Positions 1 through 28,490 of a DNA stretch of 28,490 nt are shown here, piece after piece (within the stretch, counting starts at the first letter, position 1; every line of letters begins with the position of its first letter). The DNA lies in the IMG/VR virus record IMGVR_UViG_3300008113_000282, positions 1 through 28,490 of that record; one strand, given 5' to 3'. Origin of the DNA: a virus. The notes below the pieces were generated by a model. That model saw only the letters and a program-made list of their open reading frames with translations, did not search any database and had not been told where the DNA came from. The position numbers and the translations under genes were made by a program.

Positions 1-46
1 CTGTCAGAGCCTTTATCGTTTGGTTTAGTGTTAGTGTTGTTGCCAT
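1..46 (-). CDS. Start of a further gene, 3' end outside window
   Basis: An ATG at 46 opens a frame running off the window edge (MATTLTLNQTIKAL). A competing frame from the ATG at 104 (MSKQANLKNQ) also runs to the edge and overlaps the connector stop. Too short to identify; by position it should be another head-tail connector or tail gene. Confidence 0.35.
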   Translation of the reverse strand, partial: MATTLTLNQTIKALT

Positions 47-96
47 GTTTTTTCAGATAAATCTGCAATTTCTTTTGGTTTTTTAAGTTTGCTTGT

Positions 97-699
97 TTAC
101 TCATAACAGCATGGAGGATTATCGCCCTGGTATATATATTTAAAATCTTTATAATATTTTTTTCCACCACAGCATGTATCATCACCTAAATAAATAGTTG
201 AATTATAACCATCATGCTCAGGTCTTACTGTATCAATACCAGAACCCGGGTTTAAATATAGTGGAAAATTACCTTTTGATGATTGCTCTTTTAAATACTT
301 AATTAATCTTTGTTTGTAATATTCTGCTCTTCCTTTGTATCTATTTGCAACATCAATCATGTCTTGCATAGATGGTGATTCAAAATTTTCACCTGTTTTT
401 CTCAATAGTCCTTTGTTATAATATTGGAAACTCAATCCCTGTGGTAATTCACTTAAAACAAAGTTCACTAATGTATCAACAATATAATCATTCATCAAAG
501 TTACTTCAGCTTGAGTCAAATTATTATTGTTTATACCATCTTGTAGTCTATTATAAAGTCCTGATCCAAGTGCAGGCAAAATATAAATATCTTGGGCTGC
601 TTTAATTTCAGGCAATATTAATTTCTCATCTACGTTATTATGCAGTCCTGTCCTATCTTTGATAGTGTCAACTGATATGAAAAGTATGTTTAAACTCAT
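97..699 (-). CDS. Head-tail connector-like protein (DUF6712 type)
   Basis: The 200-residue protein has VDEKLILPEIKAAQDIYILP and ALGSGLYNRLQ near the start (about 23-54), then helices with MNDYIVDTLVNFVLSELP and VANRYKGRAEYYKQRLIKYL. This is the DUF6712 pattern of Bacteroidota phages, similar in layout to head completion adaptors. The C-terminus is unusual: glycine-, cysteine- and tyrosine-rich with CCGGKK and PPCCYE. It directly follows the portal by one base. Confidence 0.7.
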   Translation of the reverse strand: MSLNILFISVDTIKDRTGLHNNVDEKLILPEIKAAQDIYILPALGSGLYNRLQDGINNNNLTQAEVTLMNDYIVDTLVNFVLSELPQGLSFQYYNKGLLRKTGENFESPSMQDMIDVANRYKGRAEYYKQRLIKYLKEQSSKGNFPLYLNPGSGIDTVRPEHDGYNSTIYLGDDTCCGGKKYYKDFKYIYQGDNPPCCYE

Positions 700-700
700 T

Positions 701-2527
701 TTATTTTCTTGTTACAATGTTTTCTTTCCATTCGTGTCTACAAGATGGTGAATGTTTACCATTTGGTTTTGTCCACCATCCTCCTAATCTATCCCATACT
801 GAATAACCTAATCTTGAACTCATCTCCTCAATTTCACTTCTGGAATACATTCTTTTTTTATTATTAACTCTTTGACTAATCATATACTGACAAAATGGCC
901 TACTTGATGGTTTATCTGAATCATTAAAACCTTTTTTCCATTCATATGTATATCTGACAAGCAATTGAGTTGTTTCTGGTTTTATTTTTTCAACAATATC
1001 TTTTAATGGTTCCGTCAACTGTCTTTCAGTTATTATATTTGAATCAATACCTTCACCAATTAAAATATCTTTTACTGCTATATAACCTTTATCAGCAAGT
1101 AAACCCATAATTCTCTTAATAGTTCCTACATCTTCTTTTAAAATAGATGCAATCACTTCAGGAGTAATTCTTTTATCCTTAGAAATTAAATCTAAAATAT
1201 TTGCCTGTAATTGACTTACATCAGCAAAATTTTCTTGCATTTCAAATGCACTTCTTTTTCTCCAAATAATATAATTTTCTTCATCATCACCTAAATCATC
1301 TAAAGCAGAAAAATCAAAATGCTGATCAAATTGCTCTGCAGTCTCTACAGGTTGCTGAATAGGTTGCTCTGGTTGTTGATATTTACTCATATCAATACCA
1401 AGTTTTTCAATAATCCATTCTTTTGGAGCAATTTGAACAATTGTTGCTTCACTAAATTCAATTCCTATAGGTTCTGTTGAAAGTATTGTTAAATCTTCTG
1501 GGTAACCTGCATATCCTGCCAACATATTAAATGCAGATTCCAAAAACATTTGCTTGCCATTAACATACGTCGATTTGAAGATTTCATATCCGTCACGCAT
1601 TTCTGTTCTTGTTCCTAATTTGCCAGGGACTGCAATACCAAATATTGACGGAGTTGTAACCTGATGACCACTAAATATATTAGTTTGTATTAACTCATCA
1701 ACTCTACTAAAATCTTCTTTTGTTAAATCAGACTGCCCTAAATCATCAACTATTGGTTTTCTTGATGCGTCATTTACAAATGCCAACATGTATTTAATAC
1801 CATCAGCACCAGTATAAGTATTCTTAAATTTATTATGAACAACTCTCTGTTCTTCTGGCGAAGGTTCACCATTAGGCAATGTAATTAACTTACTTGCTGA
1901 AAAACCTGTCTTAGCATTACCGAGAACATGTTTAGAAACCTCTATATCACTCTCAATATAATTTAATGCACCAAAATATGAAGGTAAAGAATAAACACCA
2001 CCATTTGGTCTATATTCCTTTAAATAAAGAATCTGTTTTCCCTGTGGCATTTTTGGATTAAATGCAGGGTATACTTCATATTTTTCATTTCTATCTTTCC
2101 AATCTTCTTTATACCAGAATTGAGTATTATCTTTGTTTGTTCTAAACTTAGTATAATCACAATGCCAAATTTCTGCAACTTTACCAATACCCCATATAAT
2201 TTCCAAATATGCACCTCCAAAAAGTTCTATGTCAAGACTAACCTTTCTTGAAAGATCGTCAAGACTTTCACTCCTGTTTGGACTATCAATAAATGGTTGA
2301 GATTCTTCACCACCTTTCCATCCGTTACCAATTATATAATGAACTTTATTTCTTACAATAGCATTATGCTTTGCAGATTTATTAAAAAGTTCTACTAAAT
2401 ATGTTGGATAGTCATTTCTATCACCATATTGAATATAACCTTCTCCCTTTTTTTCTCTATATTCAGGTTGTTTAGCTTCTGCAAATTGCACTAAAACGTA
2501 GTTAGCTATGTTCTGATTACTTATCAT
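701..2527 (-). CDS. Portal protein with C-terminal winged-helix and MuF-like extensions
   Basis: The 608-residue protein has a portal core at residues 1-385: GYIQYGDRNDYPTYLVELFN, an AIVRNKVHYIIGNGW segment, and a long helical region (TEMRDGYEIFKSTYVNG). A Gln/Pro linker (384-395) leads into an acidic part, then a winged-helix-like domain (about 437-490, ILDLISKDKRITPEVIASIL and GTIKRIMGLLADKGYI). The end (542-608) has RPFCQYMI, YSRSEIEEMSSRLG, GGWW and CRHEW, a pattern of Mu gpF-type minor head proteins. So portal and minor head protein appear fused. Confidence 0.8.
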   Translation of the reverse strand: MISNQNIANYVLVQFAEAKQPEYREKKGEGYIQYGDRNDYPTYLVELFNKSAKHNAIVRNKVHYIIGNGWKGGEESQPFIDSPNRSESLDDLSRKVSLDIELFGGAYLEIIWGIGKVAEIWHCDYTKFRTNKDNTQFWYKEDWKDRNEKYEVYPAFNPKMPQGKQILYLKEYRPNGGVYSLPSYFGALNYIESDIEVSKHVLGNAKTGFSASKLITLPNGEPSPEEQRVVHNKFKNTYTGADGIKYMLAFVNDASRKPIVDDLGQSDLTKEDFSRVDELIQTNIFSGHQVTTPSIFGIAVPGKLGTRTEMRDGYEIFKSTYVNGKQMFLESAFNMLAGYAGYPEDLTILSTEPIGIEFSEATIVQIAPKEWIIEKLGIDMSKYQQPEQPIQQPVETAEQFDQHFDFSALDDLGDDEENYIIWRKRSAFEMQENFADVSQLQANILDLISKDKRITPEVIASILKEDVGTIKRIMGLLADKGYIAVKDILIGEGIDSNIITERQLTEPLKDIVEKIKPETTQLLVRYTYEWKKGFNDSDKPSSRPFCQYMISQRVNNKKRMYSRSEIEEMSSRLGYSVWDRLGGWWTKPNGKHSPSCRHEWKENIVTRK

Positions 2528-2898
2528 TCTCTTATTTTATAAGTGTCTGTAGTTGCATATTCAGTATAAACTGTTGCTGATTGATTTAGCATCATTATAC
2601 CACTTTCTAATAAATTTAAACCTGCAGGATTAGTATTTGATGAACTTACTTGCTCATAAACATTATAAGTCCATTGACCATTTAAACTGCTACCAAAATA
2701 AGTATTGGTTACAATTGAAAATTTATTATATCTGTCTTTATATTGACTCACATCTGCAGCATTAAGCAATACAAATTTAACTTCAATATTAGAACTCCTG
2801 TTAGTAAATATGAACAAATAATTAGGATTTGATAATAACTGTTTTTCAGTTAAAGTTAAATATATATATTGAGTTTGCCCTTTAGTTAATTGTATCAT
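2524..2898 (-). CDS. Conserved head/tail structural protein
   Basis: The start is the ATG at 2898 (a TTG one codon earlier is in frame). The 124-residue protein opens IQLTKGQTQYIYLTLTEKQ, followed by NPNYLFIFTNRSSNIEVKF, DVSQYKDRYNKFSI and WTYNVYEQ. This is a conserved beta-sandwich-like family in Bacteroidota phages and crAss-like relatives, of unknown exact role, usually beside portal or connector genes. It overlaps the portal gene by four bases. Confidence 0.65.
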   Translation of the reverse strand: MIQLTKGQTQYIYLTLTEKQLLSNPNYLFIFTNRSSNIEVKFVLLNAADVSQYKDRYNKFSIVTNTYFGSSLNGQWTYNVYEQVSSSNTNPAGLNLLESGIMMLNQSATVYTEYATTDTYKIRE

Positions 2899-2931
2899 CA
2901 ATTATAAATGCAGAATTTATTGGATATTAAC

Positions 2932-2960
2932 AAAAATGCCCCACCTAAAAAGGCAGGGCA
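2932..2960 (-). terminator. Intrinsic terminator after tail tube gene
   Basis: On the minus strand TGCCCTGCCT pairs with AGGTGGGGCA around TTTT (with G-U pairs), followed by TTTTTG. It closes the tail tube transcript, 27 bases after its stop. It shares CCTGCCTTTTTAGG with the terminator at 11915-11940. Confidence 0.8.
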
Positions 2961-2987
2961 AATTCACCTAAAAGCACTATGTATATA

Positions 2988-3509
2988 CTATGAACCTGCT
3001 GTTTCGAGTTGACCTGCAACTGTAGAGTTTACTTCAGGAGCAAGTTCAGGTTCTTTTCCTGTGAAAGTAAGTGTATAACCACTTCTATCACCTTCTGCAG
3101 TACCTGATTGAGATGAACCTGCTGTTATGTCAAGTCCTCTTGTCAATCCAAGATACCAATATTTGCCGTTATTATCTTTGGCTACACCGACTAAAAGATT
3201 CTTAGCAAGCAACAAGATTTCATTTCTTGTATTTACTTGAAGTTTATTTAAAACAACAGTCAATTCTTGCTGATAGAATATTGTTCCGTTTTCTACAGAT
3301 GCATTTATATTCTCAACAAAATTTGAAGTAGCTTTTACAAGTTCATATTTATAGAATCTTTTTCCAGTATCTTTTGTAAGAGCAGTCATAACTCCACCAG
3401 ATACTGTATAAGATGCTACATCTTGTTTAGCCATGAAGTAAACCTCAACTATGCCACCGAGCGAATCTTTACAATCCAATGTGTAACCCTGTGTTAGAGC
3501 ACAAGCCAT
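2988..3509 (-). CDS. Probable major tail tube protein
   Basis: The 173-residue protein begins MACALTQGYTLDCKDSLGG, a start I associate with tail tube or major structural proteins of Bacteroidota phages. It is strand-rich (IVEVYFMAKQDVASYTV; FYKYELVKATS; LTVVLNKLQ) and ends with an Ig-like-looking segment (SGYTLTFTGKEPE). Bracketed by terminators on both sides, it appears as its own short transcript, in line with a very abundant product. Confidence 0.65.
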   Translation of the reverse strand: MACALTQGYTLDCKDSLGGIVEVYFMAKQDVASYTVSGGVMTALTKDTGKRFYKYELVKATSNFVENINASVENGTIFYQQELTVVLNKLQVNTRNEILLLAKNLLVGVAKDNNGKYWYLGLTRGLDITAGSSQSGTAEGDRSGYTLTFTGKEPELAPEVNSTVAGQLETAGS

Positions 3510-3530
3510 TTGATTAAATTTTATTTATTT

Positions 3531-3558
3531 AAAAATAGGGCAGTTTTTAGGCTGCCCT
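3531..3558 (-). terminator. Intrinsic terminator after major capsid
   Basis: AGGGCAG and CTGCCCT form a seven-pair stem around CCTAAAAA, followed by ATTTTT on the minus strand. It lies directly after the capsid stop codon, in the 54-base gap to the tail tube gene. It may be partial, letting some transcription continue. Confidence 0.85.
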
Positions 3559-3563
3559 GTTAA

Positions 3564-4517
3564 TTATGCAAGGATAAACTTCACAATCTCATCAGGGAAT
3601 GCGATATTCACACCCATTTTGAACTCAGATACAAATCGTACTTGATCTGCTTCTTTTGCATAGAAGATTTCGAATTTCTCTTCTTCATTAAGAAGATCAG
3701 TTCCCAAGAACAAGTTGCTCAATCTCATTGCATATACTTTGTTAGTACCATTCAAACCTGCAACTGCAACAACTTTAATTGTTGTACCAGGAAGAATGAA
3801 CTCGCTATCAGCTTTTACATCAATTGAGTAATGGAACTGATTAGCGTCTTTCAATGCAATTGTGTAAGTTCTGAACAAATCTTGACCGCAGAAGATAGTC
3901 ATATCATCAGCAGCTACAACTTGAGCAGGGATTGCTTTGTAAACACCATCAAAAATGCTGATTACGTTAGCAGAAGTAATGCTTGACAAAGGAGCACCAG
4001 AAATGTAAGTTGAAGCATTTGCAGCAACAACACCAGATGCAGCACCAATCAATTTAACCAAACCATCAAATTTGTTAAGGTTTACGTTAACTGAATCAGT
4101 GTCACCTTGCCACAAAGCAGTTTCAAGTTGAGCAGCAATTCTTTTAGCTTTCTTTTCAGAAAACTCTTGTTCGAATGGGATGCTGTCATACATTGAACCT
4201 GTAGGCAATGCCTTTTGAAGATACTTTGCTTCCAAATCTTTAGGGCAAAGAGCTTCGTTTACTTTAATTTTACCAACAGTCACTGTTCTTTGAGTGAAAG
4301 TTGTAGAACCAGATGCAGTAAATCCGCAAGAACTTCCTGATTGGAAAATTGCGTCTGTGTCCATAATGTTAATGGTTTCAGATGATTTAACACCTACCAT
4401 TACGTTACCTGCACTCTTAATCAAAGATGCAGTCTTAGCACCAAGCACACTTGAAGTTACAAGTAATGCTTCGTTTTGTTCTGTGTAATCTGCCAATGCA
4501 GAAACGTTAAATGCCAT
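3564..4517 (-). CDS. Major capsid protein
   Basis: The 317-residue protein starts MAFNVSALADYTEQNE, a beginning typical of major capsid proteins in Bacteroidota phages, and continues with a helical segment (EFSEKKAKRIAAQLETALWQG) and beta-rich parts (IFQSGSSCGFTASG; PGTTIKVVAVAG). It has its own terminator just after the stop and an A-rich leader (AAAATTAAAACAAAATG), both fitting high expression. An HK97-type fold is likely but cannot be shown by eye. Confidence 0.8.
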   Translation of the reverse strand: MAFNVSALADYTEQNEALLVTSSVLGAKTASLIKSAGNVMVGVKSSETINIMDTDAIFQSGSSCGFTASGSTTFTQRTVTVGKIKVNEALCPKDLEAKYLQKALPTGSMYDSIPFEQEFSEKKAKRIAAQLETALWQGDTDSVNVNLNKFDGLVKLIGAASGVVAANASTYISGAPLSSITSANVISIFDGVYKAIPAQVVAADDMTIFCGQDLFRTYTIALKDANQFHYSIDVKADSEFILPGTTIKVVAVAGLNGTNKVYAMRLSNLFLGTDLLNEEEKFEIFYAKEADQVRFVSEFKMGVNIAFPDEIVKFILA

Positions 4518-4523
4518 TTTGTT

Positions 4524-5102
4524 TTAATTTTTAGAGTTTAAAATTGCGTGTCTGTATTTATTAAGTCTTTCAAACTTAATGTCTTTTGTAGCTTCAAATT
4601 TGAATGATTGTGGCTTTTCAATTGGATCAGCCTGAGGCATTTTAGTTACCTCTTCAATCAAATCAACTACCTGAGAAAAGCCTTGTTTTGATTTATCTTC
4701 AATAGAAGATACTTTTTCATTCAATGCTTCGATTAATCCGTTCAACTCAGAAATTTTTGCAGCAAATTCTGCAGCCATTTCTTCAATTTTCTTGTCTTTT
4801 GCTTCAACTTCTACTTCTGGCATATCAGCTTCAGGTTTTTCAGCAGCTTCTATTTCTGTGATTTTACCATCCAAAACTGAAATTTGTGAACCATCAGCAA
4901 GTTGATGATCACCATCAGGAGCAAATGAACCATCTTCAAGTTTAACTTCACCACCTACTTCAAGTGAAGAAATCATAACTTTTGTTCCATCTGCAAGTTG
5001 ATATTCAGCAAAATCTTGTTTTGCCTCCTCAACAGGTTTTTCCTCCTGTGGCATATCTTCAAATAATGCCCTAATTTTTAGGATTGCCTCTTTTGCGTTC
5101 AT
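4524..5102 (-). CDS. Probable scaffold protein
   Basis: The 192-residue acidic protein sits between protease and major capsid, the standard place for a scaffold. After a short helix (1-16) it has a small beta domain with two look-alike units (FAEYQLADGTKVMIS and HQLADGSQISVLDG), an acidic Glu/Pro linker, and a coiled coil (about 100-150). The end, FERLNKYRHAILNSK, would be the capsid-binding part. Sequence is low in Cys and Trp, as common for scaffolds. Confidence 0.7.
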   Translation of the reverse strand: MNAKEAILKIRALFEDMPQEEKPVEEAKQDFAEYQLADGTKVMISSLEVGGEVKLEDGSFAPDGDHQLADGSQISVLDGKITEIEAAEKPEADMPEVEVEAKDKKIEEMAAEFAAKISELNGLIEALNEKVSSIEDKSKQGFSQVVDLIEEVTKMPQADPIEKPQSFKFEATKDIKFERLNKYRHAILNSKN

Positions 5103-5131
5103 ACTTTATTTTTAAATGTTAATGAATACGA

Positions 5132-5722
5132 TTATTTATCACTTATGGCAGATAAAATTTTCTTTATCTGGTCTAACATCTCCTGATCTTTACTCTTTGT
5201 TTTACTATATTCAAACACTCCCTCTACAGAAAATCCTTTTACTTCACCATTTTTTACCTTCTGCCATGTATCATCATTTTCAACCTTAAAACTTCCAAAC
5301 CATGAACCGTCAGGAGCATCTTCAAAGCCTTTCATTGGAGCAATGCCTCTTTCTTCATCTGATATAAAACTTTCAAACATAACCACTCCATCAACTTTTT
5401 GAGATGGATCATGATTAACATTTACATTTGCTTGATAACCTTTTTTGAAAAACTTCTGAGCAATCTTGAAAATAGTGTCTTTACTAAACATAACATAGTA
5501 ATCACCATGAGTAGCATCACTCCTAAAAATTGGAGTATCAGCCAACATAAGAGGACCAGAAATAATCCGCTTTTCTTCAGATATAATCTCAAATTTATAC
5601 TTTTCTTTAAATGCATTCCAATTCCTTTGGATCGCTGGTCTATCAACTAATGAAACAAAGTTTACTTCTGCATCATCATTAATATCATCATTGATCTTAA
5701 GTTCAAATAATGGTAATTCCAT
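5132..5722 (-). CDS. Prohead protease, XkdF/S78-like
   Basis: The 196-residue protein starts with FVSLVDRPAI (22-31), continues GYQANVNVNHDP (95-106, candidate catalytic His104), DGSWFGSFKVEND (138-150) and GEVKGFSVEGVF (159-170, candidate nucleophile Ser165). These are the marks of XkdF-like serine proteases that mature phage capsids. The following scaffold and capsid genes complete the head set. A C-terminal helix follows the protease core. Confidence 0.8.
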   Translation of the reverse strand: MELPLFELKINDDINDDAEVNFVSLVDRPAIQRNWNAFKEKYKFEIISEEKRIISGPLMLADTPIFRSDATHGDYYVMFSKDTIFKIAQKFFKKGYQANVNVNHDPSQKVDGVVMFESFISDEERGIAPMKGFEDAPDGSWFGSFKVENDDTWQKVKNGEVKGFSVEGVFEYSKTKSKDQEMLDQIKKILSAISDK

Positions 5723-5757
5723 GTTTATAAATGTTTATATTAAATAATGTTATCAAC

Positions 5758-7743
5758 TTAACCAAATCTTGCTCTTTGCTTAATTGCTTGAATCCTTTGT
5801 TGATTAGTAGTCATATCTGTTTCAACTACATACGCCCTTACTGCCTGATTACCAAGAGCATTGATTGTTGACTGATTCAACTGTGTCAACTGAGCCTCTG
5901 GTAATGCAGGTGAAACAGGTGATGCACTACCTAACTTTGCTATAGAAGGCGAACCGCCACCTTCTGAGTCTGGGTTTTTAATTTTGTTAATTTGTTTTGC
6001 TGTACTTGCAACAATTGATGCAATAGATAATGCTGTTGATGCTGTGTTTATACCTATCCACGGTTGACCTCCTGTTGCAGGGAATTGAGCAAGCGCCTTA
6101 GCATTGGCTATTCCTAAGTTGGCAAGAATCTTACCAATTGCACCTGCTTGTTCAACAACCAAAGATGCTATCTGAACTCCCTTGCTTTTCTCGAATAGTT
6201 GTTTTGCTAATCCTGCTGCCTGTGCTGTTATATCAATATAAGCAGCCTGAATTGCAGCTTTTTGCTCTTTCTCAGCCAACTCTATATTAATTCTATCCTC
6301 AGATAACTTTCTCAACTTATTATTTCGATCTTGCTCAGAGATTAAACCTTTTTGGAAAGACTCCTCAATTAGTTTTTCTTCAGCATCTAATGCCATTTTT
6401 CTAATGTCAAATGTTTCCCTTTCTCTGGATGCCAATGCCTCAAGTTCAGATAGGTTTCTGTTCAAGAAAGATTGAGTGATGTCATTGTCAAGCTGTTTCA
6501 ACTGACCTGCAACTTCAGACTTTTTATTTGCAAGTTCTATCTCTGCCTGAGTTCTTGCAAGTGTACCTTTTGCATATAGCTTAACATTATCCTCAAGTCT
6601 GGAAACCTCTAAAATGCTTTCCTCAATATAAATCTGCTTTTTAGCCTGTAGCCTTTTCTGTTCATCTTTGATCAGTTCAGCCTCTGCCTTTCTGGAATCG
6701 AATAAAAGTTTATTTTGATTTTGCTGTATTAATTTTTGTATTTCTAATTGCTCCCTTAAAAGACTATTAACATTTATAAGTTGCTCAGTTCTTTTGCCTG
6801 TATATTTCTCTTCAACATCAGCAAGTTCACCCTGAACTCTTATTCTTTCTGCTAAAAGCTCATTATTTGATCCACTTAATTTAATCTCAGCATTTATTCT
6901 TGCTAACTTTTGACCTATTAATGCTCTTTCAGCTTTTTCTCCCTGATCAAGAACTTTTGCAAGTTTATCATTTGCTGCAATCCTTTCTTCAATGCTTAAC
7001 TGCTCATTGTCTCTTGTTTGTCTTAACTTTTCAGCCTCAATCTCATTTTTCTTTATGGCATTTAAAAGTCTTGCCTCAGCTAAAATTTGATTATTTGTAG
7101 CATTAGTTAATGCTTTTGCTTCTTCTAATTTCTTGTTAAAATATTCTCCACTCGCGTCAATTAAATTATTTACACCTTCTGCTGCTCTATTAAATGAATC
7201 ATCAACACCTGTGACAACATCAACTAATTCTTTACCGAATAGTTTTGCACTTTTACCTGCCTCAGTAAAATTACCTGTAAGTAAATTTTTAAGAGTAGTT
7301 CCCAATAAACCTGCAGCCTCAATCATTGACTCAAATCGTTCAATGACATTACTTTTAATTAACTCACCTAATTCCTTAACATACTTTTGTGGTTCTTGAA
7401 AAACATTCTTTATAAATCCAACAACTTTTTCTGTATTATCTACAATAAGTTTAACCAGATCAGAAAATACACCTGTTAAAAAATTAAGTGATGTACTAAA
7501 TAGATCAGCTACCTTTTGATTTCTACCAAGTACATCTTTGAAAAATTCAAATGCCTTAGCAACTGCAGCAACAAGTCCTAAACTTTTCAGGAGTGTACCT
7601 ATTTTCCCAAATGATGATGCAGCAGCCTTCTCAGCATTCTGTGCACTCTTTCCTACATTTTCGACACTCTTACCTAACTCTCCTACCTTTTTGGTACTGT
7701 CACCTGTGTCGACTTTGACTTTAATATCTAATTCTTGACTCAT
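5758..7743 (-). CDS. Tape measure protein
   Basis: A 661-residue protein dominated by long coiled-coil helices rich in Ala, Glu, Gln and Lys (about 200-500), with hydrophobic stretches near residues 45-115 (LLKSLGLVAAVAKAFEFF; LFSTSLNFLTGVFSDLVKLI) and again near 510-590 (GLAKQLF, GAIGKILANLG, ALSIASIVAST). This is the pattern of a tape measure, which sets tail length and is ejected with DNA. At roughly 0.15 nm per residue a tail near 100 nm would be expected. It is the last tail gene before the capsid protease. Confidence 0.8.
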   Translation of the reverse strand: MSQELDIKVKVDTGDSTKKVGELGKSVENVGKSAQNAEKAAASSFGKIGTLLKSLGLVAAVAKAFEFFKDVLGRNQKVADLFSTSLNFLTGVFSDLVKLIVDNTEKVVGFIKNVFQEPQKYVKELGELIKSNVIERFESMIEAAGLLGTTLKNLLTGNFTEAGKSAKLFGKELVDVVTGVDDSFNRAAEGVNNLIDASGEYFNKKLEEAKALTNATNNQILAEARLLNAIKKNEIEAEKLRQTRDNEQLSIEERIAANDKLAKVLDQGEKAERALIGQKLARINAEIKLSGSNNELLAERIRVQGELADVEEKYTGKRTEQLINVNSLLREQLEIQKLIQQNQNKLLFDSRKAEAELIKDEQKRLQAKKQIYIEESILEVSRLEDNVKLYAKGTLARTQAEIELANKKSEVAGQLKQLDNDITQSFLNRNLSELEALASRERETFDIRKMALDAEEKLIEESFQKGLISEQDRNNKLRKLSEDRINIELAEKEQKAAIQAAYIDITAQAAGLAKQLFEKSKGVQIASLVVEQAGAIGKILANLGIANAKALAQFPATGGQPWIGINTASTALSIASIVASTAKQINKIKNPDSEGGGSPSIAKLGSASPVSPALPEAQLTQLNQSTINALGNQAVRAYVVETDMTTNQQRIQAIKQRARFG

Positions 7744-9995
7744 TAAAATGTTTTTTCAATTGCCTTTAATAATGAAACTTTAGTTGTTGTATAATCCATA
7801 GGGTTATAACCTTCAATTGTATTTAATCTGAATAACACACCATCAATCCAAACTAACTTACCAAAATCAAGATTATAAATATCCATTGTATTTAACAATA
7901 TATTGCAGGTTAATAGTTTACTATCTTTGTCTGTGATTTCAGCCATATAATCTGAATAATATGCGTTAAATAGATTAGTAGTTGGATATGTTGTTGCTAA
8001 ATAATAAATCTCTTTTGGTGCTCCAAAATTTATATCATTTGTGGCATTAAATGGATCATCCAAATGTCCAACATAAGTATATGTAGTTACACCATTTTGC
8101 ACAGGACTTCCATTATTTTCAATTTTATATCCTGTCATTTCAGTTATATATTTTGCCTGAAATATTCTAATATTAAAATCCATTGACTCCTCAACTCCAC
8201 CTGATCCTACCTTATAAATTGCAGGATAAATTTTATCTGTCCCCTGTTTTCTATATAATGGACTCGCACTAAATATCACCTCAGTTGTGTCAGTATCTTT
8301 AACAAAATCAAATTCAGTATCAAATATCCTATCACCATAACCTTCTGCATATTTCTTTCTATAGTTTTCATTATACAAATCATTGTCCTGTTTAAACTTA
8401 AATTGATAATATCTGGCATTAATTTCACTCATTGGTTTAATGCTCATTGGTTTTGATCTATCAATTTTGTTTGTCCAATCTTGAGTTAATGCATCTTTAC
8501 TTGTTGATATTTTCCATATACCATTTTCATAATAAACATAATCATTAGCATTATATGTTGTTAATCCATGACCTAAATCCCTTGTTCCTGTAACTGATAT
8601 TTGATAAACATAACTTTCTGTTCCTGTACTATCTGATAATGCAGGATTATTTGTTGATGCATTCCATGTTCCCTGATAAATTCCTGATTTATAAAAATCA
8701 ATATATGGTTTAACAATTATTTTCTTTTCTACTACAGGATCATCATAAACATATAGATTGAACATCTTGCATATTGACAAAAAGAAATCTCTCTGAAATA
8801 TACCCTGAGGCAATTGTTTATCAAACTGAATAGTTTCTCCATAGTTGATAGGTACATCAGTCACAGTTGTTGTATTAACAGCTAAATAACCTGATGTTAT
8901 TGAATATTGAGTTGCAGCAGATGATACCCAAACATCTATAGTATCATTAGTATTAAGAGTTGTATTATATTCTAAGAATAGATTAAAATATCTGGGCAAT
9001 GCAAAGACAGGGAATGTTTCTGTTTTAACCTCTAAGCTATTTACCCTTATATAAACAGTTACATCGTAATAACCTCCTAAACCATCCTGTTGAACATCTA
9101 AAAACTCACCATATAATTCAGTCTGTATTGTACATGGCAAAGCTGATGCACCATTGTATCTATATGAACTTCCCACTAATGTAAAATTTCCTGCAGTAAC
9201 CACAGAAAAATCGGGTAAGTTTTCTGTATTATATGTTTGAGCTACAGCATTTGCATAAAATGCCTGAGTTGTTGAGTTTGATAAAACCTTTCTGTTTGTA
9301 GGAATAACAAGTCTATCAAATAATGAATTACTTAAATATGAGAAATCCCAAGTATATCCAGATTGAATCCTGATTTTTTCAAGCATTTCTTTTACCTTGT
9401 AACATGGTCTGAATGCCTTGAAATCAAAATCAACCTTATTGGTGCTCACATTCCCTATGTCAATCAAACCATAAAGAATCGGACTTCCTGAAACAGGTAC
9501 AGATTGATCTGTTATATTTGCAGCAGTCCATGCCTCATTATATTCGCTATAAAGAGGATAACCCCCACCTGAAACATCTTTTAAATCTTCTAATCTGTTA
9601 TTCCCTAATGCAGATATAAATCCACCTAATTCACCAAATACTGCACATTGATATTCTATAACTGATCCATCTTTAACAATTTCTAAGAGCCTTAAAACCC
9701 CTTTAAATATCTGTATTTTATCAATGAATATCCTACAGTTTGCAACTCTGGATGCATTGAAATTATACCCAACATTAGGCTGATCATTATCTGTGATATT
9801 TGCATTGCCTAAATCAAAAACAAATCCAAAAATTTTATTATTGTTTGCAGTACCTGTGATATTGATGGTCTTTGAAAAGGAAGTATTTTTACTACCAAAG
9901 TCCTGAATATCATCAATTGCATATTGAAATTCAGTTGATATTTCATCAACCAAATCCAATCTATTATCTTCAATATAAATCTCTGTAGATATCAT
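7743..9995 (-). CDS. Tail tip / tail-associated structural protein
   Basis: A 750-residue, beta-rich protein. The N-terminus (IYIEDNRLDLVDEISTEFQY, FSKTINITGTANNNKIFGF) matches a conserved large protein of Bacteroidota phage tails that I associate with the tail hub. The middle (KAFRPCYKVKEMLEKIRIQS) and aromatic-rich C-terminal half suggest several beta domains, possibly carbohydrate-contacting. It lies between the distal-tail-like gene and the tape measure. Overlap with the tape measure is one base. Confidence 0.55.
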   Translation of the reverse strand: MISTEIYIEDNRLDLVDEISTEFQYAIDDIQDFGSKNTSFSKTINITGTANNNKIFGFVFDLGNANITDNDQPNVGYNFNASRVANCRIFIDKIQIFKGVLRLLEIVKDGSVIEYQCAVFGELGGFISALGNNRLEDLKDVSGGGYPLYSEYNEAWTAANITDQSVPVSGSPILYGLIDIGNVSTNKVDFDFKAFRPCYKVKEMLEKIRIQSGYTWDFSYLSNSLFDRLVIPTNRKVLSNSTTQAFYANAVAQTYNTENLPDFSVVTAGNFTLVGSSYRYNGASALPCTIQTELYGEFLDVQQDGLGGYYDVTVYIRVNSLEVKTETFPVFALPRYFNLFLEYNTTLNTNDTIDVWVSSAATQYSITSGYLAVNTTTVTDVPINYGETIQFDKQLPQGIFQRDFFLSICKMFNLYVYDDPVVEKKIIVKPYIDFYKSGIYQGTWNASTNNPALSDSTGTESYVYQISVTGTRDLGHGLTTYNANDYVYYENGIWKISTSKDALTQDWTNKIDRSKPMSIKPMSEINARYYQFKFKQDNDLYNENYRKKYAEGYGDRIFDTEFDFVKDTDTTEVIFSASPLYRKQGTDKIYPAIYKVGSGGVEESMDFNIRIFQAKYITEMTGYKIENNGSPVQNGVTTYTYVGHLDDPFNATNDINFGAPKEIYYLATTYPTTNLFNAYYSDYMAEITDKDSKLLTCNILLNTMDIYNLDFGKLVWIDGVLFRLNTIEGYNPMDYTTTKVSLLKAIEKTF

Positions 9996-11200
9996 CTAAA
10001 CTGTGAGTTTAAGTATTTACTAACCTCAATGTCTATTTCAAAATTAAATAGTTTGTCTGCACTTGCTACCTTGTATGTGTAATTTGTACTCGCAATTGTC
10101 ACAGGGAAATATGCACCTTGTACCTCAATATAACATATTGAACTCGCAACCAATTGAGCCAACCATGTATAATCCTGTTCACTAACCCAATCAGATATTA
10201 AATGAAATCTGTCTTTATGTTGTATTGCATAGTTCAAAGAAGTTTCATTATACCTGTTGTAAGAATCCACATTTTTCATCTGGTTGCCTGATAACTGCCA
10301 ATCATTTCTTCTGTATGAACTCCTTTGAAATTCGCTGCTTCGCCTATTAACCAGAGCAAACTTCATTGTGTCCCAACCTCCGACTCTATTCAGGAAATGC
10401 AAGTTATATTGCTTGTACTTAGGATAGCATTTCTGCCTGATCTTTAAAACTCTTGAAACCGCAACTCCTCTTTTCAGATAGAAATTATAACCATATGTTG
10501 ATGAAGTTATTATTGTACTTCCTGCCCAATCATTAACGTGAGCAGCCTGTAAATTAAAAAGATTCATCTCTCCTGCTAAACTGATGTTTGCACTAACAGT
10601 AGTTAAAACCTGTTCTCCTGAATCAACAACCTCAACCCATGCAGAATATGTACCTCCTGTTTTCTTAAAATATGTTGCATAAAAATTGTCACCATATTCA
10701 ATTCCTATATTATCAGTATCTCTTTCTGTTAGCCAATCATCACTAAAATTCTCAATCAAAAGATTATCATAATAGTTTGACAGGACTAATGGAGTATTAT
10801 CATTAATTGCGAGTATATCCGCAAACAATGGTGGATAGTAATTGTAACTACTGAACTCACCAGATGCCATATTTCTGGTTATAGTTCCTGTGACCTCCTC
10901 ACCTACAGCAACATTATAAGTTACTTTTAATTTGTCATTAGATGCCACCAGAATTGAATTTCCAGAAGGCTCAAAGTAATTTGTAACGTATGCCCTGACA
11001 ATTGGTGATGCATTGAAAATTCCAACACTACCTGATGGATCAGGGAAAACCTTTACTGTGCTAACTATATTTCCGTTAACCCTTACATCATACACAAATT
11101 TAAAATTTGTAGTTCCTGAGTTTGTGGATGTTGAAACAAACCACAAATCATCATGCAGAGATGCATATGCTACAGGACTATCTGTTATCGTTATTGCCAT
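9992..11200 (-). CDS. Tail structural protein, distal-tail-like
   Basis: A 402-residue beta-rich protein. The N-terminal half reads as repeated strands (SLHDDLWFVSTST, NFKFVYDVRVNG); the C-terminal half has HFLNRVGGWDTMKFAL and EFQRSSYRR, which resemble segments seen in Bacteroidota phage tail proteins, ahead of the central tail hub. The product probably forms part of the tail tip or baseplate ring. It overlaps the next gene by four bases. Exact assignment needs structural comparison. Confidence 0.55.
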   Translation of the reverse strand: MAITITDSPVAYASLHDDLWFVSTSTNSGTTNFKFVYDVRVNGNIVSTVKVFPDPSGSVGIFNASPIVRAYVTNYFEPSGNSILVASNDKLKVTYNVAVGEEVTGTITRNMASGEFSSYNYYPPLFADILAINDNTPLVLSNYYDNLLIENFSDDWLTERDTDNIGIEYGDNFYATYFKKTGGTYSAWVEVVDSGEQVLTTVSANISLAGEMNLFNLQAAHVNDWAGSTIITSSTYGYNFYLKRGVAVSRVLKIRQKCYPKYKQYNLHFLNRVGGWDTMKFALVNRRSSEFQRSSYRRNDWQLSGNQMKNVDSYNRYNETSLNYAIQHKDRFHLISDWVSEQDYTWLAQLVASSICYIEVQGAYFPVTIASTNYTYKVASADKLFNFEIDIEVSKYLNSQFR

Positions 11201-11876
11201 TTGGTTGACTTGATTTTATTTGTACAATTATATCAGCACTTAGAGCAATTTCTAATGCCTCTCTAAATTCTTTATTGAATACTAAATTAATTGCCTGATC
11301 AACATATTGCGTTGCTTTTATACCGTCTCTCTTTATCCCTCTTGCAATTGCAAATGATAGTTTTCTCTTGCTTTTTGCAGCATCAACTATTGCAGTCAAT
11401 TTTGCTCTTTTCTTTTCCACTCTGGTAATTGGCACTCTCTCAGCACCCGATTTGATTTTTGCATTAGCTAACCATCTTGCAATAGCATTAGCCATGAAAT
11501 ATCCAACCTTTGCTGATTTAAACCTATATTTACCTGTTGCAAATTTCTTTCTGGCATTCTTGCCTCCGACACCTACAACACCCTTGTTTATGAAATCATA
11601 GTATTTGTCTTGTTTTGATCCTATTGGATAACCAAGATTTAAAACAGACAAAGATTCTTTATTTTGAATAAAAGGGATTTCAATGTCCAATAATGCTCCT
11701 GTATTAATTGCTGCCGCCCTCTGCAAGTTTCTTTTGATTGCCCTGTTAAATTCCAGACCATACTCAAATAAAACCTTTTCAAGTGCATTAAATGTGCTTG
11801 GATCAACATCATTAAATTCTGCATTGAACTTGTTTACAAAGTCATCAGCAATAAATTTAGCCTGAGCCTTATTCAT
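11178..11876 (-). CDS. Probable tail completion / minor tail protein
   Basis: I start at the ATG at 11876 (MNKAQAKFIADDFVNKFN); the frame extends upstream only into the terminator region. The 232-residue product is basic, helical at both ends, with a central patch DKYYDFINKGVVGVGGK and lysine-rich segments (VEKKRAKLTAIVDAAKSKRK). Position between chaperone-like and tail tip genes suggests a tail completion or adaptor role, and the FINKG segment recalls such proteins. It overlaps the next gene by 23 bases. Confidence 0.55.
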   Translation of the reverse strand: MNKAQAKFIADDFVNKFNAEFNDVDPSTFNALEKVLFEYGLEFNRAIKRNLQRAAAINTGALLDIEIPFIQNKESLSVLNLGYPIGSKQDKYYDFINKGVVGVGGKNARKKFATGKYRFKSAKVGYFMANAIARWLANAKIKSGAERVPITRVEKKRAKLTAIVDAAKSKRKLSFAIARGIKRDGIKATQYVDQAINLVFNKEFREALEIALSADIIVQIKSSQPNGNNDNR

Positions 11877-11914
11877 ATATATAAATGAAGAAAATCTTAG
11901 AAAATAACTGGAAT

Positions 11915-11940
11915 AAAAAACCCCGCCTAAAAAGGCAGGG
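11915..11940 (-). terminator. Intrinsic terminator
   Basis: On the minus strand CCCTGCCT and AGGCGGGG pair (one G-U) around TTTT, followed by TTTTTT. It separates the small chaperone-region genes from the tail structural genes. Its core CCTGCCTTTTTAGG is shared with the terminator at 2932-2960. Confidence 0.85.
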
Positions 11941-11961
11941 TAAAACAACCGCTATGAAAAA

Positions 11962-12195
11962 TTATTGTAATTGAATTAAAATTTTCTTTAATAACAAATA
12001 AGGTACTGTACTGATATATGTATGATTTCCAACGTGAATCTCTGTATATTCAACCCCATCCCTAAAATAGGGCAGGATCACATCTATATTACAGAAATAT
12101 GCCATAACCCTATCAAGATCATCCCAATTAAACTCCATATCTAAATCCTTGAGCATCTTTGTTGTATCTGTATGGTACAAGATTTCTATTTCCAT
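11962..12195 (-). CDS. Hypothetical protein in tail module
   Basis: A 77-residue acidic protein: short strands (IEILYHTD; TEIHVGNHTYIS) and a helix (FNWDDLDRVMAYF). Possibly the second, smaller chaperone partner since it immediately follows the chaperone-like gene, but no motif supports this. A terminator follows about 20 bases downstream. Confidence 0.5.
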   Translation of the reverse strand: MEIEILYHTDTTKMLKDLDMEFNWDDLDRVMAYFCNIDVILPYFRDGVEYTEIHVGNHTYISTVPYLLLKKILIQLQ

Positions 12196-12915
12196 CTATC
12201 CGTTTTTAATATAATCTCTTTCTGCCTTCAAATATGACAGATCATTTAAGAATTGTATGACAGGTAAATTGTATGCTGCATCCAAAGTTATGTTTTCATG
12301 CTCTGCCACAATTTTAGCACAATACTGCCACCCATAAAACTCAACAAACCTGCTTCCACCCCTTTGCTGCTGACTTTCCATATCCTGATCTATCTCATCG
12401 TATAACCCCTTATAATTGGAGTCCAGATCAGAAATCATCTTAACATATTTAGTGACAGAAAAATAAACATCAACAAAATTTGCCTCCTGTATGTCCTGAC
12501 TATAAATGCTGTGCAAGGTTGCATTGTAACGCTTAGCAAAATAACCAAACGGAGTGAATAATGTTGGCATCACCATACTCGCTGCAACTTTATGCAAGTT
12601 CTGAACAAAGTCCTTTGCAAATACTTTTGTTTCAATATATCTGGCAGTATTTACTTTGTTTATATCATAATTGCAGATATATCTTTTTAAACCTACTTGA
12701 ATATAATCTTTTGGTTTACCATCAAACTGAGTAATTAAAAATTTTATTTTTTGCAGTTCCTTTAATAGCCTTTTATGGCTATATTTCTCAACCTGTGACT
12801 CTGTGGTTGAGTTAATTATTGCTATTATTCTCATGGCATGACCTAATGGATTTTCACCCAATAGTATTTTCTCCAATTGTTGATACTGAAATACATTCAG
12901 ATCATTCCATGTCAT
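12196..12915 (-). CDS. Tail assembly chaperone-like protein
   Basis: A 239-residue helical protein beginning MTWNDLNVFQYQQLEKIL, with a middle LLKELQKIKFLI and a long C-terminal helical domain. The opening motif recurs in proteins that precede tail genes of Bacteroidota phages, and the position before tail structural genes parallels the tail assembly chaperones (G/GT) of other phages. No slippery site giving a fused product was found at its end. It abuts the next small gene (TAG followed by ATG). Assignment is positional. Confidence 0.5.
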   Translation of the reverse strand: MTWNDLNVFQYQQLEKILLGENPLGHAMRIIAIINSTTESQVEKYSHKRLLKELQKIKFLITQFDGKPKDYIQVGLKRYICNYDINKVNTARYIETKVFAKDFVQNLHKVAASMVMPTLFTPFGYFAKRYNATLHSIYSQDIQEANFVDVYFSVTKYVKMISDLDSNYKGLYDEIDQDMESQQQRGGSRFVEFYGWQYCAKIVAEHENITLDAAYNLPVIQFLNDLSYLKAERDYIKNG

Positions 12916-13022
12916 TAGTAGTGAATTTTGTCATACCATTCTATAAATGCATAATATAAACCTACAGCAACAATAGGAAAACAAATTAATATTGCTGATG
13001 TGATCCATAAAATACTAACCAT
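12915..13022 (-). CDS. Single-pass membrane microprotein (35 aa)
   Basis: From the ATG at 13022 a 36-codon frame overlaps the regulator's end by eight bases and the next gene by one. The product is a single hydrophobic helix (about 2-25, VSILWITSAILICFPIVAVGLYY) with a polar, charged end (IEWYDKIHY). A longer frame from 13121 exists but overlaps the regulator almost halfway and reads as non-native. Role unknown. Confidence 0.55.
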   Translation of the reverse strand: MVSILWITSAILICFPIVAVGLYYAFIEWYDKIHY

Positions 13023-13221
13023 GTATTTCAGTATAATCTGAAAGGTTGATGGTGACTCGTTTTCCCATAGCTGAAAAAATCTTTTCAACAACGGATAATC
13101 TTGGTGGATTGCCATTCTCAATACGGTTTATTGAAACAAAACTGATACCTGATTTTTCAGCTAATTGTTTCTGGGTTAAATTCTGTTCTTGTCTTGTTTT
13201 CCTTAATAATTCACCGATCAT
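13015..13221 (-). CDS. XRE-family transcriptional regulator
   Basis: A 68-residue helix-turn-helix protein of the Cro/C1 type: LLRKTRQEQNLTQKQLAEKSG, then recognition helix SFVSINRIENG (27-37) and the final helix SVVEKIFSAMG. It has no C-terminal dimerisation or protease domain, so it resembles Cro or an antitoxin rather than a full CI repressor. It may bind the palindrome at 14329-14354 or its own leader. No divergent promoter typical of a lysogeny switch is nearby. Confidence 0.8.
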   Translation of the reverse strand: MIGELLRKTRQEQNLTQKQLAEKSGISFVSINRIENGNPPRLSVVEKIFSAMGKRVTINLSDYTEIHG

Positions 13222-13403
13222 ATTTCTATTTGTTTGATAATTTCTGTTTTCTTTTCACCTCTGCTTTCTACAATGAATTGATACCTTTTTTCTGCCACTT
13301 CAGGATTTCCTGACATTGATCCTGAAACATATAATCCATCAATAGTTACAAAATAAGTTTCTTCTCCTGAAAAATTTGTTTCTTTAATTAATTCAATTTT
13401 CAT
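13218..13403 (-). CDS. Small beta-rich hypothetical protein
   Basis: A 61-residue protein beginning KIELIKETNFSGEETYFVTI with a strand-turn-strand pattern followed by a helix (NPEVAEKRYQFIVES). Similar little proteins precede XRE regulators in Bacteroidota phages and elements. It might be the partner of the regulator next door, overlapping it by four bases. No function is known to me. Confidence 0.6.
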   Translation of the reverse strand: MKIELIKETNFSGEETYFVTIDGLYVSGSMSGNPEVAEKRYQFIVESRGEKKTEIIKQIEI

Positions 13404-13405
13404 AA

Positions 13406-13425
13406 TAGTGGTTTTTGCGAATATA
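13406..13425 (-). promoter_or_regulatory. Promoter box TATATTCG plus leader motif
   Basis: TATATTCG (13418-13425) is one base off the -7 consensus; AAAACCACTA (13406-13415) follows and ends two bases before the ATG at 13403, a variant of the AAAACCACTT leader motif. No convincing -33 box. Confidence 0.35.
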
Positions 13426-13433
13426 AATAAAAT

Positions 13434-13733
13434 TTAATAATTAATGATTTCTTGTCTGAATCTTTTTTCTTCTTTATGTCTTTCGTAGTAACTTTCTCCA
13501 CGAAGTTCAGATTGTTGTTCTTGAATTTTTGCTCTTGCACGTCTTATTGATTCAGGATTTGACAGTTTTCCTTCAGAAAATATCTTAAGAAATTCAAAAA
13601 CTGTTATCTTATCTTTTCCTTGTGTAACTAATTCTCGCCACCAAATATTGGCAATTAATGCTTGATCATTATCCCTTAAATGCTCTTTATTTGTAAGCAA
13701 GTCAATTATGACATCTTTGTTGTGTAATTTCAT
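13434..13733 (-). CDS. Conserved phage protein, possible DNA-binding
   Basis: A 99-residue, charged, helical protein with TNKEHLRDNDQALIANIWW (14-32) and LSNPESIRRARAKIQEQ (57-73), ending in a basic helix. The second segment looks like a recognition helix, and this arrangement recurs in phage proteins of unknown role. Possibly a small winged-helix or replication accessory protein. ATGA overlap with the upstream gene. Confidence 0.65.
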   Translation of the reverse strand: MKLHNKDVIIDLLTNKEHLRDNDQALIANIWWRELVTQGKDKITVFEFLKIFSEGKLSNPESIRRARAKIQEQQSELRGESYYERHKEEKRFRQEIINY

Positions 13734-13936
13734 AATTTTTCTATTTCTTTAATTACATTATCCCAATAAATTGTATATGTTAAAGATATTTCTTCTCTTA
13801 AAATATTGGTTATCACTATTTTTGAGGCTTCAATTGCTACATCTTTTTTTATACCAGAATATAATATTCCATTTCTTTCAATAATCGCAAATTGTAATTC
13901 ATCAACAATTTGTTTTGCTTTTTCTTTTGGAGTCAT
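13730..13936 (-). CDS. Conserved phage hypothetical protein
   Basis: I start this gene at the ATG at 13936 (MTPKEKAKQIVDEL), since upstream in-frame sequence belongs to the membrane ORF in another frame and reads as non-native. The 68-residue product is helical: MTPKEKAK at the front, a middle segment with AIEASKIVITNIL, and the end YWDNVIKEIEKL. This front and end recur in short proteins common in Bacteroidota phages; function unknown. It overlaps the next gene by four bases. Confidence 0.7.
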   Translation of the reverse strand: MTPKEKAKQIVDELQFAIIERNGILYSGIKKDVAIEASKIVITNILREEISLTYTIYWDNVIKEIEKL

Positions 13937-14019
13937 AAACAGTAATTGTCTTGAAGTAAACCAATAATAATTGCGCCAATAATTAATGCTAAAAGTAAGT
14001 TTACTATTTCTTTTTTCAT
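13933..14019 (-). CDS. Single-pass membrane microprotein (28 aa)
   Basis: An ATG-started 29-codon frame sits between two genes with overlapping stop/start codons at both ends (TAATG upstream, ATGA downstream), strong positional support. The product is one hydrophobic helix (about residues 6-23, NLLLALIIGAIIIGLLQ) after a basic start and ends in a polar tail. Function unknown; small toxins and holin-like peptides have this shape. Confidence 0.6.
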   Translation of the reverse strand: MKKEIVNLLLALIIGAIIIGLLQDNYCL

Positions 14020-14246
14020 TATAAAAGTTTAAAATCAACAATTTTTTGATATTCTAAATGTGTTGCAAAAGAAGCAAAATATCCTTTTCCTAATTTTTTT
14101 GCATATTTACTTGCGAAACCAGAATCTTTAAAAGGTAAAAAATCTACAATCTTGCTTTCTTTAGTTATTATACTGCAATAATTACTAAAAATAAAATAAT
14201 GTGGATTTTTTGGATTGCTAAGTAATTCTTTGTTAATCTGTTTCAT
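14019..14246 (-). CDS. Hypothetical protein
   Basis: A 75-residue basic protein with two short beta-prone stretches (YFIFSNYCSIIT; KIVDFLPF) and a helical, lysine-rich middle (SKYAKKLGKGYF). No family recognised. It is the first gene after the intergenic palindrome and is coupled to the tiny membrane ORF by a TAATG overlap. Confidence 0.5.
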   Translation of the reverse strand: MKQINKELLSNPKNPHYFIFSNYCSIITKESKIVDFLPFKDSGFASKYAKKLGKGYFASFATHLEYQKIVDFKLL

Positions 14247-14249
14247 AAT

Positions 14250-14259
14250 AAGTGTTTTT
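14250..14259 (-). promoter_or_regulatory. Leader motif variant before start codon
   Basis: AAAAACACTT lies three bases before the ATG at 14246, a one-base variant of AAAACCACTT found before the genes at 27630 and 27172. Confidence 0.35.
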
Positions 14260-14269
14260 GTTTATACAG

Positions 14270-14277
14270 CTAATATA
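14270..14277 (-). promoter_or_regulatory. Weak candidate promoter box TATATTAG
   Basis: One base off TAnnTTTG, placed 23 bases before the ATG at 14246 in a 149-base intergenic gap. No matching -33 TTG was found at normal spacing. The gap otherwise holds the palindrome at 14329-14354 and AT-rich sequence. Confidence 0.3.
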
Positions 14278-14328
14278 AACCTTTCTTTAATAATAGAACA
14301 CTTAAAGTAAACTTTTTTTTAAAAAATA

Positions 14329-14354
14329 TTACAATATTTTATAATATATTGTAA
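14329..14354. repeat. 26-base palindrome, operator-like or AT hairpin
   Basis: TTACAATAT (14329-14337) and ATATTGTAA (14346-14354) form a perfect nine-base inverted repeat around TTTATAAT. On the minus strand it is followed by TATTTTTT, so a weak AT-only terminator for the upstream enzyme gene is possible. Alternatively it is a dimeric repressor operator upstream of the gene at 14246. Both arms contain no GC beyond one pair, making a terminator weak. Confidence 0.5.
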
Positions 14355-14395
14355 ATCAATTAGTTATAAAATGGCTAAAACGGGCAATTTCACTG

Positions 14396-15052
14396 TTATT
14401 TCACAGTTTCTTTAATCTTATAATGCCTTTCATATATATGCATATTGCAAACATAATGGTAGTATTTGCCAACTTTTCTTCCTAATTCTTTTGCTACGAT
14501 TATTTGAAGTTCACTAAAACAGTATTGATCATTGCAGAAACCATAAACAAGATCATTTGATCTCATCATTACTTGCATACTTAATTCGTCATTATTATCT
14601 ATATAGAAATTAATAGCATATGTGCAGATTGTGTCTTTAGCATATTTATCTATTTCTTTACCATCATACAGTGAAATACTCGCTCTACGTGTCAGAGGAT
14701 CATTTCTAAGCATGTCTATAACCTTATTAAGTTGGTTATTTCTTTTCCACTGATAGCCATAGTTAGAATTGACATTTCCATTCTTATCCATCATGGTTGC
14801 CCATATCTTAGCTTTCTTAGATATTTCTTCTGCATTAGGATTACCTGACAGGTACCATTGGAACTCATATTCAGCATAGTATGGATTCCATTTACGCCAT
14901 TCTGTTCTTATTAAGTTTTCTTTAGGTGTTCTTATTTCAACTAATACATTGTGGACTGTTTTAGTTCCATTTCTTTCTTCACCATTTTTCATTATAATGT
15001 CATACAAGTCTTCAAATGCATCTTGAGCATTATAATATGATTTGTTGTACAT
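14396..15052 (-). CDS. Thymidylate synthase family, probably dCMP hydroxymethylase
   Basis: A 218-residue protein with the family hallmarks: NSNYGYQW (95-102), TRRAS with the phosphate-binding arginines (121-125), catalytic Cys143 in DTICTY, MRSNDLVYGF (163-172) and MHIYERH (204-210). After RSND, the position occupied by Asn in true thymidylate synthases (Asn177 in E. coli) is Asp175 here (GFCNDQ). T4 gp42, the dCMP hydroxymethylase, has a very similar MRSND...RND stretch with Asp179, which selects cytosine. So dCMP hydroxymethylation is more likely than dTMP synthesis. It lacks the C-terminal tail of classic ThyA. Confidence 0.75.
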   Translation of the reverse strand: MYNKSYYNAQDAFEDLYDIIMKNGEERNGTKTVHNVLVEIRTPKENLIRTEWRKWNPYYAEYEFQWYLSGNPNAEEISKKAKIWATMMDKNGNVNSNYGYQWKRNNQLNKVIDMLRNDPLTRRASISLYDGKEIDKYAKDTICTYAINFYIDNNDELSMQVMMRSNDLVYGFCNDQYCFSELQIIVAKELGRKVGKYYHYVCNMHIYERHYKIKETVK

Positions 15053-15437
15053 AAATCTTTGATTTTCGTAATAGGTTTAATCCATCAAGGATTCTATATT
15101 CTTCTAAGTAATATACTTCTTTTATTCCAGACTGAATAATTATTTTGGCACATTCAAAACAAGGCGACAAAGTTACATACAATGCCGCCCCATCTGAATT
15201 GTTTGATGACTTAGCACATTTTGCTATTGCATTTGATTCCGCATGAAGTACATCTGGTCTTGTAGATCCATCTTCTAACTCACATACATTATGAAAACCA
15301 CTAATTGTCCCATTATAACCAATTGCTATAACATTATCTTGATTGACAATTAATGCTCCTACTTTTTTTCTTACACAGTAAGAAGCTTGTGCCACATTCA
15401 GAGCTAAATTCATGTAAAATGTATGCTTATTCTGCAT
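15030..15437 (-). CDS. dCMP deaminase
   Basis: The 135-residue enzyme has the cytidine-deaminase zinc site: HAESNAI (65-71, His65 ligand and catalytic Glu67) and PCFEC (92-96, ligands Cys93 and Cys96), with the N-terminal KVGALIV and GYNGT of dCMP deaminases. It converts dCMP to dUMP. Length is short compared with allosteric T4-type enzymes. It overlaps its neighbours (MazG-like upstream, thymidylate-synthase family downstream by 23 bases), so stoichiometry is coupled. Confidence 0.9.
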   Translation of the reverse strand: MQNKHTFYMNLALNVAQASYCVRKKVGALIVNQDNVIAIGYNGTISGFHNVCELEDGSTRPDVLHAESNAIAKCAKSSNNSDGAALYVTLSPCFECAKIIIQSGIKEVYYLEEYRILDGLNLLRKSKIYVQQIIL

Positions 15438-15732
15438 TTTTTACAAATGTTCCATTTTCCATTTTACCACTTCTCTTTGCAATAACTTCGTATGCGCCAT
15501 TAATACAATGTTCTATTTTAACTCCTCCAAGATGAGCAAGATTTGTTAGAACAACAACGCAATCTCCTATTGCATCATTAAATTCTAAATGATCATTTTT
15601 TAAAATAGCTTTTGCAAGTTCACCTGCTTCTTCTTGTAGTTTTACAAATTGAGTCTTTACATCACCTTTTTCATATAATCCTCTACTTCTTGCCCATTTT
15701 CTTATAGGTTCAAATTCATTAGTTAATTCCAT
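15427..15732 (-). CDS. MazG-like NTP pyrophosphohydrolase
   Basis: A 101-residue all-alpha protein with the MazG-type metal site KLQEEAGELA (31-40: Glu34, Glu35, Glu38) and EFNDAIGD (50-57: Glu50, Asp53, Asp57). Such enzymes hydrolyse (d)NTPs to monophosphates plus pyrophosphate. Next to dCMP deaminase and a dCMP/dUMP-modifying enzyme, the likely substrate is dCTP or dUTP, providing dCMP or dUMP. It overlaps the deaminase gene by 11 bases. Confidence 0.8.
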   Translation of the reverse strand: MELTNEFEPIRKWARSRGLYEKGDVKTQFVKLQEEAGELAKAILKNDHLEFNDAIGDCVVVLTNLAHLGGVKIEHCINGAYEVIAKRSGKMENGTFVKNAE

Positions 15733-15733
15733 A

Positions 15734-16039
15734 TTATTTACGTTTTAATACCCACAATGTATTGCGAGATTGTTCAGGAAAAAATGGTGCAATAATTACG
15801 CTAAGCAAGTTACTATCATAGTATGCTTTTAATTCTTCAAACATTTTAATAAATTTATTTCTATAAAATACTTCAAGCATATTTCCTTTGCCACATCCAA
15901 AGTCTACTACTGTTTCACCAATTTTGGCTTCTTTAACAATATGTGACCATCTTAAATAATGTGCAAATTGATCTCTGTGAAATACATGCCTTTCAAATGT
16001 TGAAACAGGATCTAAATCTGTTGTGTTATACCGCTTCAT
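15734..16039 (-). pseudogene. Methyltransferase with internal deletion, probable remnant
   Basis: The 101-residue product begins like a full-size phage methyltransferase (HVFHRDQFAHYLRW at 17-30, motif I VVDFGCGKGNMLEVFYRNKF at 43-62). It then passes at once into what I recognise as the C-terminal end of the same family (MFEELKAYYDSNLLS, FFPEQSRNTLW). The Rossmann core after motif I, including the acidic strand 2 end and motifs II-IV, is missing: about 150 residues by recollection of full-length relatives. The frame is intact, so an in-frame deletion is inferred. It cannot bind SAM normally; a surviving separate function is possible. Confidence 0.55.
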
Positions 16040-16232
16040 TAGGTGATGTGTATTTGGTTAAAGTTACTTTAGTTAATTGTTTAGAAAATAGTTTGCCATT
16101 AGATTTTACTTGACAATACTCTTTGTTGTCTTTTTTACTTGTGTAGATTTTTACAACTTCTCCTACAATTGTTGTTTTTGGTTTAGAAAATGATTCAAAC
16201 TGAACATTTGCACCGATTGTGATTGTTTCCAT
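16026..16232 (-). CDS. Hypothetical protein, probable small beta-barrel
   Basis: A 68-residue protein in which alternating short strands (TITIGANVQF, TTIVGEVVKIYTS, KEYCQVKSNGKLF, KQLTKVTL) suggest an SH3-like or KOW-like barrel. No catalytic motif. It overlaps the next gene by 14 bases. Function unknown. Confidence 0.6.
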   Translation of the reverse strand: METITIGANVQFESFSKPKTTIVGEVVKIYTSKKDNKEYCQVKSNGKLFSKQLTKVTLTKYTSPNEAV

Positions 16233-16234
16233 TT

Positions 16235-16504
16235 TTATTTAATTTTGTTTAAAAAATCGTTCATTGATGAAAGATATGCAACTGCATCAAGCAAATTGTC
16301 TTCTTTATGATTATAAGATTCTCTGGAAAGTTTTAATGCAATTAATGCCTTGTACATTATTTCGGCATCAACATTTAATCCTGTCATACCATTTAAAATC
16401 TGAGCAGCTCGTTGCATGCCTTCTTCAAATGGTCCATATTGTCTTTGTTTTTCTTCTGTACGCTCATATACTATCTCATGAGCCTTCTTTAGTATATTAT
16501 TCAT
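16235..16504 (-). CDS. DUF6378-like small phage protein
   Basis: An 89-residue helical protein with the pattern RTEEKQRQYGPFEEGMQRAA, a middle helix, and NHKEDNLLDAVAYLS near the end. This is the layout of the DUF6378 family found widely in phages; the helical arrangement with paired acidic residues (Glu, Asp) recalls MazG-type all-alpha NTP pyrophosphatases, though catalysis is unproven. First gene behind the 16522 promoter, followed by other nucleotide-pool genes. Confidence 0.7.
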   Translation of the reverse strand: MNNILKKAHEIVYERTEEKQRQYGPFEEGMQRAAQILNGMTGLNVDAEIMYKALIALKLSRESYNHKEDNLLDAVAYLSSMNDFLNKIK

Positions 16505-16521
16505 GTAATAGGTTTATTACG

Positions 16522-16551
16522 CAAATATACTAATTTCTTGAAAATACACAA
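16522..16551 (-). promoter_or_regulatory. Promoter for the nucleotide-metabolism operon
   Basis: TATATTTG (16522-16529) fits the Bacteroidota -7 consensus and TTG (16549-16551) sits 19 bases upstream, the normal spacing. The site is in the 98-base gap after the terminase and about 17 bases before the ATG at 16504, giving a short leader. This is the best-matching promoter in the window. Confidence 0.7.
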
Positions 16552-16602
16552 GAATTTTATAAAATTAATTTAATACAGTATAATTAATTGATAATCAATA
16601 AC

Positions 16603-17766
16603 TTACATAAAGGAATATCTTCCTCTTGAAACATTATCTAATAGGTTCAAGCATATATAACGTGTAGCATCTATTGCGTGATTCATGAAATCAACAGGAA
16701 CATTTTCAAGTTTTCCATCTTTACTTTGTTTCCATTTATATGCATTTAACTCTTTTTTTAAATTATGACTACTTTGAGTCACATTTATTTTATATCTTTT
16801 TAGAATATTTATTGATTGCCTAATACTATCATTTCCTTTTTTTGCAGGTTCTACAAACCAACCATATGATTGTAATTCAGCAATTGACTTAGGTTCAGCA
16901 GAGTCAGCAACAATAGTTCCTGATATATTTAATTCTCGCATTCTGTTGCTTATATCCACATTTAATAATCTTTTCTCATAAATTAATTCATCTAAAACTA
17001 TTTCTCCATTTTGATTATACATTGCAATCAAAGAAGTAGGATCATTTGTAAATCCAAAGTCTAATCCATAACCTATAAGTTTTGCATCTAAACTAACATT
17101 TGGTATAATATTATAATCTCTAAAAATTACTCCTTCTAATTTACCAGTTAATCCTCTTGCATAAACTTTCCATAATTCTGGATCTTCAATTGATTCAATT
17201 TTGTTATGAATGTTCTGATCTAAAAACGTATTATGACGATGATCTGAAATTATTAATGTAACATTTTCTTTACCTATTAAATCACTATGCACCCAAAACT
17301 CTGTATTTGGGTTATAATCTAAATATGTTCTTCTTTTTGTTCTTAAATATAATTCATCAAATATTGGTTTAGGTATTCCATTAACCTCATTCATAAACAA
17401 ATAATCACGTTTTCCAGATTTAGCATCTTGCCAATCATCATAACTTTTAAACTCTATAATGGAACCATTAAAAAATGTAAATACCCTATCTGACTTATTA
17501 TAATTATTAATGTATGCTTGTAATATTTCACTTGATGAAACAATAGTTTCAGCATCTCTTAATGCACCAACTTTTAAATTTGGAATATCTTGACCAACAA
17601 CAGTAATAACTTGATTTGGTTCTTCAATAGCATGCAAAAATAAATTCTGCATTATTGCATAGGTTTTACCTGAAGAGGTTCCACCTTGATTAATTATTAT
17701 TTCTGTTTTAGCGTCTCTATTTGCCTTAAAAACATCTGTTGTTTGAAAAATATTATTTTGTAACAT
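16603..17766 (-). CDS. Terminase large subunit
   Basis: The 387-residue motor-nuclease of DNA packaging. ATPase: Walker A GGTSSGKT (28-35), Walker B YLFMNE (122-127, catalytic Glu127), and the YNPNTEFWVH coupling segment (151-160). Nuclease (RNase H-like): GLDFGFT (234-240, Asp236), IVADSAEPKS (285-294, Asp288) and NHAIDATRY (362-370, Asp366). Layout and length match the PBSX/SPP1-like Terminase_3 group. A 98-base gap with a promoter separates it from the nucleotide-metabolism genes. Confidence 0.95.
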   Translation of the reverse strand: MLQNNIFQTTDVFKANRDAKTEIIINQGGTSSGKTYAIMQNLFLHAIEEPNQVITVVGQDIPNLKVGALRDAETIVSSSEILQAYINNYNKSDRVFTFFNGSIIEFKSYDDWQDAKSGKRDYLFMNEVNGIPKPIFDELYLRTKRRTYLDYNPNTEFWVHSDLIGKENVTLIISDHRHNTFLDQNIHNKIESIEDPELWKVYARGLTGKLEGVIFRDYNIIPNVSLDAKLIGYGLDFGFTNDPTSLIAMYNQNGEIVLDELIYEKRLLNVDISNRMRELNISGTIVADSAEPKSIAELQSYGWFVEPAKKGNDSIRQSINILKRYKINVTQSSHNLKKELNAYKWKQSKDGKLENVPVDFMNHAIDATRYICLNLLDNVSRGRYSFM

Positions 17767-18166
17767 CTACATCTGTTTCTCTATTTGCTAAAGGAACTTG
17801 ACTTGAATTTATAATAACCTCAATTTTCCCTTGTAATTGACCGTTTACATTTGCATCAATTGTTTCTCTTGGCTTTCCAAAAGTTCTTGTTAATAATGTA
17901 TCTAAAGAATATAAACTACCTTTTTTTAATGATTTTATAATTGAGTTTGCAACAGTAACTTCTAATACAGTTGCTTCAGTATTTTCTGTAACTTCAATCA
18001 ACTCATCGACAGTCATTGAAATTAATACTTGTATTGCATCATTAACTTCAGATAATTTATAACCCTGATCTTTTAAATTTGATACATATTTCCTTGGCCT
18101 GCCGTTCATATTTCTTTTTTCATCATACCCTTTTTTAAAGGGTTTTAAGTTTTGTTCATTTGCCAT
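17753..18166 (-). CDS. Probable terminase small subunit
   Basis: The 137-residue protein directly precedes and overlaps (14 bases) the large terminase. Its basic start contains FKKGYDEKRNMNGRPRKY, as in DUF5681-type DNA-binding proteins, then a helical body with MTVDELIEV, ATVLEVTVANSIIKSLKKG and a TLLTRTFGKPRE segment that recurs in small terminases. It would recognise phage DNA and position the motor. The call rests on position plus these segments; no structure-level check was possible. Confidence 0.65.
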   Translation of the reverse strand: MANEQNLKPFKKGYDEKRNMNGRPRKYVSNLKDQGYKLSEVNDAIQVLISMTVDELIEVTENTEATVLEVTVANSIIKSLKKGSLYSLDTLLTRTFGKPRETIDANVNGQLQGKIEVIINSSQVPLANRETDVDVTK

Positions 18167-18192
18167 ATATTATATTTTGACAAATTATAAAA

Positions 18193-18315
18193 TTATCTAC
18201 CCTGACCACGATAATTTCGTTCTTTTCTGTCATGTTTATTAAATGATTTCTGTGCTTTACCTTTCTTTCGTTTACCAAAGGTAACTTTTATTTTATCCTG
18301 TGATCCCTTTTTCAT
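18193..18315 (-). CDS. Small basic phage protein (40 aa)
   Basis: A 41-codon gene right before the small terminase. The product is extremely basic, with VTFGKRKKGKAQKSFNKHD and an Arg/Gly-rich end (ERNYRGQGR). Similar small basic proteins with a final YRGQGR-like motif occur, as I recall, near terminases of Bacteroidota phages. DNA or RNA binding is likely from charge alone. Confidence 0.6.
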   Translation of the reverse strand: MKKGSQDKIKVTFGKRKKGKAQKSFNKHDRKERNYRGQGR

Positions 18316-18396
18316 TTACCATGCCCTCCCTGCTCTTTCCATTAATTCAAGCCTATAGGATTCCAACCATTTTAAATACATAATTATTTTTTTCAT
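18316..18396 (-). CDS. Putative 26-residue microprotein
   Basis: An ATG-started 27-codon frame begins just after the methyltransferase stop and ends exactly where the next small gene begins (TAA immediately followed by ATG). Product: a short helix with basic and aromatic residues (MKKIIMYLKWLESYRLEL and a basic end). The tight fit between neighbours is the only evidence. Confidence 0.4.
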   Translation of the reverse strand: MKKIIMYLKWLESYRLELMERAGRAW

Positions 18397-18397
18397 A

Positions 18398-18928
18398 TTA
18401 CATTAATTGATAAATCTTTGACCATTCTGTGGGAAGTGTAACCTGTTTGTGTACTCTATACCCTAACTGCAAAAAGAACTCATCCCATTCTTTTTGTTCT
18501 TTTACGTTTATATGCCCCCACATTTCATCATTAGCAGTCTTTTGACTTGTACTGCTAAACAGAATCCATATTGGATTTATATGCTGAAAAATTCCTTTTA
18601 TTTCATCATCAGTCATATGTTCTGCTGTTTCAATAAACATCAGAATATCTGTTTTTGGCAGTTTGGTAACTAATTTTAATTCAGTTAAATTTTTCTTTAA
18701 ATAGTCTTTATGACTTTTAAACTTCTCAAATGCATATACTTTAAACCCATGATCAATTGCTGCTTTGCTATATGCTCCAACTCCGCAACCATAATCCAAA
18801 ATACTCGCACCATATCCATTAAGTTGACCAACTGTATTTCTTGCCAAGTCCATGAATTGCGGATTATCTAAACTGACACCCATTTTGAGTTCAATATCTA
18901 AAAATTCTTTATCAGTATATTTTGCCAT
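18398..18928 (-). CDS. Class I SAM-dependent methyltransferase
   Basis: The 176-residue protein has the Rossmann motif I SILDYGCGVGAYSKA (42-56), an acidic end of strand 2 (VYAFEKFKSH) and a motif IV region ILMFIETAEHM that resembles small-molecule or protein methyltransferases rather than DNA ones; no DPPY or NPPY motif is present. Substrate unknown. Such UbiE/UbiG-like enzymes are frequent in phages near glycosyl or sugar genes. It overlaps the HNH gene by 17 bases and ends three bases from a tiny ORF. Confidence 0.8.
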   Translation of the reverse strand: MAKYTDKEFLDIELKMGVSLDNPQFMDLARNTVGQLNGYGASILDYGCGVGAYSKAAIDHGFKVYAFEKFKSHKDYLKKNLTELKLVTKLPKTDILMFIETAEHMTDDEIKGIFQHINPIWILFSSTSQKTANDEMWGHINVKEQKEWDEFFLQLGYRVHKQVTLPTEWSKIYQLM

Positions 18929-19178
18929 AAATATCTATAAATCTTTCGTGTGTTTGTTTTAATAATTCTGTGTATTCCTTTTTGTCACCATACTTTTCAT
19001 GGCACATTCTACATACTGCCATCAGGTTTTGGATCGTGTCTTTATCTTTGCTGCTACCCATACCCCTGCAATCAATATGGTGAATGTCAACAGCTTTATT
19101 ACCGCATACTTCACAGCCAATGAAATCATCAACTCCATAACCAAAATATTTCATATATATCTGCGTATGCTTTTTCAT
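18912..19178 (-). CDS. HNH endonuclease
   Basis: The 88-residue protein has a compact HNH fold: CEVC (22-25), DIHHID (31-36, with the catalytic His pair), then NLMAVCRMCH (51-60) giving the second zinc pair. Small HNH proteins encoded close to terminase genes, as in HK97, stimulate terminase cleavage during packaging. That is the likely role here, since terminase genes lie about 750 bases further on, but a homing-type nuclease cannot be excluded. The ORF overlaps both neighbours slightly. Confidence 0.85.
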   Translation of the reverse strand: MKKHTQIYMKYFGYGVDDFIGCEVCGNKAVDIHHIDCRGMGSSKDKDTIQNLMAVCRMCHEKYGDKKEYTELLKQTHERFIDIYGKIY

Positions 19179-19447
19179 AATGTACCATCTTGCATTGGAA
19201 TATCTTCTTTGTCTTCTATTCTTCTATATTTTTCATGCCAAATCGTATTTGTTAATAAAATACTTTTTTCTACTATTTGCTCTTCTGTATCTTTAGGATA
19301 AAGTAAATGCAAGCATTCATGTATAAGTATTTCAAGATGTTTTTTCCCTTTAAGTGTTGCATCCAATTCCACAAAACCAGAACTGTCCGAAAAACCCCAG
19401 ACTTTATGTTTGCCAAGTTTTCGATATTTAACTTTAATTCTGTTCAC
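19175..19447 (-). CDS. HExxH metalloprotease-like protein
   Basis: The 90-residue protein has a beta-rich start (RKLGKHKVWGFSD, GFVELDATL) and then a helix with HECLH (residues 43-47), the zincin signature HExxH, followed by LLYP. Such mini-zincins recur beside terminase and HNH genes in Bacteroidota phages. Whether it cleaves protein is unknown; no clear third zinc ligand is identified. The only suitable start is GTG at 19447, which overlaps the preceding gene by 14 bases. It overlaps the HNH gene by four. Confidence 0.6.
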   Translation of the reverse strand: MNRIKVKYRKLGKHKVWGFSDSSGFVELDATLKGKKHLEILIHECLHLLYPKDTEEQIVEKSILLTNTIWHEKYRRIEDKEDIPMQDGTL

Positions 19448-19625
19448 TTTTCATTTCCAATAAATCTGGTCTTTCTAATTCTGACAAATCTATTTTATGA
19501 TTACCTCTAACTCTTGCAAGTGCCCTCCTGTAAATTTCCTCTTTTCTGTACAACTCCTGCACTTTCTTAATCAAATACACTTCCTGTTCTTCGATGCTCA
19601 TTTTATTTATTTTTTTAGGTAACAT
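19434..19625 (-). CDS. Small helical hypothetical protein
   Basis: A 63-residue, highly charged, helical protein (EEQEVYLIKKVQELYRKEEIYRR), probably one coiled coil with a short C-terminal helix. The first ATG (19625) overlaps the exonuclease stop (TAATG), whereas the ATG at 19601 follows a strongly A-rich run and would remove eight residues; either could be used. No family is recognised. It ends inside the next gene's start. Confidence 0.55.
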   Translation of the reverse strand: MLPKKINKMSIEEQEVYLIKKVQELYRKEEIYRRALARVRGNHKIDLSELERPDLLEMKSEQN

Positions 19626-20380
19626 TATCTATCAGTTTTAGAATGATATTTGCCGCAGGTTTTACATTGATATATAATTTTTTTAAGTCCTGATGCTATT
19701 GTTTTTTTCCGTTGAATAATTAGATCATCTGATCCGCATTCAGGGCAACTTCCTCTATCACTACCAAATAAAACACCATAATGACTTTTAGGTTCAATAT
19801 GGTTATTTATATGCTTAAAAACCTTTTCCAAAAGTACAACATCCTGCTTGCAATATTTTAACATTTTTTCCATTGCTGTAGCATTGTTATCTAAAAGTAT
19901 TGCTTTCCACAAATCAAATTCTGTTTTAATCTTTTGACCAATACCTAAATAATTTGCTATATAATTCAATCTATTTGAGTTAAATCTAAATTTTGATCTT
20001 GCTATTTTTAATGTATCAATTGTTGTATATGTAGGAAACATATTGATTCCGTGATATAAACATCTTGTACGAATCCAAGCTAAATCAAATTTATCTCCAT
20101 TATGCCCAACTAATTCTGTTGCTTGATTTGCTACTTCAATGAACTCTTCAAGCATTTTTTTGTCAGACTGTTTTTTATCCCAATGAAGTCCATAAACTTC
20201 TTTTTCTTCTTCCCACTTATAACAAATACAAATGATTGCTCTTTCTTTAATAATATTAGAATAATCAATATTTTGTTTATATCCAGCTGACCAGAACAAT
20301 CCAATATTTGGACTTGTTTCTATATCGAAAAATAATCGCCTACGTTTTGTCGGCATATGGAATGTATTTTGTTTTGCCAT
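19625..20380 (-). CDS. DEDDy 3'-5' exonuclease with C-terminal zinc ribbon
   Basis: The 251-residue protein has an RNase H-like exonuclease domain: Exo I FFDIET (17-22), Exo II HNGDKFDLAWI (93-103), Exo III YCKQD (176-180), the Tyr marking the DEDDy type. The C-terminus carries a four-cysteine ribbon, CPEC (212-215) and CKTC (239-242). Similar YprB-like domains degrade single-stranded DNA or RNA ends. Stand-alone forms in phages may proofread or recycle DNA. A start at the ATG at 20356 is also possible and would reduce the 41-base overlap with the endolysin to 17. Polymerase motifs are absent. Confidence 0.8.
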   Translation of the reverse strand: MAKQNTFHMPTKRRRLFFDIETSPNIGLFWSAGYKQNIDYSNIIKERAIICICYKWEEEKEVYGLHWDKKQSDKKMLEEFIEVANQATELVGHNGDKFDLAWIRTRCLYHGINMFPTYTTIDTLKIARSKFRFNSNRLNYIANYLGIGQKIKTEFDLWKAILLDNNATAMEKMLKYCKQDVVLLEKVFKHINNHIEPKSHYGVLFGSDRGSCPECGSDDLIIQRKKTIASGLKKIIYQCKTCGKYHSKTDR

Positions 20381-20810
20381 TTTCTTTTATGGCTCTTAAT
20401 ACCTGTTTCCTCTGCTGTCCATTTGATTTATAACTAACATGAACCCAATCTGGTTCATTGTTATCACCAAACTCGTAAATAAGCTGATCAAAATTAAGCT
20501 TATTTTTTATAAAATTAAATATTTCTTTATTTTTTAAATTAGTTCCTTCCATATCAATATCTATCGCTTCACCAGTACTATGTTGAGAATTTCTTGCACC
20601 ACCAATAGCGGCATTTAATGATTGACTTCTATAACCTGAACTAATTCTGATAGGTTGTCTAAAATTTGATCTAATGGGTTCAAATATATTTTCTGCTAAT
20701 TTTTTTAAGTTAGCAACATGCTCTTCAGTAGGCATATTTGAAATACCTCTACGCTTGGCTGATTCACTCCTGATGACTTCAGCCAATTCAAGATGCTCAG
20801 ACAGTTTCAT
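20340..20810 (-). CDS. Endolysin, M15 family D-Ala-D-Ala peptidase
   Basis: The 156-residue enzyme has the zinc-peptidase motifs of the M15 family: SGYRS (58-62), SQHSTGEAIDID (75-86, zinc ligands His77 and Asp84) and WVHVSY (122-127, ligand His124). It would cut peptide cross-bridges of peptidoglycan at lysis. There is no signal peptide or wall-binding domain, so export needs the holin. Length matches the single-domain phage form. It follows the two small membrane genes immediately, completing the lysis cassette. Confidence 0.9.
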   Translation of the reverse strand: MKLSEHLELAEVIRSESAKRRGISNMPTEEHVANLKKLAENIFEPIRSNFRQPIRISSGYRSQSLNAAIGGARNSQHSTGEAIDIDMEGTNLKNKEIFNFIKNKLNFDQLIYEFGDNNEPDWVHVSYKSNGQQRKQVLRAIKENGKTKYIPYADKT

Positions 20811-20992
20811 TTTTTAAATATTTTTTCTGCTGTTGTTAATCCTAAAAATCCTGCTCCTATAAATGCCAATGAAGTAACCAATACATCCCCACCTCTGTGA
20901 AATAACTCAGCACAAAGACTGACTGTGCAGAGAAATCCGCACAATCGCTTCATGCTTAATCTGTTATTATCTTCGGTAAAGAATTGCCTCAT
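20807..20992 (-). CDS. Small membrane protein, probable holin partner
   Basis: A 61-residue protein with two hydrophobic segments (about 15-30, LCGFLCTVSLCAELF, and 36-54, DVLVTSLAFIGAGFLGLTT) joined by HRGG, with a charged start (MRQFFTEDNNR) and a basic end (EKIFKK). This helical-hairpin layout is typical of class II holins. It overlaps the previous gene and the endolysin by four bases each. Which of the two small membrane proteins is the holin cannot be told by sequence. Confidence 0.7.
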   Translation of the reverse strand: MRQFFTEDNNRLSMKRLCGFLCTVSLCAELFHRGGDVLVTSLAFIGAGFLGLTTAEKIFKK

Positions 20993-21147
20993 TTCTTTTT
21001 TTCGTGTTTGATCTTATAAAGATTGTAAACTATTGTGGTTAAACCTACTCCAATTGTCACTATATTACCCATTTCAGATAAAGTAACGTTTGCAAATATA
21101 TTTGTTAGGATTGTGGCAAAGCACATTCCAATACTATTTTTGTCCAT
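20989..21147 (-). CDS. Holin-like small membrane protein (52 aa)
   Basis: This ATG-initiated 52-codon gene fills the gap before the next small membrane gene and overlaps the preceding gene by 14 bases and the next start by four. The product has a polar start (MDKNSIG), a moderately hydrophobic stretch, a second hydrophobic segment (about 28-43, GNIVTIGVGLTTIVYN) and a strongly basic tail (KIKHEKKK). Size, segment placement and position directly before the endolysin fit a holin. The alternative is an anti-holin paired with the next gene. Confidence 0.65.
   Translation of the reverse strand: MDKNSIGMCFATILTNIFANVTLSEMGNIVTIGVGLTTIVYNLYKIKHEKKK
21092..21120 (-). promoter_or_regulatory. Possible internal promoter before the endolysin
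   Basis: TATATTTG (21092-21099) with TTTG (21117-21120) 17 bases upstream matches the Bacteroidota promoter pattern. It lies inside the 52-codon holin-like gene and would transcribe the second membrane gene and the endolysin. The box is part of a palindrome (CAAATATATTTG) and AT-rich DNA yields such matches by chance. Confidence 0.25.
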
Positions 21148-21556
21148 CTTTTATTTCTTGTAATTTACGTTGAGCCCATTCAATACCTGCTTGCCCACCC
21201 CATGCATCTACAGCTAAACCTCCACAACCTTTTGAATATGGGACATCTTTATATTGCAAATGTCTTGCAAATGCCGCCATTCTTGCAATTGTATCTCTTG
21301 TAATATTTTCTTTTCTTGCTAATTGATATGCTCTGGCTTTACCTACAGGAGTTAAGCATGATCCCCATCCATTTTTTTCTGCCCAATCTATTGCTCTTTT
21401 TGCTGCATTAACTGCTGATTGTGGATAGTCATTGTAACTGTCTGCCATTGCAACCCTGATGGCTGCCCATGCTCTGTGTGCTTTTTCCTCTGAATCGTAA
21501 ATACATGATCCGTTACCAATTCTGTATTTTCCGTTTGAGCATTTTATAACAGGCAT
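21134..21556 (-). CDS. XkdF-associated domain protein
   Basis: The 140-residue protein starts MPVIKCSNGKYRIGNGSC, a short beta-hairpin motif common at the start of phage head-region proteins. It continues with a helical domain: SAVNAAKRAIDW, TPVGKARAYQLARKENIT, TIARMAAFARHLQY, then GGLAVDAWGGQAGIEWAQ. That order is the domain usually found attached to, or beside, phage prohead proteases and portals. Here it stands alone upstream of the lysis genes, more than 15 kb from the capsid protease. It probably plays a structural or assembly role; direct evidence is lacking. Confidence 0.65.
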   Translation of the reverse strand: MPVIKCSNGKYRIGNGSCIYDSEEKAHRAWAAIRVAMADSYNDYPQSAVNAAKRAIDWAEKNGWGSCLTPVGKARAYQLARKENITRDTIARMAAFARHLQYKDVPYSKGCGGLAVDAWGGQAGIEWAQRKLQEIKDGQK

Positions 21557-22549
21557 TTAGATCAGTTTATTATAAATGCTGTTTCTTTTAATATTTATCT
21601 GTTTAAAATTAAAATTGCTTTGGCAATATTCAAAAAGCTGATGTCCTAACTCCACTCGCATCTGTGGATCGTTTAACAAATTCTTTATATGCTTATACCA
21701 ATCAGATTGTTTTTTAACGTACAAAACAGGAAGGTTTTTATATGGGTGGACATCGGAAACTATAGCAGGGTTTTTCTTTGCTGCAGTTTCTAAAACCTTT
21801 AGATTGCTTTTCATTCCGTTAAACTTTGACTCAACCAAAGGAATCAAACTAACATCAGAATCTGCATAAGCAGCCATATATCTCTCAATTGGTGCATATC
21901 TGTAAATGTGAGTGTCAAGTTTCCTACCTGCTGAGAAATAATAGCACATATTATTCCAGACTTCGCCTTCACTTTCATTATAACCTGCAATGACCATTTT
22001 TACATTATCAGCAATTAATCTCTTTACAGGTTCTTTAATAATCTTTAAATCCTTTTCATGTGTTCCTGATCCTGACCAGAATAACCTGAATTTGTCAGAT
22101 TCTATTTTATTGTCAAGAAACTGCTCCTCTCCATATGGTAAAGCATTAGGCAAAATCTCTACATTCTGATTGTATTGATAAATACCATCTGCAAGTCTTT
22201 CATGAGTGCAGGTACATAAATCTGCAATCTTTATATATTGAATTATTTTATCAGTTATATTATTTGCCTTGTATCTATTGTAAAGTATATGAGTTGGATC
22301 AAGTTGCCAATAATCATCATTGTCAACTACTAATTTAAATCCATATTTATTTCGCCAATCAATTATTTGCTCAATACTTATATCAGCCAAGAACCTGTTC
22401 ATAACAAATATATCAAATCCTTGACTAACTATTTCCTCACTTAGTGTATCAGTTACCAAACAATAATCTTTCTGCATATGCACTAAAGGCAGCATTATTC
22501 TATGATAGCCTACACCTGAAAACTTTGATGTTATTGCAAGTATTCTCAT
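21557..22549 (-). CDS. GT-B glycosyltransferase (family 4-like)
   Basis: The 330-residue protein has the two-lobed pattern of a GT-B enzyme. The N-terminal lobe begins MRILAITSKFSGVGYHRI with a short glycine loop and contains a nucleotide-fold pattern to about residue 120. The linker has NALPYG (135-140). The donor-binding C-terminal lobe has FWSGSGTHEKDL (157-168) and NGMKSNLKVLETAAKKNPAIVS (245-265), the acidic Glu254 corresponding to the EX7E-type donor site. It probably moves a sugar from a nucleotide-sugar. Acceptors could be virion protein, host surface polysaccharide or hydroxymethylated DNA. No signal peptide is present. It lies in the late operon, which favours virion or surface targets. 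Confidence 0.8.
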   Translation of the reverse strand: MRILAITSKFSGVGYHRIMLPLVHMQKDYCLVTDTLSEEIVSQGFDIFVMNRFLADISIEQIIDWRNKYGFKLVVDNDDYWQLDPTHILYNRYKANNITDKIIQYIKIADLCTCTHERLADGIYQYNQNVEILPNALPYGEEQFLDNKIESDKFRLFWSGSGTHEKDLKIIKEPVKRLIADNVKMVIAGYNESEGEVWNNMCYYFSAGRKLDTHIYRYAPIERYMAAYADSDVSLIPLVESKFNGMKSNLKVLETAAKKNPAIVSDVHPYKNLPVLYVKKQSDWYKHIKNLLNDPQMRVELGHQLFEYCQSNFNFKQINIKRNSIYNKLI

Positions 22550-22848
22550 TTTTTTTGTCTACCTTTCTTTTTAGGTTGTACAACTTCATGTACATTAGAT
22601 TGTACAACTGGTAAATCCTGAACTTGCTCTTGTGGCAAACTTAAATAATAACTATATAGTCTTTTTAACATATCCATAACGCAACTGCTGCACCATTTAG
22701 TCAAAACAAAGTTTGGATCAAGATAGAGTTTATATATATGTTCATACATATTGAGTAGTTGAATATCTAAATTGCGTACATACCCATTTTGAACAGTATG
22801 AAAATTTCCTATATGTTCTTCTAAATAATCTTTGTGTTCTTGTTTCAT
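22546..22848 (-). CDS. Conserved phage hypothetical protein
   Basis: A 100-residue soluble protein. A helical N-terminal part contains the pair CSSC (residues 53-56) followed by VMDMLKRLYSYY, and the protein ends in a Pro/Lys-rich basic tail (QPKKKGRQKK) likely to bind nucleic acid or be flexible. Only one CxxC is present, so a zinc site would need a partner. The family is familiar from phage genomes beside glycosyltransferases, but I can assign no function. It overlaps the previous and next genes by four bases each. Confidence 0.6.
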   Translation of the reverse strand: MKQEHKDYLEEHIGNFHTVQNGYVRNLDIQLLNMYEHIYKLYLDPNFVLTKWCSSCVMDMLKRLYSYYLSLPQEQVQDLPVVQSNVHEVVQPKKKGRQKK

Positions 22849-23087
22849 GATAGTATTTTATAAAGTTTTAGAAATAGCATTCTCATAATTGGTGCAAGTG
22901 ATCCTGCAGTAAACATATAAGCCATGATTTCTGTAATCTCTACAGGAAGAAAATAAAGTGCTAATGCAATCCATGCTGACAAGCAACTCGCACAGTTAAA
23001 AGGTTTAAAATCTAATTTCCACTTTTGATCAAATCTATGTATTTCAACAAAGAATATTGAAAACATTAAAGCTGCAATTATTATCAT
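22845..23087 (-). CDS. Small inner-membrane protein
   Basis: An 80-residue protein with an N-terminal hydrophobic segment (residues 1-15), a second after PFNCASC (about 34-48, SAWIALALYFLPVEI), and a third hydrophobic stretch (about 52-74). The motif KPFNCASCLSAW recalls a conserved small membrane family of Bacteroidota phages with no known function. It overlaps both neighbours by four bases (ATGA type), so it belongs to the operon. A holin role is conceivable but true lysis genes appear further downstream. Confidence 0.65.
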   Translation of the reverse strand: MIIIAALMFSIFFVEIHRFDQKWKLDFKPFNCASCLSAWIALALYFLPVEITEIMAYMFTAGSLAPIMRMLFLKLYKILS

Positions 23088-23566
23088 TTTCTTATAAGTT
23101 TTTTTAATTCGTTTTTAGTCTGATTTAAAGTTCTTATTATGCTCATATATGGAATCCCTGTTTGTCTACTTAACTCTTTTGCATTACATTTAAACTCAAA
23201 TGCATATAGTCTTAATATTTCTTTCTGATACCAATATAAACCTTCAATATGTTGCATAACATTTTCTGATACATCAACTTCTATTTCATCTGCTTTTTCT
23301 ATAGGTTGCCACTCTACAAAATCTCTGTATTTTTTAAAAAATTTTTTATCTGTAGATCTTACAAGATTTAACATTATACGAACCATGTAAAATCTAATCT
23401 GTTTTTTTTCATATAACTCAATAACTTTTTTTTCATCAAGTTCTGCTATAATTAAAAACACTTCACTTTTTAAATCATCTTGTAATTCAACAGGATGCAT
23501 TTTTTTAATAGCTTGATTAACATCATCACTATTCCACAATTCTGTTAATATTGCATTTTTGTCCAT
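23084..23566 (-). CDS. Sigma-factor-like protein
   Basis: The protein (160 residues from the ATG at 23566) has a helical N-terminal half with DDLKSEVFLIIAELDEKK and RFYMVRIMLNLVRS, resembling sigma region 2. The C-terminal helix-turn-helix (CNAKELSRQTGIPYMSIIRT) resembles region 4. It is known in phages as an unassigned sigma-70-like group. It could redirect host RNA polymerase to late genes, or be only a DNA-binding relative. I prefer 23566 over the ATG at 23602, which would overlap the nuclease by 58 bases; 23566 follows an A-rich tract and overlaps by 22. The next genes are late-type, consistent with a switch role. Confidence 0.65.
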   Translation of the reverse strand: MDKNAILTELWNSDDVNQAIKKMHPVELQDDLKSEVFLIIAELDEKKVIELYEKKQIRFYMVRIMLNLVRSTDKKFFKKYRDFVEWQPIEKADEIEVDVSENVMQHIEGLYWYQKEILRLYAFEFKCNAKELSRQTGIPYMSIIRTLNQTKNELKKLIRK

Positions 23567-23895
23567 TTGTTTAAAATTGGATTTAAACCTTGCTGTGTAC
23601 ATATAAATGCAATACCGCCGCAGTCAATTATATCATTGAGTCTATCTATTTGTTCTTTACTTAATCTATCTCCTATTTTTTTAACCTCTATTGCAACATA
23701 TAACCCTAATTGATTATATCCCTGTAAATCTGACCATCCCTTCTCTATTGTTCCTTTTCTCCTTCTGACAGGTATATTGTTGACTCTGTTCAGTCTCATT
23801 CCAAGTCTTTCTCCTTCCATTTTCGCCCATTTTGTTAGATCCGAAGCAGTTAACTCCTTGGATAATTCCGCAATATGGGCACTCTTTTTTGCCAT
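23545..23895 (-). CDS. VRR-NUC domain nuclease
   Basis: The 116-residue product matches the VRR-NUC fold of phage endonucleases. It has a basic region then GWSDLQGY (residues 53-60, catalytic Asp56), YVAIEVKK (66-73, catalytic Glu70 and Lys72), LSKEQIDRL (78-86) and CGGIAFIC (92-99). This family belongs to the PD-(D/E)XK superfamily and includes structure-selective nucleases; in phages they usually sit with replication genes and are thought to process recombination or replication intermediates. Length is normal for the stand-alone phage form. The start ATG at 23895 is followed by an N-terminal helix not essential to the fold. Confidence 0.8.
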   Translation of the reverse strand: MAKKSAHIAELSKELTASDLTKWAKMEGERLGMRLNRVNNIPVRRRKGTIEKGWSDLQGYNQLGLYVAIEVKKIGDRLSKEQIDRLNDIIDCGGIAFICTQQGLNPILNKWTKMQY

Positions 23896-23950
23896 GTTTA
23901 TTTTTATAAACAGTTACAGTATAAAATTTAAAACAGGATTTACAACGCAA
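23714..23950 (-). CDS. Possible zinc-ribbon ORF (Com-like) overlapping the nuclease gene
   Basis: A 78-codon frame between the preceding gene and the nuclease gene encodes an apparent four-cysteine zinc ribbon: CKSC near the start and CPYCG about 20 residues later, on a basic background resembling the Mu Com protein. It has no ATG; a TTG at 23950, or ATT/ATA codons just upstream, would be needed. From 23895 onward it overlaps the well-supported nuclease in another frame, and the second Cys pair lies at that junction. It may be a real short gene, a remnant, or the N-terminal part of a nuclease joined by frameshift. Confidence 0.35.
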   Translation of the reverse strand: MRCKSCFKFYTVTVYKNKHGKKECPYCGIIQGVNCFGSNKMGENGRRKTWNETEQSQQYTCQKEKRNNREGMVRFTGI

Positions 23951-23955
23951 TTTAA

Positions 23956-24633
23956 TTATTTTTTTAATAAGTTATCAAAATATTCAGCTACTGCCATTCT
24001 TCTGCAAGCTAATTCCATGTATTCATCATCTTCTAACAACTCATTCATTTCTTTTTTTTCTTTATATGAAGCATATAAGAATTTCTTTTTTATTGCTTCT
24101 TCTGTTCTTTTTAAAGTACCTTCAAAATCTGTTATTAAGTTTTGTTTATACAAAATATTAAAACATCTTAATCCATAGAATATATGCTCCCAGTCTTTGT
24201 TTTTCTTGTAAATATCCATTGACATTTGTAATATTTCATCATCTGATATTTTTGGAGCTTCTATTTGCTTTTGTTCTACAGGTTTTTCTTCAATTTTATG
24301 TCTATAAGCCCATCTTGCATATGATGTCATTAATCTTGAAAGATACAATGCTGAAAAATTTTGATATGTTTCAGGATTTTCATCAAGTTTGTTTTTAATC
24401 ATTAAATCAAAAGCTAATTTAAACTCACCAATCGGTAACTGTCCATAATCAACTCTCATCATTTGACTCATGTATTTTATTTCAAATTCTGATGGTAATC
24501 TTTCTCCTTTTACACCTAAAAGAATCATTGCTTTTGTTATAATCTCAACTATATCAATAGTTGATGAGTCCATTAGCTTTGGAGTCTTCTTGGCTTCCGA
24601 TAGAAGCTCTAAGTCTTTCGTAATAGTCTGCAT
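23956..24633 (-). CDS. Unknown protein in replication operon, helicase-loader position
   Basis: A 225-residue helical protein. The central part (about 60-115: DYGQLPIGEFKLAFDLMIKN, then ETYQNFSALYLSRLMTSYARWAYRH) resembles a conserved segment I associate with unannotated Bacteroidota phage replication proteins. No Walker A motif is visible, so it is not a DnaC-type ATPase. It directly follows the replisome organizer, where many phages place the helicase loader. The ATG at 24633 gives an 80-base overlap; ATG at 24573 (residue 21) would shorten this to 20 bases and is an alternative. Function remains a positional guess. Confidence 0.65.
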   Translation of the reverse strand: MQTITKDLELLSEAKKTPKLMDSSTIDIVEIITKAMILLGVKGERLPSEFEIKYMSQMMRVDYGQLPIGEFKLAFDLMIKNKLDENPETYQNFSALYLSRLMTSYARWAYRHKIEEKPVEQKQIEAPKISDDEILQMSMDIYKKNKDWEHIFYGLRCFNILYKQNLITDFEGTLKRTEEAIKKKFLYASYKEKKEMNELLEDDEYMELACRRMAVAEYFDNLLKK

Positions 24634-25222
24634 ATATTTCCGTTTTTGTTTTTGGTGATTTAAAACTATTGTTAAAATTAGAATTATTTATCCAAACTGC
24701 TAACATTTTTTGTTTCCAATTTTTTACTGGTTTTCCTTTGCTATCATGCCAATTAGCAGTTTCATAATATTCAAAAGCTTGTTTTGCCTTTTCTACAGTT
24801 GATCCTTTTTCTATAAAATAATCTTCAACTTCTGAAACTGTTGGCTTCTTTAATCTCTTATTTTTATTTTCATTTATATTTTCATTTTCATTTTCCATAT
24901 GCATAGGCATATGCTGTTGCATATGCTCAGGCATATGCTTAGTTTTTGCATTATTTCTTCTTGAATTGGTATAATTTGACCTCTTTTCTGATTCATCAAA
25001 CATTCTCTTATTGATATAATACCCATCTACAAGTTCAAATTTATCATATACATCAGGTGCATATGCTTTGCATATGCTTAGCATATCCTTTTCTGTTAAC
25101 TTACCTTTTTGATGTTGCAAACATAATAACCTTATGTACATTCCAACTTCTTCATTTGTCATTGAAAATGTTCCACTTAAAAAATCACTTGTATAAAATA
25201 AGACTGCTGGATCTTTTGCCAT
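24554..25222 (-). CDS. Replisome organizer-like replication initiation protein
   Basis: The 222-residue product starts with a winged-helix-like domain (about 1-80; KDPAVLFYTSDFLSG, NEEVGMYIRLLCLQHQKG) of the kind found at the N-terminus of phage replisome organizers and DUF1376-type proteins. A low-complexity linker follows (about 95-122: His-Met repeats, then Glu-Asn repeats). The C-terminal domain (about 125-190; EVEDYFIEKG, NWHDSKGKPVKNWKQK) is typical of the same family. Such proteins bind origin repeats and bring in the helicase loader. The linker and part of the N-domain are encoded by the iteron-like repeats, as in lambda O. The end overlaps the next gene by 80 bases. Confidence 0.7.
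   Translation of the reverse strand: MAKDPAVLFYTSDFLSGTFSMTNEEVGMYIRLLCLQHQKGKLTEKDMLSICKAYAPDVYDKFELVDGYYINKRMFDESEKRSNYTNSRRNNAKTKHMPEHMQQHMPMHMENENENINENKNKRLKKPTVSEVEDYFIEKGSTVEKAKQAFEYYETANWHDSKGKPVKNWKQKMLAVWINNSNFNNSFKSPKTKTEIYADYYERLRASIGSQEDSKANGLINY
24895..24942. repeat. Iteron-like cluster A, four 12-base direct repeats
   Basis: Units start at 24895, 24907, 24919 and 24931, each with core GCATATGC (the first begins CC) and a variable four-base spacer. The period is exactly 12 bases, close to one helical turn. It encodes the His-Met-rich linker (residues 96-109) of the replisome organizer. Confidence 0.8.
25059..25088. repeat. Iteron-like cluster B, three GCATATGC copies
   Basis: GCATATGC starts at 25059 and 25070, and a one-mismatch copy GCATATCC at 25081, spaced exactly 11 bases. 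On the coding strand they fall in three different codon frames (GAT ATG; AGC ATA TGC; GCA TAT GCA), so protein repetition cannot explain them. Confidence 0.7.
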
Positions 25223-25275
25223 AAAATAAAAATCCCTGAATGGGATTGGAAATGCAGTTCCGCACCCATCAGGGA
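25223..25275 (-). terminator. Terminator-like leader hairpin 2 abutting the start codon
   Basis: On the minus strand TCCCTGA pairs with TCAGGGA (seven pairs), then TGGG with CCCA beyond a bulged T. After an internal loop, GGAA pairs with TTCC around the loop CTGCAT. The run TTTTTATTTT follows directly and touches the ATG at 25222. A strong stem plus U-tract is an intrinsic terminator. Because no promoter is visible between it and the gene, it must act as an attenuator if the gene is expressed. Confidence 0.75.
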
Positions 25276-25293
25276 CATTAATGTTTTCTTATA

Positions 25294-25309
25294 GAAGGCT
25301 GCATCCTTC
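25294..25309 (-). promoter_or_regulatory. Leader hairpin 1, loop AUGCAG
   Basis: GAAGG and CCTTC form a five-pair stem around the six-base loop ATGCAG (minus strand). It begins where the transcript from the 25316 promoter should start. The loop is the exact reverse complement of the apical loop of hairpin 2. Confidence 0.55.
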
Positions 25310-25315
25310 GTATTG

Positions 25316-25345
25316 CAAATTTAACAATTAATTTCTAAATTACCA
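25316..25345 (-). promoter_or_regulatory. Candidate promoter for the replisome-organizer operon
   Basis: The -7 box TAAATTTG (25316-25323) matches TAnnTTTG; 19 bases upstream lies TGG, one base off the -33 TTG. Predicted initiation, 5-7 bases downstream of the box, falls at about 25309-25311, the first base of the first leader hairpin. The promoter overlaps the end of the DnaA-like gene. Confidence 0.45.
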
Positions 25346-25839
25346 TGATTAATTTTTAATCTACCTTCAATAATATCTTTACATTGATTGTATTTTGATG
25401 CAAAAATTTCATCTACTTCTAATAAATTCTTGCATTTTTTAACAGAACTTATAACTGTAGTATGATCAGCATATGTAGATAAATATTCACCTATTTCTTT
25501 GTAACTTAAATCAGTATATGTTCTTAAAAGTAAACATACACAATGTCTTGCATCAGTAACTTTTCTATGCCTTGTTTTTAACCTACAATCTGTTTCAAAA
25601 ACATAATTTACACTTGCTATTACTTCATCAGCTGGCTTATGTGTATAAACAGCAGTTCTTTTAGTTAATGGATAATGTTCTAAAAGACGCTGTAGTTTTA
25701 ACATGCTTTCTTCATGTTCTTTTATAATACGGGTAAAATCATTAATAATATTAAGAATAGTATTACGAGTTACTATATGTGTCCCTATTTGATTCTTTAA
25801 TATATTAGAATTAATTCTTAGTTCATCTACATTAATCAT
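25321..25839 (-). CDS. DnaA domain IV-type DNA-binding protein, no AAA+ ATPase
   Basis: Residues about 70-150 of this 172-residue protein match DnaA domain IV: basic helix R90-R98, the helix CLLLRTYTDLSYKEIGEYL, and the signature DHTTV (residues 125-129) that contacts DnaA boxes. The N-terminal 65 residues are a charged, probably coiled helix unlike DnaA domains I-III; there is no Walker A or B motif. It should therefore bind DNA sequence-specifically without ATP-driven oligomerisation. The next gene downstream contains the repeat clusters described below, a natural target. It could be an initiator, an origin-remodelling protein, or a competitor of host DnaA. Confidence 0.75.
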   Translation of the reverse strand: MINVDELRINSNILKNQIGTHIVTRNTILNIINDFTRIIKEHEESMLKLQRLLEHYPLTKRTAVYTHKPADEVIASVNYVFETDCRLKTRHRKVTDARHCVCLLLRTYTDLSYKEIGEYLSTYADHTTVISSVKKCKNLLEVDEIFASKYNQCKDIIEGRLKINHGNLEINC

Positions 25840-25848
25840 AAAAATAAT

Positions 25849-26070
25849 TTAAAATGGTAAATCTGATTCTTGTTTTTCTTCTCTTACTTTATCATAAATA
25901 ACATAAAAGTCATTTCCATACTTATCCTTTTTTTTAGATAAAAAACATACATATTTTTTGTATGAATTTTCATCTTTTAAAGCAAGTTCAAGATATTCTC
26001 CGTTTTTACCCTGTTTTTTAGTTAAATAAATTCCTTTAGCGAAGTTCGGTTTCTGTGAGTTCTGTTCCAT
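25849..26070 (-). CDS. Small SSB-like protein with acidic DLPF tail
   Basis: A 73-residue basic, beta-rich protein whose last ten residues are EEKQESDLPF. This acidic stretch ending in hydrophobic Pro-Phe closely resembles the C-terminal tip of bacterial SSB (DDDIPF), which recruits partner proteins. The length is less than half of a normal SSB and no complete OB fold can be claimed by eye, though alternating strands (EYLELALKD, YKKYVCFLS, NDFYVIYDKV) would allow a minimal one. The place between annealing protein and initiator supports a single-stranded DNA role. Confidence 0.5.
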   Translation of the reverse strand: MEQNSQKPNFAKGIYLTKKQGKNGEYLELALKDENSYKKYVCFLSKKKDKYGNDFYVIYDKVREEKQESDLPF

Positions 26071-26236
26071 TTGTTATTTGATTTAAAAATTTAGCTTCTT
26101 TTGTTGGGTTCATATCCCAGTTGTCTAATGTAGTCATTAATTCCTGAAATCTATCTTCTGAATACCAGATATGATGATAGATTTTAGCAACAATGACCAT
26201 TCTTTCCTGTGGGGGGAGTTGCTGATAAGAGTTCAT
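26036..26236 (-). CDS. Conserved small hypothetical protein
   Basis: A 66-residue helical protein beginning MNSYQQLPPQERMVIVAKIYHH (only the first residues are distinctive) and ending in a second helix with EAKFLNQITNGTE. I know similar short proteins from Bacteroidota phage replication regions but no function. It overlaps the previous gene by four bases (ATGA type) and the next by 35 bases. The long downstream overlap is notable: the next gene's start is well inside this one. Confidence 0.6.
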   Translation of the reverse strand: MNSYQQLPPQERMVIVAKIYHHIWYSEDRFQELMTTLDNWDMNPTKEAKFLNQITNGTELTETELR

Positions 26237-26598
26237 AATATTTGCATTTTTGCTTTTTCATAACTAATTAAAGTGCGTATAGCGTCAATTTGATGAACAG
26301 CAGCAGCATTACATCTTTCAAATCCAGTTTTTAATCTATTCCAATCTTTTGCTTTTGCTTTAATCATCATATTAAATGTTGATGCTGAATATTTATCCAT
26401 TATTTCAAGATTTACTTTACATTCAATATCAACTACATCATCAATTTTAAATTGACATTCAGTCATATATTGTCCAGATCTTGTCATTAATACAGATAAA
26501 TTATTTAATCTTTCAACCAATTCTTCAGGTTCTTTTGGTAATGGTTGCTCAAGATATTTTAGCATTCTTTGATAATGATCATTGTATTTTTCAAGCAT
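26233..26598 (-). CDS. Conserved phage hypothetical protein
   Basis: A 121-residue, mostly helical, soluble product with no motif I can tie to a function. The pattern of a long helix near residues 28-45 (RLNNLSVLMTRSGQ) and a C-terminal helix (HQIDAIRTLISYEKAKM) recurs, as far as I recall, in small proteins beside annealing proteins of Bacteroidota phages. It overlaps the annealing gene by eight bases and the next gene by four, so co-translation and a recombination/replication accessory role are plausible but unproven. Confidence 0.65.
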   Translation of the reverse strand: MLEKYNDHYQRMLKYLEQPLPKEPEELVERLNNLSVLMTRSGQYMTECQFKIDDVVDIECKVNLEIMDKYSASTFNMMIKAKAKDWNRLKTGFERCNAAAVHQIDAIRTLISYEKAKMQIL

Positions 26599-27172
26599 TT
26601 TTTAAAGTTTTTTTAATATCTGTTTGTGAATAATTTAAACCCATGCTTATTCTATCTTTATCCTGAATTTGATTCATTTGCAAATTAGATAATGCTTTAT
26701 CATATTCAACTTTAGTTTTAATGCCTTCAATTCTAATTGCTAATTGTTCTTTTTGCCTTTCCTCATATGTTGTATTTTCTAAAAGAGTTAAAAGATATAA
26801 TCTACCTTCTGCATCTATTTCATCAACTCTATTAATTGCTTTTTGAATCTCATCAGCTGATGCAATACCGGCATCAATTCCAATATTAGCCATTGCACAA
26901 GCTCTGCCAACTGCACTTGTTTCTGCATTCTCTAAAGCTGAAGTATGATTTACTTCTCTATAATTGTCTGATTCAATTTCTTGAGCCAAACCTGTATAAA
27001 TATAATCTCTTTCTGCTCCATGAATGGTGAGTGTTGCTTTAACTACCCACATTTTTCGTTCAGGATAATACTGATAATCAGAATTAATGTTGTACTCATA
27101 ATTCTCATTTAGCCATTTGATTCTTTCATGTACAGGAACATAATCTTTTCCTTTGATTTTTACTGTGTTCAT
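26591..27172 (-). CDS. Single-strand annealing protein, Rad52/Erf-like
   Basis: The 193-residue product carries the signature TSALENAETSAVGRACAM (residues 78-95) followed by GIASADEIQKA, preceded by a beta-rich region with YVPVHERIKWLNE at the start. This combination is typical of phage proteins assigned to the Rad52/Erf-like annealing group, which load on single-stranded DNA and pair complementary strands during recombination-dependent replication. The C-terminal third is helical and charged. An SSB-like gene and replication genes follow in the same operon, which fits the role. The exact subfamily cannot be told from sequence alone. Confidence 0.7.
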   Translation of the reverse strand: MNTVKIKGKDYVPVHERIKWLNENYEYNINSDYQYYPERKMWVVKATLTIHGAERDYIYTGLAQEIESDNYREVNHTSALENAETSAVGRACAMANIGIDAGIASADEIQKAINRVDEIDAEGRLYLLTLLENTTYEERQKEQLAIRIEGIKTKVEYDKALSNLQMNQIQDKDRISMGLNYSQTDIKKTLKNA

Positions 27173-27173
27173 T

Positions 27174-27386
27174 TTAAGTGGTTTTATTTAAAAATTGTTT
27201 TCCTAAATCGTTTGACCATTTAGCGCCTGCAAAAAATATCATTGATAAATCGTAATTGGTTATTTCATCCTGAAACTCAACTATTATAGTTGTTTCATTA
27301 TGCAAATAAATTAAAACTCTATCTTGAAATTCATCCTTTATTAAGGATTGGCAACCTAATGGTAAGTAAATTTTATTGTTGTTCAT
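27174..27386 (-). CDS. Hypothetical protein
   Basis: A 70-residue product of unknown function. The C-terminal half (SMIFFAGAKWSNDLGKQF) reads as one amphipathic helix; the N-terminal half is rich in beta-prone residues. It is translated from an ATG overlapping the end of the preceding gene and stops one base before the start of the annealing-protein gene, so it belongs to the early recombination/replication operon. Confidence 0.6.
   Translation of the reverse strand: MNNNKIYLPLGCQSLIKDEFQDRVLIYLHNETTIIVEFQDEITNYDLSMIFFAGAKWSNDLGKQFLNKTT
27176..27185 (-). promoter_or_regulatory. Leader motif AAAACCACTT before start codon
   Basis: Identical to the motif at 27635-27644 and three bases upstream of the ATG at 27172. 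Here it lies inside an operon, at the very end of the preceding gene, without a recognisable -7 box. This argues for a role in translation or mRNA binding rather than transcription start. Confidence 0.45.
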
Positions 27387-27630
27387 ATATGTCGTTATTT
27401 AAAATAATACAAAGAGAATCTAACGCATTTTGTGAAATAACTTTCAGATAATGATGGAAAGGTAGTTGCCCTAAATCATGATCTACAAACCAACCTATTG
27501 GTGTTTTGTAAATAAAGGCAATGTCATTGTCTTTAATTAATTTAAGAAGTTCTTTTTCTGTGAGAAAACAATTGATGTAATCACCTCCAATAAGATGATA
27601 CACATCACTTTTGATGTGTTTAAGTTGCAT
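27373..27630 (-). CDS. Hypothetical protein
   Basis: An 85-residue product with no family I can name. It mixes short strands and helices (for example IAFIYKTPIGWFVDHDLG) and has no membrane segment or signal peptide. It is first in the operon behind the 27651 promoter and overlaps the next gene by 14 bases. Position suggests an early gene. Confidence 0.65.
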   Translation of the reverse strand: MQLKHIKSDVYHLIGGDYINCFLTEKELLKLIKDNDIAFIYKTPIGWFVDHDLGQLPFHHYLKVISQNALDSLCIILNNDIYEQQ

Positions 27631-27634
27631 AAAT

Positions 27635-27644
27635 AAGTGGTTTT
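27635..27644 (-). promoter_or_regulatory. Leader motif AAAACCACTT before start codon
   Basis: AAAACCACTT ends four bases before the ATG of the gene starting at 27630. The same ten bases precede the gene at 27172, and near copies precede those at 13403 and 14246. It sits too close to the start for a classical ribosome-binding site. Confidence 0.45.
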
Positions 27645-27650
27645 AGATTA

Positions 27651-27658
27651 CAAATATA
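27651..27658 (-). promoter_or_regulatory. Candidate promoter, -7 box TATATTTG
   Basis: TATATTTG matches the Bacteroidota -7 consensus TAnnTTTG. It lies in the AT-rich gap just after the terminator and about 20 bases before the ATG at 27630. No clear TTG was found at -33; the upstream region is a T-rich tract. Position between terminator and operon start is the main support. Confidence 0.5.
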
Positions 27659-27694
27659 AATCTTTATTTAAAATAAAAAAATATATTTTAAGCT

Positions 27695-27725
27695 AAAAAA
27701 GAATGCCCCTGTACTCACAAGGGCA
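27695..27725 (-). terminator. Intrinsic terminator
   Basis: On the minus strand, TGCCCTTGT and ACAGGGGCA pair (nine pairs, one G-U) around the four-base loop GAGT, followed by TTCTTTTTT. The stem starts within the last codons of the lipoprotein gene, so it ends that transcript and separates it from the next operon. Confidence 0.8.
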
Positions 27726-28197
27726 ATCTTAACCACCTATTACGAATTGCAAATATAATAACTAATCCTGATATAAGTAAATAAAACCAAAGTTTAAATT
27801 TTTTAATATTTTTGTACTTTTCTTGAATGTTATTTAAATCTTTCTTTAATTTTTCTACTTCTTTCAAATGATTTTCTTCATGCTTTTGATAATCTAAATG
27901 CAATGATTCCATCTGTTTTTGATGAGCAATTTGCATAGATTTAATCCTGGCAGTGTTCTCTTGAACTTTAGTCACTTCTTTTGTCAGAGTAATAGTTTTA
28001 CTTGGCGGACAAACAAAAGTGAAATTTGAGTCCTTAAAATGAATTACAACAGTATCTGGTAAAGATTGTACTGTATCAATAATTAAAACCTCTTTTATCT
28101 CCTCTTTGACAGGGAATTTTTCTGCACAGGTTTCCGCAAGTTTTCTTTCAGAAAGGCATCCTGTTAGAAACAGACTACAGATCAATAGATTCCTCAT
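27715..28197 (-). CDS. Lipoprotein with C-terminal membrane anchor, candidate unimolecular spanin
   Basis: The 160-residue product begins with a short lipoprotein signal ending in a lipobox (LTGC, Cys at residue 14). A Lys/Glu/His-rich coiled coil follows at about residues 75-130, then one hydrophobic segment (about 136-151, LWFYLLISGLVIIFAI) before a basic tail. A lipid anchor at one end and a transmembrane helix at the other is the architecture of a u-spanin such as T1 gp11, which bridges outer and inner membrane and fuses them at lysis. I chose the ATG at 28197; the TTG at 28212 would add five residues and a longer overlap. It lies about 6.5 kb from the holin/endolysin genes, so the role is inferred from architecture alone. 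Confidence 0.65.
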   Translation of the reverse strand: MRNLLICSLFLTGCLSERKLAETCAEKFPVKEEIKEVLIIDTVQSLPDTVVIHFKDSNFTFVCPPSKTITLTKEVTKVQENTARIKSMQIAHQKQMESLHLDYQKHEENHLKEVEKLKKDLNNIQEKYKNIKKFKLWFYLLISGLVIIFAIRNRWLRLPL

Positions 28198-28490
28198 CTT
28201 GCTTAAATTCAACTCCTGTTAGCCATCCCTTCAAATATACATGAATTTCTAAACCATCTGGGTTGAGTACCTCAATAGGTTTAAATTCAATTTCTTTTTC
28301 GTTAAGTTCTTTGAGTTTTTGATTGATCTTTTTAGCAGCATCTTTAGTAAACTTATAACCACTTTTTTCATCTGTGATTAAATTACCTTTATCATCTACA
28401 GATGCATTATCCAATCTAATCTCTTCAATACCTTCCTGATATTTATCAATAGAAGGTTTTAATTTTTCATAGATTTTGAATAACTTTTTT
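28175..28490 (-). CDS. Conserved phage protein, 5' end outside window
   Basis: The reading frame is open to the edge of the window: codons upstream of the first possible in-window start (a TTG at 28414) continue without a stop to 28490, so this is the C-terminal part of a longer gene. The visible product is about 104 residues, highly charged, with Lys/Glu-rich helices followed by a segment reading as alternating strands (IHVYLKGWLTGVEF) and an acidic tail. I recognise the look of a small conserved protein of Bacteroidota phages but know no function. Its end overlaps the start of the next gene by about 23 bases, which indicates translational coupling. Confidence 0.75.
   Translation of the reverse strand, partial: KKLFKIYEKLKPSIDKYQEGIEEIRLDNASVDDKGNLITDEKSGYKFTKDAAKKINQKLKELNEKEIEFKPIEVLNPDGLEIHVYLKGWLTGVEFKQDEESIDL

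Follow-up and report, generated by a model that had tools for sequence, protein, structure and literature searches.

For T4 dCMP hydroxymethylase (gp42), a structural study gives an Asp three residues before the catalytic Cys (C-3), together with a Ser/Tyr pair, as the hydroxymethylation signature, and it lists the absent C-terminal tail as a feature which sets this enzyme apart from thymidylate synthases (PMC6400193). According to the same source, methylation yields dihydrofolate (DHF) and calls for dihydrofolate reductase (DHFR), while hydroxymethylation yields tetrahydrofolate (THF) (PMC6400193). In the MetaGPA study of 2021, the thymidylate synthase domain PF00303 was reported to co-occur with PF01503, PF00383 and PF14437 in cytosine-modified contigs, and the top markers of such contigs included Asp at position 177 and a shift at position 147 (PMC8670742). 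The basic dCMP hydroxymethylase machinery is known, and the extra genes which travel with it in the relatives of the phage studied here appear undescribed in the literature we looked at.

The DNA analysed here (the window) is the 28,490-base virus record IMGVR_UViG_3300008113_000282, probably a fragment of a phage genome. Positions 14396-15732 carry three open reading frames on the minus strand, overlapping head to tail, which the earlier note had read as a cassette of a thymidylate-synthase-family enzyme, a dCMP deaminase and a MazG-like pyrophosphatase. Domain searches agreed with this, with matches over the cut-off for all three. The TS-fold enzyme, a predicted dCMP 5-hydroxymethylase of 218 aa (14396-15052), matched PF00303 with E=7.4e-33 and 114.3 bits (cut-off 24.3). 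The dCMP deaminase of 135 aa (15030-15437), the counterpart of T4 cd, matched PF00383 (E=5e-25), PF14437 (E=1.6e-18) and phrog_174 (E=1.5e-52). The MazG-like all-alpha NTP pyrophosphatase of 101 aa (15427-15732), a candidate dCTPase/dUTPase, matched PF03819 MazG with 28.0 bits (cut-off 22) and PF01503 with 24.3 bits (cut-off 21.3). All four domains of the MetaGPA cassette (PF00303, PF01503, PF00383 and PF14437) are thus present on the window contig.

These genes end a longer minus-strand run which sits downstream of the large terminase gene (16603-17766). It begins with a DUF6378 protein (16235-16504; PF19905, E=7.5e-11), a conserved upstream member of the cassette, followed by a small conserved protein (16026-16232) recognised from gene order and from its cluster of 10 loci (c25), and by a shortened class I methyltransferase named MT5 (15734-16039). 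The last four genes, from the methyltransferase remnant to the TS-fold enzyme, nearly touch or overlap. There is a second methyltransferase-domain protein (PF13489) at 18398-18928 on the minus strand, distinct from MT5, with matches in the related loci L003, L004 and L006. Relatives of the terminase were found in six Mucilaginibacter genome contigs with 57-61% identity, and the nearest named phages of the enzyme infect Bacteroides fragilis; both suggest that the host of the window phage is probably a member of Bacteroidota. The cassette proteins had no match in the six Mucilaginibacter stretches.

The key residues of the enzyme are the nucleophile Cys143, Asp140, Ser96, Tyr98 and Asp175, and the catalytic Cys and the conserved Glu, Tyr and His of the TS fold are present. 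Asp175, the pyrimidine-specificity residue (codon at 14528-14530, minus strand, counting from the start of the ORF at 15052), aligns with Asn177 of E. coli ThyA and Asp179 of T4 gp42, as had been claimed in the earlier note, and Asn174-Asp175 is invariant in an alignment of 30 sequences. The surrounding segment, also said there to be gp42-like, is identical at 9 of 12 positions between the window enzyme (RSNDLVYGFCND) and T4 gp42 (RSNDVVFGFRND). In E. coli numbering, which is used below, the two enzymes have in common Asp at C-3, Cys146, Thr147, Ser92, Tyr94 and Asp177, and also Trp80, Glu58, Asp169 and Tyr209. Both lack the synthase C-terminal tail: the window enzyme has 11 residues after HxY versus 55 in E. 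coli ThyA, which has Leu at C-3, His147, Pro92 and Asn177. In our reading of the alignment, Arg59 and Arg177 of the T4 folate site are replaced by Tyr62 and Cys173 in the window enzyme, a point against a gp42-like enzyme. The dN/dS of the enzyme was about 0.1 against L006 and L007, and it is therefore under purifying selection.

Relatives were taken as the best 80 of 513 matching IMG/VR viral stretches, chosen in part with patterns placed on conserved segments; many of these loci are close kin, so the counts below are not independent. Asp177, Thr147, Ser92, Tyr94, Trp80 and Glu58 were each found in 81 of 81 sequences (the window plus the best 80 of 513, some of which were picked by a pattern spanning the Asp177 position). 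In the same 81 sequences, Asp was found at C-3 in 80, with Tyr in the remaining one, and the tail after HxY had 4-15 residues. Seven loci were tried for which the methyltransferase, and not the enzyme, had served as the search anchor, and six of them were readable (L125 was not); all six had the full residue set. It is likely, from this active-site pattern and the missing tail, that the protein of 14396-15052 is a dCMP 5-hydroxymethylase working like T4 gp42. We consider it fairly probable that the virion DNA of the window phage carries modified cytosine, and the base is probably 5-hydroxymethylcytosine (5hmC).

The homology to PF00303 and the adjoining deaminase would also be expected of a plain thymidylate-supply cassette, in which the deaminase makes dUMP and an ordinary thymidylate synthase makes dTMP. 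Further, td of Shigella phage SP18 (L095:995-1855), a member of the T-even td family, is an otherwise canonical thymidylate synthase with Asp at the Asn177 equivalent, where T4 td (PDB 1tis) has Asn, and it shows that Asp177 is compatible with such an enzyme. Asp177 alone therefore does not decide the product, and taken by itself Asp175 is weaker evidence than the earlier note suggested. An ordinary synthase is nevertheless very improbable, because the window enzyme has Asp instead of Leu at C-3, Thr instead of His at 147, Ser instead of Pro at 92 and no tail, and all NCBIfam thymidylate synthase models stayed under their curated cut-offs. In addition, no deaminase lay within 3 kb at 48 of 81 loci (best 80 of 513 plus the window), some of which are truncated by contig ends, and no DHFR was found in the 21 relatives' contigs searched (21 of the 80 loci), each of which had exactly one PF00303 gene. 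The proposal that the product is 5-hydroxymethyl-dCMP and not dTMP is thus supported by the C-3 Asp/Ser/Tyr signature, the Thr after Cys and the loss of the tail, and further by the NCBIfam scores, the missing DHFR and a near-constant MazG-like neighbour.

Asp177 is reported to be enough by itself to make a synthase a dCMP methylase (PMC8670742), which would favour an enzyme making 5-methyl-dCMP by reductive methylation, as in Xp12-type phages. The phage AXL1 is related to the 5-methylcytosine phage Xp12, its own 5-methylcytosine being itself a suspicion (PMC9206674), and was our single stand-in for enzymes of this type. It has the same neighbours as the window, namely pyrophosphohydrolase, enzyme and deaminase. 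In the AXL1 enzyme, C-3 is Asn and the other positions are Pro147, Ser92 and Asp177; 61 residues follow HxY, and this enzyme groups with synthases, whereas the window enzyme has Asp at C-3 and Thr147 and is tailless. Among six complete named phages, DHFR was found in AXL1 alone, which is of the methylating type; the protein scored under the curated cut-off but is annotated as DHFR, in contrast to 0 of 21 for the relatives of the window. There is accordingly only a slight chance that the window enzyme is a dCMP methylase.

The structure model of the enzyme had a pLDDT of 95.8, and its best PDB match was the CMP hydroxymethylase MilA. T4 dCMP hydroxymethylase, synthases and AfhB also scored high against the model. 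Because synthases and the dCMP hydroxylase AfhB match so well (TMq 0.87 and 0.83 for PDB 9iqc/9iqu, over nearly the whole length), the fold match cannot separate the chemistries. A CMP hydroxymethylase of the MilA type was considered and judged improbable. In MilA, Lys and Ala at two positions are described as giving the ribose preference (PMC5175136); all 81 sequences (best 80 of 513 plus the window) have Arg126 and Ser167 there, and the enzyme family therefore fits a deoxynucleotide.

The match with AfhB also raises a 5-hydroxy-dCMP synthase, the flavin-dependent dCMP hydroxylase of RB69, which makes a product to which a sugar could be joined directly at C5. The Durham phage paper reports such a synthase in the phage genus of RB69 (PMC13390438). 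The AfhB structures also end soon after HxY, and RB69ORF048c is nearly identical to them. RB69ORF048c shares Thr147 and Asp177 with the window enzyme, but it has Glu at C-3, Thr92, Val80, Asn169 and Phe209, where the window enzyme has the gp42-like Asp, Ser, Trp, Asp and Tyr. Genes of the arabinose pathway were not recognised in the scans of the window, and we regard this chemistry as very unlikely here.

Asp at C-3 is also common to SPO1 gp29 and its relatives, and one Agathobaculum phage relative is annotated as dUMP hydroxymethylase, an activity which would feed hypermodified thymine. We give this reading hardly any credence. The enzymes of SPO1 (gp29), Lucjan, a ViI-like phage and TM26 have Asn177, Asn147 and Gly or Ala at 92 against Asp, Thr and Ser in the window enzyme, and the window enzyme falls in another clade. 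In the tree, which took in 13 of the 80 loci, the window clade was split from synthases and dUMP hydroxymethylases with support of 95/93 and adjoined gp42 with 84/80. The grouping with gp42 is not firm, because identity to gp42 is low and the gp42 branch is long (3.73).

The neighbourhood of the enzyme was conserved to different degrees. Of the 81 loci (best 80 of 513 plus the window), 75 had a MazG-like gene no more than 3 kb from the enzyme, 66 had DUF6378 no more than 4.5 kb away, and 33 had the deaminase within 3 kb. The last count agrees with the doubt already expressed in the earlier note about the deaminase as evidence. Six loci had no MazG-like gene: L005, L031, L045 and L063 end at a nearby contig edge, and a dUTPase-family gene takes its place in L047 and L082. 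Gene order among relatives was MazG-deaminase-enzyme, enzyme-MazG or enzyme-MazG-deaminase, and the terminase diverged down to 26% identity; the link therefore survives rearrangement. It counts against the reading that MazG relatives of this type are common, with matches in 1,107 phage records. A PDB search with the MazG-like protein gave weak matches alone and indicated no substrate. Profiles of the cassette families were uninformative against single reference proteins, and the MazG profile missed even an annotated pyrophosphohydrolase.

We propose the following pathway. Cys143 would attack C6 of dCMP, with Asp175 orienting and protonating the cytosine, and methylene-tetrahydrofolate would supply the one-carbon unit. 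A water molecule activated by Asp140 and held together with Ser96 would then attack the exocyclic methylene to give 5-hydroxymethyl-dCMP, and the folate by-product would be THF and not DHF. The MazG-like protein probably cleaves dCTP (perhaps dUTP) to the monophosphate, which would feed the enzyme and exclude plain C from the DNA, and the deaminase may turn surplus dCMP into dUMP for dTMP. Hydroxymethyl-dCMP would probably be phosphorylated by host kinases, and hydroxymethyl-dCTP built into phage DNA would give protection from restriction.

The kinase for hydroxymethyl-dCMP is the main gap in this pathway. None of 22 records gave a match to the DNMK family PF21448, to which T4 gp1 belongs, and none of 21 to thymidylate kinase PF02223; the records may be fragments, and a phage kinase may lie elsewhere. 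The doubt of the earlier note on this point therefore stands, and host kinases are the likely answer. No hydroxymethylcytosine glucosyltransferase, including the T4-type beta-glucosyltransferase PF09198, was recognised among the window proteins scanned. The glycosyltransferase at 21557-22549 (minus strand) was considered as a DNA glucosyltransferase and set aside; its best family is the general phage glycosyltransferase phrog_7162, and a part in making surface sugars is more likely for it than one in DNA modification. Some sister phages have a second, GT2-type glycosyltransferase near the counterpart of this gene.

Apart from the window, PF09198 proteins adjoin homologous enzymes in Enterococcus phage vipetofem (L088:2992-5350) and Lactobacillus phage ATCCB (L092:2986-4890). 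The TS-fold enzymes of these two phages have the same Asp/Thr/Ser/Asp pattern, which suggests glucosylated hydroxymethylcytosine in these Gram-positive phages.

Between DUF6378 and the enzyme there is a slot occupied either by MT5 or by a module of three genes, c7-c9-PLP6, and in some loci by neither. Among the 81 loci (best 80 of 513 plus the window), MT5 was present in 28 and c9 in 23, and the two were together in none. In an MT5-anchored set of 30 loci, which overlaps the enzyme-anchored set, a TS-fold gene lay no more than 1.8 kb away in 28; the other two end 258 and 6 bases downstream. The c9 protein (for example L050:5976-6884 and L051:8202-9107, and 21 other loci) has about 300 aa and an all-helical model with a pLDDT of 82.1. 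It is always accompanied by c7 and the PLP-enzyme-like gene beside the hydroxymethylase. No significant match to c9 was found in Pfam, PHROGs, NCBIfam or 50,697 phage records, and a PDB search with its model gave nothing at E<=0.001, the weak matches including a few DNA-glycosylase-like structures. PLP6 matched PF00291 PLP-dependent enzymes weakly (28.0 bits, cut-off 35) and phrog_7093 with E=7e-28, and c7 matched PHROGs of unknown function and nothing else.

In the window, MT5 has lost 447 bp (149 residues) in frame by an internal deletion, and the identical deletion is present in L003. MT5 is intact in L004 (2791-3540) and L006 (8567-9316), where it has 250 aa, and it is strongly conserved in close relatives. 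PF13489 matched the window remnant with E=0.00077 and an intact relative with E=1.5e-9. Judged from its sequence, the window MT5 is probably inactive, which makes plain 5hmC more likely, unless another gene tailors the base. In a tentative and rather unlikely reading, hydroxymethylcytosine would be the base layer, the slot would hold swappable tailoring genes, and the window phage would have returned to plain 5hmC as a naturally occurring knockout, through the loss in MT5. The best curated (NCBIfam) matches of MT5 include the O-methyltransferases UbiG and Hen1, all below cut-off, and for this reason we speculate that MT5 perhaps O-methylates the hydroxymethyl group to give 5-methoxymethyl-cytosine. 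If the tailoring reading holds, c7-c9-PLP6 would attach an amino-acid-derived group to cytosine, and c9 is a candidate for a new base-modifying enzyme. Neither 5-methoxymethyl-cytosine nor an amino-acid-derived cytosine was found in the literature searched.

Homologues of MT5 in the phage collection (E<=1e-8) were in five records from four phages, since Stenotrophomonas phage AXL3 occurs twice. With one record taken for each, all four phages had methyltransferase, pyrophosphohydrolase, TS-fold enzyme and dCMP deaminase in constant order, and two of the four had an annotated kinase; the MT5 homologue thus always lies in a cassette of the pyrimidine-hydroxymethylase type. Their TS-fold enzymes share Asp177, Thr147 and the C-3 Asp with the window enzyme but differ from it in having Gly92. 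The AXL3 pyrophosphohydrolase is named hydrolase in the record and pyrophosphohydrolase in the paper (PMC7504290). AXL3 DNA resisted 35 of 37 restriction enzymes, and TasI and Tru1I alone cut it, both of which have A/T-only sites (PMC7504290). The AXL3 authors named the enzyme thymidylate synthase, though a thymidylate-synthase-complementing protein is encoded by AXL3 as well (PMC7504290). This resistance is the nearest wet evidence for such a cassette modifying C or G.

These results extend T4-type cytosine hydroxymethylation, at the level of residues, to small environmental phages probably infecting Bacteroidota. Asp at C-3, Ser92, Thr147, Asp177 and the tail jointly separate the pyrimidine chemistries compared here, which Asp177 alone does not. 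The lack of a recognised hydroxymethyl-dCMP kinase in these phages raises the question whether host kinases accept hydroxymethyl-dCMP, and the swapped tailoring slot makes a targeted search for new cytosine modifications possible.

Compared with known systems, Bacteroides phage BF503P4 and five relatives have an enzyme 49.5-50.5% identical to the window enzyme and annotated as deoxycytidylate 5-hydroxymethyltransferase. The BF503P4 enzyme has the same residues as the window enzyme and a short tail; unlike the window, its 14.5-kb stretch had no MazG match, and its run also contains dut and another, divergent gene of the TS fold. This second gene (L001:4139-4900) has Leu at the Glu58 position and lies a few genes before the hydroxymethylase. 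The window is like the cytosine-modified MetaGPA contigs in having PF00303 with Asp177, PF01503, PF00383 and PF14437 together, and unlike some of those reported in that no carbamoyltransferase was seen in it (PMC8670742). The AXL3 cassette (methyltransferase, pyrophosphohydrolase, kinase, TS-fold enzyme and deaminase) is similar in its MT5 homologue, Asp177, Thr147 and Asp at C-3, and different in Gly92, Ile80, a 53-residue tail, an intact methyltransferase and its own kinase. The RB69 5-hydroxy-dCMP synthase shares the TS fold, Asp177, Thr147 and a short tail, but it has Glu and Thr for Asp and Ser and has lost Trp80, Asp169 and Tyr209. T4 gp42 is longer than the window enzyme (246 versus 218 aa), with low identity and with Arg59 and Arg177, which the window enzyme has not kept; unlike T4, the window has a pyrophosphatase of MazG/PRA-PH-like type and contiguous genes, with kinase and glucosyltransferase not seen. 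The window enzyme is nevertheless like T4 gp42 (PDB 1b5d, 6l18) in fold, in all catalytic and specificity residues examined and in the absent synthase tail, and it is likewise accompanied by a deaminase and by a dNTP pyrophosphatase, which are cd and gp56 in T4.

Follow-up and report, generated by a model that had tools for sequence, protein, structure and literature searches.

The window analysed here, that is, the whole stretch of DNA taken from a viral record, comprises 28,490 bases. The gene at 24554–25222 on the minus strand encodes a protein of 222 residues that probably starts DNA copying, and we refer to it as the replisome organizer. An N-terminal DUF1376 domain (residues ~10–94) is followed by a linker (~101–122) and a helical C-terminal domain. 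DUF1376 (PF07120) is a Pfam family whose function is unknown; the organizer matched it with an E value of 3e-6 and 27.9 bits, under the gathering score of 30.1. Its sequence relatives span DUF1376 proteins and it also matches PHROG primosomal protein families, while the lambda O family was not among the Pfam and PHROG matches in these profile scans. In the AlphaFold2 model, the pLDDT was ~90 at residues 11–80 and below 50 at residues 101–122, consistent with a disordered linker. The modeled N-domain consists of helices at 11–18, 23–39, 44–51 and 56–59, a two-strand wing, and a helix at 72–94, and the C-domain is helical. A VIA-align comparison of the N-domain gave a best Z of 5.1 (the ORC2 winged helix) and 3.6 for the N-domain of DnaD; a winged-helix N-domain has modest support from this modeling. 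Foldseek returned no match under an E value of 0.001 for the organizer model.

Two neighboring genes lie on the same strand. The gene at 25321–25839 (minus strand) encodes a syntenic protein of 172 residues with DnaA domain IV (Bac_DnaA_C, PF08299, E 9.9e-12), for which tblastn gave no match in named phages. Downstream, the overlapping gene at 23956–24633 (minus strand) encodes a conserved, syntenic protein of 225 residues in the position of a helicase loader, as with lambda P and SPP1 gp39. The 225-residue protein had no Pfam match, and a Foldseek search with its model gave no useful PDB match and only uncharacterised phage proteins. It is conserved and helical, and may represent a new type of helicase loader. 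The DUF1376 genes of named phages adjoin a gene for a DnaC-like loader, a DnaB-like helicase, a primase, or a DnaA-like protein.

Repeats in the organizer gene

We observed seven exact copies of GCATATGC in the window compared with 0.60 expected, and none of 100 shuffles reached seven. Five of the seven are inside the organizer gene, at 24907, 24919, 24931, 25059 and 25070, and near copies are found at 24895 (CCATATGC) and 25081 (GCATATCC). An earlier, sequence-only reading of this DNA had claimed seven copies here, with periods of 12 and 11 bp, and we recovered both the positions and the periods exactly, as five exact copies and one variant per cluster; the isolated copies that it listed at 11163 and 22474 are indeed the sole other exact ones in the window. 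When the organizer protein was held fixed and its codons resampled synonymously, five exact copies arose in 1 of 5000 rounds. The shuffles and the synonymous resampling together rule out chance or low complexity as the source of the repeats.

The core of the iteron is the 6-bp palindrome CATATG, which recurs at a spacing of 11–12 bp in two clusters. Cluster A (25059–25088) has GCATATGC at 25059 and 25070 and GCATATCC at 25081, with an 11-bp period, and coincides with DUF1376-domain codons, namely those of predicted helix 3 and the next turn. Cluster B (24895–24938) has CATATG at 24896, 24908, 24920 and 24932, with a 12-bp period, and lies with the A-rich tract in the linker codons. The four copies in cluster B are all read as HM, in a single codon frame (HMPEHMQQHMPMHM). 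The copies had been described as lying in all three frames, which fits insofar as the remaining two frames are those of the 11-bp cluster, but the four 12-bp copies share one. The further claim that the DNA and not the protein is repeated holds on the evidence of the relatives, which exclude a protein repeat, and not on that of the frames, which within the window alone leave room for one.

Directly 3' of cluster B, in the direction of the gene, lies an A-rich, strand-asymmetric tract (24857–24894, minus strand) with GAAAAT repeats on the gene strand. The tract had been called nearly AT-only; its position stands, and its A+T content is 89%. We presume it to be the unwinding element. In the relatives, the last CATATG of the linker cluster runs straight into an A-rich tract, and the next 45 nt rank at the 90th–100th percentile of A+T within the gene. 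The tract doubles as coding sequence for the NENENIN linker and could be conserved for protein reasons.

Selection on the repeats in relatives

Close and distant relatives were taken from viral contigs, partly metagenomic and several of them incomplete. In 25 DUF1376 relatives, we counted 114 CATATG compared with 53.6 expected from codon resampling with the proteins fixed (maximum of 70 in 2000 rounds), a null that is conservative because every HM pair is kept. The flanks of the same 25 genes mostly had 0–0.7 per kb. In DUF1376-type relatives, the motif occupies two places in the gene, at ~147/158 and at 286–350, and the linker cluster has two to six copies; 57 of 96 spacings were 11 bp and 30 were 12 bp. 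The bases flanking CATATG vary by lineage (GC..GC, AC..GT, TC..GA), which identifies the six bases as the core.

Depending on the relative, the motif is read in different frames as HM, NIC, TYV or SYD, giving peptides such as HMPEHMQQHM, STYVQHM and KHMKNICKTYDKHM, and in 9 of 38 genes all three frames are used within cluster B. Thus, the DNA repeat stays while the frame and the residues change. The pattern that the sequence-only reading had named as its refuter, the same protein without the DNA repeats, was absent among the relatives, and the reverse was found instead. As far as sequence comparison can tell, the repeats are selected as DNA and not as protein.

Could the two clusters be targets of one and the same protein? 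In a set of 67 DUF1376 genes that spans several phyla, the two clusters shared on average 12.4 7-mers per gene, compared with at most 8.5 in 5000 across-gene permutations and at most 8.1 in 300 codon resamplings. Gene by gene, 25 of the 67 reached p 0.05, and five DUF1376 genes (L129, L130, L136, L154 and L157) had no clear repeats in the 7-mer test. Several word lengths were tried in some genes, and the pooled tests are the reliable ones.

CATATG is frequent in DUF1376 relatives from bacterial genomes (Bacteroidota, Clostridia, Bacilli) and from named phages, and other lineages carry repeats of their own in the same two places. Pseudomonas phage PfDIW6 has CGTTCAACG at 183 and 194 in the domain and at 364 and 386 in the linker; an Acinetobacter phage has GAACCCATTCG at 214 and 225 versus 374; a Prevotellaceae genome has AGATAACC at 125 and 137 versus 384, 396 and 408; and a further lineage-specific repeat, GCCACGGC, is at 136 and 148 versus 313 and 325. 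In the cultivated Flavobacterium phage vB_FspS_morran9-1, a DUF1376 gene resembles the organizer in its domain/linker repeat but differs in the sequence repeated, the 24-bp GCAATGCGACCGCATTAAATCCGC, which occurs once in each place; a primase gene follows. The simplest explanation of the concert between A and B would be that both clusters are recognised by one trans-acting factor in each phage. The two-place arrangement also occurs outside DUF1376: in an organizer with a DUF6291 N-domain (L064, 5623–6258), the domain and the linker each contain CGTTAACG once.

Exchange of the N-terminal half

In about 30 phages, the organizer belongs to a conserved block of a 73-residue gene, the DnaA_C gene, the leader RNA, the organizer gene, and the 225-residue gene. 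Within the block, the N-terminal half of the organizer is swapped, being DUF1376, HTH_36 or Lin1244_N; across the swaps, the neighbors stay 94–99% identical, and every N-half has repeats of its own. Three phages (L028, L036 and L044) are 98–99% identical in DnaA_C, 97–99% in the downstream protein, and 91–99% in the C-half of the organizer, while their N-halves are unrelated and their repeats different. Organizers of the HTH_36 type have CCGAnnTCGG two or three times at a 16-bp spacing and no CATATG; in 11 such genes, there are 24 palindromes of this kind, with a two-base center, versus 0.37 expected. We read this array as a second, independent type of in-gene iteron. In HTH_36 organizers (L028-L061), the linker has the CCGAnnTCGG palindromes followed by 18-bp A-rich repeats.

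Since the repeats change while DnaA_C and the C-half stay constant, both of these are poor candidates for iteron recognition, and the N-domain of the organizer appears to be the best one. The swap evidence is limited because the repeats travel physically with the DNA of the N-half; the concert between clusters A and B is unaffected by this.

A leader RNA upstream of the organizer

Between the DnaA_C gene and the organizer, at a site on which the sequence-only reading made no comment, a pseudoknotted leader RNA with strong covariation is predicted at 25232–25309 (minus strand), with hairpin 1 at 25294–25309 and hairpin 2 at 25232–25276, followed by a U-rich tract and the start codon. Loop 1 (AUGCAG, 25299–25304) can pair with loop 2 (CUGCAU, 25252–25257). 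The fold has a z score of -3.81, and there is a terminator-like hit at the leader. Covariation was evaluated in an alignment of 12 distinct relatives whose paired segments were chosen by hand with the structure in mind, which favors the structure. In this alignment, 97.9% of pair cells were standard, 17 of 24 pairs changed on both sides, and the covariation score was 0.640, whereas shuffles scored 0.203 and slid versions no more than 0.13. Six of the seven loop–loop pairs changed on both sides, and ten different loop pairs were complementary at 6.85 of 7 positions on average, compared with 3.87 for mismatched partners. In more distant relatives, this site has long-range helices that differ in sequence. 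The 22 viral contigs that matched the hairpin-2 sequence were all already organizer contigs, and an Rfam search with the window and eight relatives returned no family matching the leader.

A box, TAAATTTG (25316–25323, minus strand), lies ~7 nt ahead of hairpin 1 and matches TAnnTTTG, which we take to be the consensus of the Bacteroidetes -7 promoter box. Relatives whose leader is of this class have the box ~97–104 nt ahead of the AUG, and from its position the transcript probably begins at hairpin 1. The leader would most likely control organizer synthesis, through transcription attenuation or at translation, and a terminated short leader RNA may act at the origin. In one relative (L044, 2166–2642), a GIY-YIG-like gene, T5orf172-like by eye, lies between the leader RNA and the organizer, and in another (L116) a GIY-YIG-like sequence seems to lie within the linker of the organizer, which may reflect homing into the predicted origin region.

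A predicted origin within the organizer gene

From what the sequences themselves display (the repeats and their two-cluster layout, selection at the DNA level, the concert between the clusters, the order of iterons and then AT-rich DNA, and the change of iterons with the N-domain), we infer protein binding, melting, helicase loading, and a start of replication at the organizer gene. In the proposed mechanism, the predicted winged helix of the DUF1376 domain would bind the CATATG iterons of clusters A and B, whose spacing is one helical turn. Assembled on the iterons, the organizer would form a nucleoprotein complex able to melt the A-rich tract next to them, and its C-domain, probably with the overlapping downstream protein, would bring in the replicative helicase. 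We put the probability that 24554–25222 is such a replisome organizer, containing its own origin with iterons bound by the N-domain, A-rich melting and helicase recruitment, at about 0.85. The cumulative GC skew showed no inflection; with nearly every gene on the same strand, it is uninformative.

It is improbable, though conceivable, that the repeats are operators at which the organizer or another phage regulator acts as a repressor, controlling transcription without a role at an origin. Short palindromes are typical operator half-sites, cluster A is close to the 5' end of the gene, and the organizer could do both jobs. However, the densest cluster lies ~290 bp into the gene, away from the promoter and directly before the AT-rich tract, and helically spaced direct arrays beside AT tracts in replication genes are the origin layout of lambda (PMC7466680) and of SPP1 (PMC6316719). 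We consider still less probable an origin whose iterons are bound by host DnaA or by the DnaA domain IV-like product of 25321–25839, which the sequence-only reading had proposed as a second binder. That product is syntenic and by family has a DnaA-box-binding fold, but 98–99% identical copies of it sit beside completely different iterons. Moreover, CATATG iterons also occur in genes near which we found no DnaA_C gene, CATATG is unlike the DnaA box, and loosely matching boxes in the window fall outside the clusters.

Hardly credible is a third explanation, in which protein function maintains a His-Met repeat and the repeated DNA is its by-product. It would account for the single frame of the HM-encoding copies in cluster B of the window, but in the relatives the same motif, read in other frames, yields TYV, NIC, SYD or HM, resampling with the protein fixed yields half as many copies, and other lineages have unrelated residues and yet matching DNA in clusters A and B. 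A protein repeat as the cause of the DNA repeats is thus contradicted by the relatives.

How closely does the predicted in-gene origin resemble known ones? In lambda, iterons and then an AT-rich tract lie in the middle of the initiator gene, between the DNA-binding and C-terminal domains, and among the O proteins of lambda and Stx phages the iteron number varies between relatives, adding residues to the protein (PMC7466680). The organizer gene shares with lambda O the iterons and then the AT-rich tract inside an initiator gene. On the other hand, its N-domain is DUF1376, its iterons are 6–8-bp palindromes every 11–12 bp where those of lambda are longer, a second cluster lies inside the codons of the DNA-binding domain where lambda O has four (to six) iterons in one linker cluster, and, unlike in lambda O, a pseudoknotted leader RNA is located upstream. 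The term "lambda-like origin" used by the sequence-only reading is therefore apt for the layout and the probable mechanism, with which all comparative tests fit, and does not extend to membership. In SPP1, the direct repeats and AT-rich unwinding element of oriL lie within gene 38 and are bound by gp38 (PMC6316719). SPP1 gp38 shares with the organizer the repeats and AT-rich element inside the organizer gene, but it belongs to another protein family and has another repeat, and the description consulted gives no two-cluster layout for it.

The YdaU protein of the Rac prophage in E. coli K-12 shares the DUF1376 domain, an ATPase-like gene, ydaV, lies downstream, and the YdaU C-domain is common to proteins annotated as replication protein O. 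The ydaU gene (L152, 4120–4977) has TGTTCAAACA three times in its linker and once, as a partial copy, within the domain. This iteron differs from CATATG, and the repeat between the two places is significant for longer words only (p 0.10 for 7-mers, 0.017 for 9-mers and 0.003 for 10-mers). Rac carries an active origin, oriJ (PMC3945230). The literature we found documents neither an origin function of ydaU nor the exact position of oriJ. We predict that oriJ sits in ydaU, for which the repeats are suggestive only.

Implications

We found no description of in-gene iterons in DUF1376 genes in the mostly open-access literature covered. What is new here is the domain family, the short palindromic iterons spaced by one helical turn, and the cluster within the codons of a DNA-binding domain. 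Taken more broadly, we lean somewhat toward the view that DUF1376 is a widespread origin-binding winged-helix domain, with bipartite in-gene origins (domain codons and linker) in phages from Bacteroidota, Clostridia and Proteobacteria, ydaU of Rac among them as the candidate oriJ site, and that its synthesis in Bacteroidota phages is additionally controlled by pseudoknotted leader RNAs of a new family.

This would give a common domain of unknown function a testable job and would pinpoint predicted origins across numerous phages and prophages, among them Rac of E. coli and cultivated phages of Flavobacterium and Pseudomonas. The pairs of N-domains and iterons would form a natural series for working out the recognition rules of origin binding. 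In the two-cluster layout, one stretch of DNA must both encode a DNA-binding domain and be its predicted target, and the leader RNA offers a possible control of replication initiation via the synthesis of the initiator.

Follow-up and report, generated by a model that had tools for sequence, protein, structure and literature searches.

The window, by which we mean the whole stretch of DNA analysed here, is an IMG/VR virus record of 28,490 bases, and the leader that concerns us is read on its minus strand. The leader occupies the 98 bases between a gene for a protein with a DnaA C-terminal helix-turn-helix domain, whose stop codon overlaps the promoter box, and a gene at the head of the replication module (Table 1). 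The N-terminus of the downstream protein resembles DUF1376 (Pfam PF07120, E 3e-6, under the curated cut-off), and the protein is weakly similar to a primosomal-protein family (PHROG 9327, E 1.8e-5); a protein search gave 239 relatives in viral contigs, and 80 loci were retrieved. The phage also encodes a terminase, a portal, a head protease and tail proteins. The 30 window proteins scanned against PHROGs included neither an integrase nor a repressor, and no lysogeny genes were found in the window.

Table 1. Genes and leader features in the window, in the order in which they are read
Feature	Position	Strand	Basis
Upstream gene, DnaA C-terminal helix-turn-helix domain	25321..25839	-	Pfam PF08299, E 9.9e-12
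Predicted -7 promoter box TAAATTTG	25316..25323	-	sequence; TAnnTTTG type of the Bacteroidota primary sigma factor
Hairpin 1, GAAGG-AUGCAG-CCUUC, 5-bp stem	25294..25309	-	fold
5' pairing segment X, AUGCAG, loop of hairpin 1	25299..25304	-	covariation with Y; RNAalifold
A-rich linker, 18 nt, with AAAACATT	25276..25293	-	sequences
Hairpin 2, UCCCUGAUGGG...CCCAUUCAGGGA, terminator-shaped, inner stem GGAA/UUCC	25233..25275	-	fold
Partner segment Y, CUGCAU, apical loop of hairpin 2	25252..25257	-	covariation with X
U-tract UUUUUAUUUU, from hairpin 2 to the start codon	25223..25232	-	sequence
ATG of the downstream gene	25222-25220	-	sequence; the U-tract runs into the ATG
Downstream gene, 222 aa, head of the replication module	24554..25222	-	protein profile matches

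The two hairpins, with their loops AUGCAG and CUGCAU and the terminator shape of the second, lie where a first-pass annotation of this DNA had placed them; they can be read directly from the sequence and folding agrees. The minimum free energy of the leader is -29.5 kcal/mol (z -2.84), and 1 of 200 shuffled sequences folded as well. The same annotation had put the start of transcription at about 25309, exactly at the first base of hairpin 1. The promoter box it relied on is present, but flavobacterial start-site mapping places this box at -12 to -5 (PMC9723704, PMC6847099), so that the predicted start moves to about 25311 and hairpin 1 begins at +3. This start is a prediction from conservation rather than from mapping: a TAnnTTTG box lies immediately 5' of segment X in 20 of the 25 leaders checked, while the 54 such motifs in the window, against 51 expected, are not significant alone. 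Since the tract between hairpin 2 and the ATG is only about 11 nt long, it leaves no room for a promoter, as had also been claimed. A second TAAATTTG box is found at window positions 25036-25043, within the downstream gene, and a start there would lead to a shortened product.

Covariation between the loops and its spread among phages

The first-pass annotation had proposed a kissing interaction between the two loops, and had cautioned that the self-complementary TGCA core in both raises the odds of a chance match. We aligned the 19 distinct leaders nearest to that of the window. Across this alignment, 99.1% of cells in the six-pair X-Y helix are paired, with double compensatory changes at all six pairs (36 cells) and no one-sided changes; relatives without complementary loops, named beforehand as the outcome that would speak against the interaction, are thus not what the alignment contains. 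Shuffled and slid controls never approached this covariation, and RNAalifold, unprompted, chose the X-Y helix over hairpin 2. The stem of hairpin 1 is paired in 75% of cells, with double changes at two of its four pairs; hairpin 2 is paired in 86.5% of cells in its stem and 94.7% in its inner stem. The concern over TGCA has lost its force, as most relatives lack this core in their loops and still keep the pairing (GTGAGACG/CGTCTCAC, GGTAGCCG/CGGCTACC and others). Leaders 5' of related genes, taken from the protein-search loci, likewise carry different yet complementary loops.

The pattern extends well beyond these relatives. A blind detector that needs only a promoter, a 5' segment and a hairpin enclosing the complement of that segment found 60 sites at a score of at least 24, against 1 in dinucleotide shuffles, and 76 against 9 at a score of at least 22. 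Further members were found by pattern scans that left the 5' segment free. Families A-C were retrieved by patterns or homology imposing no condition on X, and every promoter-bearing match among them has a full partner. In family B at least eight different 9-nt 5' segments occur, each with its matching partner, on a body whose near-constancy is partly an artefact because the search pattern fixed it. The 8-bp helix tested in this family is 100% paired, with double changes at five of its eight pairs. Families C and D have two or three alleles each. With family A as its sole input, a covariance model recovers both L053 (E 3e-4) and the leader of Muminvirus (E 0.0015); the automatic consensus of covariance model R1 took the X-Y helix and not hairpin 2, so that it serves as a rough search tool only.

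The element is also found in cultured lytic Flavobacterium phages and in Cellulophaga phages. Muminvirus and Lillamyvirus carry the alleles GTGAGACG/CGTCTCAC, GTGAGAAG/CTTCTCAC and GTGGAACG/CGTTCCAC, Elemovirus has three alleles of the leader, and Cellulophaga phages phi19:1 and phi10:1 carry GTACGAC/GTCGTAC.

A chance match of two six-base loops, which the TGCA shared by both would have made easier, is rejected as extremely improbable: the covariation holds in relatives with unrelated loop sequences, in the alignment of the 19 leaders and in that of family B, and the blind detector result of 60 against 1 points the same way. The comparative evidence thus indicates that the complementarity in the window leader is real and not a product of chance, and that X and Y pair to give a predicted kissing-loop or H-type pseudoknot.

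Pairing of this kind might still take place in DNA, with the inverted repeats serving, for example, as a replication origin or as protein-binding dyads beside the DnaA-like gene. The position of the element between a DnaA-domain gene and a primosomal-type gene in the window would suit such a role, but the upstream gene differs in other families. Moreover, the U.G pairs conserved in family B would be mismatches in DNA and therefore argue for pairing as RNA, and the phasing to the promoter and the U-tail also indicate an RNA. We regard a DNA element as very improbable.

Shared layout of the leaders and their gene context

Many leaders that are dissimilar in sequence share one layout, which consists of a TAnnTTTG promoter, a 5' pairing segment, an A-rich linker, a hairpin around the partner segment and a replication-module gene. 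Segment X is 6-12 nt long, lies in a small hairpin loop or at a bare 5' end, and starts at +1 to +11 in most leaders; in family B, which is without hairpin 1, it starts exactly at +1. In our leader table, where automatic placement of hairpin 2 broke down in a few rows and +1 was set arbitrarily for L044, L047 and L058, the distance from X to Y is 41-57 nt in 21 of 22 leaders, mostly 41-49 nt, and 81 nt in family D. The three leaders just named have no recognisable promoter and, together with L010 and L019, were assigned by eye. An interaction in cis fits this layout, with the promoter mostly directly upstream, X near +1 in most leaders and the spacing between X and Y mostly within 41-49 nt. 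An A-rich motif resembling AAAACATT lies between X and Y in the otherwise dissimilar families B, C and L025 as well.

In most metagenomic families, about 10-12 nt separate the end of hairpin 2 from the ATG. In the Mumin-, Lillamy-, Elemo- and Cellulophaga phages, a small gene begins about 30-50 nt 3' of the hairpin, which is followed by a U-rich tail that is weaker only in the Cellulophaga phages. A G+C-rich hairpin with a U-tract precedes the gene in the window and in most families; the tract is strong in most families but weak in family B, and L044 and L058 have none. Termination is therefore probably not a universal output. The earlier proposal, a switch of termination by kissing that might control the dosage of the replication gene, would suit the window, where hairpin 2 is terminator-shaped, but would not carry over to all members, and in relatives with a weak or missing U-tract the output may be start-codon translation or RNA stability.

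These differences bear on whether the pseudoknot acts only after transcription, blocking or docking the ribosome at the adjacent start codon or shielding the replication mRNA from decay at its 5' end, with the terminator shape being incidental. The close approach of the hairpin to the ATG in most metagenomic families would be expected if so, and X-Y pairing is kept in families that lack a U-tract. In Flavobacterium johnsoniae, which has no Shine-Dalgarno sites, structure at the start codon lowers translation (PMC6847099), and families without a U-tract could for this reason use the same fold translationally. We consider action after transcription alone unlikely, given the U-rich tails in most families and the Mumin-, Lillamy-, Elemo- and Cellulophaga phages, in which such a tail is present and the gene lies some 30-50 nt past the hairpin.

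The element is a single-copy, highly structured unit that runs from promoter to terminator; the detector found no second convincing copy in the nine records scanned whole, at a cut-off at which it misses some true leaders (elemoA, L052). Such a unit could itself be the product: a terminated RNA of about 90 nt that has its target in the host or the phage and perhaps works as a multimer, held by its matched loops in the manner of the intermolecular loop interactions of phi29 packaging RNA, with the downstream gene merely read through. We consider this improbable, since the leader stands at the head of replication genes wherever its context is readable, and the terminator tail is missing in some members.

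In annotated genomes the leader heads the replication module and the gene directly after it is swapped. In Muminvirus, Cellulophaga phages and family C, the leader is followed by a gene of about 71 aa, and shortly 5' of this gene there is a second small conserved hairpin, approximately (A/C)GGT(A/T)ATCTNNAAACC(T/G), whose outer pair varies compensatorily (L160, about 4325-4362; L192, about 1500-1543; L078, about 200-240). Short reading frames accompany some leaders. In family B (for example L041, 3106-3147) a 13-codon frame, MKTFLNP(T/I)..TALP*, begins immediately behind the 5' segment, extends into hairpin 2 and may encode a leader peptide; in family D (L012-L018) a leader frame spans the element and its stop overlaps the gene start (ATGA), suggesting translational coupling. 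We did not adopt a conserved leader peptide as an explanation, as frames are present in families B and D but are not kept in family A. Elemovirus isolates have different tRNA genes (Ala or Met) 5' of the leader (L161, 1872-1947; L190, 375-448; L191, 365-438), and this stretch for that reason looks like a recombination-prone cassette.

Proposed action in cis and in trans

We favour, with a probability of roughly 55%, the view that the element is a conserved structured 5' leader RNA of the Bacteroidota-phage replication operon, in which the X-Y pseudoknot gates expression of the replication genes. RNA polymerase would start at the TAnnTTTG promoter, and X would be displayed in the first nucleotides of the transcript. 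Y would emerge about 40-57 nt after X (81 in family D), inside the long hairpin whose end is near the replication-module gene, and X could capture it while the 3' arm of hairpin 2 is still incomplete, forming a co-transcriptional switch. Capture would alter termination by hairpin 2 where a U-tract follows; without a U-tract, it would alter the block that the hairpin places on the adjacent start codon. By either route the leader would gate the reading of the replication genes. We infer the effect of the pairing on termination or start-codon access, and its direction, anti- or pro-termination, is a guess, because kissing is topologically compatible with a complete hairpin 2. If the pairing acts in cis only, the leader would represent a new attenuator class for phages, in a phylum from which few RNA regulators are known.

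As X and Y vary but remain matched, there may also, more tentatively, be encounters in trans between transcripts of one phage type, with feedback on expression. The varying loops give a hint of such self-recognition, a point that the first-pass annotation did not raise. In the fullest form of this idea, a short terminated leader that rises with genome copy number would use X or Y to pair with leaders just being transcribed from phages of its own type, and so shut or open the replication operon; the matched segments would be specificity tags, and the result would be copy control or exclusion of like phages. Some leader pairs differ chiefly in these tags: L052 and L111 at 7 of 14 tag positions against 2 of 94 elsewhere (P 4e-6), L052 and L054 at 5 of 14 against 7 of 96 with flanks 96-97% identical, and L160 and L186 at 4 of 16 against 6 of 99. 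In other pairs (L160/L185, L161/L191, L161/L190, L014/L012 and L014/L066) the tags change no faster than the rest, and universal hypervariability of the tags is accordingly unsupported. Own pairs are more stable than cross pairs (means of -11 to -16 against -1 to -7 kcal/mol), but some family B cross pairs are nearly as stable (-14.4), and the search pattern is in part responsible for the conserved family B body against which its segments vary. In Elemovirus 7-9A and 13-1A, the 394 bases 3' of the leader are 99% identical and the leader is strongly different. Selection for the recognition of self could account for such differences.

The distribution of tags also bears on action in trans. Several tag alleles occur on one host (Muminvirus and Lillamyvirus on LMO6/LMO9, Elemovirus on BAL314), one tag is found with different downstream genes, and there are precedents in the P4 CI RNA and Gifsy-1 IsrK (PMC4825925) and in P1/P7 c4 (PMC5320573). 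Against this, a single short RNA carries both X and Y, so that pairing in cis would come first, and the same pattern of variation could arise by neutral compensatory change or by template switching at the inverted repeats. We consider feedback through matched tags possible but, on balance, unlikely. We think it rather unlikely that the matched segments are exchangeable identity tags by which a resident phage silences the replication genes of later arrivals that share its tag, a process that would drive tag diversification. Were such silencing to occur, lytic phages would have an RNA equivalent of plasmid incompatibility; more generally, tags acting in trans would amount to a self-recognition system in lytic phages. 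Related cultured phages with different tag alleles on one host make the function directly testable.

Comparison with known RNA systems

No non-tRNA match at gathering score to any Rfam family was obtained in the window or in 20 relatives. Weak CRISPR-repeat scores were far under their gathering scores, and we rejected a known Rfam RNA as the identity of the leader. No description of the element was found among the open-licence papers searched. The leader is a widespread and well-supported RNA structure without an Rfam family, located at the step where the phage commits to replication.

Matched loops with variable sequence recall the copy-control antisense RNAs of ColE1, R1 and pT181, in which kissing-loop variation sets specificity and, in pT181, control is by attenuation. 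In those plasmids the antisense RNA comes from the opposite strand, unlike the same-strand pair of the leader. Antisense boxes of the TAnnTTTG type, the type scanned, lie near the leader in 3 of 25 cases, inside it in 2 and nowhere near that of the window; we rejected opposite-strand antisense control because these promoter-like boxes are rare. The phage T4 gene 32 mRNA, also from a replication gene, has a 5' pseudoknot that is bound by the gene's own product. In the present phages, in contrast, the downstream gene is freely exchanged while the leader stays.

Same-strand RNAs are also known from phages. The P1/P7 c4 antisense RNA resembles the leader in being made from the same strand and in having variable loops, which set its target specificity (PMC5320573). 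It has features of its own, being a three-stem RNA that is cut out by RNase P and covers ribosome-binding sites, and the window leader has no match to Rfam C4 even at a relaxed E-value. In Gifsy-1, one promoter gives both a terminated short RNA, IsrK, and a read-through mRNA on which the short RNA acts (PMC4825925). IsrK controls an antiterminator gene, and the description consulted mentions no matched self-complementary loops.

A further likeness is to the CI RNA and the seqA-seqB-seqC immunity leader of satellite phage P4, also a leader of a phage replication operon with same-strand complementary segments, in which premature termination controls the replication genes (PMC4825925). The CI RNA is released by processing, finds its pairing sites elsewhere and maintains lysogeny. 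In the present leaders both partners lie within one short RNA, and Muminvirus, among the cultured carriers, is described as purely lytic (PMC7077304), unlike P4. Lysogenic immunity was rejected as a general role for this reason and because two leader families had no match in 395 Bacteroidia genomes, in a search run without a positive control. We conclude that the type of regulation, by a same-strand leader RNA of a phage replication operon, is already known from P4; what appears to be new is the segment pair, matched, variable and self-contained, together with its wide occurrence among phages of Bacteroidota.
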